NCBI RefSeq assembly: GCF_018476525.1
Contig: NZ_JAHCST010000079.1
Coordinates: forward strand, 1 to 40,143
Direction: 5' to 3'
Length of the DNA: 40,143 nucleotides
Source: Acrocarpospora catenulata
GTDB lineage: Bacteria > Actinomycetota > Actinomycetes > Streptosporangiales > Streptosporangiaceae
Below the pieces are notes generated by a model that saw only the letters and a program-made list of their open reading frames with translations, had not been told where the DNA came from and did not search any database. This document shows, in pieces, positions 1-40,143 of the stretch. Position numbers and translations under genes: made by a program. The stretch's first letter is position 1. Each line of letters starts with the position of its first letter.

Positions 1-130
1 GCGCCCGCGCGCCCGGCGGGGGTCCCCGGGCGGCCCGTCGGCGATTCCGGGGTATTCCGGGCAAGCCGTTAGAGCATCAGTGCGTCGTTTGTGGGGGTGC
101 CACCCGCGACGGGACGTTAAGGTCGGGGCC

Positions 131-844
131 GTGAGGGAGAGACGCAGTTGGCCGACGCTGCTGGTGGCGTCCGCTCTCACGGTGAGCTGCGCGATCGTCG
201 CCGGCATCGGGGCCAGCGCCGCGCTGGCCGAGCTGACCCGGGGGCCCAGCCAGCAGGAACTCCGGCAGGCCGGGGCCGCCGAGATCGCCCGCCGCTGGCA
301 GGTCTGGCCGGCCGGCCGCATCTTCCCCGCCACCATCGACTACATCGGCGAGCAGGGCGGCGCCGAGAAGGCCCACAGGGTGGGCATCTCCACCCGGACC
401 GAGTGCGGCGCCGCGATGGACGCCGCGCTCCGCGACACCATGCGCAAGGCGGGCTGCCAGGGCATCCTGCGCGCCACCTACCTGGACGCGCTCGAGGGCA
501 TCGTGGTCACCATCGGGGTGGCCGCCTTCCCCGACCCCGGCTCGGCCGACACCGCCGCCGCCGCGATTCCCGGCAAACCCGCTCCCGGCCTGCGCGCGCT
601 GGCCTTCCCGCGTACCGTGACCGACCGCTTCACCGCCGCGGGCCGCCAGGCCAGCACGGTACGGCGGGCCGGGCCGTACCTGGTGATGACCACGGCGGGC
701 CAGGTGGACGGCCGCCCCGCCCGGGCGCTCGGCCGGCAGCGGCCGACCATGTTCACCTTCACCGCCGACCTGGCCGACCGGGTGGCCAGGGAACTGCTCA
801 CCCCCGTGGTGCCCGACTGCGCGTCCGAGGAGTTCCAGTGCTGA
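131..844 (+). CDS. Membrane-anchored four-cysteine protein paired with mycosin (unknown function)
   Basis: A 237-residue protein that I cannot assign to a named family. A short basic start is followed by one hydrophobic segment at about residues 9-33 (signal anchor), then an extracytoplasmic domain. Four cysteines (C92, C109, C230 and the C-terminal C237) recur in the 2111-2944 protein with the same 17-residue gap between the first two, so two disulfides are likely. Shared motifs include an RRWxxWPA stretch and LRxTYxD. The GTG at 131 puts the charged N-terminus just before the membrane segment; a start at 80 would add a non-homologous extension. The stop overlaps the GTG of the following mycosin by 7 nt, so coupled translation is likely. 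The fixed pairing suggests a partner or chaperone of the protease at the membrane, which is inference. The two copies are clearly paralogous. Confidence 0.75.
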   Translation: MRERRSWPTLLVASALTVSCAIVAGIGASAALAELTRGPSQQELRQAGAAEIARRWQVWPAGRIFPATIDYIGEQGGAEKAHRVGISTRTECGAAMDAALRDTMRKAGCQGILRATYLDALEGIVVTIGVAAFPDPGSADTAAAAIPGKPAPGLRALAFPRTVTDRFTAAGRQASTVRRAGPYLVMTTAGQVDGRPARALGRQRPTMFTFTADLADRVARELLTPVVPDCASEEFQC

Positions 845-2058
845 GGGCCCTGCTGGCCGTGCTCCCGCTGCTGGCGGCCTTCCTGCTGCCGGGGGCGGCC
901 GCCGCCGACGACGTGCGCGGCAGCCAGGCGGCGGTGCTGCGCACGCTCGGCCTGGCCAAGGCCTGGCAGGTCACCAAGGGGCGCGGGGTGACGGTGGCCG
1001 TGCTCGACTCCGGCGTGGACCCCAACCACCGCGACCTGGCCGGCTCGGTACGCGTCGGCAAAGACTTCACCGAGGGCGCCAACCCGGCGGGCACCGAGCC
1101 GGTACGGCTGCACGGCACGTACATGGCCTCGCTGATCGCCGGGCACGGCCACGGCCCTGGCCGGGGCGACGGCATCATCGGGGTGGCCCCGCAGGCCAAG
1201 GTGCTCTCGGTCCGGGTGATCCTGGAGGACGAGGAGCCCGGGTTCCGCGCCTTCAACGCCGAGGCCAGGTATGAGGGCGTGGTCGCCAAGGGCATCAGGT
1301 ACGCGGTGGACTCCGGCGCCCAGGTGATCAACCTGTCCATCTCCAAGGACCTGGCCACCGAGGCCGAGCGCGACGCCATCCGGTACGCCATCTCCAAGGG
1401 CGTGGTGCTGGTCGCGGCGGCCGGCAACGACGGCGCCGGACGGCGGACCGCGCCCTACTCCTACCCGGCCTCCATCCCCGGCGTGATCTCGGTGGCCGCG
1501 GTGACCAGCACCATGCGCCGGGCCTCCTTCTCCAACCGGAACTCCTCGGTGCTGCTGGCCGCGCCGGGCGTGGACATCCTGGGCGCGGGCCCGGGCGACG
1601 AGTACTGGGTGGGCCGGGGCACCTCCCAGGCGACCGCCCTGGTCTCCGGCGTCGCCGCCCTCATTAAGGCGAAATATCCGAAAATGTCGCCTGCGTTGGT
1701 GGCGCAGGCGCTGGCCTCCTCCGCCAGCACCAAGAGCAGCCAGTACAACACCGGCACCGGCTTCGGCGTGGTCAACGCCGAGCGCGCGCTCCGCATGGCC
1801 GCCCTGCTCTCCCGGCACCGCTCGGTCGCCACCGGCCCCGGCGTGCAGCGCCCGGAACGCTCCGTCCGCGACACGGCCCCCGGCCCCGTCATGATCGTCA
1901 ACCGGAACCAGCAGCTGATCACCGTCTACGCCGGCATCGGCCTGGCGGGCCTGGTCGCCGCCGCCGGCGGCCTGATGGCCGTGGTTTTCCTGGTCAGACG
2001 GGCAAGAAGGGAGGCGGAACTGGACGCCGCCATACGAGACATGTATATCGCCCGCTGA
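838..2058 (+). CDS. mycP: Mycosin-type subtilisin-like serine protease (MycP, S8 family)
   Basis: A 406-residue membrane-anchored subtilase. A signal peptide (about residues 2-23) is followed by the S8 catalytic domain and a C-terminal transmembrane helix (about 360-385) with a basic cytoplasmic tail. The triad is complete: D57 in VAVLDSGVD, H92 in LHGTYMASLIAG and S263 in GTSQATALVSG; the oxyanion Asn lies in AAAGND. Mycosins are the membrane proteases of type VII (ESX) secretion systems, needed for secretion and for complex stability. No other ESX component is visible here, although the window starts right upstream. The GTG start overlaps the previous stop (GTGCTGA), giving translational coupling to the cysteine-rich partner. 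An in-frame extension upstream of 838 would only read through that partner gene in another frame and is rejected. Confidence 0.9.
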   Translation: MLRALLAVLPLLAAFLLPGAAAADDVRGSQAAVLRTLGLAKAWQVTKGRGVTVAVLDSGVDPNHRDLAGSVRVGKDFTEGANPAGTEPVRLHGTYMASLIAGHGHGPGRGDGIIGVAPQAKVLSVRVILEDEEPGFRAFNAEARYEGVVAKGIRYAVDSGAQVINLSISKDLATEAERDAIRYAISKGVVLVAAAGNDGAGRRTAPYSYPASIPGVISVAAVTSTMRRASFSNRNSSVLLAAPGVDILGAGPGDEYWVGRGTSQATALVSGVAALIKAKYPKMSPALVAQALASSASTKSSQYNTGTGFGVVNAERALRMAALLSRHRSVATGPGVQRPERSVRDTAPGPVMIVNRNQQLITVYAGIGLAGLVAAAGGLMAVVFLVRRARREAELDAAIRDMYIAR

Positions 2059-2110
2059 GATACCTCTACCGAATCGTTGGCATACAGAGTCTTCGACGTA
2101 ACATCGGATT

Positions 2111-2944
2111 ATGTCGCGACAGCAGCCACGGACGATCCGTACCCGGGTGCGCCCGTGGCCTGCCTCACGGGGCCGCCAGGCCGCCGCCCAGGCCGCCAGG
2201 GAACGGTTGGAGTTAGCGCGTGGAGTCAGGCGGCGGGCCGTCTTCCTGGCGCTGATGGCCGGGATCCTCGGGGTGTCGGCCATCACCGTGCTGCTCGGCA
2301 CGGCCGGTCTGCTCCAGGAGACCCGCTCCCGCCCGCTCACCGGCGCGGAACGCGCCGAATACGTCAAGCAGGACGTCGCCCGCCGCTGGTACGACTGGCC
2401 GGCCACTGTGGTCTTCCCTGAGGAACTGGAGTACACCGGCCTGGCCAGGACCCAGCAGTTCGCCCGCCGGGTCGGAGTGGCTCCGGAGATCCCCTGCTGG
2501 GCGGGGGTGGACGGGCCGGTGGCCTCGGTGCTCAACGAGAGCGGCTGCGTGGCGTTGCTCCGTTCCACGTACGTGGACCAGTCGGCCACCTTCGCGATCA
2601 CCGTCGGGGTGGCCGTGCTGAAGAGCGAGGAGGCCCGGGTGGAGGCCGCGGCCAAGCTGCCGGTGGACGACCGGGTCGGGGTGCGCCCGGTGGCCTTCCC
2701 CGGCACCGTCACCGACCTGTTCGGCGCGGCCCAGCGGCAGCGCTCCGGCTGGGTCGGCGTGGGGCCCTACATCGTTTTCGTCACCGCGGGGTATACGGAC
2801 GGCAGAACGCGCGACTCGATCCCGCCGGAGGAGGCCTTGAACAGCGAACTCTGGCCCGCCGCCCAGTCCGTCGGCGGCCGTGTCGCCCGCTCGCTGGGCG
2901 AGGAGCCCGACGTGCCGCGGTGCACCCAGGGGAACGTGTGCTGA
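2111..2944 (+). CDS. Second membrane-anchored four-cysteine protein, paralogue of the 131-844 product
   Basis: A 277-residue protein of unknown function. The basic cytoplasmic N-terminus is longer (about 43 residues) than in the upstream paralogue. A transmembrane segment (about 44-66) and an extracytoplasmic domain follow. Cysteines C129, C146, C271 and terminal C277 match those of the paralogue, with the first pair again 17 apart. Shared landmarks are VARRWYDWPA, LLRSTYVD, ITVGVAV, VAFPGTVTD and a GPYIVFVTAG segment. It begins 52 nt after the first mycosin and overlaps the next gene by 7 nt through the same GTGCTGA junction, so the two pairs look like a tandem duplication of a two-gene unit. 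Its fate is presumably tied to the degenerate mycosin that follows, which is inference. Confidence 0.75.
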   Translation: MSRQQPRTIRTRVRPWPASRGRQAAAQAARERLELARGVRRRAVFLALMAGILGVSAITVLLGTAGLLQETRSRPLTGAERAEYVKQDVARRWYDWPATVVFPEELEYTGLARTQQFARRVGVAPEIPCWAGVDGPVASVLNESGCVALLRSTYVDQSATFAITVGVAVLKSEEARVEAAAKLPVDDRVGVRPVAFPGTVTDLFGAAQRQRSGWVGVGPYIVFVTAGYTDGRTRDSIPPEEALNSELWPAAQSVGGRVARSLGEEPDVPRCTQGNVC

Positions 2945-4080
2945 GGTCCGCCGCCCTGCTGGCGGCCGCCCTGGCGCTCGTGGTGATACCCGCCGTCCCG
3001 GCGGCGGCGGCGCCCGCGCCCTCGCCGCTGGACCGGTTGAACGTGCCGGCCGCCTGGAAGGTGAGCAAGGGCGCCGGGGTGACCGTGGCCGTGCTCCACC
3101 AGCGCGTCGCCGACGACACACCCGGCCTGCGCGGCCGGGTGGCCTACGCGCCGGACATGACCGGCGCCTACTACTCCGGCCCCGACACCCGCTCCGGGCC
3201 GTACGCCACCGCGCTGGCCACCCTGGTCGCCGGGGACGGCAAGGACAAGGGCGTGACCGGGGTGGCCCCCCAGGCGCGCGTCCTGTCGGTGCCGGTGATC
3301 CCGCCGCCGGTGGAGGAGGGCCTGGTCGACCCGCAGAGCCCCGGCTCGACGGTGGACAGCCCGGTCGCCCGCGGCATCCGGTACGCGGCCAACCACGGCG
3401 CCGACATCATCCTGGTGCCGATGGGCGCGTTCGGGGTGGCCAGGATCGACCGGGACGCGGTGTCGTACGCGGTGTCCCGCGGCGTGGTGGTGATCTCCGG
3501 GGTGGGCGACTACGGGCAGTCGCCGTACGCGCGGGAGATGAGCACCTCGTACTGGCAGTTCCCGGCCGGCTACCCCGGAGTGATCGGGGTGGCGGCGGTG
3601 GACGTCAACGGGGCGGGCGCGCCGTTCAGCAGCGACAACCTCTCGGTCCTCGTCGGCGCACCCGGCGTGGAGATCCCGGTGGCCGGCGGCGGCACCGTAA
3701 CCGGTACCGGCGCGGCCAGCGCCCTGGTGGCCGGGGTGGCCGCGCTGATCCGCGCCAAGTACCCCGAACTCACCCCCGAGCTGGTCGGCCGCGCGCTGAC
3801 CACGGGCACCCGCTCGCAACCCCCCGCCGGGTACGATGACAAGATCGGCTTCGGGGTGGTCAACGCCGAGCGGGCGCTGGCCCGCGCCGCGGAGCTGACC
3901 GCCCACCGGCGGGCGCTGGAGGTCCGTGGGGACTTCCACTTCGGCGGTGGACCGCTCTCCGCGGGGCCCGCGCGCCCGGGGCCCGACCCGGTCAGGCTCT
4001 GGATCTACAGCATCGGAGTGGTGCTCGGCCTGGGCGCCTTCGGCGTCTCGGTGATCCTGCTCGCCCGCCGGGGCAGCTGA
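2938..4080 (+). CDS. Mycosin-like pseudoprotease lacking the catalytic triad
   Basis: A 380-residue homologue of the 838-2058 mycosin with the same architecture: signal peptide, S8 fold and C-terminal transmembrane helix with a short basic end. Fold landmarks are retained (GVTGVAPQARVLSVPVI, GVAALIRAKYPELTP, GFGVVNAERAL). The catalytic Asp is replaced by H54 (VAVLHQRV), the His position falls on a Tyr in a GPYATALATL stretch, and the nucleophile is G258 (GTGAASALVAG). The oxyanion Asn also appears lost (VGDYGQ). There is no frameshift or internal stop, and the hydrophobic core pattern is kept, so it reads as a maintained pseudoenzyme rather than decay. It starts at GTG 2938, overlapping the stop of its cysteine-rich partner. 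A scaffolding or substrate-binding role in a type VII-related membrane complex is possible but unproven. Confidence 0.85.
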   Translation: MLRSAALLAAALALVVIPAVPAAAAPAPSPLDRLNVPAAWKVSKGAGVTVAVLHQRVADDTPGLRGRVAYAPDMTGAYYSGPDTRSGPYATALATLVAGDGKDKGVTGVAPQARVLSVPVIPPPVEEGLVDPQSPGSTVDSPVARGIRYAANHGADIILVPMGAFGVARIDRDAVSYAVSRGVVVISGVGDYGQSPYAREMSTSYWQFPAGYPGVIGVAAVDVNGAGAPFSSDNLSVLVGAPGVEIPVAGGGTVTGTGAASALVAGVAALIRAKYPELTPELVGRALTTGTRSQPPAGYDDKIGFGVVNAERALARAAELTAHRRALEVRGDFHFGGGPLSAGPARPGPDPVRLWIYSIGVVLGLGAFGVSVILLARRGS

Positions 4081-4181
4081 TCACGTAACGGCGGCGATTC
4101 GAGTGCGGTTCAGCGGCGGGCCGTCACATTTTTACCTTTCTTGTCACAACACCGGTCAAAGGTTCGCTAATGTCGCGCCTC

Positions 4182-4556
4182 ATGGGCTACGAGCTGCGCG
4201 TCGAGCGTGAAAAGCCGCTCGGTCACGCCGAACTCGCCAGCGCGCTTTCGGCCGTGGCCGAATTCGACCTGAGCGGGACGCACCAGAACGGCGAGGTGGT
4301 CGCGCGTTTCGGTGACGCCGCGTACCCGATCGCGACCTGGTCCGGCCGCCTGCAGGGCGAGCCGGCCTCTGACTGGCAACTGGCCCAGCTGGCCGTGCTC
4401 TGTGACCTGGTCGGCGCCCGCCTGGTGGGCGAGGACGGCGAGGTGTACGGGATCCGGGACGGCATCCTGGAACAGACGATGGACGGCGTCACGAGCTTCG
4501 AGTTCGGCAAGCTGGAGGAGATCCTCGCAGCCGGGCCGAGCAGCTGGAGCGAATGA
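4182..4556 (+). CDS. Small conserved-looking hypothetical protein
   Basis: A 124-residue soluble protein that I do not recognise. It has alternating charged and hydrophobic segments, no membrane helix and no cysteine cluster. ATG 4182 (MGYELRVEREK) is chosen over ATG 4170 because a TAATGT -10-like hexamer at 4168-4173 would place transcription start at about 4180, giving a nearly leaderless message; there is no ribosome binding site before either ATG. The last codons overlap the ATG of the alkyltransferase-like gene by 4 nt, so the two are probably co-translated. Codon use matches the neighbours. The overlap hints at a link with alkylation-damage repair, but that is inference from position alone. 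Confidence 0.6.
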   Translation: MGYELRVEREKPLGHAELASALSAVAEFDLSGTHQNGEVVARFGDAAYPIATWSGRLQGEPASDWQLAQLAVLCDLVGARLVGEDGEVYGIRDGILEQTMDGVTSFEFGKLEEILAAGPSSWSE

Positions 4557-4870
4557 GTTCCGGTACGGGGCCGATGCCGGGCCCCTACGCCGAACGGGTG
4601 CTCGACATGGTCGAGCGCATCCCGCCGGGCAAGGTCATGTCCTACGGCGACGTGGCCGAATACCTCGGGGAGGGCGGTCCGCGCCAGGTCGGCGCGGTCA
4701 TGTCGGCCTGGGGTGGCGGCGTCCCGTGGTGGCGTGTCATACGAACAGATGGAACTCCGCCGCCCGGACACGAAAGCGAGTGTCTACGCAGGTGGCGCGA
4801 GGAGGGAACACCGGTCAGGGGAAATCGGGCCCATATGCGTCACGCACGATGGGACGGAACTCCTCTGTGA
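4553..4870 (+). CDS. Alkyltransferase-like protein (ATL, MGMT-fold)
   Basis: A 105-residue homologue of the DNA-binding domain of O6-alkylguanine-DNA alkyltransferase. The IPPGKVMSYGDVAEYLG stretch and the RQVGAVMSAWGGG helix are typical of the MGMT/ATL winged-helix domain. The active-site loop, PCHR in true methyltransferases, reads PWWRVI here, so there is no acceptor cysteine. ATL proteins bind O6-alkylguanine without repairing it and pass the lesion to nucleotide excision repair. Classical ATLs have PWHR; the second Trp is a variant. The ATG overlaps the preceding stop (ATGA) by 4 nt. A role in flagging alkylated bases is well supported by the family; any work with the UvrD2 in this window is inference. 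Confidence 0.85.
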   Translation: MSSGTGPMPGPYAERVLDMVERIPPGKVMSYGDVAEYLGEGGPRQVGAVMSAWGGGVPWWRVIRTDGTPPPGHESECLRRWREEGTPVRGNRAHMRHARWDGTPL

Positions 4871-4921
4871 CCGGCATTACCATTTCTAGAACACCGGTCA
4901 TCCGAAGGGTGGTGCCCCCTA

Positions 4922-7816
4922 ATGACACCCGCACGCCAGGGCGATTCCGCCGCTGATCGACTGCGGGCTGTCCAGGAGCTCTATGACCGGGGCGAGCCAA
5001 TCGACGCTCTGGTCCAGCTCGTCCGCGCCGAGGGCCTCGACAAGGCCGCGCGGCGGACCCTGGACGGCGAGGTCCTCGCTGGGCCGCTCGGCCTGCGGCT
5101 GGACGCCGCGGCCAAGCGCGGCCCCAGCCGCCGGGCCCAGGCGATCGAAGTGCTCCGCCCCTACCTGGAGAGCGTCGACCCCAAGGTCAAGAAAGCCCTG
5201 CCGGTCGGCCGCCGGGTGGCCTACCACCTGATCGAGACGGCCGACCCGGCCGAGCTGGCCGAGAGCGACGCGCTGGCCAAACTGGCCGCCGCCGCGGCCG
5301 AGCCGTCCCGCCGGGTCCGCCACGGGCTGCGGTGGTACGCCGAGCTCCCCGTCGAGGGGGTGGACCGGGAACTGCTCCGGCTGCGCGCGGCCGACCTGGT
5401 GCCGGTCACCCAGATCGACGACATCAGCTGGCAGGGCAAGCGCCTGCACATCAGCGGCCACGCCTACCTGGCCGGTCTTTCGGTGCGCAGCGGCCGGTTC
5501 AACCGGGCCACCGTGAAACTGCGCGGCCCCCGCTGGCTGCCGCCGGTGACCCTGCGCACCCGGCGCACCTTCCGCCCCGAGGCCACCCACGCGGCCAAGG
5601 AGCCCGGCTGCAACTACGACTGGGCCGGTTTCACCGCCGAGCTCAACCCGTTCTCGCTGCGCTGGCGGGCGGCCCTGCGCGCGGTGGTGCGCGGGAGTAA
5701 GCGCATCCTGCGCCGCCGCCACACGGTCAAGGACACCACCACCTGGCGGGCCGAGATCGTGATCTGGAGCCGCGCCGCCCGGGCCACCGGCGTGCTGCGC
5801 GGCCCGGCCATCGGCCGCACCGAGCGCCCCGCCGGGCTCAAGGTGCGCGAGCGCTGGTGGGTCCGGCCGGTCTGGACCTCCGACAAGGCCCTGCAGGTGG
5901 TGCTGCACCCGACCCGGGCCGAGCTCACCGGGGTGAGCCTGGCCGGGGAGACCATCGAGCTGACCGGCTTCCTGCCGGGCCGCTCGGTGAACAAGGGCAA
6001 GGCCAGGGTGGGCGGCCACCGCATGGCGGCCGAGTTCACCCCGGCCGAGGGCGGCAGCTCGTTCGCGCTCTCGCTGGCCGTGAACACCCTGCTCAACGCC
6101 GACGCGCGGCGCCTGTGGGTGGAGCCGAAGGGCGACCCGGCCGCTTCGGTCATGCTGGAGGGCACCCCGGAGACCCGGCTGCTGGTCGGCGACCGGGAGA
6201 TCACCGTGCAGGGCGACCGCCGCGACCGCGTGGTCGTCTCCGGCCACAAGATCCACCCGGTGATCACCGAGATGCGCTGGGAGGACGGCGCGCTGGCGCT
6301 CGCCGGGGAGTACCCCGACCCCGAGGACGGTCCGCGTGACCTGGTGCTCCGCCACCGGGGCGGCCTCACCATCCGGGTGCCGCTGCACCGGGAAGGGGCC
6401 CGCTTCGAGGTGCGGCTCTCGCCCGGCGCGATCCCCCGTTTCGGCGGCAGCGTCCCGCTCGCCGAGGGCACCTGGAACCTGTCGGTGGCCCCGCCCGGCA
6501 AGTACGGCCCGGCCATGGTCCCCGCCCGGGTGGACCACGCCGCGCTGGCCGGCCTGGACGAGGACCCGCGCACCATCGACGGCCGGGTCTACCGGTTCGT
6601 GGCCACCCGCTTCGACGTGCCGGTGCTGGTGGCGGCCGAGGAGCGCCCCGGCGACGAGCGCAGCGCGGCCGGGGTCTGGGCGCTCAGCCGCAACCTCTAC
6701 CCCGCGCACCGGGCCAAGCCGCTCCGCGAGGCGACCCTGTACGTCTCCTTCGACGGCCGGTCCTACTCCGACAACCCGCGCGCCATCTACGAGGAGCGGC
6801 TGCGCCGGGGCGATGACAGCGAGCACATCTGGGTGGTCAGGGACGGCGCCTTCGTCCCGCCGGGATCCGCGGAGCTGGGCCTGGGCGGCGGCATCGAGCC
6901 GACCATCGTGCGCGAGGGCAGCGGCGAACACTACGAGGCGCTGGCCCGCGCCCGCTACGTGGTGAGCAACCAGTTCCTGCCGCAGTGGTTCCGGACCAGG
7001 GAGGACCAGGTCTGCGTGCAGACCTGGCACGGCACCCCGGTCAAGCACATCGGCCGGGACCTGGCGCACATGCGCCGGGAGCCGCGCCCGCCGGTCTGGC
7101 ACCGGCAGGCGGCCGAGGTGCGCGGCTGGGACCTGCTGGTCTCGCAGAGCTCCTGGGCCTCCGGGGTGCTGCGCAAGGCGTTCGGCTACGAGGGCGAGAT
7201 CCTGGAGTGCGGCAACCCGCGCAACGACGTGCTGTTCACGGCGGGCCCGGAGACGGTCGCCGAGATCCGCCGCAGGGTCGGCATCCCCGACGGCAAGCGC
7301 GTGGTGCTCTACGCGCCGACCTTCCGTGACTACGACCGCAGGAACGCGGCGGTCAAGCTGGACCTGGCCGACGCCAAGCGGGCGCTCGGCGAGGACCACG
7401 TGGTGCTGGTCCGCGGCCACCTGATGCAGGCGTTCCCGCACGTGCACTCGCATGACGGCTTCGCCATCGACGTCACGACATATCCGGATATCTCGGACCT
7501 GCTGGTGATCGCGGACGTCCTGGTGACCGACTACTCCTCGGTCATGTTCGACTTCGTCGCCACCGGCCGCCCGGTAGTCCTGTTCACCCCCGACCTGGAC
7601 AAGTACCGCTCCACCCGGGGCCTCTACCTGGACCTGGAGGCCAACCGCCCCGGCCCGCGTCTGGCCAGCTCACCGGAGGTGGTCGAGGTGCTCCGCACCA
7701 TCGACACGGTCGCCCTCCGCCTGGCCGACCGCTACCAGGCCTTCGCCGCCACGTACGCGTCGCACGACTCGGGCAAGTCGGCGGCGACGCTGGTGGACCA
7801 CGTGTTCACCCGCTGA
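4922..7816 (+). CDS. CDP-glycerol glycerophosphotransferase family protein (TagB/TagF-like)
   Basis: A 964-residue protein with a C-terminal glycerophosphotransferase domain (about residues 560-960) of the teichoic-acid polymerase family. Hallmarks are QTWHGTPVKHIGRD with H703, the FGYEGEILECGNPRND segment, YAPTFRDY, and VLVTDYSSVMFDF starting near D870. These enzymes transfer glycerol phosphate from CDP-glycerol during wall teichoic acid or related polymer synthesis at the inner membrane face. The N-terminal 550 residues are not a glycosyltransferase that I recognise; they begin with a helical region (about 1-160) followed by what look like repeated beta-rich segments. The ATG at 4922 has only weak ribosome-binding sequence (AAGGGTGG, 10-17 nt upstream). 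The gene ends at a strong terminator. The exact polymer is not predictable from sequence. Confidence 0.85.
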   Translation: MTPARQGDSAADRLRAVQELYDRGEPIDALVQLVRAEGLDKAARRTLDGEVLAGPLGLRLDAAAKRGPSRRAQAIEVLRPYLESVDPKVKKALPVGRRVAYHLIETADPAELAESDALAKLAAAAAEPSRRVRHGLRWYAELPVEGVDRELLRLRAADLVPVTQIDDISWQGKRLHISGHAYLAGLSVRSGRFNRATVKLRGPRWLPPVTLRTRRTFRPEATHAAKEPGCNYDWAGFTAELNPFSLRWRAALRAVVRGSKRILRRRHTVKDTTTWRAEIVIWSRAARATGVLRGPAIGRTERPAGLKVRERWWVRPVWTSDKALQVVLHPTRAELTGVSLAGETIELTGFLPGRSVNKGKARVGGHRMAAEFTPAEGGSSFALSLAVNTLLNADARRLWVEPKGDPAASVMLEGTPETRLLVGDREITVQGDRRDRVVVSGHKIHPVITEMRWEDGALALAGEYPDPEDGPRDLVLRHRGGLTIRVPLHREGARFEVRLSPGAIPRFGGSVPLAEGTWNLSVAPPGKYGPAMVPARVDHAALAGLDEDPRTIDGRVYRFVATRFDVPVLVAAEERPGDERSAAGVWALSRNLYPAHRAKPLREATLYVSFDGRSYSDNPRAIYEERLRRGDDSEHIWVVRDGAFVPPGSAELGLGGGIEPTIVREGSGEHYEALARARYVVSNQFLPQWFRTREDQVCVQTWHGTPVKHIGRDLAHMRREPRPPVWHRQAAEVRGWDLLVSQSSWASGVLRKAFGYEGEILECGNPRNDVLFTAGPETVAEIRRRVGIPDGKRVVLYAPTFRDYDRRNAAVKLDLADAKRALGEDHVVLVRGHLMQAFPHVHSHDGFAIDVTTYPDISDLLVIADVLVTDYSSVMFDFVATGRPVVLFTPDLDKYRSTRGLYLDLEANRPGPRLASSPEVVEVLRTIDTVALRLADRYQAFAATYASHDSGKSAATLVDHVFTR

Positions 7817-7827
7817 ACGATCTCCGG

Positions 7828-7862
7828 AAGAGCCGCCGCACTACGCGGCGGCTCTTTCGTTT
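7828..7862 (+). terminator. Rho-independent terminator after the glycerophosphotransferase gene
   Basis: A perfect 12-bp stem (AAGAGCCGCCGC paired with GCGGCGGCTCTT) with a 5-nt ACTAC loop is followed by a T-rich run (TCGTTTCT). It lies 11 nt after the stop codon and separates this gene from adnA. Confidence 0.9.
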
Positions 7863-7925
7863 CTCCAGATGAATACCGCGCGGGGTGGCCCGATCTGTCC
7901 TCGTCATCTGGTGAAATGAAGCGCT

Positions 7926-10900
7926 ATGAGTTACCGGCTGGTGCGGCGTGGGGGTGTGGGGCGGGGGACCGCTCCCGTGCTCGACGAGCATCAGCGTGCC
8001 GTGGTGGACCATCAGGCGGGGCCGCTGCTGGTCCTGGCCGGCCCGGGTACCGGGAAGACCACCACCCTGGTGGAGAGCGTGGTCGAGCGGATCGAGCGAC
8101 GCGGTGTCGATCCCGAGCGTCTGCTGGTGCTCACGTTCAGCCGTAAGGCCGCCGGTGAGCTGCGGGAACGCATCACCGGGCGGTTACGGCGCACGACCAG
8201 AACGCCGCTGGCGGTGACCTTCCACAGTTATGCGTACGCGCTGCTTCGCCGGGAGGCGGTGCTGGCCGACCAGCCGGCGCCCCGCCTGCTGACCGGGCCC
8301 GAGCAGTTGCTTGAGGTGCGCCGCCTGCTCCACGGTGAACTGGAGGACGGCGCTCCGCACTGGCCGGAGCGGCTGCGGGAGGGGCTGAAGACCCGCGGTT
8401 TCGCCGAGGAGTTGCGTGATTTTCTGTCCCGGGCGGCCGAGCGCGGCCTGGACGGTGACGACCTGGTTCACCTGGGCCGGCTGAACGGCCGCCCCGACTG
8501 GGAGGCCGCCGGGCGGTTCTTCCACCGGTACGAGGACCGGTTCGACCTCGACCCCGTGCCCTCCCTCGACTACGCCGAGCTGATCAGGGAGGCGGCCGGG
8601 CTGCTGGCCCGCGGTGAGGTCAGGGACCGGGAGCGCGCCGCCTACGACTGGGTGTTCGTGGACGAGTACCAGGACACCGACCCGGCCCAGGAGGCGCTCC
8701 TCCGCCACCTGGCGGGGGAGGGCCGCAACCTGGTGGCCGTGGGCGACCCCGACCAGTCCATCTACGGCTTCCGCGGCGCCGAGGTTCAGGGCATCCTGCG
8801 TTTTCCCGAGCGCTTCAGAACCCTGGACGGCCGGGACGCCCCGGTGATCCCGCTGCGGGTCTGCCGTCGCAGCGGTGAGGCGCTGCTGACCGCCTCCCGG
8901 CGGGTCGCGGCCAAACTCGGCCCCGCCCGGAGGAGCGAACACCGGGATCTGACCCCCGCCGACACCGCCGAGCCGGGCACGGTCCGAGTGATCCTGGCCG
9001 ACAGCGAGAGCCAGGAGGCCGCCGTGGTGGCCGACACGCTCCGCCGTGCCCACCTGCTGGACGGCGTGCCCTGGTCCCGGATGGCGGTGCTGGTGCGCAG
9101 TGCCACCCGCTCGGTGCCGACGCTGCGGCGGGCGCTGCTCACGGTGGGCGTGCCGGTGGTGGTGGCCGGTGACGAGGTGCCGCTGATCCAGGAGCCGGGG
9201 GTGCGCCCGCTGGTGCTGCTGCTGCGCGCAGCCGTACGTCCGGACGGCTTGGACGTGGCCGCCGCCGAGGAGCTGCTGACCGGACCGATCGGCGGCACCG
9301 ACATGGTTGGCGTGCGCCGCCTGCGCAGGGGGCTGCGCATCGCGGAAAGAGAGGCCATGGACGCGGCCCAGGGCGAGCTGCCGCTGCGGTCCGCCGACGA
9401 GATGATGATCGCCGCCCTCCTCGACGACCGCGAGCTGCGCCTGCTTGAGCCGCACGTGGCCGCCCCCGCCGAGCGGGTGGCCCGGCTGATCAAGGTGGCC
9501 CGGCAGGCGGCGAGCGGTGACGGCACCGCCGAGGACGCGCTCTGGGAGGTCTGGCAGGCCAGCGGCCTGGCCGACCGGTGGACCACGACCAGCCTCTCCG
9601 GCGGCCCCCGGGGCGCCCAGGCCGACCGGGACCTGGACGGCGTGGTGGCCCTGTTCGACTACGCCGCCAAGTTCGTGGACCGGCTGCCCAAGGCCGGGGT
9701 GGCGGTCTTCCTGGACGACCTGGCCGGGCAGGAGATCCCGGCCACCACGCTGGCCGCGCACGCCCCGGACGGCGAGGCGGTCCGCATCCTCACCGCCCAC
9801 CGCGCCAAGGGCCTGGAGTGGGATGTCGTGGTGGTGGCGGGGGTCCAGGAGGGCACCTGGCCCGACCTGCGGCTGCGCGGCTCGCTGCTCGGCATCGAGA
9901 CCCTGGTCGAGGTGTCCGAGGGCACCGCGCTCGACGGGACCGACGCGGTCAGGGCCGCGCTCGGCGCCAAGATGCTGGCCGAGGAGCGCCGCCTGTTCTA
10001 CGTGGCCGCCACCCGGGCCCGCCGCAGGCTGGTGGTCACCGCGGTGGGCGGCGAGGACGCCGAGGAGCGGCCCTCCCGGTTCCTGGCCGAGCTGCTCCCC
10101 GGCGAGCTGGAGAACGCCACCGTGGACGATCGGGCCCGCTGGCTCAGCATGCCCGCTCTGGTGGCCGACCTGCGCGCCACCGTCTGCGACCGGAGCCGCC
10201 CCGAGCCGCTGCGCCGCGCGGCGGCCCGCCATCTGGCCCGGCTGGCCGAGGCGGGGGTGCCGGGCGCCGACCCGAAGACCTGGTACGCGCTGACCGAGAT
10301 CTCCGACGACCGCCCGCTGGCCTGGCCGGACGACGTGGTCCGGATCTCCCCGTCGGCGGTGGAGAACTTCACCAAGTGCTCGCTGCGCTGGATGCTGGAG
10401 ACGGCTGTGGGCGCCGGTGGGGCCAGCGTCTCGCAGAGCCTGGGCACGGTCATCCACGCGATCGCCGTACTGGCGGCGGAGGAGCAGCCCGCCGAGACGC
10501 TCGGGCGGCGGCTGGACGAGATGTGGGACGAGCTGGACTTCGGCGGGCTCTGGTTCAACCGCAAGCAGCGGCAGGTGGCCGGGCAGATGGTGGAGCGTTT
10601 CCTGCGCTGGAACGCGGAGAACCCGCGTCAGCTGGTCGCCCCCGAGGAGGCGTTCACCGCCGTGGTCTCCGAGGGCGTGGTGATCAAGGGCCGGGTGGAC
10701 CGGGTCGAGCGGGACGGTGACGGCCGCGCGGTGATCATCGACATCAAGACCGGGAGCAGCAAGCCCAGGGACGAGGAGCTGGACCGCCATCCGCAGCTGG
10801 GCGTCTACCAGCTGGCCACCCTGCTCGGCGCGTTCAAGCGGCACGGCCTGGTGGAGCCCGGCGGGGCCGCGCTGGTGCAGCTCGGCAAGGCCGCAGGGAA

Positions 10901-11090
10901 GGACGCCAAGGAGCAGCGGCAGGGCGCGCTCGGCGACGACCCGGAGCCGCGCTGGGCCGAGGAGCTGGTCACCACGGTGGCCGCGGGCATGTCCGCCAAC
11001 CTGTTCGTGGCCAAGGTCAACGACGGCTGCCGGACCTGCGCGGCCAAGCTGTCCTGCCCGGTGAACGACAACGGGGGACAGGTGTGCTGA
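7926..11090 (+). CDS. adnA: AdnA subunit of the AdnAB helicase-nuclease
   Basis: A 1054-residue subunit of the actinobacterial heterodimer that unwinds and resects double-strand-break ends, analogous to RecBCD/AddAB. The N-terminal UvrD-like motor has Walker A GPGTGKT (K44), the LTFSRKAAGEL motif, Walker B DEYQDT (D246, E247), GDPDQSIYGFRGA, and late motifs AHRAKGLEWDVV and LFYVAATRARRR. The C-terminal RecB-family nuclease shows GRVDRVERDG and VIIDIKTGS with D939 and K941. Cysteines C818, C1035, C1038 and C1044 form the C-xn-C-x2-C-x5-C pattern of a 4Fe-4S-bound nuclease as in AddB and Cas4. It is followed by adnB with a 7-nt overlap, so subunit production is coupled. ATG 7926 lacks a strong ribosome-binding site. 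Confidence 0.93.
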   Translation: MSYRLVRRGGVGRGTAPVLDEHQRAVVDHQAGPLLVLAGPGTGKTTTLVESVVERIERRGVDPERLLVLTFSRKAAGELRERITGRLRRTTRTPLAVTFHSYAYALLRREAVLADQPAPRLLTGPEQLLEVRRLLHGELEDGAPHWPERLREGLKTRGFAEELRDFLSRAAERGLDGDDLVHLGRLNGRPDWEAAGRFFHRYEDRFDLDPVPSLDYAELIREAAGLLARGEVRDRERAAYDWVFVDEYQDTDPAQEALLRHLAGEGRNLVAVGDPDQSIYGFRGAEVQGILRFPERFRTLDGRDAPVIPLRVCRRSGEALLTASRRVAAKLGPARRSEHRDLTPADTAEPGTVRVILADSESQEAAVVADTLRRAHLLDGVPWSRMAVLVRSATRSVPTLRRALLTVGVPVVVAGDEVPLIQEPGVRPLVLLLRAAVRPDGLDVAAAEELLTGPIGGTDMVGVRRLRRGLRIAEREAMDAAQGELPLRSADEMMIAALLDDRELRLLEPHVAAPAERVARLIKVARQAASGDGTAEDALWEVWQASGLADRWTTTSLSGGPRGAQADRDLDGVVALFDYAAKFVDRLPKAGVAVFLDDLAGQEIPATTLAAHAPDGEAVRILTAHRAKGLEWDVVVVAGVQEGTWPDLRLRGSLLGIETLVEVSEGTALDGTDAVRAALGAKMLAEERRLFYVAATRARRRLVVTAVGGEDAEERPSRFLAELLPGELENATVDDRARWLSMPALVADLRATVCDRSRPEPLRRAAARHLARLAEAGVPGADPKTWYALTEISDDRPLAWPDDVVRISPSAVENFTKCSLRWMLETAVGAGGASVSQSLGTVIHAIAVLAAEEQPAETLGRRLDEMWDELDFGGLWFNRKQRQVAGQMVERFLRWNAENPRQLVAPEEAFTAVVSEGVVIKGRVDRVERDGDGRAVIIDIKTGSSKPRDEELDRHPQLGVYQLATLLGAFKRHGLVEPGGAALVQLGKAAGKDAKEQRQGALGDDPEPRWAEELVTTVAAGMSANLFVAKVNDGCRTCAAKLSCPVNDNGGQVC

Positions 11091-14000
11091 GCCCGGCCGA
11101 GCTGGCGGCCAAGCTGGGGGTGCTGCCGCCGACGCCCGAGCAGGCGGCGGTGATCGAGGCCGAGCGGGAGCCCATGGTGGTGGTGGCCGGGGCCGGCTCG
11201 GGCAAGAGCGAGACCATGGCCGGGCGGGTGGTCTGGCTGGTCGCCAACGGGTACGCGCGGCCGGAGCAGATCCTCGGCCTCACCTTCACCCGCAAGGCCG
11301 CCGGTGAGCTGGCGGAACGGGTCAGGAAGCGGCTGACCGGGCTGGTGGCGGCCGGGCTGATCGCCGAGGTGGAGACCGAGCCGACCGTCTCCACCTACCA
11401 CGCGTACGCGGCCAGGCTGGTCACCGACCACGCGCTCCGGGAGGCGATGGAGCCGACCATGCGCCTGGTCACCCCCGCCGTGGCCTGGCAGCTGGCCTCC
11501 CGGGTGGTCGGCCAGTACGACGGCCCGATGGACCAGGTGGACCTGGGCCCGGCCAGCGTCACCGCCGCCGTGCTCGAACTGGCGGGCGAGCTGGCCGAGC
11601 ACCTGCGCCGGCCCGGCGACGTGCGGGCCGTGGGGGAGTGGCTGCGGGAGCGGCAGGCCGCGGTGCCGGGACGGCTCACCCAGGCCCAGCTGAAGCCGGT
11701 GAAGGTGCAGGCGGTCCGGGAGCAGCTGCTGCCGCTGGTGGAGGCCTACCAGCGGGTCAAGCGGCACCGGGAGGTGATCGACTACGGCGACCAGATGGCG
11801 CTGGCGGCCCGGATCGCGGCCGGTCACCCCGAGGTGGGGCAGCTGGAGCGGGAGCGGTTCAGCGTGGTGCTGCTGGACGAGTACCAGGACACCAGCCACG
11901 CCCAACTGGTGCTGCTGCGCGCGCTGTTCGGCGGCGGGCATCCGGTCACCGCGGTGGGCGACCCCTGCCAGTCCATCTACGGCTGGCGCGGCGCGTCCTC
12001 GGGGAACCTGACCCGGTTCCCGGTGGACTTCCGCACTCCCCGGGGCGAGCCCGCCCCCGTACGGCAGCTGTCGGTGAGCTTCCGCAACGGGGAACGGGTG
12101 CTGGACGTGGCGGCCCGGGTCCAGGCCGAGCTGCGCCGCGAGGCGGCCGAGGTGCCGGTGCTCACCCCCGGCGAGAACCGGGCCGACCGGGGCCGGGTGG
12201 TCTGCGCCTTCCACGAGACGGCCGAGGACGAGGCCGCCTGGATCGCCGACGGAGTCGCCGCCATCCTCGGGCGGGAGACCGCGCCCGACGGCCTCCCTTG
12301 GGGCGAGGGCGAGCGGAGTAAGTCCCGGAGCAGCCTGTACGGCCCGGCCGGGTCCGTACAACCCCAGGACGTGGCCATCCTGGCCCGCAAACGCTCCCAG
12401 TTCCCCGCCATCCGGCGCGCCCTGGAGGCCAGGGACATTCCGATCGAGGTGGTCGGTCTCGGCGGCCTGCTGACCGTGCCCGAGGTGGCCGACATCGTGG
12501 CCACCCTGCGGGTCATGTACGACCCCACCTCGGGTGACGCCCTGGTCCGCCTGCTGGCCGGGCCCCGCTGGCGGATCGGCCCCGCCGACCTGAAGGTCCT
12601 CGGCGAGCTGGCCCGCGAGCTGAGCCAGGACACCGTCCCCCGGCAGGCCGACCCGCTCGCCCAGGTGGTGGCCGACCTGGAGGCCGAGCGGGGCAGCCTG
12701 ATCGACGCGCTGGACGAACTGCCCGAGCGGCAGGAGTGGCGGGCCCGGTTCTCCGAGAAGGCCCAGGAGCGGCTGCCCGCCCTGGCCCTGGAACTGCGGC
12801 TGCTCCGCGCGCACGCCGGGCAGCCGCTGCCGGACCTGATCGGCGAGGTGGAGCGCCGTCTCGGCCTGGACGTGGAGGTGGCCGCGCGCGGCGGCAGCCC
12901 GCTGGCCGCCCGCGCCGACCTGGACGCCTTCCAGGACGCGGCCGGCCGATTCGCCGGCGACGCCGAGGATCCCACGCTCGGCGCCTTCCTGGCGTACGTG
13001 AAGGCGGCGGAGACCGAGGAGTTCGGCCTGGAAGGCGGCCGGGTCGGGGAGACCAACACGGTCAAGCTGATGACCGTGCACGCCAGCAAGGGCCTGGAGT
13101 GGCCGGTGGTGGTGGTGCCAGGACTCTCCCAGGTCACCACCCAGAAGGGCGGCCTGGCCAAGGGCAGCATCTTCCCCGCCACCCCGGTCACCAACTCCCG
13201 CTGGACGGAGAACCCGCGCAAGCTCCCGTACGGCCTGCGCGGCGACGCCGCCGACCTGCCCGAGCTGGCCGGCCTGGACAAGGAGGCGCTGGCCGAATTC
13301 GAGGACGACTGCCGGGAGCGGGACCTGCGCGAGGAGCGGCGGCTGGCGTACGTGGCGGTGACCAGGGCGCACTACCTGCTGATCGCCTCCGGGTACCGGT
13401 GGGGGAGCTCGTCCCGGGCGCTGGAGCCCTCGGAGTTCCTGCTGGAGATCAAGGAGCACGCCGCGGTCGCGCACTGGACCGAGGGGGAGCAGGACGAGAA
13501 CCCGCTGCTCGCCGAGCCGCCGGAGGCCGAGTGGCCGAGTGTCGTGGTCAAGGAGGCCATCCAGGAGGGCGCGGACATGGTGAGCGCGGCCATGGAGGGC
13601 CTGGAAGAGGTTGGAGAGGGCGAGGTCAAGGAGTGGGAGCGGGAGCGTATGCGGTCCTGGACGCGCGACACCGAGCTGCTGCTCCGGGAGCGTGACCGCC
13701 GCCGCGAGGCGGGCATCGTGGAGCTGCCGTCCCGGCTGACCGTCTCCTCGCTGGTCAGCCTGGCCAGGGATCCGGCCGCCTTCGCCCGGCAGATCCGGCG
13801 CCCGCTGCCTCGGCAGCCCGCCCCGCTGGCCCGGCGCGGGACCTCCTTCCACCGGTGGCTGGAGTCCCGGTGGGGGCAGCAGCGGCTGCTGGACGAGCTG
13901 GAACTGCCCGGCGCGGCGGACGAGGTCTCCCCGGCCGACCTGCGGCTGGTGGAGCTTCAGGCCAGGTTCGAGGAGAGCCGGTGGGCCGCCAAGGTGCCGG

Positions 14001-14317
14001 TGGACCTGGAGGTGCCGTTCGAGACGGTGATCGCCGACCGGCTGGTCCGGGGGCGGATGGACGCGGTCTTCCGGGAGCGGGACGGGTACGTGGTGGTCGA
14101 CTGGAAGACCGGCGAGCGCCCACGCGGCGGCGAGGCCCGTACGGCCGCCATCCAGCTGGCCGCCTACCGGCTGGCCTGGGCGCAGCTGTCCGGCACTCCG
14201 CTGGAGAAGGTCGGCGCCGCCTTCCACTACGTCCGCGCCAACCAGACGGTACGCCCGGTGGACCTGATGGAGGCCGACGACCTGACCGCCCTGATCTACG
14301 AAATTCCCGAAATGTAG
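11084..14317 (+). CDS. adnB: AdnB subunit of the AdnAB helicase-nuclease
   Basis: A 1077-residue second AdnAB subunit, the lead motor in the characterised mycobacterial enzyme. The UvrD-like motor has Walker A GAGSGKSE (K41), LTFTRKAAGELAERV, DEYQDTS (D265, E266), GDPCQSIYGWRGA, VHASKGLEWPVVVVPGL and RLAYVAVTRA. The C-terminal RecB nuclease carries RGRMDAVFRERDG and VVVDWKTGERP with D1006 and K1008. Unlike AdnA, I see no four-cysteine cluster around the nuclease. The GTG start sits in GTGCTGA at the AdnA stop, behind a GGGGGACAGG ribosome-binding region. The last 22 bases overlap the 3' end of the convergent siderophore decarboxylase, with no terminator between them. Confidence 0.93.
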   Translation: MLSPAELAAKLGVLPPTPEQAAVIEAEREPMVVVAGAGSGKSETMAGRVVWLVANGYARPEQILGLTFTRKAAGELAERVRKRLTGLVAAGLIAEVETEPTVSTYHAYAARLVTDHALREAMEPTMRLVTPAVAWQLASRVVGQYDGPMDQVDLGPASVTAAVLELAGELAEHLRRPGDVRAVGEWLRERQAAVPGRLTQAQLKPVKVQAVREQLLPLVEAYQRVKRHREVIDYGDQMALAARIAAGHPEVGQLERERFSVVLLDEYQDTSHAQLVLLRALFGGGHPVTAVGDPCQSIYGWRGASSGNLTRFPVDFRTPRGEPAPVRQLSVSFRNGERVLDVAARVQAELRREAAEVPVLTPGENRADRGRVVCAFHETAEDEAAWIADGVAAILGRETAPDGLPWGEGERSKSRSSLYGPAGSVQPQDVAILARKRSQFPAIRRALEARDIPIEVVGLGGLLTVPEVADIVATLRVMYDPTSGDALVRLLAGPRWRIGPADLKVLGELARELSQDTVPRQADPLAQVVADLEAERGSLIDALDELPERQEWRARFSEKAQERLPALALELRLLRAHAGQPLPDLIGEVERRLGLDVEVAARGGSPLAARADLDAFQDAAGRFAGDAEDPTLGAFLAYVKAAETEEFGLEGGRVGETNTVKLMTVHASKGLEWPVVVVPGLSQVTTQKGGLAKGSIFPATPVTNSRWTENPRKLPYGLRGDAADLPELAGLDKEALAEFEDDCRERDLREERRLAYVAVTRAHYLLIASGYRWGSSSRALEPSEFLLEIKEHAAVAHWTEGEQDENPLLAEPPEAEWPSVVVKEAIQEGADMVSAAMEGLEEVGEGEVKEWERERMRSWTRDTELLLRERDRRREAGIVELPSRLTVSSLVSLARDPAAFARQIRRPLPRQPAPLARRGTSFHRWLESRWGQQRLLDELELPGAADEVSPADLRLVELQARFEESRWAAKVPVDLEVPFETVIADRLVRGRMDAVFRERDGYVVVDWKTGERPRGGEARTAAIQLAAYRLAWAQLSGTPLEKVGAAFHYVRANQTVRPVDLMEADDLTALIYEIPEM

Positions 14318-15378
14318 TGAAATTCCGGTTTTGGGTGCATTAGGAAATCGTGGTGGGAGATGTTCCAGGCGTACGCCCCTGCCATGGCGAACGCCACGAC
14401 ATCCCCCACCCGCAACGATGTCCTGATATTTCGGGCGAAGACATCCTTGGGGGTGCAGAGTTGGCCGACCAGCGTGACCGTCTCCTCCGGCAGCGTCGAG
14501 GAACCGGCTGAGAAGACCGTGAACGGCTGATTGTGCCCCTTGGTGACTGGTGTCCGCAGATGGTGGGTTCCTCCCGTCAGCACCGCGAACAGCTCCCCGT
14601 GCACCCGCTTCAGATCGAGCACCTTGGTGAGATACCACCCGCAGTAGGCCGTCATCGCCCGCCCCGGCTCGATCCGCAACCGCTCCGGCGTCCCCGCCAG
14701 CCCGGCCCCGTACGCCGCCCAGTCGAACCGGGCCTCCGGCCGCGCGTAGTCCACCGCCATGCCGCCGCCCAGATTGACCTCCGCCGCCCCGACCTCCCGG
14801 GCGAACTCCAGCACCGCCCCCGCCACCTTCAGCAGTTCCTCCGCCGCCAGCCCGCTGGCCAGATGCGCATGGATCCCCCGGAACCGCACCGGCTCCCGTA
14901 CCAGCTCCAGACACTCCGCGACCCCGCCGGGATCCATCCCGAACGGCGTCGCACCCCCACCCATGGCCAGCGCCGCCCCCGCGAGCGGCACCTCCAGGTT
15001 GGCCCGCAGCAGCACGTCCACCGGCTCCCGCCGCCCCGCCAGCAGCCGCCGCAGCTCGCCTGGACTCTCCACATGCATCCGGTACGGCGTCAGCCGCAGA
15101 TCCCCATCGGTCTTCCCCGGCCCCCCGAACGCCAGCCGAGCCCCCGGCAGCACCTCCCGGACATGCGCGAACTCCCCACCCGAGGACACCTCGAACCCGT
15201 CCACGTGCGGCGCGACCGTCCGCAGCAGCCACGGATCGGGATTGGCCTTGACCGCGTAGTAGATCTCCACCCCGGGCAGCGCCCGCCGGATGCCCGCCGC
15301 GTGCGCGTCAAGCCCGGGCAGGTCGTAGACGTAGGCGGGGACGTCCCCCAGCCGCTCGGCGTACCGGCGCAGGTTCAC
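14296..15378 (-). CDS. PLP-dependent decarboxylase of the siderophore operon (fold III, PvsE/SbnH-like)
   Basis: A 360-residue member of the ornithine/diaminopimelate decarboxylase family (alanine-racemase-type barrel plus beta domain). The Schiff-base lysine is K44 in YYAVKANPDPWLL. Other family signatures are the GFEVSSGGEF segment, HAHLASG, EVNLGGGMAVDY, RIEPGRAM and GQLCTPKDVFA. In vibrioferrin, staphyloferrin B and achromobactin operons such enzymes make an amine building block or decarboxylate an intermediate for the NIS synthetases. The GTG start overlaps the preceding synthetase stop by 4 nt (GTGA). It is the last gene of the operon, and its TAG lies inside the convergent adnB 3' end. 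A house-keeping LysA is less likely given the operon and the divergent sequence; the substrate is unknown. Confidence 0.87.
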   Translation of the reverse strand: MNLRRYAERLGDVPAYVYDLPGLDAHAAGIRRALPGVEIYYAVKANPDPWLLRTVAPHVDGFEVSSGGEFAHVREVLPGARLAFGGPGKTDGDLRLTPYRMHVESPGELRRLLAGRREPVDVLLRANLEVPLAGAALAMGGGATPFGMDPGGVAECLELVREPVRFRGIHAHLASGLAAEELLKVAGAVLEFAREVGAAEVNLGGGMAVDYARPEARFDWAAYGAGLAGTPERLRIEPGRAMTAYCGWYLTKVLDLKRVHGELFAVLTGGTHHLRTPVTKGHNQPFTVFSAGSSTLPEETVTLVGQLCTPKDVFARNIRTSLRVGDVVAFAMAGAYAWNISHHDFLMHPKPEFHYISGIS

Positions 15379-16910
15379 AGCGGCCTCGCCAGGGGGTTGG
15401 CCACCGGCACATAGGTGGCGTTCCGGTCGGCGGCCCGCGACCACCGTACGGTCAGGTTGGCCTTGGCCGGCAGCGGCACCCCCGCCAGCAGTTCGGCCAG
15501 CCGGCGCGGACGGCCCCTGGTCTCGGCGTAGGCGGCCAGGACGTCCCCGGCCACCGCCCAGAGCTCGCGGAGCGGGCAGCGGCGCTCCAGGGTGGCCGCG
15601 ATCTCCGCCAGGTGGTTGACGAACAGGCAGTAGACCACCCGGTTCCAGCCGCGCTCGGCGTCGTAGGTCAGCGCGGCGGCCACCTCCCGCCTGACCCCGG
15701 ACAGGTCGTGCCCGACCAGCTTGGTTCCCTCCAGGTCGCGGAAGACCGCCTCCACCGGCCGCCCCTGCGCGTCCAGCCCGACCAGCACGTTCTGCAGGTG
15801 CGCCTCCAGCACCACCCCGTGCCGGAAGTAGGCCTCCAGCACGGGCAGCGCCACCCTTTCCACGTACGCGCGCCACCAGGCCAGCGGATCGGACGGGTTC
15901 AGGTCCCGCACGGCCAAAGCCCCGGCCAGCACCGGCGTCACCCCGGCCCCGATCCGCCCCCATGGGCTGCACCGGACCAGCACGCCAAGTCCTTCCAGCA
16001 GTCTGGTCCCCAGGTCCGCCGAGCGGTAGCCGGGCTCCGGCAGCCACCGGGTGCCGGGGAAGGTCTCGGCCAGGTCGGCGAAGACCGGCGCCAGCCGCCG
16101 GGACAACTCCACCGAGCCGGACAGCTCGTACCAGGCGTTCTTCCGCACGCAGTTGGTGATCCGCACGTCCAGGCTGAACTTGAGGCACTTGTCCAGGTCG
16201 GGTTCGTAGACCGTGCGCACCGAGGAGGTCGGGGTGGCGTACCCGGTGGTCTGGCCGAGGTCGATCAGCCGGCCGTCGCCGAGGGGCAGGTCGAGCAGCT
16301 CGTACTGCCAGGGGTGCACGGGCAGCACCGTGTACCCGTCGGGGGCCGGTCCCAGCCGGTCCAGCGCGCCCGGGTCGCCCTCCTCCACCAGCACGTCGTC
16401 CCGCACCCCGAGCAGCCGCAGCGGGAACCGCGCATACGCCTCCGGCGCGTAACTCAGCCAGTCCCCCTTGGCCGCGCTCCTGGCCTTCGGGGCGGGATGG
16501 AAGGGATGCCCGTGCAGCAGCGACTGCTCCGAGGCCAGCCAGGGGTCGGCGGGGGGAGTCGCCTCCTCCCGGGCCAGCGCCAGCGCCTCCATCACGGCCT
16601 GGCTGCCGGCGACCTGCCCGGCGAACTCCTCGTTGCCGTCCCCGCCCAGCTCCTCGCTGATCAACGCCACCAGGTGCTCGGGGCTGAGCGGCTCCCACGC
16701 CCCGTCGCGCAGCCACTCGCCCTGCCCCAGCCGGAGCGCGATGCCCCCGGACGCCCTGGCCCGGATCAGCACCCCGCCCACCCGCAGCGACACGTGGTCC
16801 GTCAGCTGCCAGACCTGCCCGCGCGGCCCGGCCACCTCGCGGACGCAGCAGCGCAGCAACGCGCCCACCGTGGCCCGCTCGGCTTCCGTGGCCACCAGTA
16901 ACCGGTCCAT
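15375..16910 (-). CDS. NIS siderophore synthetase, IucA/IucC family (second)
   Basis: A 511-residue NRPS-independent siderophore synthetase, which activates a carboxylic acid (usually citrate) as an acyl-adenylate and condenses it with an amine or alcohol. The ATP/carboxylate motif HGHPFHPAPKAR lies at residues 133-144. VLPVHPWQYE, a PTSSVRTVYEP motif, KCLKFSLDVRITNCVRKNAW and VVLEAHLQN follow, and the C-terminal FhuF-like part is present. Length and motif order are those of a complete enzyme. The ATG at 16910 directly abuts the TGA of the previous synthetase (TGAATG), and its stop overlaps the decarboxylase start. It differs strongly from its neighbour synthetase in the ATP motif, so the two probably act on different acyl donors or different steps. 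Confidence 0.9.
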   Translation of the reverse strand: MDRLLVATEAERATVGALLRCCVREVAGPRGQVWQLTDHVSLRVGGVLIRARASGGIALRLGQGEWLRDGAWEPLSPEHLVALISEELGGDGNEEFAGQVAGSQAVMEALALAREEATPPADPWLASEQSLLHGHPFHPAPKARSAAKGDWLSYAPEAYARFPLRLLGVRDDVLVEEGDPGALDRLGPAPDGYTVLPVHPWQYELLDLPLGDGRLIDLGQTTGYATPTSSVRTVYEPDLDKCLKFSLDVRITNCVRKNAWYELSGSVELSRRLAPVFADLAETFPGTRWLPEPGYRSADLGTRLLEGLGVLVRCSPWGRIGAGVTPVLAGALAVRDLNPSDPLAWWRAYVERVALPVLEAYFRHGVVLEAHLQNVLVGLDAQGRPVEAVFRDLEGTKLVGHDLSGVRREVAAALTYDAERGWNRVVYCLFVNHLAEIAATLERRCPLRELWAVAGDVLAAYAETRGRPRRLAELLAGVPLPAKANLTVRWSRAADRNATYVPVANPLARPL

Positions 16911-18458
16911 TCAGGCGCTCCTCTGCGAGACGGTGAGATAGTTCGGGCCGCTGGTGCCGTAGTACTTGTTCACGTCGGCCGCCCCCGTGCGGCTCTTGTC
17001 GACCAGGGTGCCCGCGGTGACCATCGACTTGCCGACCAGCCGGGCCGCGTCCAGCGTCCTGGCCCGCAGCAGCCGGGCCATCGGGTGGTCGCCGAAGGCG
17101 TCCAGGGCGGCGGCCAGGGTCTGCCGTACCCAGCGGGCGTCGCCGAGGGCGGGGACGGCGATCGCGGCGGCGGCCAGGTGCAGGGTGATGGTGACGAACA
17201 GGTCGGCCAGCGCGTGCGGGTCGTCGGTGTAGAGGCGTTGGTCGGCGAAGGCGGGGATGTCGAGGTCGGAGCGGTCGGGGGCGACCAGCAGGCCGTCGTT
17301 GTCCTTGACCAGCAGGCGCAGGCCGCCCTCGCCGAACACCAGGGCCAGGTTCTGCTGGTGGGCCTCCAGCGCGATGCCGTACCGGACGAAGAGCGTGACG
17401 TTCCAGGTGAACAGGATGGTCAGGTAGTCGCGCAGCAGAGCCGCCTGGTCGCCGCCGTAGTGCCGGGCGGCCAGTTCGGCCAGCACCCCGGGGGCGGCCA
17501 GCGCGGCCACCGAGACGATCTCGCCCTCCGGGAGGCGGCGGATCATCCAGGCCAGGTACTCGTGCCCGGCGTGCCCGTAGGTCTGCTCGTCGGCCAGCAG
17601 CACCCGCAGTCCGGGCTCCCGGTCCAGCACCTCGCGGAGCAGCCGTTCGGCCAGCGCGCCGTCCCGCAGGGTGGCCGGTTTGATGGACCGGCGGTTGCGG
17701 GCGCCCAGTGTGCTGGTGGCCAGCGGCAGCTTCAGGTGGGTGCGCGCGTCCACCGCCACCGTGCGCATGGAAAGCGTCGGCCGCACCCGCAGGTACTCCT
17801 CCCGCCCCACGATCCCCCCGGGCAGGCTGGGCACCGCTAGCGGATGCACCGGGAAGAGCACGTGCGAGCGGTCCAGCGACGGCAGCCCGGCCTGGGCGAA
17901 GGTGGGCCAGAAAACCCCGGATCCCGTCACCGTTACCGCGTCCCTGGGCACCGCCGCCCAGCGCAGCTCGAAGTGCGGGGCGAACTCGGGCGCGTACGCC
18001 ACCAACTGCTCGGGGGACAGGCCCAGGCGGCACCTGGCCGTCGGGTAGACCGGGTGGTCCACCCGGGCCGCCAGCACCTCGTACCGGAGCGGGGACGCGC
18101 CGGGGTCGGGGGCGTGCCGGTCGAGCAGGTCCAGCGCGACCAGGGTCTCCCGGCACTCCTGGGCGAAGGCCGCCACCCCCTCGGCGTCCAGCGGGTCGGC
18201 CACCGCGCCCAGCGTGTCCAGCACCTCGGCCAGGGTCAGCTCCTCACCGGGGGCGACCACGAAGTCCTGGAAGAGCCCGGCCAGACCGCCCGGCGTGAGC
18301 CGTACCCGGCGGCCGGACGGCAGCGGAAGCGTCACCCCGCTCCGGTCCCGGGTGAGCCGGGCGGCCAGGCCGCCGTAGTCCTCCCGGAGCAGGGCGTTCA
18401 GCACCCGCGCGGCCAGGTAGCTCTCCCGCTCGTGCAGCGGGGTCACGACAGGAGCCAC
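16911..18458 (-). CDS. NIS siderophore synthetase, IucA/IucC family (first)
   Basis: A 515-residue synthetase of the same family. The signature near the active site reads DHPVYPTARCRLG (residues 134-146) rather than the usual HPxHPxxK form. FPVHPLAVPSLP, RPTLSMRTVAV, THLKLPLATSTLGARNRRSIKP and GIALEAHQQN follow. These residues build the ATP and carboxylate pocket in the family. GTG 18458 is preceded by AAGGAG at 5-nt spacing and overlaps the ATP-grasp gene by 16 nt. GTG 18446 would give a 4-nt GTGA overlap like the other junction, but it has poorer ribosome-binding spacing. Together with the second synthetase it would condense two amide or ester bonds in one siderophore. The product cannot be read from sequence. 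Confidence 0.88.
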   Translation of the reverse strand: MAPVVTPLHERESYLAARVLNALLREDYGGLAARLTRDRSGVTLPLPSGRRVRLTPGGLAGLFQDFVVAPGEELTLAEVLDTLGAVADPLDAEGVAAFAQECRETLVALDLLDRHAPDPGASPLRYEVLAARVDHPVYPTARCRLGLSPEQLVAYAPEFAPHFELRWAAVPRDAVTVTGSGVFWPTFAQAGLPSLDRSHVLFPVHPLAVPSLPGGIVGREEYLRVRPTLSMRTVAVDARTHLKLPLATSTLGARNRRSIKPATLRDGALAERLLREVLDREPGLRVLLADEQTYGHAGHEYLAWMIRRLPEGEIVSVAALAAPGVLAELAARHYGGDQAALLRDYLTILFTWNVTLFVRYGIALEAHQQNLALVFGEGGLRLLVKDNDGLLVAPDRSDLDIPAFADQRLYTDDPHALADLFVTITLHLAAAAIAVPALGDARWVRQTLAAALDAFGDHPMARLLRARTLDAARLVGKSMVTAGTLVDKSRTGAADVNKYYGTSGPNYLTVSQRSA

Positions 18459-19591
18459 GGCTGCTCCTTCCGGAACTTGTCGACGGCGTCGTCCACGGCG
18501 GCCTGATCGGCGGCGATCACCCGGAGCAGGCCCAGGTAGTCGCGGTTGGTGCGGGTGAGCTCGACCCGGTCCCCCACCGCACGGAGGGCATGGTGCCAGA
18601 GGCGCAGGCCGCCCGATTCACCGGCCTGCTCCGGCGGCCCGGCCACGATGACGCCGGACCGGTCGGCCACCAGGCTGACCGCCGCCCCGTGGCCGGTCCC
18701 CGGCGGAGGCACGGGGGCGGGCTCCCCGGCGTGTACCCGGAGGATCCATTCGAAGAGCGGCACACCGAGCAGATCGGCCAGCAGGAAGTCGCAGTTGTCG
18801 CCGATCACCCGGTAGTTGACCTCGATGATCCGCGGCCCGGCGTCGGTCAGCACGTACTCGGTGTGGCAGGCCCCCAGCCCCACCCCCAGCGCCGCCAGCG
18901 CGGCCAGCACGTGCTCGCGCCCGGGTAACTCGGGCGCCCAGTCCAGCCGCTCCTCCACGAAGTACGGCAACGGCCCGAGCGTGGTCCGGTACCCGCCGAG
19001 CACCCGCAGGTCACGGCCGTCGCCCAGGGTCTCCAGGGTGTACAGCGGACCCTCCAGGTACTCCTCGGCCACCAGGGTCTGGCCGGGGCGGCGGTCCCGG
19101 ACGGCGGCCACGGCTCTCTGGAACTCCCCGGGGTCCCTGGCCAGGATCACGTCCTCGCTGGCCACGCCCTCCCGGGGTTTGACCACCACCGGGCCAGGCC
19201 ACGGGGGGAGCGGGTCGCCGGGCGCCAGCCGTACCGAGCGCACGGTCTCCACCCCGGCGGCGGCCAGGGCGCGCCGGGTGAGGGCCTTGTTCTTGGTGCT
19301 CAGGCAGGCCCGCCAGTCCTTGCCGGGCAGGCCGAAGTAGGCGGCGGCCAGCGCGGTCTCGGCCTGCGCGTGGTCGGAGTTGCTGAAGATCACATCCGGC
19401 GGGTGGTGCCGGGCGACCGTGTCGACCAGCGCGCGGACGTCGAGCACGTCGGTCCGGAGGCAGTCCTGCCCCGGGTAGTCTTCGGGGCGGTCGGTCAGGA
19501 TGGTGACGTCCCACCCCAGAGCCGCCGCGGCGGGCAGGAAGCCGGACGTCACCGAATCGGTGGACTTGAGCGTGACAAGGTACAGCCGCAA
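18443..19591 (-). CDS. ATP-grasp ligase, first gene of the NIS siderophore operon (PvsA-like)
   Basis: A 382-residue ATP-grasp protein. The N-terminal Rossmann-like part begins MRLYLVTLKS. The grasp core includes VVVKPREGVASEDV, the adenine-binding LVAEEYLEGPLYTLETL region and the metal-binding IIEVNYRVIGDN loop. ATP-grasp ligases form amide bonds through an acyl phosphate. In vibrioferrin biosynthesis PvsA is an ATP-grasp enzyme working beside two IucA/IucC synthetases and a decarboxylase, exactly the set found here. The start is TTG 19591, preceded by GGGGGAA at 3-nt spacing. No ATG is available in the right place: the frame upstream runs into the iron box. It is the first gene of an iron-boxed operon. 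The carboxylate and amine partners are unknown. Confidence 0.82.
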   Translation of the reverse strand: MRLYLVTLKSTDSVTSGFLPAAAALGWDVTILTDRPEDYPGQDCLRTDVLDVRALVDTVARHHPPDVIFSNSDHAQAETALAAAYFGLPGKDWRACLSTKNKALTRRALAAAGVETVRSVRLAPGDPLPPWPGPVVVKPREGVASEDVILARDPGEFQRAVAAVRDRRPGQTLVAEEYLEGPLYTLETLGDGRDLRVLGGYRTTLGPLPYFVEERLDWAPELPGREHVLAALAALGVGLGACHTEYVLTDAGPRIIEVNYRVIGDNCDFLLADLLGVPLFEWILRVHAGEPAPVPPPGTGHGAAVSLVADRSGVIVAGPPEQAGESGGLRLWHHALRAVGDRVELTRTNRDYLGLLRVIAADQAAVDDAVDKFRKEQPWLLS

Positions 19592-19601
19592 GAGTTCCCC
19601 C

Positions 19602-19620
19602 GAAGGTAAGGCTTACCTAA
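19602..19620 (-). promoter_or_regulatory. IdeR/DmdR-type iron box upstream of the NIS siderophore operon
   Basis: On the minus strand the 19 bases read TTAGGTAAGCCTTACCTTC. This matches 14 of 19 positions of the actinobacterial iron box TTAGGTTAGGCTAACCTAA and keeps the TTAGGT half and the ACCT core. It ends 10 nt before the TTG start of the ATP-grasp gene. Fe2+-bound IdeR/DmdR would be expected to block transcription, so the operon should be induced by iron limitation. The box also faces the divergent nudC gene. Confidence 0.88.
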
Positions 19621-19695
19621 GTAACAGTAGTCGATCACACCTCTGCACCGGGGGAGTTGCCGTTCTTCCCGCAGAGATACGGAAATATAAAGCCT

Positions 19696-20607
19696 GTGGA
19701 GATCTCTGAGGGCCTACTTGGGCCGCTTCTACTCGCCCGCGGCGCCATCGACCGGGCGGCCGTGCTCCGTCAGGACGCCGCCTGGCTGGACCGCGCCTGG
19801 GGCGACGAGAAGACCCGCGTGGTGGTCGTGCACGACGGAGAAACCCTGATCAGGCGGTACGGCGACGAGGCCGAACTGGTCCTGCTGGCGCCAGGGGAGA
19901 CCCCGCCGGGGGAGCGGTACCTGCTCGGCGTGGACAGCGCCAGCGTGGCCTACTTCGCCGTCCAGGGCCCCCTTCCGGAGACCGGCGAGGGAGAACGGGC
20001 CGGGCTCCGCCAGGCCGGGGCCCTGCTCGGCGACCGGGACGCCGGGCTCCTCGTCTACGCCGTCGCCCTGGAAGCCTGGCACGGCTCCCACGAGTTCTGC
20101 CCCCGCTGCGGCACCCGCACCGAGGTCACCGCGGGCGGCCACGTCCGGGTCTGCCCCCAGGACGCCAGCCAGCACTTCCCCCGGGTGGACCCGGCGGTGA
20201 TCATGGCGGTGCGGGACGACGCCGACCGCATCCTGCTCGCCCGGGGCCCCCAGTGGCCGGAGGGCCGCATGTCGGTCCTGGCCGGATTCGTGGAACCCGG
20301 CGAGTCCCTGGAGCAGGCCGTCATGCGCGAGGTCCTGGAGGAGGTCGGGGTGACCGTCACCGCCCCGCGCTACCTGGGCAGCCAGCCCTGGCCTTTCCCG
20401 CGCAGCCTGATGCTCGGCTTCTTCGCCCTCGCCGCCGGCACCGAGCTCACCCCGGATCCCGACGAGATCGCCGAAGCCCGCTGGTTCTCTCGCACCGAAC
20501 TGCTCGCCGCCCTGGACAGCGGCGAACTCCGGCTGCCGCCCCCGGTCTCCATCGCCCGGCGGCTGATCGAGACCTGGTACGGCGAGCCCCTGTCCGGCGA
20601 TTGGTAG
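19696..20607 (+). CDS. nudC: NAD(+) diphosphatase / NADH pyrophosphatase (NudC)
   Basis: A 303-residue Nudix hydrolase that splits NAD(H) into NMN(H) and AMP and can remove NAD caps from RNA. It has an N-terminal domain, a zinc-ribbon-like segment (C135-x2-C138 and a single C153 with D156 at the fourth ligand position), and a Nudix domain containing the GX5EX7REUXEEXGU box (GFVEPGESLE...REVLEEVGV). The NudC-specific SQPWPFP motif follows, distinguishing NADH pyrophosphatases from other Nudix enzymes. GTG 19696 gives the usual family N-terminus. TTG 19657 would extend it by 13 residues, with a G-rich stretch too close to serve as a ribosome-binding site. The stop directly touches the stop of the convergent mycoredoxin gene. 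I believe the CxxD ligand pattern is common in actinobacteria. Confidence 0.92.
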   Translation: MEISEGLLGPLLLARGAIDRAAVLRQDAAWLDRAWGDEKTRVVVVHDGETLIRRYGDEAELVLLAPGETPPGERYLLGVDSASVAYFAVQGPLPETGEGERAGLRQAGALLGDRDAGLLVYAVALEAWHGSHEFCPRCGTRTEVTAGGHVRVCPQDASQHFPRVDPAVIMAVRDDADRILLARGPQWPEGRMSVLAGFVEPGESLEQAVMREVLEEVGVTVTAPRYLGSQPWPFPRSLMLGFFALAAGTELTPDPDEIAEARWFSRTELLAALDSGELRLPPPVSIARRLIETWYGEPLSGDW

Positions 20608-20844
20608 CTATAACCCCAGCCGGGCCTTCACTTCGCGCACGGACGGGTTGGTGGACGCCGTCCCGTCCGGAAACACCACGGTCGGGACGGTACGGTTCCC
20701 GTTGTTGACACTCATCACGAATTCGGCGGCACGCGCGTCCCGCTCGACGTCGATCTCCTGGTAGGCGATGCCCTCCTGGGTCAGCTGGCTCTTCAGCCGC
20801 CTGCAGGGGCCGCACCAGGTGGTGGTGTACACCGTGAGCGCCAT
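20608..20844 (-). CDS. mrx1: Mycoredoxin (glutaredoxin-like, mycothiol-dependent)
   Basis: A 78-residue thioredoxin-fold protein with the redox motif WCGPC (C11, C14) near the N-terminus and the cis-proline and GNRTVPTVVFPDG loop typical of mycoredoxin-1. Mrx1 reduces mycothiol mixed disulfides in actinobacteria, which lack glutathione. Characterised Mrx1 has WCGYC, so CGPC is a variant that looks like thioredoxin. ATG 20844 has AAAGGGA at 5-nt spacing, and a TATAGA -10-like hexamer lies about 11-16 nt upstream. It is convergent with nudC and adjacent to uvrD2 as in mycobacteria. Confidence 0.9.
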   Translation of the reverse strand: MALTVYTTTWCGPCRRLKSQLTQEGIAYQEIDVERDARAAEFVMSVNNGNRTVPTVVFPDGTASTNPSVREVKARLGL

Positions 20845-20904
20845 GTTCGTCCCTTTCTATAGGCGATCATTGGCAACACCGAGAGACCCCGCTGGTGTTC
20901 CCGG

Positions 20905-21828
20905 TCAGCGGGCCAGCCGTGCGATGACCCAGGACTGCACGGCCTCGGCCACCCCCGGCTCCCGATAGAGCGGGCTGCTGTGCTGCGCCCCGGCGATCGC
21001 CCGGATGTTCATCGCCACCCCGACCTCGTTCAGCGCCTGCTTCAGCATCTCGCTCTGGTAGGGCGGCACGAACTCGTCGGTGGAGTGCACGGTGAGCACC
21101 GGCGCGTCCCCCTCGCTGGCGTGGTAGGGGATCTCCATGCTGTTCCAGGTCCGCGGGCACTCGGTCGGCTCGCACTTGCCGGCCAGCGCGATCGCCGAGC
21201 GGCGTAACTTCCGCTGCTCCGGCGTGGCGCCCTCGTCCCCGTCGAAGTACGCGGTGAGCGGCGAGATCACCGGCGAGATCCCGACCACCCCGCGTAACCC
21301 GGGCTGCCCGTTGCCGTAGGTGCCGACCGCGGCCGCGATGTGCCCGCCGGCCGAGAAGCCGATCATCACGTACCGGTCGGGGTCCATGTTGAACTGGGCC
21401 GCGTGCCGCCGCATGGTGGCGATGGCGTTCAGCGCGTCCACCCGCTGGGCCGGCCAGGCGGCGTCCCCCGCCAGCCGGTAGTTGATGTTGATCACCACGT
21501 AGCCGAGCTGGAAGTAGCTCCGGCTCACCTCGGTCATGTACTTCTTGTCGCCGCTGGCCCACCAGCCGCCGTGCACCACGAAGACCGCCGGGCGGCGCAC
21601 GCCGTCCTTCCGCCACCAGACGTCCATGCGCTGCCGGACGTGCTTGCCGTAGGAGAAGGTGCCCTTCTCCTCGGTGGCGGGGAGCGGGACGGGGGATTCG
21701 GATGCGCTGGGAGACGGATCTCCGCCCTTGGTGGTCACCGGAACGGCCGTGTTGGCGGTCGCCGTCGCCGGTGCGGCGAGCAGGACGGTCGCGAGAGCGA
21801 GCGCGCCGACACCAAGGGCTGCTTTCAA
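20905..21828 (-). CDS. Secreted alpha/beta-hydrolase (esterase/lipase-like)
   Basis: A 307-residue hydrolase of the carboxylesterase type related to the hormone-sensitive-lipase/BD-FAE groups. A signal peptide (about residues 2-26) is followed by a Ser/Pro-rich linker (about 34-52) and the catalytic domain. The oxyanion loop is HGGWW (H86), the nucleophile elbow GFSAGGH (S159), and the candidate acid and base are D251 (HSTDEF) and H283 (AQHSSP). Two cysteines (CEPTEC) may form a disulfide. TTG 21828 is chosen because GGGAGGAAGAGG lies just upstream; GTG 21888 would add 20 mostly polar residues and also leave a workable signal peptide. The gene is divergent from uvrD2. The natural substrate is unknown. 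Confidence 0.85.
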   Translation of the reverse strand: MKAALGVGALALATVLLAAPATATANTAVPVTTKGGDPSPSASESPVPLPATEEKGTFSYGKHVRQRMDVWWRKDGVRRPAVFVVHGGWWASGDKKYMTEVSRSYFQLGYVVININYRLAGDAAWPAQRVDALNAIATMRRHAAQFNMDPDRYVMIGFSAGGHIAAAVGTYGNGQPGLRGVVGISPVISPLTAYFDGDEGATPEQRKLRRSAIALAGKCEPTECPRTWNSMEIPYHASEGDAPVLTVHSTDEFVPPYQSEMLKQALNEVGVAMNIRAIAGAQHSSPLYREPGVAEAVQSWVIARLAR

Positions 21829-21912
21829 GGTCCTCTTCCTCCCGAACCGGATCCTGTTTTGCTCGCCGCTGACCGGGTCCTGGGACACGCTTGGTCGGCT
21901 GCTGGAAGGATG

Positions 21913-24003
21913 ATGCCAGCAGACCCGGTCATCGCGCACGTTGGAGAGCGGCTTTTGGACGTATTGGCGGGACTCGATCCGGAACAGCGGGAGGTCGCCC
22001 TGGCGGTCCGCGGCCCGGTCTGCGTGCTGGCCGGGGCCGGCACCGGCAAGACCCGGGCCATCACCCACCGGATCGCGTACGCGGTACAGTCCGGCGCGGC
22101 CGACCAGCAGAGCGTGCTGGCGGTCACCTTCACCAACCGGGCGGCCGGCGAGCTCAAGCAACGGCTCCGCCGGCTGGGCGCGCCCGGCGTGCAGGCCCGC
22201 ACCTTCCACGCGGCGGCCCTGCGCCAGCTCACCTACTTCTGGCCGAGGGTGATCGGCGGCGACCCGCCCCAGGTGGTGGAGTCCAAGCTGCCGCTGCTGG
22301 TGGAGGCCGCCCGGCAGCTGCGCCGCAGCCCCGAGCGGGCCGAACTGCGCGACGTGGCCGGCGAGATCGAGTGGGCCAAGGTCACCCAGATCGGACCGGA
22401 GGACTACCCGGCCGCCGCCGTCAAGGCCCGCCGCACCCCGCCGGTCCCCGCCGAGGAGGTGGCCCGCCTCTACCTGGCGTATGAGGACCTGCGCCGCCGC
22501 CGTCACCTGGTCGACTTCGAGACCATCCTGGAGCTCACCGCCGCCGTGATGACCGAACACCGGGAGGTGGCCGCGCAGATCCGGGCTCAGTACCGGTACT
22601 TCGTGGTGGACGAGTACCAGGACGTCAACCCGCTCCAGAAGCTGCTGCTGGACACCTGGCTGGGCGGGCGGGACGACGTGTGCGTGGTGGGCGACCCCAA
22701 CCAGACCATCTACTCCTTCACCGGCGCCACCCCGCACTACCTGACCAACTTCGCGGTGGAGCACCCCGGGGCCAAGGTGGTCCGCCTGGTCCGCGACTAC
22801 CGGTCGACGCCCGAGGTGGTCTCCCTGGCCAACCGCGTGATGGCCAGGTCGGTGCACCGGCTGGACCTGGTCGCCCAGCGCCCGTCCGGGCCGCAACCGG
22901 TCTTCACCGAGTACGACGACGAGCCCGCCGAGGCGCTCGGGGTGGCCCTGACCGTCAAGAAGCTGATGGCCGACGGCGTGCCAACCCGGGAGATCGCCGT
23001 GCTCTTCCGGATCAACGCCCAGTCGGAGGCGTACGAGCAGGCGTTCGCCGAGTCGGGGGTGCCCTACCTGGTGCGTGGCGCGGAACGCTTCTTCGAGCGG
23101 CCCGAGGTGCGCAAGGCGGTGGTGATGCTGCGCGCCGCGCTCCGCTCCGCCAACGAGGCCGGGCCGCTGGCCCCCGCCGTGCACGACATCCTCTCCGGCG
23201 TCGGCCTCACCCACGAGCCCCCGTCCGGCGTCACGGAACGCGCCCGATGGGAGTCGCTGCGGGCGCTGGCCGACCTGGCCGAGGACCTCGCCGCCACCGG
23301 CGCCGACCTGTCCGCCTTCGTGGCCGAGCTGGAACGCCGGGCCGCCGAGCAGCACGCGCCCGCGCTCGAGGGGGTCACGCTGGCCTCGCTGCACGCCGCC
23401 AAAGGGCTGGAATGGGACGCGGTCTTCCTGGTCGGCGTCCACGACGGCATGCTGCCCATCGTCTACGCCGAGTCCCCCGAGCAGGTGGAGGAGGAACGCC
23501 GTCTGCTCTACGTGGGGGTGACCCGGGCCCGCGAGCACCTCCACCTGTCCTGGGCGCTGGCCCGCACGCCCGCCGCCCGCCGCGCCCGCCGCCCGTCCCG
23601 CTTCCTGGACGGCCTGTCCTCCGCCGCCGCGCCCGCCCCGCGCACCACTGCCCCTGCCCCCGCCGTCCGGCGCCCGCTGGCCGCGCCCGTGCAGTGCAGG
23701 GTCTGCGGGCGCACCCTGGCGGTCGCGGCCGAGCAGAAGCTGGGCCGGTGCGCGGGCTGCCCGGCCCTCTTCGACGAGGCGCTGCTGGAGAGCCTGAAGG
23801 CGTGGCGGGCGGCCACCGCCAAGGAGAGCAAGGTCCCCACGTACGTGATCTTCACGGATGTGACCCTCCAGGCCATCGCCGAGCGGGTGCCCGCCAGTGA
23901 GGCGGCGCTGCTGTCGATTGCGGGCATCGGACGGGTCAAACTAGAGCGATACGGCCAAGCCGTACTGGAGCTTTGCCGGAGGGTGACCCGGGAGGACGTG
24001 TGA
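21913..24003 (+). CDS. uvrD2: ATP-dependent DNA helicase UvrD2 with HRDC domain
   Basis: A 696-residue SF1A helicase matching the length of mycobacterial UvrD2 (about 700). The motor shows Walker A GAGTGKTRA (K46), VTFTNRAAGELKQRL, DEYQDVN (D233, E234), GDPNQTIYSFTGA, LHAAKGLEWDAVFL and LLYVGVTRAREHL. A C-terminal tetracysteine element (C595, C598, C613, C616) and an HRDC domain (about 625-696) mark the UvrD2 subtype rather than UvrD1 or Rep. An Ala/Pro-rich linker (about 570-592) separates motor and tail. ATG 21913 is preferred over ATG 21910 because GGAAGG lies immediately before the latter. The stop overlaps the tesB GTG by 4 nt. The mycobacterial enzyme is an essential helicase; repair or replication-conflict roles follow from the family. 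Confidence 0.93.
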   Translation: MPADPVIAHVGERLLDVLAGLDPEQREVALAVRGPVCVLAGAGTGKTRAITHRIAYAVQSGAADQQSVLAVTFTNRAAGELKQRLRRLGAPGVQARTFHAAALRQLTYFWPRVIGGDPPQVVESKLPLLVEAARQLRRSPERAELRDVAGEIEWAKVTQIGPEDYPAAAVKARRTPPVPAEEVARLYLAYEDLRRRRHLVDFETILELTAAVMTEHREVAAQIRAQYRYFVVDEYQDVNPLQKLLLDTWLGGRDDVCVVGDPNQTIYSFTGATPHYLTNFAVEHPGAKVVRLVRDYRSTPEVVSLANRVMARSVHRLDLVAQRPSGPQPVFTEYDDEPAEALGVALTVKKLMADGVPTREIAVLFRINAQSEAYEQAFAESGVPYLVRGAERFFERPEVRKAVVMLRAALRSANEAGPLAPAVHDILSGVGLTHEPPSGVTERARWESLRALADLAEDLAATGADLSAFVAELERRAAEQHAPALEGVTLASLHAAKGLEWDAVFLVGVHDGMLPIVYAESPEQVEEERRLLYVGVTRAREHLHLSWALARTPAARRARRPSRFLDGLSSAAAPAPRTTAPAPAVRRPLAAPVQCRVCGRTLAVAAEQKLGRCAGCPALFDEALLESLKAWRAATAKESKVPTYVIFTDVTLQAIAERVPASEAALLSIAGIGRVKLERYGQAVLELCRRVTREDV

Positions 24004-24866
24004 ACGCGGCCCTGAAAGAGCTGCTCGACCTGCTCGACCTGGAGCAGATCGAACTCGACATCTTCCGCGGGCGCAGCCCCGAGGAACGCATCCAGCGGGT
24101 CTTCGGCGGGCAGGTGGCGGCCCAGGCGCTGGTCGCGGCCGGCCGTACCGTGCCGGCCGGACGGCAGGTGCACTCGCTGCACGCCTACTTCATCCGGCCG
24201 GGCGACCCGGCCGTCCCGATCGTCTACAACGTGGAACGGGTGCGGGACGGGCGCTCCTTCACCACCCGGCGGGTGGTCGCCATCCAGCACGGCAAGGCGA
24301 TCTTCACCATGTCGGCCTCCTTCCACATCCACGAGGAGGGACTGCATCACCAGGCGGCGATCATGCCCGCCGCGGCGGAACCGGCGACCCTGCCCACCTT
24401 CCAGGAGCGCATGCGCCCCCTGCTCGGCGAGGACCCCGAGTGGGCCGACTGGGTGAACCGCCCCCGCCCGGTGGACGTCCGCTACGTCGACAGCCTCACC
24501 TGGGAGGCCCAGCGGGACCCCCGCCTGATCAGCGCCGAGCACAACGTCTGGTTCCGGTACGACGCCGAGCTGCCCGACGACCCGCTGCTGCACGTGGTGC
24601 TCGCCGCATACGCCTCGGACTACACCCTGGTGGACACCGTGCTGCTGGCGCACGGCCTGGCCTGGGGCGTCTCCGACATCACCGGGGCCTCACTGGACCA
24701 CGCCATGTGGTTCCACGCGCCGCTCCGGGTCGACGACTGGGTCCTGTACGCGCAGGAGTCCCCGTGGTCGGGGAACGCCCGCGGACTGGCCCGCGGCCAG
24801 ATGTTCACGCCCGCAGGGGATCTCGCGGTGTCGGTGGTGCAGGAGTGCATGATCCGGGTGGGCTGA
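24000..24866 (+). CDS. tesB: Acyl-CoA thioesterase II (TesB family)
   Basis: A 288-residue double-hotdog thioesterase that hydrolyses acyl-CoA to free fatty acid and CoA. Motifs are RVFGGQVAAQAL, HAYFIRPGDP, VERVRDGRSF, SDYTLVDTVL and SLDHAMWFHAPLRVDDW, all typical of TesB. The GTG start overlaps the uvrD2 stop by 4 nt and has GGAGGAC at good spacing, so the two genes are co-translated. Its placement next to a helicase gives no functional link. The stop codon is followed after about 30 nt by the AT-rich whiB7 promoter. Confidence 0.9.
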   Translation: MNAALKELLDLLDLEQIELDIFRGRSPEERIQRVFGGQVAAQALVAAGRTVPAGRQVHSLHAYFIRPGDPAVPIVYNVERVRDGRSFTTRRVVAIQHGKAIFTMSASFHIHEEGLHHQAAIMPAAAEPATLPTFQERMRPLLGEDPEWADWVNRPRPVDVRYVDSLTWEAQRDPRLISAEHNVWFRYDAELPDDPLLHVVLAAYASDYTLVDTVLLAHGLAWGVSDITGASLDHAMWFHAPLRVDDWVLYAQESPWSGNARGLARGQMFTPAGDLAVSVVQECMIRVG

Positions 24867-24896
24867 CCCCCGAAAAATCCACAAAATCGCAGGTGG

Positions 24897-24934
24897 AAAA
24901 TAGGTTGCCGGGGTACCGGGTTCACGATTAGGGT
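24897..24934 (+). promoter_or_regulatory. Candidate WhiB7-dependent autoregulated promoter
   Basis: AAAATA at 24897-24902 sits 2 nt upstream of a -35 TTGCCG (24905-24910). An 18-nt spacer and a -10 TAGGGT (24929-24934) follow. An AT-rich block directly next to the -35 is the known recognition feature of WhiB7, whose AT-hook contacts it while the protein binds the vegetative sigma factor. The predicted start is near 24941, giving a whiB7 leader of about 500 nt. Confidence 0.75.
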
Positions 24935-24982
24935 CATGGACAAGTCAGCCGGACGGTCCTGTCCGGCGAAGGGAAATCTGAG

Positions 24983-25327
24983 ATGGAGGTGAGTCAAGTG
25001 GAGAGCACTTACGCGATCGGCAGAGGCGACGTCTTCGCCGTGTCCGGCCTGCCCGCTCTGCCGTGGCTCGCCGCCGTCCGTCCCGCCGCTCCCACTGCGC
25101 TCGCTGCTGCTGCGCCGCAGTCGAAACTGCACCAGGAGAAGGCCCTACGGCCGGAATCCCACGGCTTCCGCGCCACCCGTATGTCCACTGCTCACACCAC
25201 CCGCGTCGACGTCACCCCGGTCCGGACGGCCCGGCGGATGGCCGATGCGCAGACCAGCCACAACGCCTACCCGAATGGCGGAGTGCCGGGTCCGCAGTAC
25301 GCCTGGAGAGAACCAGTCATAACCTGA
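24983..25327 (+). CDS. Upstream ORF in the whiB7 leader (114-residue frame; leader peptide candidate)
   Basis: An open frame of up to 114 residues within the whiB7 leader. ATG 24983 lies about 42 nt after the predicted transcription start. GTG 24998 in the same frame is preceded by GGAGGTGAG and may be the true start (109 residues). The product is rich in Ala, Pro, Arg and Thr and has no domain that I recognise; it ends YAWREPVIT. The TGA at 25325-25327 stands 16 nt before the attenuator stem. whiB7 leaders in actinobacteria contain a translated upstream ORF whose ribosome stalling controls read-through, so a cis-acting regulatory role is more likely than a trans-acting protein. Third positions are mainly G or C, as in real genes. 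It is long for such a leader peptide. Confidence 0.55.
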   Translation: MEVSQVESTYAIGRGDVFAVSGLPALPWLAAVRPAAPTALAAAAPQSKLHQEKALRPESHGFRATRMSTAHTTRVDVTPVRTARRMADAQTSHNAYPNGGVPGPQYAWREPVIT

Positions 25328-25343
25328 CAGGTCTCTGTCTCCA

Positions 25344-25387
25344 GGCCGCGGATCCGCACATCGGATCCGCGGCCTTCTTGTTTCTCT
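25344..25387 (+). terminator. Attenuator (intrinsic terminator) in the whiB7 leader
   Basis: A perfect 13-bp stem, GGCCGCGGATCCG (25344-25356) with CGGATCCGCGGCC (25362-25374), has a 5-nt CACAT loop and is followed by TTCTTGTTTCT. It lies between the upstream ORF and whiB7, so most transcripts should stop here unless the hairpin is prevented from forming. The segment CGGGTCCGC at 25287-25295, inside the upstream ORF, can pair with 25348-25356 (nine pairs, one G-U), which would break the terminator stem. Confidence 0.85.
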
Positions 25388-25450
25388 GGCCACGTATCCC
25401 CGCACCGAAGAGGACAACCGACCAACCCGATTCCAAAGAAGGTGACGCAG

Positions 25451-25714
25451 ATGGCGGCCCCGGTCATGGACCTGATCGAAGCCGAGATCCCCTGTCGTAC
25501 CGAGCCCGACCTGTGGTTCGCCGAGTCTCCGGAGGACGTGGAGTTCGCCAAGGCGCTCTGCGGAGGCTGCCCGATCCGGGAGGCCTGCCTGGCCCGCGCG
25601 CTGGAGCGCGAGGAGCCGTGGGGCGTCTGGGGCGGCGAACTCATCCTGCGGGGAACGATCGTTCCCCGGAAGCGGCCGCGCGGGCGTCCCCGCAAGACTC
25701 CCGTCGCCGCGTAG
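25451..25714 (+). CDS. whiB7: WhiB7 transcriptional regulator (antibiotic-resistance activator)
   Basis: An 87-residue WhiB-family iron-sulfur protein. The four cluster ligands are C15, C37, C40 and C46; the sigma-contacting turn is GVWGGE (58-63). A C-terminal AT-hook, RGRPRK at 77-82, distinguishes WhiB7 from other WhiB proteins. WhiB7 binds the principal sigma factor and activates intrinsic drug-resistance genes, including its own, when ribosome-targeting antibiotics are present. ATG 25451 has AGAAGG at 8-nt spacing; GTG 25442 in the same frame lies inside that sequence and is less likely. It is controlled by the upstream WhiB7-type promoter and leader attenuator. uvrD2 lies close upstream, as in M. 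tuberculosis. Confidence 0.95.
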   Translation: MAAPVMDLIEAEIPCRTEPDLWFAESPEDVEFAKALCGGCPIREACLARALEREEPWGVWGGELILRGTIVPRKRPRGRPRKTPVAA

Positions 25715-25755
25715 TCCTCAGCCGACTTCTTCACTTCACAGAAAGCAGAACCGAC

Positions 25756-25938
25756 ATGAATATCCAGGCCATCACCGGCTCGTCCCTCTACAAGGAACTG
25801 GTAGACGAGCGAATACAAGGCCTCCACCAGGAGGCCGCGGAGCATCGCATCGCCAGCCGAGTTCGGAACGTGCAGAAGGCACGCCGGCAGGCCGAGCGCG
25901 CTTCCGCCCGTCTCCGCGCGGCGCTCGCCCGCGTATAG
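25756..25938 (+). CDS. Small basic helical protein downstream of whiB7 (60 residues, unknown)
   Basis: A 60-residue ORF that I do not recognise. After a short N-terminus (MNIQAITGSSLYKELVDERI) the rest is one predicted amphipathic helix rich in Arg, Ala, Glu and Gln, with no cysteines. It begins 41 nt after whiB7 and ends 10 nt before a strong bidirectional terminator, so it belongs to the same transcript. About four fifths of the third codon positions are G or C, arguing for translation. The ribosome-binding site is weak (AGAAAGCAGA). It could be a small RNA- or ribosome-associated protein co-induced with WhiB7, or simply a small unknown; no function can be claimed. Confidence 0.55.
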   Translation: MNIQAITGSSLYKELVDERIQGLHQEAAEHRIASRVRNVQKARRQAERASARLRAALARV

Positions 25939-25948
25939 GCAGCTACTG

Positions 25949-25978
25949 AAAGGCCCGGGCCTCATGGCCCGGGCCTTT
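25949..25978. terminator. Bidirectional terminator between whiB7 unit and the UbiB-type kinase
   Basis: A 13-bp perfect stem, AAAGGCCCGGGCC and GGCCCGGGCCTTT, with a TCAT loop. T-tracts on both strands allow it to end the whiB7 transcript on the plus strand and the 25981-28391 transcript on the minus strand. Confidence 0.88.
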
Positions 25979-25980
25979 CC

Positions 25981-27327
25981 CTATTCGCCTTGAGATTCGC
26001 TTCCGGGCTTGTTTCTGGGCTCGCTGTCCGCGAAGCCCGGCACCCAGGTGATGACCTCGTCCCGGAACCGGGCGGTGGTCCCCAGCTGGCAGAGCACCCC
26101 GACCCCGGCCGCGTGCACCCGGTGGATCAGCACGTACGAGGCCGGCAGGTTGAGCTGGCGCACCACGTTGGTCGGGCGTAGGTCGGCCACGCTGGCGGCC
26201 TGCGCCTGGAGCCACTCCCGGCTGAAGGCGAACTCCTCCACCTGGGTCGGCTCCACGTACGGCGACAGGAAGGCGCGCAGCGCCTCCACGTCCACCGTGA
26301 TGTGCGGGAGGATGAACCCCTCATCGCGCAGCCCCTGCACCACGGTGTCCATGTCACCCTGGTTGAAGATCCGGGTGAGCCGCCCGAACATCGGCGGGTA
26401 CCCGTCCGGCAGCCGGTTGACCGCGCCGAAGTCGAGCACCCCGAGCCGCCCGTCCGGCAGCCAGCGGAAGTTGCCCGGGTGCGGGTCGGCGTGCAGCAGG
26501 CCCACCCGGGCGGGTGAGGAGAACAAGAAACGGACGAGCAACAACCCCGCCCGGTCCCGCTGTTCGGTCGTGCCCTCGCTGATCACCCGGGACAGCGGCG
26601 TGCCGTCCAGCCACTCGGTCACCAGCACCTGCTCGTTGGCCGCGATCACGTCGGGCACGCAGAAATCCGGATCGTCCTTGTACTCCAGGGCGAACGCGTG
26701 CTGCGCCTCGGCCTCCTGGAAGTAGTCGAGCTCCTCCGCCACCCGCTCCCTGAGCTCGCTCAACACCGACTTGATGTCCAGGCCCGGCAGCAGCGCCCCG
26801 AAGAGCTTGCCCAGCCGGGCCAGCTGATTGAAATCCGACAGCAGCGCCTTCCCCGCCCCCGGGTACTGGATCTTCACCGCCACCGCGCGCCCGTCGTGCC
26901 AGACCGCCCGGTGCACCTGCCCGATGGAGGCCGCCGCGGTGGGCGTGTCGTGAAAATCCAGGAAGTTCTCCCGCCAGTCCTCGCCCAGCTGATCGGCCAG
27001 CACCCGGTGCACGGTGCCCACCGGCAGCGGCGGCGCCGCCTCCTGCAACCGGGTCAACGTTGCCCGGTACGGCCCGGCGACCTCCGGCGGCAGCGCCGCC
27101 TCGAAGATCGACAATGCCTGGCCGAGCTTCATCGCGCCGCCCTTGAGCTCCCCGAGGATGCGGAAGATCTGCTCGCCGGTGCGCTGCTGTATCTCCTGGG
27201 CGACCAGTTCCGCGGACTTGCCGCCGATACGTTTCCCGAGGCCCAGAGCGGTACGGCCGGCGAAGCCCAGGGGCAGCGCCGCCAGTTTCGCCGAGCGGGT
27301 GACGGCGTTGCGCGGAAGGTCGTTCAC
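25981..27327 (-). CDS. ABC1/UbiB (AarF) family atypical kinase
   Basis: A 448-residue protein of the ABC1/ADCK/UbiB family. The family-specific KxGQ motif appears as GGAMKLGQALS (K67 to Q70) in the N-terminal extension. It is followed by the Ala-rich nucleotide loop AAASIGQVH, the lysine motif VAVKIQYPG, the catalytic-loop HADPHPGNF and the metal motif LDFGAV. UbiB proteins support quinone or lipid metabolism through ATPase activity in other bacteria; the actinobacterial role is not settled. The GTG start overlaps the ThiF-like stop by 4 nt (GTGA), so the pair is translationally coupled. A homologue lies beside whiB7 in M. tuberculosis too (Rv3197, from memory). Confidence 0.88.
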   Translation of the reverse strand: MNDLPRNAVTRSAKLAALPLGFAGRTALGLGKRIGGKSAELVAQEIQQRTGEQIFRILGELKGGAMKLGQALSIFEAALPPEVAGPYRATLTRLQEAAPPLPVGTVHRVLADQLGEDWRENFLDFHDTPTAAASIGQVHRAVWHDGRAVAVKIQYPGAGKALLSDFNQLARLGKLFGALLPGLDIKSVLSELRERVAEELDYFQEAEAQHAFALEYKDDPDFCVPDVIAANEQVLVTEWLDGTPLSRVISEGTTEQRDRAGLLLVRFLFSSPARVGLLHADPHPGNFRWLPDGRLGVLDFGAVNRLPDGYPPMFGRLTRIFNQGDMDTVVQGLRDEGFILPHITVDVEALRAFLSPYVEPTQVEEFAFSREWLQAQAASVADLRPTNVVRQLNLPASYVLIHRVHAAGVGVLCQLGTTARFRDEVITWVPGFADSEPRNKPGSESQGE

Positions 27328-28391
27328 CGGACCATTGTTAGCGCAGCCTGGTCCTTTCGACTACAACGACATTGCGGATGGCGTGACCAGGCCCGTTGTC
27401 GCCAGCGAAAATCAGCGGAAATTTCGACTGTGCTGTTGCTCACACCTGGCCCTGTCCCGTCCAGGAACGCCAGCGCGTGACCGGCCGTCAGCGCCGCCAC
27501 CAGGGCGGCCAGCACCGTGTCACAGCTGCTCTCCCCGCTCGCCGAGGGTGTGGTGAACACCCAGCCGGGGTCGGCGTCCCGGCGGCCGAGGTCCCGGCAG
27601 TCCAGGCAGGCGGTGACGCCGGGCAGCACCAGCGGCCCCACCTCGCCGCAGCCCTCCTCGCACCCGGCCACCAGGTGGGGGATGCGCCGCGCGGTCAGCT
27701 CCCGGACCAGCAGCGGGTCCGGCGCGCCGGTCAGGATCACCAGGTCGGGTCCCGGCGCGCCGTCGCCCAGGCCGGCCGCCTGTCGCCCCGGCCAGGCGTG
27801 CACTTCCGGGGCCACCACGCGGGCCCGGGCGAGCACCCCGTCCTCCCGCGCCGCGCCCAGCTCCGCGCCGGTCAGCCCGCCCGGGGCCAGGTCCTCCCGC
27901 CGGGTGGGGGCGGGGTCGAGCACGCAGAGCCGCCCGACTCCGGCCGCCGCCAGCAGCGTGGCCACCTGGGCGCCCACCCGGCCCAGGCCGTACACCCGGA
28001 CTCCGGCGCGGCGGCGGCGCTCCAGCGCGCCCCAGCCGCCGTCGGTGGCGGCCAGCGACAGGACCAGACGGTCGGGGGCCAGCCGCTCCCGCTCGGCCGG
28101 GGAGAACGCGGGTGGGCGGACCGTCGCGTCCTCCAGCAGGCCGCGCGCGGCCAGCAGCCGGACCGTCTCCCCGGCGGTGTGCTCGTCGATTTCGCTTAGG
28201 GCGATCGCCTGGGCCAGCGTCCGGGTGCCGTCCAGGTGCTCGATCAGGCGCCGTACCTGCGGTTCCACCTCGGTGAGCAGCACCGCGCGGGCGGGGTGGC
28301 GGCCGAACTGGAGAGTGCGGGAATCCCGCGCCAGCACGCGAAGCGCGGGTTTGACGCGGGGGCGGCGCGGTGCTTCTTCATGGCGTCCCAT
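27324..28391 (-). CDS. ThiF/E1-like protein (TOMM-type leader-binding or activating homologue)
   Basis: A 355-residue protein with a Rossmann-like ThiF/MoeB-type core: nucleotide loop VYGLGRVGAQVATLLAAAG (residues 134-152) and CVLDPAP at the first strand end. Cysteine motifs CLDCRD and CRC near the C-terminus could hold a structural zinc. The N-terminal 90 residues look like a small winged-helix or RRE-like domain (RVLARDSRTLQFG, VEPQVRRLIEHLDG). Such proteins resemble leader-binding parts of azole-forming (TOMM) machinery and E1-like enzymes, but no precursor peptide or YcaO gene is visible here. ATG 28391 lacks a clear ribosome-binding site. It is coupled to the UbiB-type kinase by a 4-nt overlap. 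M. tuberculosis has an unassigned neighbour at the equivalent place. Confidence 0.75.
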   Translation of the reverse strand: MGRHEEAPRRPRVKPALRVLARDSRTLQFGRHPARAVLLTEVEPQVRRLIEHLDGTRTLAQAIALSEIDEHTAGETVRLLAARGLLEDATVRPPAFSPAERERLAPDRLVLSLAATDGGWGALERRRRAGVRVYGLGRVGAQVATLLAAAGVGRLCVLDPAPTRREDLAPGGLTGAELGAAREDGVLARARVVAPEVHAWPGRQAAGLGDGAPGPDLVILTGAPDPLLVRELTARRIPHLVAGCEEGCGEVGPLVLPGVTACLDCRDLGRRDADPGWVFTTPSASGESSCDTVLAALVAALTAGHALAFLDGTGPGVSNSTVEISADFRWRQRAWSRHPQCRCSRKDQAALTMVR

Positions 28392-28515
28392 AGCCGCGAG
28401 ACGCTGCCATACTTCTTTCTTCTCACGGGCAGGTTTTTTCCGCCCTGTGGATAACGGAGGAGGTCAGCGGGGCTGTTTAACATCAGGGAAACGTTGATTG
28501 ACCAGGGAGAACGTG

Positions 28516-29076
28516 ATGTACCCCCTGTGGAATTCCGCGCGTGTCGGATACCTTGCATATGTGCCCCCCGAGACAGTCGAGGTTCGTCGGAGCGCACGTC
28601 GGCGGCGAACCGTTTCCGCATACCGCGATGGTGACAAGACCATCGTGTTGCTCCCCGCTGGTCTCAGCACGACCGACGAAGAACAGTGGGTACGCCGCAT
28701 GCTCGATCGCCTTGCGGCCAAGGAGCAGCGAAAACGCCCCAGCGACGACGACCTGCTGGATCGCGCCAGAGAGCTCTCCACGCGCTACCTGGACGGGCGG
28801 GCCGAACCCGCCAGCGTGCGCTGGGTGGAGAACCAGCTGCACCGCTGGGGCTCCTGTACCCCCGATCATGGCACGATCCGCCTGTCGGCCCGACTGCGGG
28901 GTATGCCCGCCTGGGTGGTCGACTACGTGATCATGCACGAGCTGGTGCACCTGCTCGTACCGAGTCACGGCCCCCGCTTCTGGGCGCTGGTGGAACGTTA
29001 CCCCAAGGCCGAGCGGGCGCGCGGTTTCCTTGAAGGATTCTCCATGGCGGCTAGCGGCTCCGCGGAGGAATGTTGA
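28516..29076 (+). CDS. YgjP-like metallopeptidase-domain protein (DUF45/M48-like)
   Basis: A 186-residue zinc-peptidase-like protein. The HExxH motif is HELVH (H141, E142, H145), followed by PSHGPRFWALVERYP, where the downstream His would be the third zinc ligand. The upstream RWGSCTPDHGTIRLS stretch matches the YgjP/WLM family. The N-terminal half is basic (RRSARRRRTVSAY). ATG 28516 has AGGGAGA at 5-nt spacing; a TTG at 28498 would extend it by six residues. The cellular substrate is unknown for the family. It overlaps the next gene by 7 nt. Confidence 0.85.
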   Translation: MYPLWNSARVGYLAYVPPETVEVRRSARRRRTVSAYRDGDKTIVLLPAGLSTTDEEQWVRRMLDRLAAKEQRKRPSDDDLLDRARELSTRYLDGRAEPASVRWVENQLHRWGSCTPDHGTIRLSARLRGMPAWVVDYVIMHELVHLLVPSHGPRFWALVERYPKAERARGFLEGFSMAASGSAEEC

Positions 29077-29651
29077 CTGATCGTATCGCGGCGGTGCTCG
29101 TTACTCCTGCCCTGGGGTCGGCAACGCCTCCCGGGGTCGCGCCCGCTGACTTCCTGCGTGCCCTCGCCGAGGACACCTACGAGATCGTGGCCGGCCTGGA
29201 CCTGGTCCGGCCGGTCATCCTGACCGCCGGGGTGGCGGGGCTTGAGGAGATCGCCTGGCCGGGCACACCGGTGATCGAGATCGGCTCCCCGGCCAAGGCG
29301 TTCGCCGCGCTGCCCACCGCCGACGAGGCCGTGGTGGTCAGCGCCGACGCGCCCGACCTGCCGCCGCTGCTGATCGGGAAGCTCTTCCGCGAGCTGGGCC
29401 GGGCCGAGCTGGCGGTCTGCCCGGCCGAGAACGGGGGAGCCGTCGCCGTCGCCGCCCGGCTGCCCTTCCCCGCCTGGGCCGACCTGGACTTCGACCACCC
29501 CGACGTGGTCCGCCACCTGCGCGGCCAGGCTCCCGGCCCGCGCCGGGTGGCCACCGGGCCCGGCTGGCACCGGCTGCGCGGGCCCGCCGACCTCGCCCGG
29601 CTGGACCCGGGCCTGGAGGGCTGGGAGAACACCCGGGCCCTGCTCAGCTAA
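29070..29651 (+). CDS. Hypothetical GT-A/nucleotidyltransferase-like protein
   Basis: A 193-residue protein, not recognised with certainty. The middle section (VVVSADAPDLPPLLIGKLF, then ELAVCPAENGGAVAVAARLPFP) resembles the SxDxPxL nucleotide-metal loop of GT-A-fold proteins such as DUF2064 and CofC-type guanylyltransferases. The usual N-terminal signature lysine loop is not obvious, so activity is uncertain. ATG 29070 overlaps the metallopeptidase stop by 7 nt and follows GGAGGA at very short spacing. TTG 29073 is an alternative that may fit the ribosome-binding site better. Its stop overlaps the stop of the convergent membrane EEP gene by 4 nt. Confidence 0.6.
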   Translation: MLTDRIAAVLVTPALGSATPPGVAPADFLRALAEDTYEIVAGLDLVRPVILTAGVAGLEEIAWPGTPVIEIGSPAKAFAALPTADEAVVVSADAPDLPPLLIGKLFRELGRAELAVCPAENGGAVAVAARLPFPAWADLDFDHPDVVRHLRGQAPGPRRVATGPGWHRLRGPADLARLDPGLEGWENTRALLS

Positions 29652-30646
29652 CCGTTCGGCGCCTTCTCCGGTAGCCGCAGCTCGGCCAGCAGCGCCCGAT
29701 GGTCGGTCCCCGGAACGGTGTGCAGGCCGGTGGCCAGCACCCGCACCCGGGGATCGGCCAGCACATGGTCGATGGTGATCACCGGCGGCAACAGCCGCCA
29801 CATGGCCGGCCAGGTCGGCGCCAGGCCGCTCCCGGTGGCCGCCGCCGCGTCCACGTACCCGAGATCCAGCACCCGGCGGAACTCCGCATGGTCCTGAGTC
29901 GCGTTGAAATCCCCCACGAGAATGCGGATCGCGCCGGGATCCGGCCCCGGCATCGACCGCAGCCCTTTCCGCCAGGGCGGCACCCCCTGCCGGAGCGGGT
30001 TGACCGGGTGAACCGCCGCCACCTCCACCGGCCCCGCCCCGGGCACCTCGATCCGCCCGAACGGCATGCGGTGGCCGTGCGCCGGGGCGAACTCGGGCAG
30101 CGGCTCGATCGGGAAACGCGCGTAGACGGCACTGCCCGACGCTCCCCAGGCCGGCTGGGCGTGCTGGTGGGGCAGCAGCTCGGCCAGCCCGCCCTCGCTC
30201 AGCCGCGCCGCCGCCCCCGGGGTCAGCTCCTGCAGGCTCAGCACGTCCGGGCGCAGCCGCCGTACCAGCTCAAGCACCGCGCCGGTGTCGGCCTGGCCGA
30301 TCATCAGGTTCAGCGTCAGCACCCGCAACACGGGGCCGTCCGCGGCGGGCTGGGCGGCGGGCACCGCCCGCGGCAGCACGGTGGCCGCCAGCGCGATCAC
30401 CGCCACCAGCCCCGCCACCGCCGCCGCCCACTTCCGGGCCAGCGCCGCCACCAGCAGCGCCACCACGGCCACCAGCCCCACGTACGGCGTGACGGTGCTG
30501 AGAATCGCCCCCAGGCCGCCCAGCTCGATCCCGGCGGCCCGCAGCAGCGCCCAGACCGCGCAGGGCACCACCAGCAACCAGATGAACCGCCGTTTTCCGG
30601 GCTCAGGGGTCGTGACGGTGCCCCCCACCTCCGTGACGTCCGCCAA
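29648..30646 (-). CDS. Membrane endonuclease/exonuclease/phosphatase (EEP) family protein
   Basis: A 332-residue protein with three N-terminal transmembrane helices (about 20-95) and an EEP domain. EEP motifs are LTLNLMIG, LQELTP (metal-binding Glu), GDFNATQDH and the C-terminal TIDHVLADP plus GTDHRALLAEL (general-base His). Family members cleave phosphodiesters in DNA, lipids or nucleotides. The topology places the catalytic domain outside the cytoplasm or at the membrane face, so a secreted nuclease or lipid phosphodiesterase is plausible; the substrate is unknown. The ATG at 30646 (MADVTEVGGTV) fits the domain start. The gene is convergent with, and overlaps, the GT-A-like gene. Confidence 0.82.
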   Translation of the reverse strand: MADVTEVGGTVTTPEPGKRRFIWLLVVPCAVWALLRAAGIELGGLGAILSTVTPYVGLVAVVALLVAALARKWAAAVAGLVAVIALAATVLPRAVPAAQPAADGPVLRVLTLNLMIGQADTGAVLELVRRLRPDVLSLQELTPGAAARLSEGGLAELLPHQHAQPAWGASGSAVYARFPIEPLPEFAPAHGHRMPFGRIEVPGAGPVEVAAVHPVNPLRQGVPPWRKGLRSMPGPDPGAIRILVGDFNATQDHAEFRRVLDLGYVDAAAATGSGLAPTWPAMWRLLPPVITIDHVLADPRVRVLATGLHTVPGTDHRALLAELRLPEKAPNG

Positions 30647-30688
30647 CGACCGCGCTCCTCGCTGTTCGGCCCCCTTGTCACCCCGACC

Positions 30689-31273
30689 CTAGCCAGCGGG
30701 TCGCGCGTCCCCGGTGCGGGAATCGTCGAGATTCGGTGCAAGCGCCGCCCGCGCCCGCCGAGCCAGCCGGCGCGTCGCCTCGTCGCTCAGCTCGGGGATG
30801 TCCGCCACCGGGAACCAGCGCAGGTCCAGCGACTCCTCGCTGATCACCGCCTCCGCGCCGGGCGGGGCCACCGCGCCGTACTCCACGTCCAGGTGCCAGC
30901 ACTGCGGCGGGTGGCACCAGACCTCGTGCCGGTCCAGCGCCAGCGGGCCCGGCAGCAGCCGCAGCCCCGCGATGCCCGACTCCTCGACGGCCTCGCGCAG
31001 CGCCACCCCCGCCAGCGAGGTGTCGCCGGGCTCGCAGTGGCCGCCCATCGGCAGCCACATGCCCGCCTTCGGGTGCAGCGTGAGCAGCACCTTGGCGCCG
31101 TCGTGGGAGAGCACCGCGGTGGTGGCGGTCAGATGGCCGGGCACGCATTCGCGCCACATCCCGTCCGGGTGCTCGGCCAGATGGGCCAGAAACTCCTTGC
31201 GGAGCAGCTCCTCCGTCTGGGAGGGCGCGGTCCAGGACTCCAGGGTCGTCACAGCGTCGTAGTGCAGGCTCAC
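30689..31273 (-). CDS. Nudix hydrolase
   Basis: A 194-residue Nudix protein of the NTP-pyrophosphatase type. The Nudix loop reads GGHCEPGDTS...REAVEESGI: the usual first Glu is Asp, and one extra residue separates it from the RE pair, a known variant form. Upstream GMWLPMGGH and downstream RWFPVADIPEL are standard flanks. The start at ATG 31273 is assigned from the frame. Substrate specificity cannot be read from sequence. It is followed by the membrane EEP gene on the same strand, 42 nt away. Confidence 0.85.
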   Translation of the reverse strand: MSLHYDAVTTLESWTAPSQTEELLRKEFLAHLAEHPDGMWRECVPGHLTATTAVLSHDGAKVLLTLHPKAGMWLPMGGHCEPGDTSLAGVALREAVEESGIAGLRLLPGPLALDRHEVWCHPPQCWHLDVEYGAVAPPGAEAVISEESLDLRWFPVADIPELSDEATRRLARRARAALAPNLDDSRTGDARPAG

Positions 31274-31302
31274 CCAGCGGAGCCTACTCGGCGCGCAACC
31301 GC

Positions 31303-32568
31303 CTATTCGGGAGCGCCGTCCGGCTTATCATCGGGTTTCTCATCAAGCTGGGACAGATCGAAGTCATCCCGCTCGCGTACGAACCCGGTGGGATCGTCCA
31401 GGTCGGCCGCCTCCGGCATCAGGTCCGGGTGGCTCCAGATCGCGTCCCGCCCGTCCACGCCGCGCTCCTCGCCGAGCAGTCGCCACAGCGTGGCCGCCTC
31501 GCGCAGCCGCCGGGGCCGCAGCTCCAGGCCCACCAGGGTGGCGAAGGTCAGCTCGGCGGGACCGCCGGTGGCGCGGCGCCGCCGCACCGTCTCGGCCAGG
31601 GCCGAGGCCGAGGGGAGCTTGCCGGCCGCCGCGGCGTCCACCACGGTGGCCACCCAGCCCTCCACCAGCGCCAGCGCCGTCTCCAGCCGGGCCAGCGCCG
31701 CCTTCTGCCGCTCGGTCTCCTCCGGCTTCAGCAGGTCGCCGCCGGTCAGCAGCTCCTGGAGCTTCTCGGGGTTGTTCACGTCCACCCCGCGCAGCTTCTC
31801 CTCCAGCGCGGAGATGTCCACGTTGATGCCCCTGGCGTACTCCTCCACCGCGCCCAGCAGGTGCGAGCGCAGCCAGGGCACGTGCTGGAAGAGCCGGTGG
31901 TGGGCCGCCTCGCGCAGCGCCAGGTAGATGCGGATCTCCTCGGCCGGGATCTCCAGGCCCTCGCTGAAGGCGGCGATGCCGCCGGGCAGCAGCGCGGCCG
32001 TGTCCGACAGCGGCAGGCCGATGTCGGTGGAGCCGATCACCTCCCGGGCCAGCGTGCCGAGGGCCTGGCCGATCTGCTGACCGACCATCATGCCGCCCAT
32101 CTGTTTGAGCATGCCCATCAGCGGCCCGGCCATCGCCTGGGCCTCGGCGGGCAGCCCGGAGGCGCCCAGCGTGCCGCCCATGGTCTCGACCATCTTGGCC
32201 GCGACCGGATCGCACAGCTGCTGCCAGACCGGGGTGGTCTTCTCGATCCACTCCGACCGGCTCCACGCCTGCGGCGCCGACACCCCGCTGGGCAAAGTCG
32301 TCGCCTCGTTCAGCCAAAGGTCCGCCAGATTCAGGGCGTCGGCGATCTGACGTCGCTCGCCCTCCATCACGCTCGGATCACCACCCTCGGCGACCACCGC
32401 GTGCCTGGCGATGTTCTTGGCCATGTCCCAGTTCACCGGCCCGGAGCTGGGCGCCGCCGAGAGCATGTCGGCGAACTGCCGCATCGCCGAGGCGATCTGC
32501 TCCGGGTTGCCGAACATGGCGAACGGGTTCTCGTTGGGGTCGTTTTCGCGACCTGGCAGATCAGTCAC
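31303..32568 (-). CDS. DUF2342 (zincin-like type 2) putative metallohydrolase
   Basis: A 421-residue actinobacterial protein of the DUF2342 family, annotated elsewhere as a zinc-dependent metalloprotease associated with coenzyme F420 biosynthesis; the enzymatic role is not established. The core motif EAAHHRLFQHVPWLRSHLL (near residue 235) and the downstream EYARGINVD stretch are family landmarks. A Gly/Met-rich segment (MGGMMVGQQIG) lies in the centre. The GTG start is preceded by GAGGTGG at 4-nt spacing. The C-terminal tail is acidic. A homologue sits next to the PDZ protease and UPF0182 genes in mycobacteria as well. Confidence 0.85.
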   Translation of the reverse strand: MTDLPGRENDPNENPFAMFGNPEQIASAMRQFADMLSAAPSSGPVNWDMAKNIARHAVVAEGGDPSVMEGERRQIADALNLADLWLNEATTLPSGVSAPQAWSRSEWIEKTTPVWQQLCDPVAAKMVETMGGTLGASGLPAEAQAMAGPLMGMLKQMGGMMVGQQIGQALGTLAREVIGSTDIGLPLSDTAALLPGGIAAFSEGLEIPAEEIRIYLALREAAHHRLFQHVPWLRSHLLGAVEEYARGINVDISALEEKLRGVDVNNPEKLQELLTGGDLLKPEETERQKAALARLETALALVEGWVATVVDAAAAGKLPSASALAETVRRRRATGGPAELTFATLVGLELRPRRLREAATLWRLLGEERGVDGRDAIWSHPDLMPEAADLDDPTGFVRERDDFDLSQLDEKPDDKPDGAPE

Positions 32569-32650
32569 CGCGCCACCTCGTGCAGGATGGAGGAGTCCAC
32601 ATCCGCCACGTTATCCGCCGTGGGGCGGATCAGTGCAAAGTGAGGACCTC

Positions 32651-33721
32651 GTGCCGACCTCGAAACGCCATCGTCCGCCCGTCGTCGCCGTCACCGGCGC
32701 CGCCTCAGGGATAGGTCGGGTGTTCCTCGCCAAAGTGGCCTCGTCTGCGGATTTCCGCCGCGTTGTGGCCATCGACGACCAGCGCGGCGACGTCACCGAC
32801 GTCACCTGGCGGGTCCTTGACATCCGCGATCCGCTCTTGGCGAACCGCATTTCGGATGTTGACGTACTGGTGCACCTGGCCGGAAACTACGCGCTCGACG
32901 CCGATCCGGTCGAACGCCGGGCGTACAACATCAGAGCCGCCCAGACCGTGCTGACCGCCTCCGCCGCCGCGCGGGTGCGCCGGGTGGTGCTGGTCACCAG
33001 CGCCATGGTCTACGGCGCCGCCGCCGACAACCCGGTCCCGCTGGCCGAGGACGCGGCCGTGGCCGCCGAACCCGACACGGGCGTGGTCGGCGACTACCTG
33101 GAGATCGAGTCGCTGGCCCGCCGGGCGCTGCGCGCCCACCCCGGCCTGGAGGTGACCGTGCTCCGCCCGGCCGCCCTGGTCGGTCCCGACGTGGACACCG
33201 TGGTCACCCGCCACTTCGAGGCCCCGCGCCTGCTGGTGGTCAAGGGCTGCCTGCCGCGCTGGCAGTTCTGCCATATGGACGACCTGGTCTCCGCCCTGGA
33301 GGTGGCCGCGCTCGGCCAGGTCACCGGCGTGGTCGCGGTCGGCTCCGACGGCTGGCTGGAGATGGAGCAGGTGGAGGAGGCCTCCGGCCTGCGCCGGTTC
33401 GAGCTGCCCGCCGGGCTCACCTTCAGCACCGCCCAGCGGCTGCACCGGCTCGGCCTCACCCCGGCCCCCGCCACCGACCTGCACTACGTCGTCTATCCGT
33501 GGGTGGTGGCCACCACCAGCCTGCACCAGGCCGGCTGGAAGCCCACCTGGACCAACGAGGCCGCGCTGCAGGAACTGCTCGCCCACCGCGAGGGCCGGCA
33601 CGCCGTGGTCGGCCGCCGCCTCTCCGGCAAGGACGCCACGCTCACCGCGGCCGGCGCCACGGTGGCCGTCATCGGCACCGCCGCCATCGTGCGTGCCGCC
33701 CGACGCAAGAAGAAGGCTTAG
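32651..33721 (+). CDS. SDR-family NAD(P)-binding protein with C-terminal membrane tail
   Basis: A 356-residue extended-SDR/epimerase-like protein. The nucleotide-binding VTGAASGIGRVF loop is near residue 14, and VHLAGNYAL and VLVTSAMVYGAAA are typical epimerase-fold strands. The catalytic Tyr appears in VGDYLEIESL, but the expected YxxxK lysine is Glu, so catalysis is in doubt. The last 22 residues form a hydrophobic helix (VAVIGTAAIV) followed by ARRKKKA, like a tail anchor. GTG 32651 has GAGG at 5-nt spacing; an upstream extension would run across the divergent gene. The role is unknown. Confidence 0.75.
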   Translation: MPTSKRHRPPVVAVTGAASGIGRVFLAKVASSADFRRVVAIDDQRGDVTDVTWRVLDIRDPLLANRISDVDVLVHLAGNYALDADPVERRAYNIRAAQTVLTASAAARVRRVVLVTSAMVYGAAADNPVPLAEDAAVAAEPDTGVVGDYLEIESLARRALRAHPGLEVTVLRPAALVGPDVDTVVTRHFEAPRLLVVKGCLPRWQFCHMDDLVSALEVAALGQVTGVVAVGSDGWLEMEQVEEASGLRRFELPAGLTFSTAQRLHRLGLTPAPATDLHYVVYPWVVATTSLHQAGWKPTWTNEAALQELLAHREGRHAVVGRRLSGKDATLTAAGATVAVIGTAAIVRAARRKKKA

Positions 33722-33745
33722 CGGGAGAGGACTTAGACTCAGCCG

Positions 33746-34177
33746 GTGGACGTCATCCGCTTGCTCGCGATCCGCGACACCGCGCTCTCCGCAGACGAGG
33801 TGCTCGCGGCCGTGGCCGACCACGCCGCCGGCGGGACCGCGCTGTTCATCGGCACGGTCCGGGAGCAGGACCAGGGCAGGCCGGTCACCCGGCTCGCCTA
33901 CTCCGCGCACCCGAGCGCCGAGGCCGAGCTGCGCCGGGTGGCCGAGAAGGTCGCCGCCGACCACCCGGTGACCGCGCTGGCCGCCGTGCACCGGACCGGC
34001 GACCTGGCACTCGGCGAGATCGCCGTGATCGTCGCGGTCGCCGCCCCCCACCGGGCCGAGGCGTTCACCGCCGCGCGGCAACTCATCGACGACCTCAAGC
34101 GCGAGGTCCCCATCTGGAAGAACCAGCAGTTCACGGACGGCTCGGCCGAATGGGTCGGTGCCTGCCAGGACGCCTGA
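33746..34177 (+). CDS. moaE: Molybdopterin synthase catalytic subunit MoaE
   Basis: A 143-residue MoaE, the large subunit that inserts sulfur delivered by MoaD into precursor Z to form molybdopterin. Motifs are FIGTVREQDQGRPV, a YSAHPSAEAEL helix, HRTGDLALGEIAV and KREVPIWKNQQF, containing the active-site lysines. No moaD or moaA gene is visible in the window. GTG 33746 has no ribosome-binding site. A TAGACT hexamer at 33734-33739 ends 6 nt before it, so a leaderless transcript starting at the GTG is likely, although the matching -35 is weak. It is followed after 19 nt by the PDZ/Lon protease gene. Confidence 0.92.
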   Translation: MDVIRLLAIRDTALSADEVLAAVADHAAGGTALFIGTVREQDQGRPVTRLAYSAHPSAEAELRRVAEKVAADHPVTALAAVHRTGDLALGEIAVIVAVAAPHRAEAFTAARQLIDDLKREVPIWKNQQFTDGSAEWVGACQDA

Positions 34178-34196
34178 GACGAGAAGAGCTTCCCGC

Positions 34197-35255
34197 GTGA
34201 CTCGACGTGCCCTGACCCTGATCGTGGCCGGTTTCCTCACGCTGGCGCTGGCCGTCGGCGGGGCCCTGCTGCCGGTGCCGTACGTGGTGCTGAGCCCCGG
34301 GCCGACCGAGAACACGCTCGGCGACGTGAAGGGCAAACCGGTCATCAACGTGGAGGGCCGCCAGACCTACCCCACCAGCGGCCAGCTCAGCCTGGTCACC
34401 GTCGCCTACCAGGGCGGGCCGGGCAACCGCATCGGCCTGCTGACCGCGTTGCGTGGCTGGTTCGACAACACCATCGCGGTGGTCCCGGAGGAGACGATCT
34501 TCCCTCGGGAGCGTACGGTCAAGCAGGTCGAGGAGGAGAACACCGCCGAGATGGCGGGCTCCCAGGAGACCGCCACCGCCGCCGCGCTCAACCAGCTGCA
34601 GATCCCCGTGAAGAACGTGATCAAGGTCAGCACCACCGAGAAGGGCAGCCCCGCCGAGGGCAAGCTCAAGCCGGGGGACGTGATCGTCGCGGTCGACCAG
34701 GTCCCCACCGCCGACACCACCGCCGTCGCGACGGCCGTGCAGAAGCACAAGCCCGGCGAGCAGGTGGTGTTCACCGTCCAGAGCAAGACCGGCGAAGACG
34801 GCAAGACCGGCGAGACCGAGGTGCCGATCACCACCATCGCCGGGCCGGACGGCAAGGCCATCGTCGGCGTGCGCATGGGCATGAGCTACGAGTTCCCGTT
34901 CAAGGTCAACTTCAGCGTCGGCGACGTGGGCGGCCCCAGCGCCGGCCTGATGTTCTCGCTCGGCATCTACGACAAGCTCACCCCCGGCCCGCTCACCGGC
35001 GGCAAGGCCATCGCCGGGACCGGCACCATGGAGCCGGGCGGCAAGGTCGGCCCGATCGGCGGCATCGAGCAGAAGATGGTCGGCGCCCGCAAGGCCGGCG
35101 CCACGATCTTCCTCACCCCGGCCGCCAACTGCGCCGCGGCCGTCGGCGCGGTCCCCGACGGGTTGCGCTTGGTAAAGGTTGAGACGCTGGACGGAGCGAT
35201 CAAGGCGCTGGACGCGCTGCGCACCGGATCCGGGACGGTACCGGCCTGCTCCTGA
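34197..35255 (+). CDS. PDZ-domain S16 (Lon-like) membrane protease
   Basis: A 352-residue YlbL-type protein. An N-terminal membrane anchor (about 6-30) is followed by a PDZ domain (about 130-210, around KGSPAEGKLKPGDVIVAVD) and an S16 proteolytic domain. The catalytic dyad is S248 (GGPSAGLMFSL) and K293 (GGIEQKMVGA), 45 residues apart, much like Lon. The family degrades membrane or secreted proteins. GTG 34197 is preferred because it leaves a clean signal anchor (TRRALTLIVAGFL). GTG 34158 would add 13 residues and overlap moaE. The order moaE, PDZ protease, UPF0182 matches other actinobacteria. Confidence 0.9.
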   Translation: MTRRALTLIVAGFLTLALAVGGALLPVPYVVLSPGPTENTLGDVKGKPVINVEGRQTYPTSGQLSLVTVAYQGGPGNRIGLLTALRGWFDNTIAVVPEETIFPRERTVKQVEEENTAEMAGSQETATAAALNQLQIPVKNVIKVSTTEKGSPAEGKLKPGDVIVAVDQVPTADTTAVATAVQKHKPGEQVVFTVQSKTGEDGKTGETEVPITTIAGPDGKAIVGVRMGMSYEFPFKVNFSVGDVGGPSAGLMFSLGIYDKLTPGPLTGGKAIAGTGTMEPGGKVGPIGGIEQKMVGARKAGATIFLTPAANCAAAVGAVPDGLRLVKVETLDGAIKALDALRTGSGTVPACS

Positions 35256-35308
35256 AACCACACCTGCGCTTTTCGCGGTGTAGGTTGCCAGGCACGGACC
35301 GTTGTGCT

Positions 35309-35332
35309 CGTGCACGGAGTTTTAACGTGCAC
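35309..35332 (+). repeat. Two CGTGCAC copies 17 bp apart upstream of UPF0182
   Basis: CGTGCAC occurs at 35309-35315 and 35326-35332 within the 97-bp gap before the UPF0182 start. The hexamer GTGCAC is itself palindromic, so the pair can act as a direct or inverted repeat. It may be an operator, but no regulator is implied. Confidence 0.4.
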
Positions 35333-35352
35333 TGACATTTAAGGGGTTGGCG

Positions 35353-38295
35353 TTGAGCTTCCGGAGCCCCGGTACCGGTCGGGCGATGCGTCTGCCCCGC
35401 CGGCCGCGACTGCTCATACCCGTCGCGATCACCCTGATGGTGCTCGTGGTTGGGCTGTTCATCTTCGCCGGGATCTACACGGACTACCTGTGGTTCGACT
35501 CGGTGGACTTCACCGGCGTCTTCTCAACCATGATCTTGACCCAGGTGCTGCTGTTCCTGGCCGGGGCCATTCTGATGGTCGGCATCGTGGGCGGCAACAT
35601 GACGCTGGCGCACCGGGTGCGCCCCATGTTCGGGCCCGGGATGTTCGGCAACGCCCAGGGCGCCGACCGCTACCGCCTGGCCGTGGACCCGCACCGCAAG
35701 GTGGTCTTCCTGATCGGCATGGCCATCCTCGGCCTGTTCGCCGGTTCCTCCACCGCCGGGCAGTGGCGGACCTGGCTGCTCTTCCAGAACGGCACGCCGT
35801 TCGGGCAGAAGGACGCCGAGTTCGGGATGGACCTGTCGTTCTTCATGTTCACCTATCCGTTCCTCCGGATGGTGCTCAACTTCCTGTTCACCGCGGTGAT
35901 CCTGTCCATCATCGCGGCCGCCCTGGTGCACTACCTGTACGGCGGCTTCCGCATCCAGACCCCCGGCGGGGTGCACGCCTCCCGCGCGGCCAGGTCCCAC
36001 ATGTCGGTGCTGCTCGGCGTCTTCGTGCTGCTCAAGGCGGCGGCGTACTTCCTTGACCGGTACGGTCTGGTCTTCTCCGACCGGGGCAAGGTGTTCGGGG
36101 CCTCCTTCACCGACATCAACGCGGTGCTGCCGGCCAAGGGCATCCTGGCCGTCATCTCGCTGATCTGCGCCGTGCTCTTCTTCGCCGGCGTGGTCCGGCC
36201 GGGCGCCATGCTCCCCGGGGTGTCCCTCGGACTACTGGTGCTCTCCGCCGTGCTGATCGGCGGGGTCTACCCGGCGCTGGTGGAGCAGTTCCAGGTCCGG
36301 CCCAACCAGCAGGCCAAGGAGAGCACGTTCATCAAACGGAACATCGACGCCACCCGTAATGCGTACGGGGTCGACAAGACCGTGGTGACGCAGTACAGCG
36401 CCAAGACCGACGCCTCGGCGGAGGTGCTGCAGAGCGAGTCGGCCTCCATCCCCGGCATGCGGCTGCTCGACCCCAGCCTGCTCTCCCCGACCTACCAGCA
36501 GAAGCAGCAGATCAGGGGCTACTACCAGTTCCCCGAGCAGCTCGACATCGACCGGTACCCGACGTCCGAGGGCAAGTTCCAGGACACCGTGGTGGCCGTC
36601 CGCGAGATGGGCCTGCCGCCGGAGGCCCAGCGCAACTGGATCAACGACCACCTGGTCTACACCCACGGCTTCGGCTTCGTCGCCGCCCCCGGCAACCAGG
36701 TGGACAACAGCGGCGTGCCGAACTTCACCGAGAAGGACATCCCGCCCACGGGCAACCTCGGTGAGTACGAGCCCCGGGTCTACTTCGGCGAGAACTCGCC
36801 CGAGTACTCGATCGTCGGCGGCGAACCCGGCACCACGCCCGTCGAGCTCGACTACCCCGAGCAGGGCAGCAGCGGCCAGAAGAACAACACCTACACCGGC
36901 AGGGGCGGCGTCTCCGTCGGCGGCATCTTCAACCGCTTCCTGTACGCGCTGAAGTACGGTGAGACCAACCTGCTGCTCAACTCCAACATCAACACCGACT
37001 CCCGCATCCTCTACATCCGGGAGCCGATCGAGCGCATCCAGCAGGTGGCGCCCTTCCTCACCCTGGACCGCGACCCCTACCCGGCCGTGGTCGGCGGGCG
37101 GATCGTCTGGATCGTGGACGCCTACACCACCTCCGACGCCTACCCGTACTCGGAGCCCAAGAGCCTGGAGACGCTCACCACCGACGTGTCCACCTCGCGC
37201 CTCGGGGTGCCGCAGTTGCCCCGGGACATCATCAACTACATGCGGAACTCGGTGAAGGCCACCGTCGACGCCTACGACGGCACCGTCACCCTCTACGAGT
37301 GGGACTCCTCCGACCCGGTCCTGAAGACCTGGCAGAAGGCGTTCGGCGGCATCATCCGGCCGGCCTCGGAGATCTCCCCCGAACTCCGCAACCACCTGCG
37401 CTACCCGGCCGACCTGTTCAAGGCCCAGCGGGAGATCCTCACCCAGTACCACGTGACCGACGCCAACGCGTTCTTCAGCGGCCAGGACTTCTGGAAGGTG
37501 CCCGAGGACCCGGCCACCAAGAAGAGCAAGCAGCCGCCGTACTACGTGACCATGAAGATGCCCGGCCGGACCGAGGAGAAGTTCTCGCTGACCACGACCT
37601 TCGTGCCGAACGGGCGGCAGAACATGGCGGCCTTCATGGCGGTGGACGCCACGGCCGGGCCGGACGCCAAGCTGGAGATCCTGCAGTTGCCGAGCAACAC
37701 GGCCATCCAGGGTCCCCCGCAGGCGCAGAACACCTTCCTCTCCAACACCACGGTCTCCCAGCAGCTCAACCTGCTGCGCGGCACCGGCGGCGCGACGGAG
37801 GTGCTGTACGGGAACCTCCTCACCCTGCCCTTCGGCGGCGGCCTGCTCTACGTGGAACCCGTCTACGTGCAGCCCAAGGAGGAGACCTCCGGACGTTTCC
37901 CGACGCTCCAGAAGGTCCTGGTCCTGTACGGCGAGAAGGTCGGCTTCGGTAACAACCTGCAGGAAGCCCTCCAGCAGGTCTTCGGCGGCAACCTGACGCC
38001 GACACCCGGCACCGACGAGCCCGACACCCAGCCGGAGACCAAACCCGACCCCACCCCCGAGACCGCCAGCCTCACCGCGACCCTCGACAAGGCCCAGAAG
38101 GCGTACGAGGACGCCCAGAAGGCTCTCTCCGCCAATCCGCCCGACTGGGCCGCCTACGGCACCGCCCAAGCCGCGCTGAAGGCGGCCCTGGACGAGCTGG
38201 CCAAGCTCCCGACCACCACCCCGGCCTCTGCGTCGGCCTCGCCCTCGGCGTCGCCGTCACCCACCGCCTCGGCATCACCTTCCGCCGGGCCATAG
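35353..38295 (+). CDS. UPF0182 family large membrane protein
   Basis: A 980-residue UPF0182 protein, a widespread actinobacterial and cyanobacterial family without known function. The first 320 residues carry about seven transmembrane helices (including ILMVGIVGGNMTLAH and VLLKAAAYFLDRYGLVFSD). A large extracytoplasmic domain follows (TYQQKQQIRGYYQFPEQLDI region). The C-terminal tail after about residue 885 is acidic and then low-complexity Ser/Ala/Pro, as in a wall-spanning tail. TTG 35353 has AAGGGG at 6-nt spacing; TTG 35347 is less well placed. The gene ends at a strong terminator before the tRNA block. The M. tuberculosis homologue Rv3193c occupies the same relative place. Confidence 0.9.
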   Translation: MSFRSPGTGRAMRLPRRPRLLIPVAITLMVLVVGLFIFAGIYTDYLWFDSVDFTGVFSTMILTQVLLFLAGAILMVGIVGGNMTLAHRVRPMFGPGMFGNAQGADRYRLAVDPHRKVVFLIGMAILGLFAGSSTAGQWRTWLLFQNGTPFGQKDAEFGMDLSFFMFTYPFLRMVLNFLFTAVILSIIAAALVHYLYGGFRIQTPGGVHASRAARSHMSVLLGVFVLLKAAAYFLDRYGLVFSDRGKVFGASFTDINAVLPAKGILAVISLICAVLFFAGVVRPGAMLPGVSLGLLVLSAVLIGGVYPALVEQFQVRPNQQAKESTFIKRNIDATRNAYGVDKTVVTQYSAKTDASAEVLQSESASIPGMRLLDPSLLSPTYQQKQQIRGYYQFPEQLDIDRYPTSEGKFQDTVVAVREMGLPPEAQRNWINDHLVYTHGFGFVAAPGNQVDNSGVPNFTEKDIPPTGNLGEYEPRVYFGENSPEYSIVGGEPGTTPVELDYPEQGSSGQKNNTYTGRGGVSVGGIFNRFLYALKYGETNLLLNSNINTDSRILYIREPIERIQQVAPFLTLDRDPYPAVVGGRIVWIVDAYTTSDAYPYSEPKSLETLTTDVSTSRLGVPQLPRDIINYMRNSVKATVDAYDGTVTLYEWDSSDPVLKTWQKAFGGIIRPASEISPELRNHLRYPADLFKAQREILTQYHVTDANAFFSGQDFWKVPEDPATKKSKQPPYYVTMKMPGRTEEKFSLTTTFVPNGRQNMAAFMAVDATAGPDAKLEILQLPSNTAIQGPPQAQNTFLSNTTVSQQLNLLRGTGGATEVLYGNLLTLPFGGGLLYVEPVYVQPKEETSGRFPTLQKVLVLYGEKVGFGNNLQEALQQVFGGNLTPTPGTDEPDTQPETKPDPTPETASLTATLDKAQKAYEDAQKALSANPPDWAAYGTAQAALKAALDELAKLPTTTPASASASPSASPSPTASASPSAGP

Positions 38296-38307
38296 CCCGG
38301 GCTTGGG

Positions 38308-38344
38308 AACCCCCGTACCCGGCCGGGTACGGGGGTTTTCCTAT
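38308..38344 (+). terminator. Rho-independent terminator after UPF0182
   Basis: A 13-bp stem, AACCCCCGTACCC with GGGTACGGGGGTT, and a GGCC loop, followed by TTCCTATTT. It starts 13 nt after the UPF0182 stop and isolates the tRNA promoter downstream. Confidence 0.9.
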
Positions 38345-38349
38345 TTGGT

Positions 38350-38378
38350 TTGCCTCGCCTCTGAGCCATGGATAAGAT
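38350..38378 (+). promoter_or_regulatory. Promoter of the first initiator tRNA gene
   Basis: A -35 TTGCCT (38350-38355), a 17-nt spacer and a -10 TAAGAT (38373-38378). The expected start is about 9 nt before the tRNA 5' end. Confidence 0.8.
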
Positions 38379-38393
38379 TGCAGAGCAAGCCGA

Positions 38394-38467
38394 CGCGGGG
38401 TGGAGCAGCTCGGTAGCTCGCTGGGCTCATAACCCAGAGGTCGCAGGTTCAAATCCTGTCCCCGCTA
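38394..38467 (+). tRNA. tRNA-fMet (CAT), copy 1
   Basis: A complete cloverleaf with acceptor CGCGGGG/CCCCGC, anticodon loop CTCATAA flanked by CTGGG/CCCAG (three consecutive G-C pairs), and T-loop GGTTCAAATCC. The unpaired first position (C1 opposite T72) and the GGG/CCC anticodon stem identify an initiator rather than an elongator methionine tRNA. The 3' CCA is not encoded; the next bases are CTA. It has its own promoter and terminator. Confidence 0.95.
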
Positions 38468-38472
38468 CTACG

Positions 38473-38518
38473 AAGGCCACGGCCTCCAGATTCTGGAGAC
38501 CGTGGCCTTATTGTTTTC
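38473..38518 (+). terminator. Terminator after tRNA-fMet copy 1
   Basis: AAGGCCACGG pairs with CCGTGGCCTT around an inner CTCCAG/CTGGAG stem, followed by ATTGTTTTC. It starts 5 nt after the tRNA. Confidence 0.85.
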
Positions 38519-38666
38519 TCGGCATCGTGGGATTCCATTTCCTGGCGCGTCCACCGCTCCTGCCGGAGATCACCGAGGCGGCGCCGGAACGTCGGCCGCG
38601 GAGAGGGGGTGCCGACCACGATGAGGTCCTCTGACCTGGTCGTTCCCGGGCCGGCGGCCTGTTGAT

Positions 38667-38695
38667 TTGCCTTGGTCCGTAGGTGTGGATAGCCT
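38667..38695 (+). promoter_or_regulatory. Promoter of the second initiator tRNA gene
   Basis: A -35 TTGCCT (38667-38672), a 17-nt spacer and a -10 TAGCCT (38690-38695). The same -35 and spacing as the first copy suggest a duplicated transcription unit. Confidence 0.78.
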
Positions 38696-38706
38696 AGAGA
38701 TACCGA

Positions 38707-38783
38707 CGCGGGGTGGAGCAGCTCGGTAGCTCGCTGGGCTCATAACCCAGAGGTCGCAGGTTCAAATCCTGTCCCCGCTACCA
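38707..38783 (+). tRNA. tRNA-fMet (CAT), copy 2, with encoded CCA
   Basis: The mature 74-nt body is identical to copy 1, including the C1/T72 mismatch and the GGG/CCC anticodon stem. Here the 3' CCA is encoded (38781-38783), unlike copy 1. It has its own promoter and a terminator right after. Confidence 0.95.
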
Positions 38784-38786
38784 AGG

Positions 38787-38820
38787 AAAGGCCCGGAGGA
38801 GACTCCGGGCCTTTCGCTTT
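38787..38820 (+). terminator. Terminator after tRNA-fMet copy 2
   Basis: A 12-bp stem, AAAGGCCCGGAG with CTCCGGGCCTTT, and a GAGA loop, followed by CGCTTTT. Confidence 0.88.
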
Positions 38821-39070
38821 TCACGGACGGTGTTCACGGCTCTTTCGGAGATCTGAGCACATCCAGAAGATCTGGACGCTTCAGAAGATCCGGATCTTTT
38901 CAGCTGGACGGGGGATCGAGCCGCTTGCCAGGCCTTCTTCTGTCGGGCCGAACTCGCGGAGGACAAATCTGGACTGTGGTCCGGTTAGTCAAGCGCAACC
39001 AAGGCTGCGCGAAGGCCTTCCCGGGCGATGACGGTCAAACGACCGTCATCCGCATCGGGAGGCAGAAGGA
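38821..39070. other. Non-coding gap between the tRNAs and the hypothetical minus-strand gene
   Basis: I see no convincing gene here. The stretch contains a CAGAAGATC element at 38864-38872 repeated at 38882-38890 (18-bp period) next to further GATC-containing words. Near its right end is the hairpin listed separately. The rest looks like ordinary high-GC spacer. Confidence 0.5.
39027..39050 (-). terminator. Perfect hairpin downstream of the 39071-39484 gene
   Basis: GATGACGGTC pairs perfectly with GACCGTCATC around an AAAC loop (10-bp stem), 20 nt past the stop of the minus-strand gene. There is no T-tract on that strand, so it may be a weak (I-shaped) terminator or an RNA-stabilising structure. 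Confidence 0.55.
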
Positions 39071-39484
39071 TCAGTGCGGCAACGAGCGGCTGATGCCCAC
39101 ACACCGGCGCAGCCGGCTGCTGGCGGGGCCACCCCTGCGCCGCGGCGGAACCGGGGTCTCGCCGATGGCGGCCAGCAGCTCCTGGGCGGCCTTGGCGTCG
39201 GACAGGATCCGGCCGACCTCCTCGCCGGAGGGCAACTGGCCGTGCTTGGCGAGCTCGTGGATCACAAAGAGCAGCGGGTTCTCGGCACCCGTCTGCTGCG
39301 CGGCGACGCTTGCCCGGGAGGCGGTCAGCAGCGCGAGGTAGTAGGTGCGCAAGGTCGCTTCCCGCATGCGAACCTGCTCAAGGTCGTCCAGCAGCTCACG
39401 CGCTATGCGAAGCAAGTCGCCCGCGTGCGCGGCCTCGGCCGCGAGGTGCGCGCGGATGTCGTCGAACTCCGACCGCTGCGTCAT
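39071..39484 (-). CDS. Hypothetical helical protein upstream of the rRNA operon
   Basis: A 137-residue mostly alpha-helical protein that I do not recognise. The start MTQRSEFDDIRAHLAAEA is acidic, followed by a heptad-like helix rich in Leu, Ala, Arg and Glu (about 10-60). A second helical part and a basic C-terminal tail (PPRRRGGPASSRLRR) follow. ATG 39484 has GGAGGTGG at 5-nt spacing; an upstream GTG (39499) lies before that site and is rejected. There is no membrane segment and no known motif. It is the only gene between the tRNAs and the rRNA leader, transcribed away from the latter. Confidence 0.7.
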   Translation of the reverse strand: MTQRSEFDDIRAHLAAEAAHAGDLLRIARELLDDLEQVRMREATLRTYYLALLTASRASVAAQQTGAENPLLFVIHELAKHGQLPSGEEVGRILSDAKAAQELLAAIGETPVPPRRRGGPASSRLRRCVGISRSLPH

Positions 39485-39773
39485 GATGGCCACCTCCACG
39501 ACGGGAGTCCAGGCGTCTGGTTGGCGCCGGCGGTGACTCCCGCATCTTGATTCGTAACCGGTGGCGATTGCGGATGGGTTGACATCGGCTTGCTCATACC
39601 GCCGTGCTGGGCCACCCGATCGCCCGGTGCTACTTAGATGCGCGAGTGACCTGGATGGTTGTCAGCCATCGGCGCGCGGTTTGCGGCGTGAGCACTCGCC
39701 GGAACTGTTAGTCTTCTGGAGTCGGCATGGCCCGGCGCAATCCACCTCTCCGCTTCGGCAGCTGGGGTGCGTC

Positions 39774-39804
39774 TTGCCCGGGAACAGCCGATACCCCGTA
39801 TAAC
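39774..39804 (+). promoter_or_regulatory. rRNA leader promoter candidate 1
   Basis: TTGCCC (39774-39779), a 19-nt spacer and TATAAC (39799-39804). The spacing is on the long side. It is upstream-most in a series of promoter-like pairs before the rRNA operon. Confidence 0.45.
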
Positions 39805-39824
39805 CAGCCAATTTGGATCGCGGT

Positions 39825-39853
39825 TTGCCAGCCGCAGTCCGATCGGGTAAGTT
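39825..39853 (+). promoter_or_regulatory. rRNA leader promoter candidate 2
   Basis: TTGCCA (39825-39830), a 17-nt spacer and TAAGTT (39848-39853), good consensus spacing. Confidence 0.65.
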
Positions 39854-39870
39854 AGAGGGGTTGCCCCAGA

Positions 39871-39898
39871 TTTGGGGCGGTTTGGATTCCTGTACGAT
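39871..39898 (+). promoter_or_regulatory. rRNA leader promoter candidate 3
   Basis: A -10 TACGAT at 39893-39898 with a weak -35 TTTGGG (39871-39876), 16-nt spacer. The -35 overlaps one arm of a CCCC/GGGG hairpin at 39864-39877. Confidence 0.5.
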
Positions 39899-39935
39899 GA
39901 CCGTATCGCAGTCAAGCTCCCAAAACAGGGAGAAT

Positions 39936-39964
39936 TTGACACAAGAACGGAAATCTGCGAGAAT
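39936..39964 (+). promoter_or_regulatory. rRNA leader promoter candidate 4
   Basis: A perfect -35 TTGACA (39936-39941), a 17-nt spacer and a -10 GAGAAT (39959-39964). It is the promoter nearest the 16S gene, which starts beyond the window. Confidence 0.7.
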
Positions 39965-40026
39965 GGTGCATAGACACCCCTGAGTCACACGGCCTGGCCG
40001 GCCATGTTCCTCTGGTGTACGTGTGC

Positions 40027-40051
40027 GTTTCTTGAGAACTCAACAGTGTGC
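40027..40051 (+). promoter_or_regulatory. boxA-like antitermination element of the rRNA leader
   Basis: TTTCTTGAGAACTCAACAG is the conserved sequence found upstream of 16S rRNA in actinomycetes, resembling the Nus-factor boxA that protects rRNA transcripts from early termination. It shows that the window ends in the leader of an rRNA operon. Confidence 0.8.
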
Positions 40052-40060
40052 TAAAAGCCA

Positions 40061-40143
40061 GTGCATGATGCACAACCCCGTCATTTTTGACGGATTCCTT
40101 TGGTTGACATTCATGTGAATGTTGGCCAGGAGCATTTCTTCAA
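40061..40143 (+). other. 16S rRNA leader with small hairpins (truncated by the window end)
   Basis: The segment holds GTGCATGATGCAC (40061-40073), CCGTCA-TTTT-TGACGG (40078-40093) and ACATTC-ATGT-GAATGT (40107-40122), three short stem-loops likely used in pre-16S processing. The mature 16S 5' end (AGAGTTTGATC type) is not reached. Confidence 0.65.

Follow-up and report, generated by a model that had tools for sequence, protein, structure and literature searches.

The window analysed here, a stretch of 40,143 nucleotides from Acrocarpospora catenulata, contains a compact minus-strand operon of four genes (14296-19591). Their products are an ATP-grasp ligase (A), a pair of IucA/IucC synthetases (B and D), and a fold-III PLP decarboxylase (E); to judge from their sequences, these form a well-supported vibrioferrin-type enzyme set. 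The first-pass annotation had proposed this set, and gene order, pairwise similarity, the synthetase tree, and active-site residues all back it. We consider it quite probable that the operon is iron-repressed and serves a vibrioferrin-type mono-citrate siderophore, in an exporter-less form that is usual in Streptosporangiales. The siderophore would most likely combine citrate, ethanolamine, an amino acid, and 2-oxoglutarate, with genes at other sites providing for its export and uptake. Gene content, the iron box, family placement, conserved residues, and the absence of pvsC are the computed part of this explanation; each chemical step, the amino acid used, the regulation, and the secretion are the part that we infer.

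The overlapping operon described at the outset is present in every part, with all four genes on the minus strand. Gene A (18443-19591), with GGGGGAA upstream of its TTG start, encodes a PvsA-type ATP-grasp ligase of 382 aa (P0004); gene B (16911-18458) a PvsB-type NIS synthetase of 515 aa (P0003); gene D (15375-16910) a PvsD/AcsD-type NIS synthetase of 511 aa (P0002); and gene E (14296-15378, GTG start) a PvsE/SbnH/AcsE-type fold-III PLP decarboxylase of 360 aa (P0001). The genes are tightly packed: A shares 16 nt with B, D follows B directly without a gap, and the stop of D overlaps the start of E by 4 nt. Above the Pfam cut-offs, both synthetases match IucA_IucC and FhuF, E matches both Orn/DAP/Arg decarboxylase domains, and A matches ATP-grasp_3 and ATP-grasp_4. 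The neighbours are, by Pfam, two UvrD-helicase/PDDEXK-nuclease genes and one NUDIX hydrolase, and the open reading frames and Pfam matches reveal no exporter, uptake, or citrate-synthase gene within the operon, in agreement with the earlier statement that exporter, receptor, and citrate synthase genes are absent from it. The two IucA/IucC genes of the operon are the only ones in the whole genome, a 98% complete draft.

Family placement of the enzymes and predicted pathway

The two synthetases were placed in a NIS synthetase tree of 62 rows, built by a quick method with SH-aLRT support only and sampling the actinobacteria by 13 loci, the window, and Rhodococcus. B falls in a clade made up of 20 PvsB-type rows and no others (SH-aLRT 100), which is sister (SH-aLRT 99) to AcsA together with the synthetase that comes first in two staphyloferrin B-like clusters, an enzyme that we take, by gene order, to be SbnC. 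SbnC couples 2-oxoglutarate, according to the accessible text of PMC11308372, and B probably does the same. Against its counterparts in Vibrio sp. THAF190c, Cupriavidus, Pantoea, and Rhodococcus, B shows 33-43% identity by BLASTP (over a partial length in Pantoea), with leucine at the R501 position; it falls short of the corresponding protein of Vibrio sp. THAF190c by 88 aa, and D does so by 110 aa.

D has AcsD (2w02, E 2.7e-63) as its best PDB match, is 30-43% identical to the same four counterparts (BLASTP), and lies in an AcsD/PvsD clade (SH-aLRT 99) that includes one other Streptomyces row and in which PvsD and AcsD are not separated. AcsD joins citrate and L-serine, also accepts L-2,3-diaminopropionate, and has R305, E442, R501, and K563 among its discussed residues (PMC3323832, in the text available). 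These four, and the H444 position, are conserved in the window's D and in all 20 PvsD-type rows, but they are also retained in most other type A rows and thus point to citrate and an amino-bearing acceptor, not to the choice of serine. The substrates of D are likely to be citrate and serine. A lysine follows R305 in 19 of the 20 PvsD-type rows and in the two AcsD rows, but no row of the SbnE, AsbA, IucA, or rhizobactin position has one there.

When a firm grouping with some other NIS clade of a different known product was tested for, B fell only with PvsB-type proteins and D with PvsD and AcsD. Both lie outside the IucA/IucC, rhizobactin-like, and AsbA/AsbB-like rows, labelled from gene context, and the aerobactin, rhizobactin, and petrobactin groups were rejected for them. 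On the NIS tree, NCBIfam, and the genomic count of IucA/IucC genes, staphyloferrin B, rhizoferrin, aerobactin, petrobactin, and achromobactin were set aside as products. The NCBIfam contribution is weak because the models are narrow: B and D score 24-39 bits against the SbnC, SbnF, and FslA models, whose cut-offs are 700-1000.

Since PvsD and AcsD are not separated in the tree, it is B and the ATP-grasp ligase, rather than D, that argue for vibrioferrin over achromobactin. An achromobactin or staphyloferrin B operon would account for the resemblance of D to AcsD and of E to AcsE and SbnH, but we regard it as extremely improbable, the gene content being against the whole of either pathway: the third synthetase (the AcsC/SbnF position) is absent from a 98% complete draft with two IucA/IucC genes, B lies outside the AcsA/SbnC-position group, and an ATP-grasp gene is present here, whereas the displayed parts of the Sodalis, Thalassospira, Pseudonocardia, and Methylocystis clusters have none annotated.

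The best PDB match of E is 6knh (E 6e-72), presumably SbnH. E is 41-51% identical to the E proteins of the four reference clusters (Vibrio, Cupriavidus, Pantoea, and Rhodococcus; BLASTP) and 40% identical to AcsE of Sodalis, and its best NCBIfam models, the exosortase-associated and diaminopimelate decarboxylases, are named for other functions and stay below cut-off. SbnH acts on citryl-diaminopropionate (PMC11308372, again in its accessible part), which, with the acceptance of L-2,3-diaminopropionate by AcsD, lends some weight to a related mono-citrate siderophore that contains another amino acid, or diaminopropionate in place of serine and hence an amide-linked core like that of staphyloferrin B. 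D, however, groups with AcsD and PvsD and not with the SbnE-position rows, and no sbnA/sbnB-like or diaminobutyrate gene was found among the ORFs and Pfam matches of the operon, whereas two staphyloferrin B-like clusters carry sbnA; such a product is possible but rather unlikely.

The best PDB match of A is an L-amino acid ligase (3vot, E 1.1e-14), its best NCBIfam model, PRK02186, is named for a different function and stays below cut-off, and it is 35-45% identical (BLASTP) to the counterparts in Vibrio sp. THAF190c, Pantoea, Cupriavidus, and Rhodococcus, of which the one in the Pantoea soli cluster carries the annotation PvsA. These values bear on the narrower form of our preferred explanation, compatible with it, in which the operon makes vibrioferrin itself and alanine is the amino acid. 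All four enzymes have counterparts in the order of two Vibrio clusters, and B, D, and E give no hint of other chemistry, but A is just 35% identical to the Vibrio protein, and we put vibrioferrin itself at somewhat less than an even chance.

For the vibrioferrin-type siderophore that we favour, homology suggests the following route. D would activate citrate and form an ester with L-serine (O-citryl-serine), E would decarboxylate the serine part of this ester to ethanolamine, A would use an acyl phosphate to couple an amino acid, which for vibrioferrin itself would be alanine, to the free amine, and B would cap the nitrogen of that amino acid with 2-oxoglutarate, after which the cap would cyclise. 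Two reviews, in the parts accessible, propose instead that PvsE converts serine to ethanolamine and PvsA forms the citrate ester (PMC5577590, PMC6836290), and one of them describes the functions of the Pvs enzymes as untested (PMC5577590). The order D-E-A-B appears to fit the present comparisons better than the reviews' order, and the four-enzyme set should be useful for settling how vibrioferrin is assembled.

Distribution of the operon and of its exporter gene

A strong match to P0003 is found in 20 of 60 genomes (the window's own included), all of them among the 37 of the same family and none among the 23 outside it; four further genomes have weak matches only. The 19 relative loci have A-B-D-E on one strand in 14 cases and an inverted E in two (L063 and L064), while in the stretches examined E is missing from L065 and L072 and both D and E from L074. 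The NUDIX gene recurs in 17 of these 19 loci, UvrD-like genes recur in almost every one, and these shared neighbours make the site of the operon look old; the operon has probably been inherited vertically.

In a scan of genome contigs, relatives of B (E 1e-3) turned up in at least 417 stretches, though some of them may belong to other kinds of NIS enzyme. Ranked by likeness to the window, the best 80 of these at least 417 all come from actinomycetes, including Streptosporangiaceae, Thermomonosporaceae, Streptomyces, Kitasatospora, Kribbella, Nocardia, and others, and in all 80 A lies beside B. The suggestion that a vibrioferrin-like siderophore would be notable in an actinobacterium therefore does not hold, and a vibrioferrin-like cluster of Streptomyces has been published (PMC9394381, as far as its accessible text goes). 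In the parts available of two further papers, an antiSMASH region of S. tunisialbus has 18% similarity to vibrioferrin (PMC7385001), and the actinobacterium Glutamicibacter sp. ZY1 is reported to make an alpha-hydroxycarboxylate siderophore, as judged by plate colour and with no genes tied to it there (PMC12093950). Neither an isolated actinobacterial vibrioferrin nor a published loss of the exporter from vibrioferrin-type clusters is described in the accessible text of the literature matches listed, a set with subscription papers mostly outside it. Our results indicate that soil actinomycetes commonly carry, behind an iron box, a siderophore type familiar from proteobacteria of the sea.

The exporter gene, pvsC (C), was followed in 97 actinobacterial loci with both B and D, namely the 19 relatives less L074, two plasmid records, and 77 of the best 80, a sample picked for closeness to the window and hence leaning to its kin. 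C lies between B and D in 16 of the 97 (223-271 bits) and is absent from 81, absence being defined as a B-D gap of at most 432 nt with no C match above 100 bits. Four genomes are counted twice among the 97 (L060/L092, L064/L093, L072/L126, and L073/L145), all without C, and in distinct genomes C is absent from 77 of 93. On a tree of B, the whole clade of the window (Streptosporangiaceae and Thermomonosporaceae; 71 rows, 67 of them distinct, the window included) is without C, and C is present in the four proteobacterial rows and in Rhodococcus. The presence of C requires eight changes on this tree, six of them forced by well-supported branches, a count that is approximate since the tree was built with FastTree and has flagged long branches. 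With C in the proteobacterial rows and Rhodococcus and missing throughout the window's clade, losses are the likely direction of these changes. In the window's own genome, a search for a PvsC ortholog with one Streptomyces PvsC-type query yielded nothing beyond five partial matches to MFS proteins (E from 7e-5 to 6.5e-4).

The exporter-less variant is real and conserved among the window's kin. One might suppose that the exporter was lost in an ancestor of the Streptosporangiales and again, repeatedly, in Streptomyces, with biosynthesis and iron control kept, and that the product either became a citrate-type carrier of iron inside the cell or attached to it, or travels by the transporters of another siderophore, that of the NRPS hydroxamate cluster on contig C93; we hold this proposal to be improbable. 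A different possibility is that the operon is a decaying remnant, disappearing after its exporter. The exporter and linked FecCD/SBP genes are indeed gone, more complete cassettes occur in Streptomyces, Kitasatospora, Kribbella, and Rhodococcus, and in some relatives E is not near D, one relative having neither; against decay, all four open reading frames are intact, the box and the tested catalytic residues are retained, and the exporter-less form extends across the window's entire clade (71 rows, of which 67 are distinct), which makes a remnant very improbable. A large group of actinomycetes with the biosynthetic genes and no dedicated exporter provides a defined set of genomes in which to ask how a siderophore leaves the cell.

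Iron box and transport candidates elsewhere in the genome

Upstream of A, in the 65-nt gap that separates it from the divergent NUDIX gene, lies a palindromic IdeR/DmdR-type iron box, GAAGGTAAGGCTTACCTAA (19602-19620), 11 nt from the TTG start. It has two mismatches to TTAGGTWAGSCTWACCTAA, which we take to be the consensus of IdeR/DmdR-type boxes, and is the sole match in the window at up to three mismatches; none of 100 dinucleotide shuffles yields one. A box (at most three mismatches) precedes A in every relative locus that covers the beginning of this gene (18 of 18); the nineteenth locus, L072, breaks off inside A. The iron box claimed in the first-pass annotation is thereby borne out. Genome-wide, the pattern occurs at 15 places and its backwards-read version at one, some of the 15 adjoining no iron gene, and the genome has one match to Fe_dep_repr_C (DtxR/IdeR-type). 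With the promoter box and a DtxR-family regulator in the genome, we class the operon as a putative IdeR/DmdR-regulated siderophore operon, in which iron-loaded IdeR/DmdR would sit on the box just upstream of A. In the best 80 of the at least 417 scanned stretches, a box (at most three mismatches, within 400 nt upstream of A) is found in 63; 15 of the other 17 hold C, mostly with transport genes upstream of A, and the remaining two are L126, which ends inside A, and L146.

Unlinked proteins would handle export and uptake in the proposed scheme, and several of the boxes in the genome adjoin genes of iron metabolism: an NRPS hydroxamate cluster with FecCD genes (C93), a siderophore-interacting protein (C123), a binding protein and permease (C10), and Suf (C101), ferritin-like (C95), and VIT1 (C114) genes. 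Those on C121, C98, and C169 adjoin genes without a plain iron role. The single perfect box of the genome, on C172, lies 13 nt ahead of a 242-aa protein with no Pfam family that matches, at 28-32%, three FhuF-type 2Fe-2S proteins (Pfam FhuF_C) adjoining the operon in Streptomyces; these three have homologs in 20 of the best 80 loci and in L028, all Streptomyces or Kitasatospora. As a lead only, the C172 protein, one of an MFS/FhuF-like pair there, may be a candidate for the iron-release step.

Four binding proteins were considered for dedicated uptake and rejected, and no transporter is assigned to the operon. The one on C93 (84.5-85.6 kb) is the best match in the genome to the binding protein of a Streptomyces cassette (33%, E 8e-14) and has orthologs (at least 66%) in 9 of the 20 genomes with the operon, its own included, and in none of the 40 others, related genomes not being independent; it more likely serves the NRPS hydroxamate cluster that borders it on the same contig. 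The C10 protein has no close match in the family, the C2 protein has close matches only in three genomes of the same genus, and the C130 protein has counterparts (46% or more) in 29 of the 36 relatives within the family, whether or not these carry the operon.

Comparison with known siderophore clusters

Taken from plasmid records, the reference clusters of two Vibrio species, Cupriavidus necator H16, Pantoea soli, Piscirickettsia, and Rhodococcus oxybenzonivorans have the order A-B-C-D-E, and the window has A-B-D-E. The operon is like pvsABCDE of Vibrio in its four biosynthetic enzymes, in their order, and in the position of B and D within the clades of the Vibrio proteins. It is unlike it in that B is followed directly by D without the MFS exporter PvsC, uptake genes are not linked, and the box is of IdeR type, the Vibrio vibrioferrin operon being under Fur control. 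With PvsC missing, we file it as an exporter-less variant rather than as the pvsABCDE operon proper. A TonB-type receptor is not expected in bacteria without an outer membrane. The missing citrate synthase gene had been read as a hint of a different product, but none is annotated around the two Vibrio clusters either (in the stretches shown, from an incomplete gene table), so that its absence here is no argument of that kind. The genome does have HpcH/HpaI-family genes, and a tblastn search of the loci retrieved from it, the HpcH/HpaI stretches included, with four references for an SbnG/AcsB-type citrate synthase gave no match at 1e-3.

The achromobactin-type clusters of Sodalis and Thalassospira share an AcsD-type synthetase with the window and, in Sodalis, also an AcsE-type decarboxylase, but they have three synthetases, a diaminobutyrate transaminase gene, and no annotated ATP-grasp gene. 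The staphyloferrin B-like clusters of Pseudonocardia and Methylocystis share a fold-III PLP decarboxylase-type gene and a citrate-based logic, but have sbnA, three synthetases, and, in the stretches shown, no annotated ATP-grasp gene. Among actinobacteria, the avs cluster of Streptomyces avermitilis, compared by description, is named a 'vibrioferrin-like polyhydroxycarboxylate siderophore' cluster in the accessible part of PMC9394381, which describes no product for it. Counterparts of A, B, D, and E are also found on plasmid pRB29 of Rhodococcus oxybenzonivorans (43-51% identity) and in a fuller cassette of Streptomyces cyaneochromogenes, both of which, unlike the window, have C, a siderophore-binding protein, and FecCD-type permeases, the Rhodococcus cassette having in addition an aldolase/citrate lyase-family gene.

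Iron box and the placement of gene E

The 65-nt intergenic stretch that carries the iron box (window 19592-19656) lies between two divergent genes, the ATP-grasp ligase gene A and the NUDIX gene, and because of this position the NUDIX gene might be iron-responsive as well; several relatives carry additional genes between A and the NUDIX gene at the corresponding place. Gene order also varies at the decarboxylase gene E, which in loci L063, L064 and L093 (the last two representing one genome) is inverted and convergent to the synthetase gene D, and therefore stands outside the operon. E was not found in L065, L072/L126 (one genome), L074, L089, L100, L101, L124 or L153, within examined stretches that extend past D, and the stretch examined for L074 showed A and B with no D or E next to them. 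At the loci without E, and at L074 without D, the absent steps would require genes elsewhere.

Other iron-boxed loci of the window's genome

The sole perfect iron box of the genome (contig C172, 19787-19805; L047:5988-6006) coincides with the end of an MFS gene and is followed by the gene for a 242-aa protein with the C-terminal pattern CC...CxxC, to which a Pfam search assigned no family, and which is 28-32% identical to FhuF_C-bearing proteins adjoining pvs-type operons in Streptomyces. A large iron-boxed NRPS cluster on contig C93 (51600-94970; L051, L186 and L052), which includes a Lys/Orn monooxygenase, FecCD permeases and a binding protein as well as an ABC exporter-type gene, is the predicted source of the genome's second siderophore, of the hydroxamate type.

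Plasmid-borne and mixed clusters in other actinobacteria

The complete Rhodococcus cassette is plasmid-borne and adjoined by a Tn3-family transposase and merB (L026:1-3393), hinting that it is mobile. In Streptomyces sp. BHT-5-2 (L029), an AcsC-like synthetase adjoins a D-E pair without A or B, and this is a different, mixed NIS cluster. Plasmid pBCI1-2 of Pseudonocardia sp. (L173), an actinobacterium that came from an Apterostigma dentigerum ant, bears a staphyloferrin B-like cluster that includes sbnA, three synthetases, an aldolase-family gene and a gene annotated as alanine racemase.
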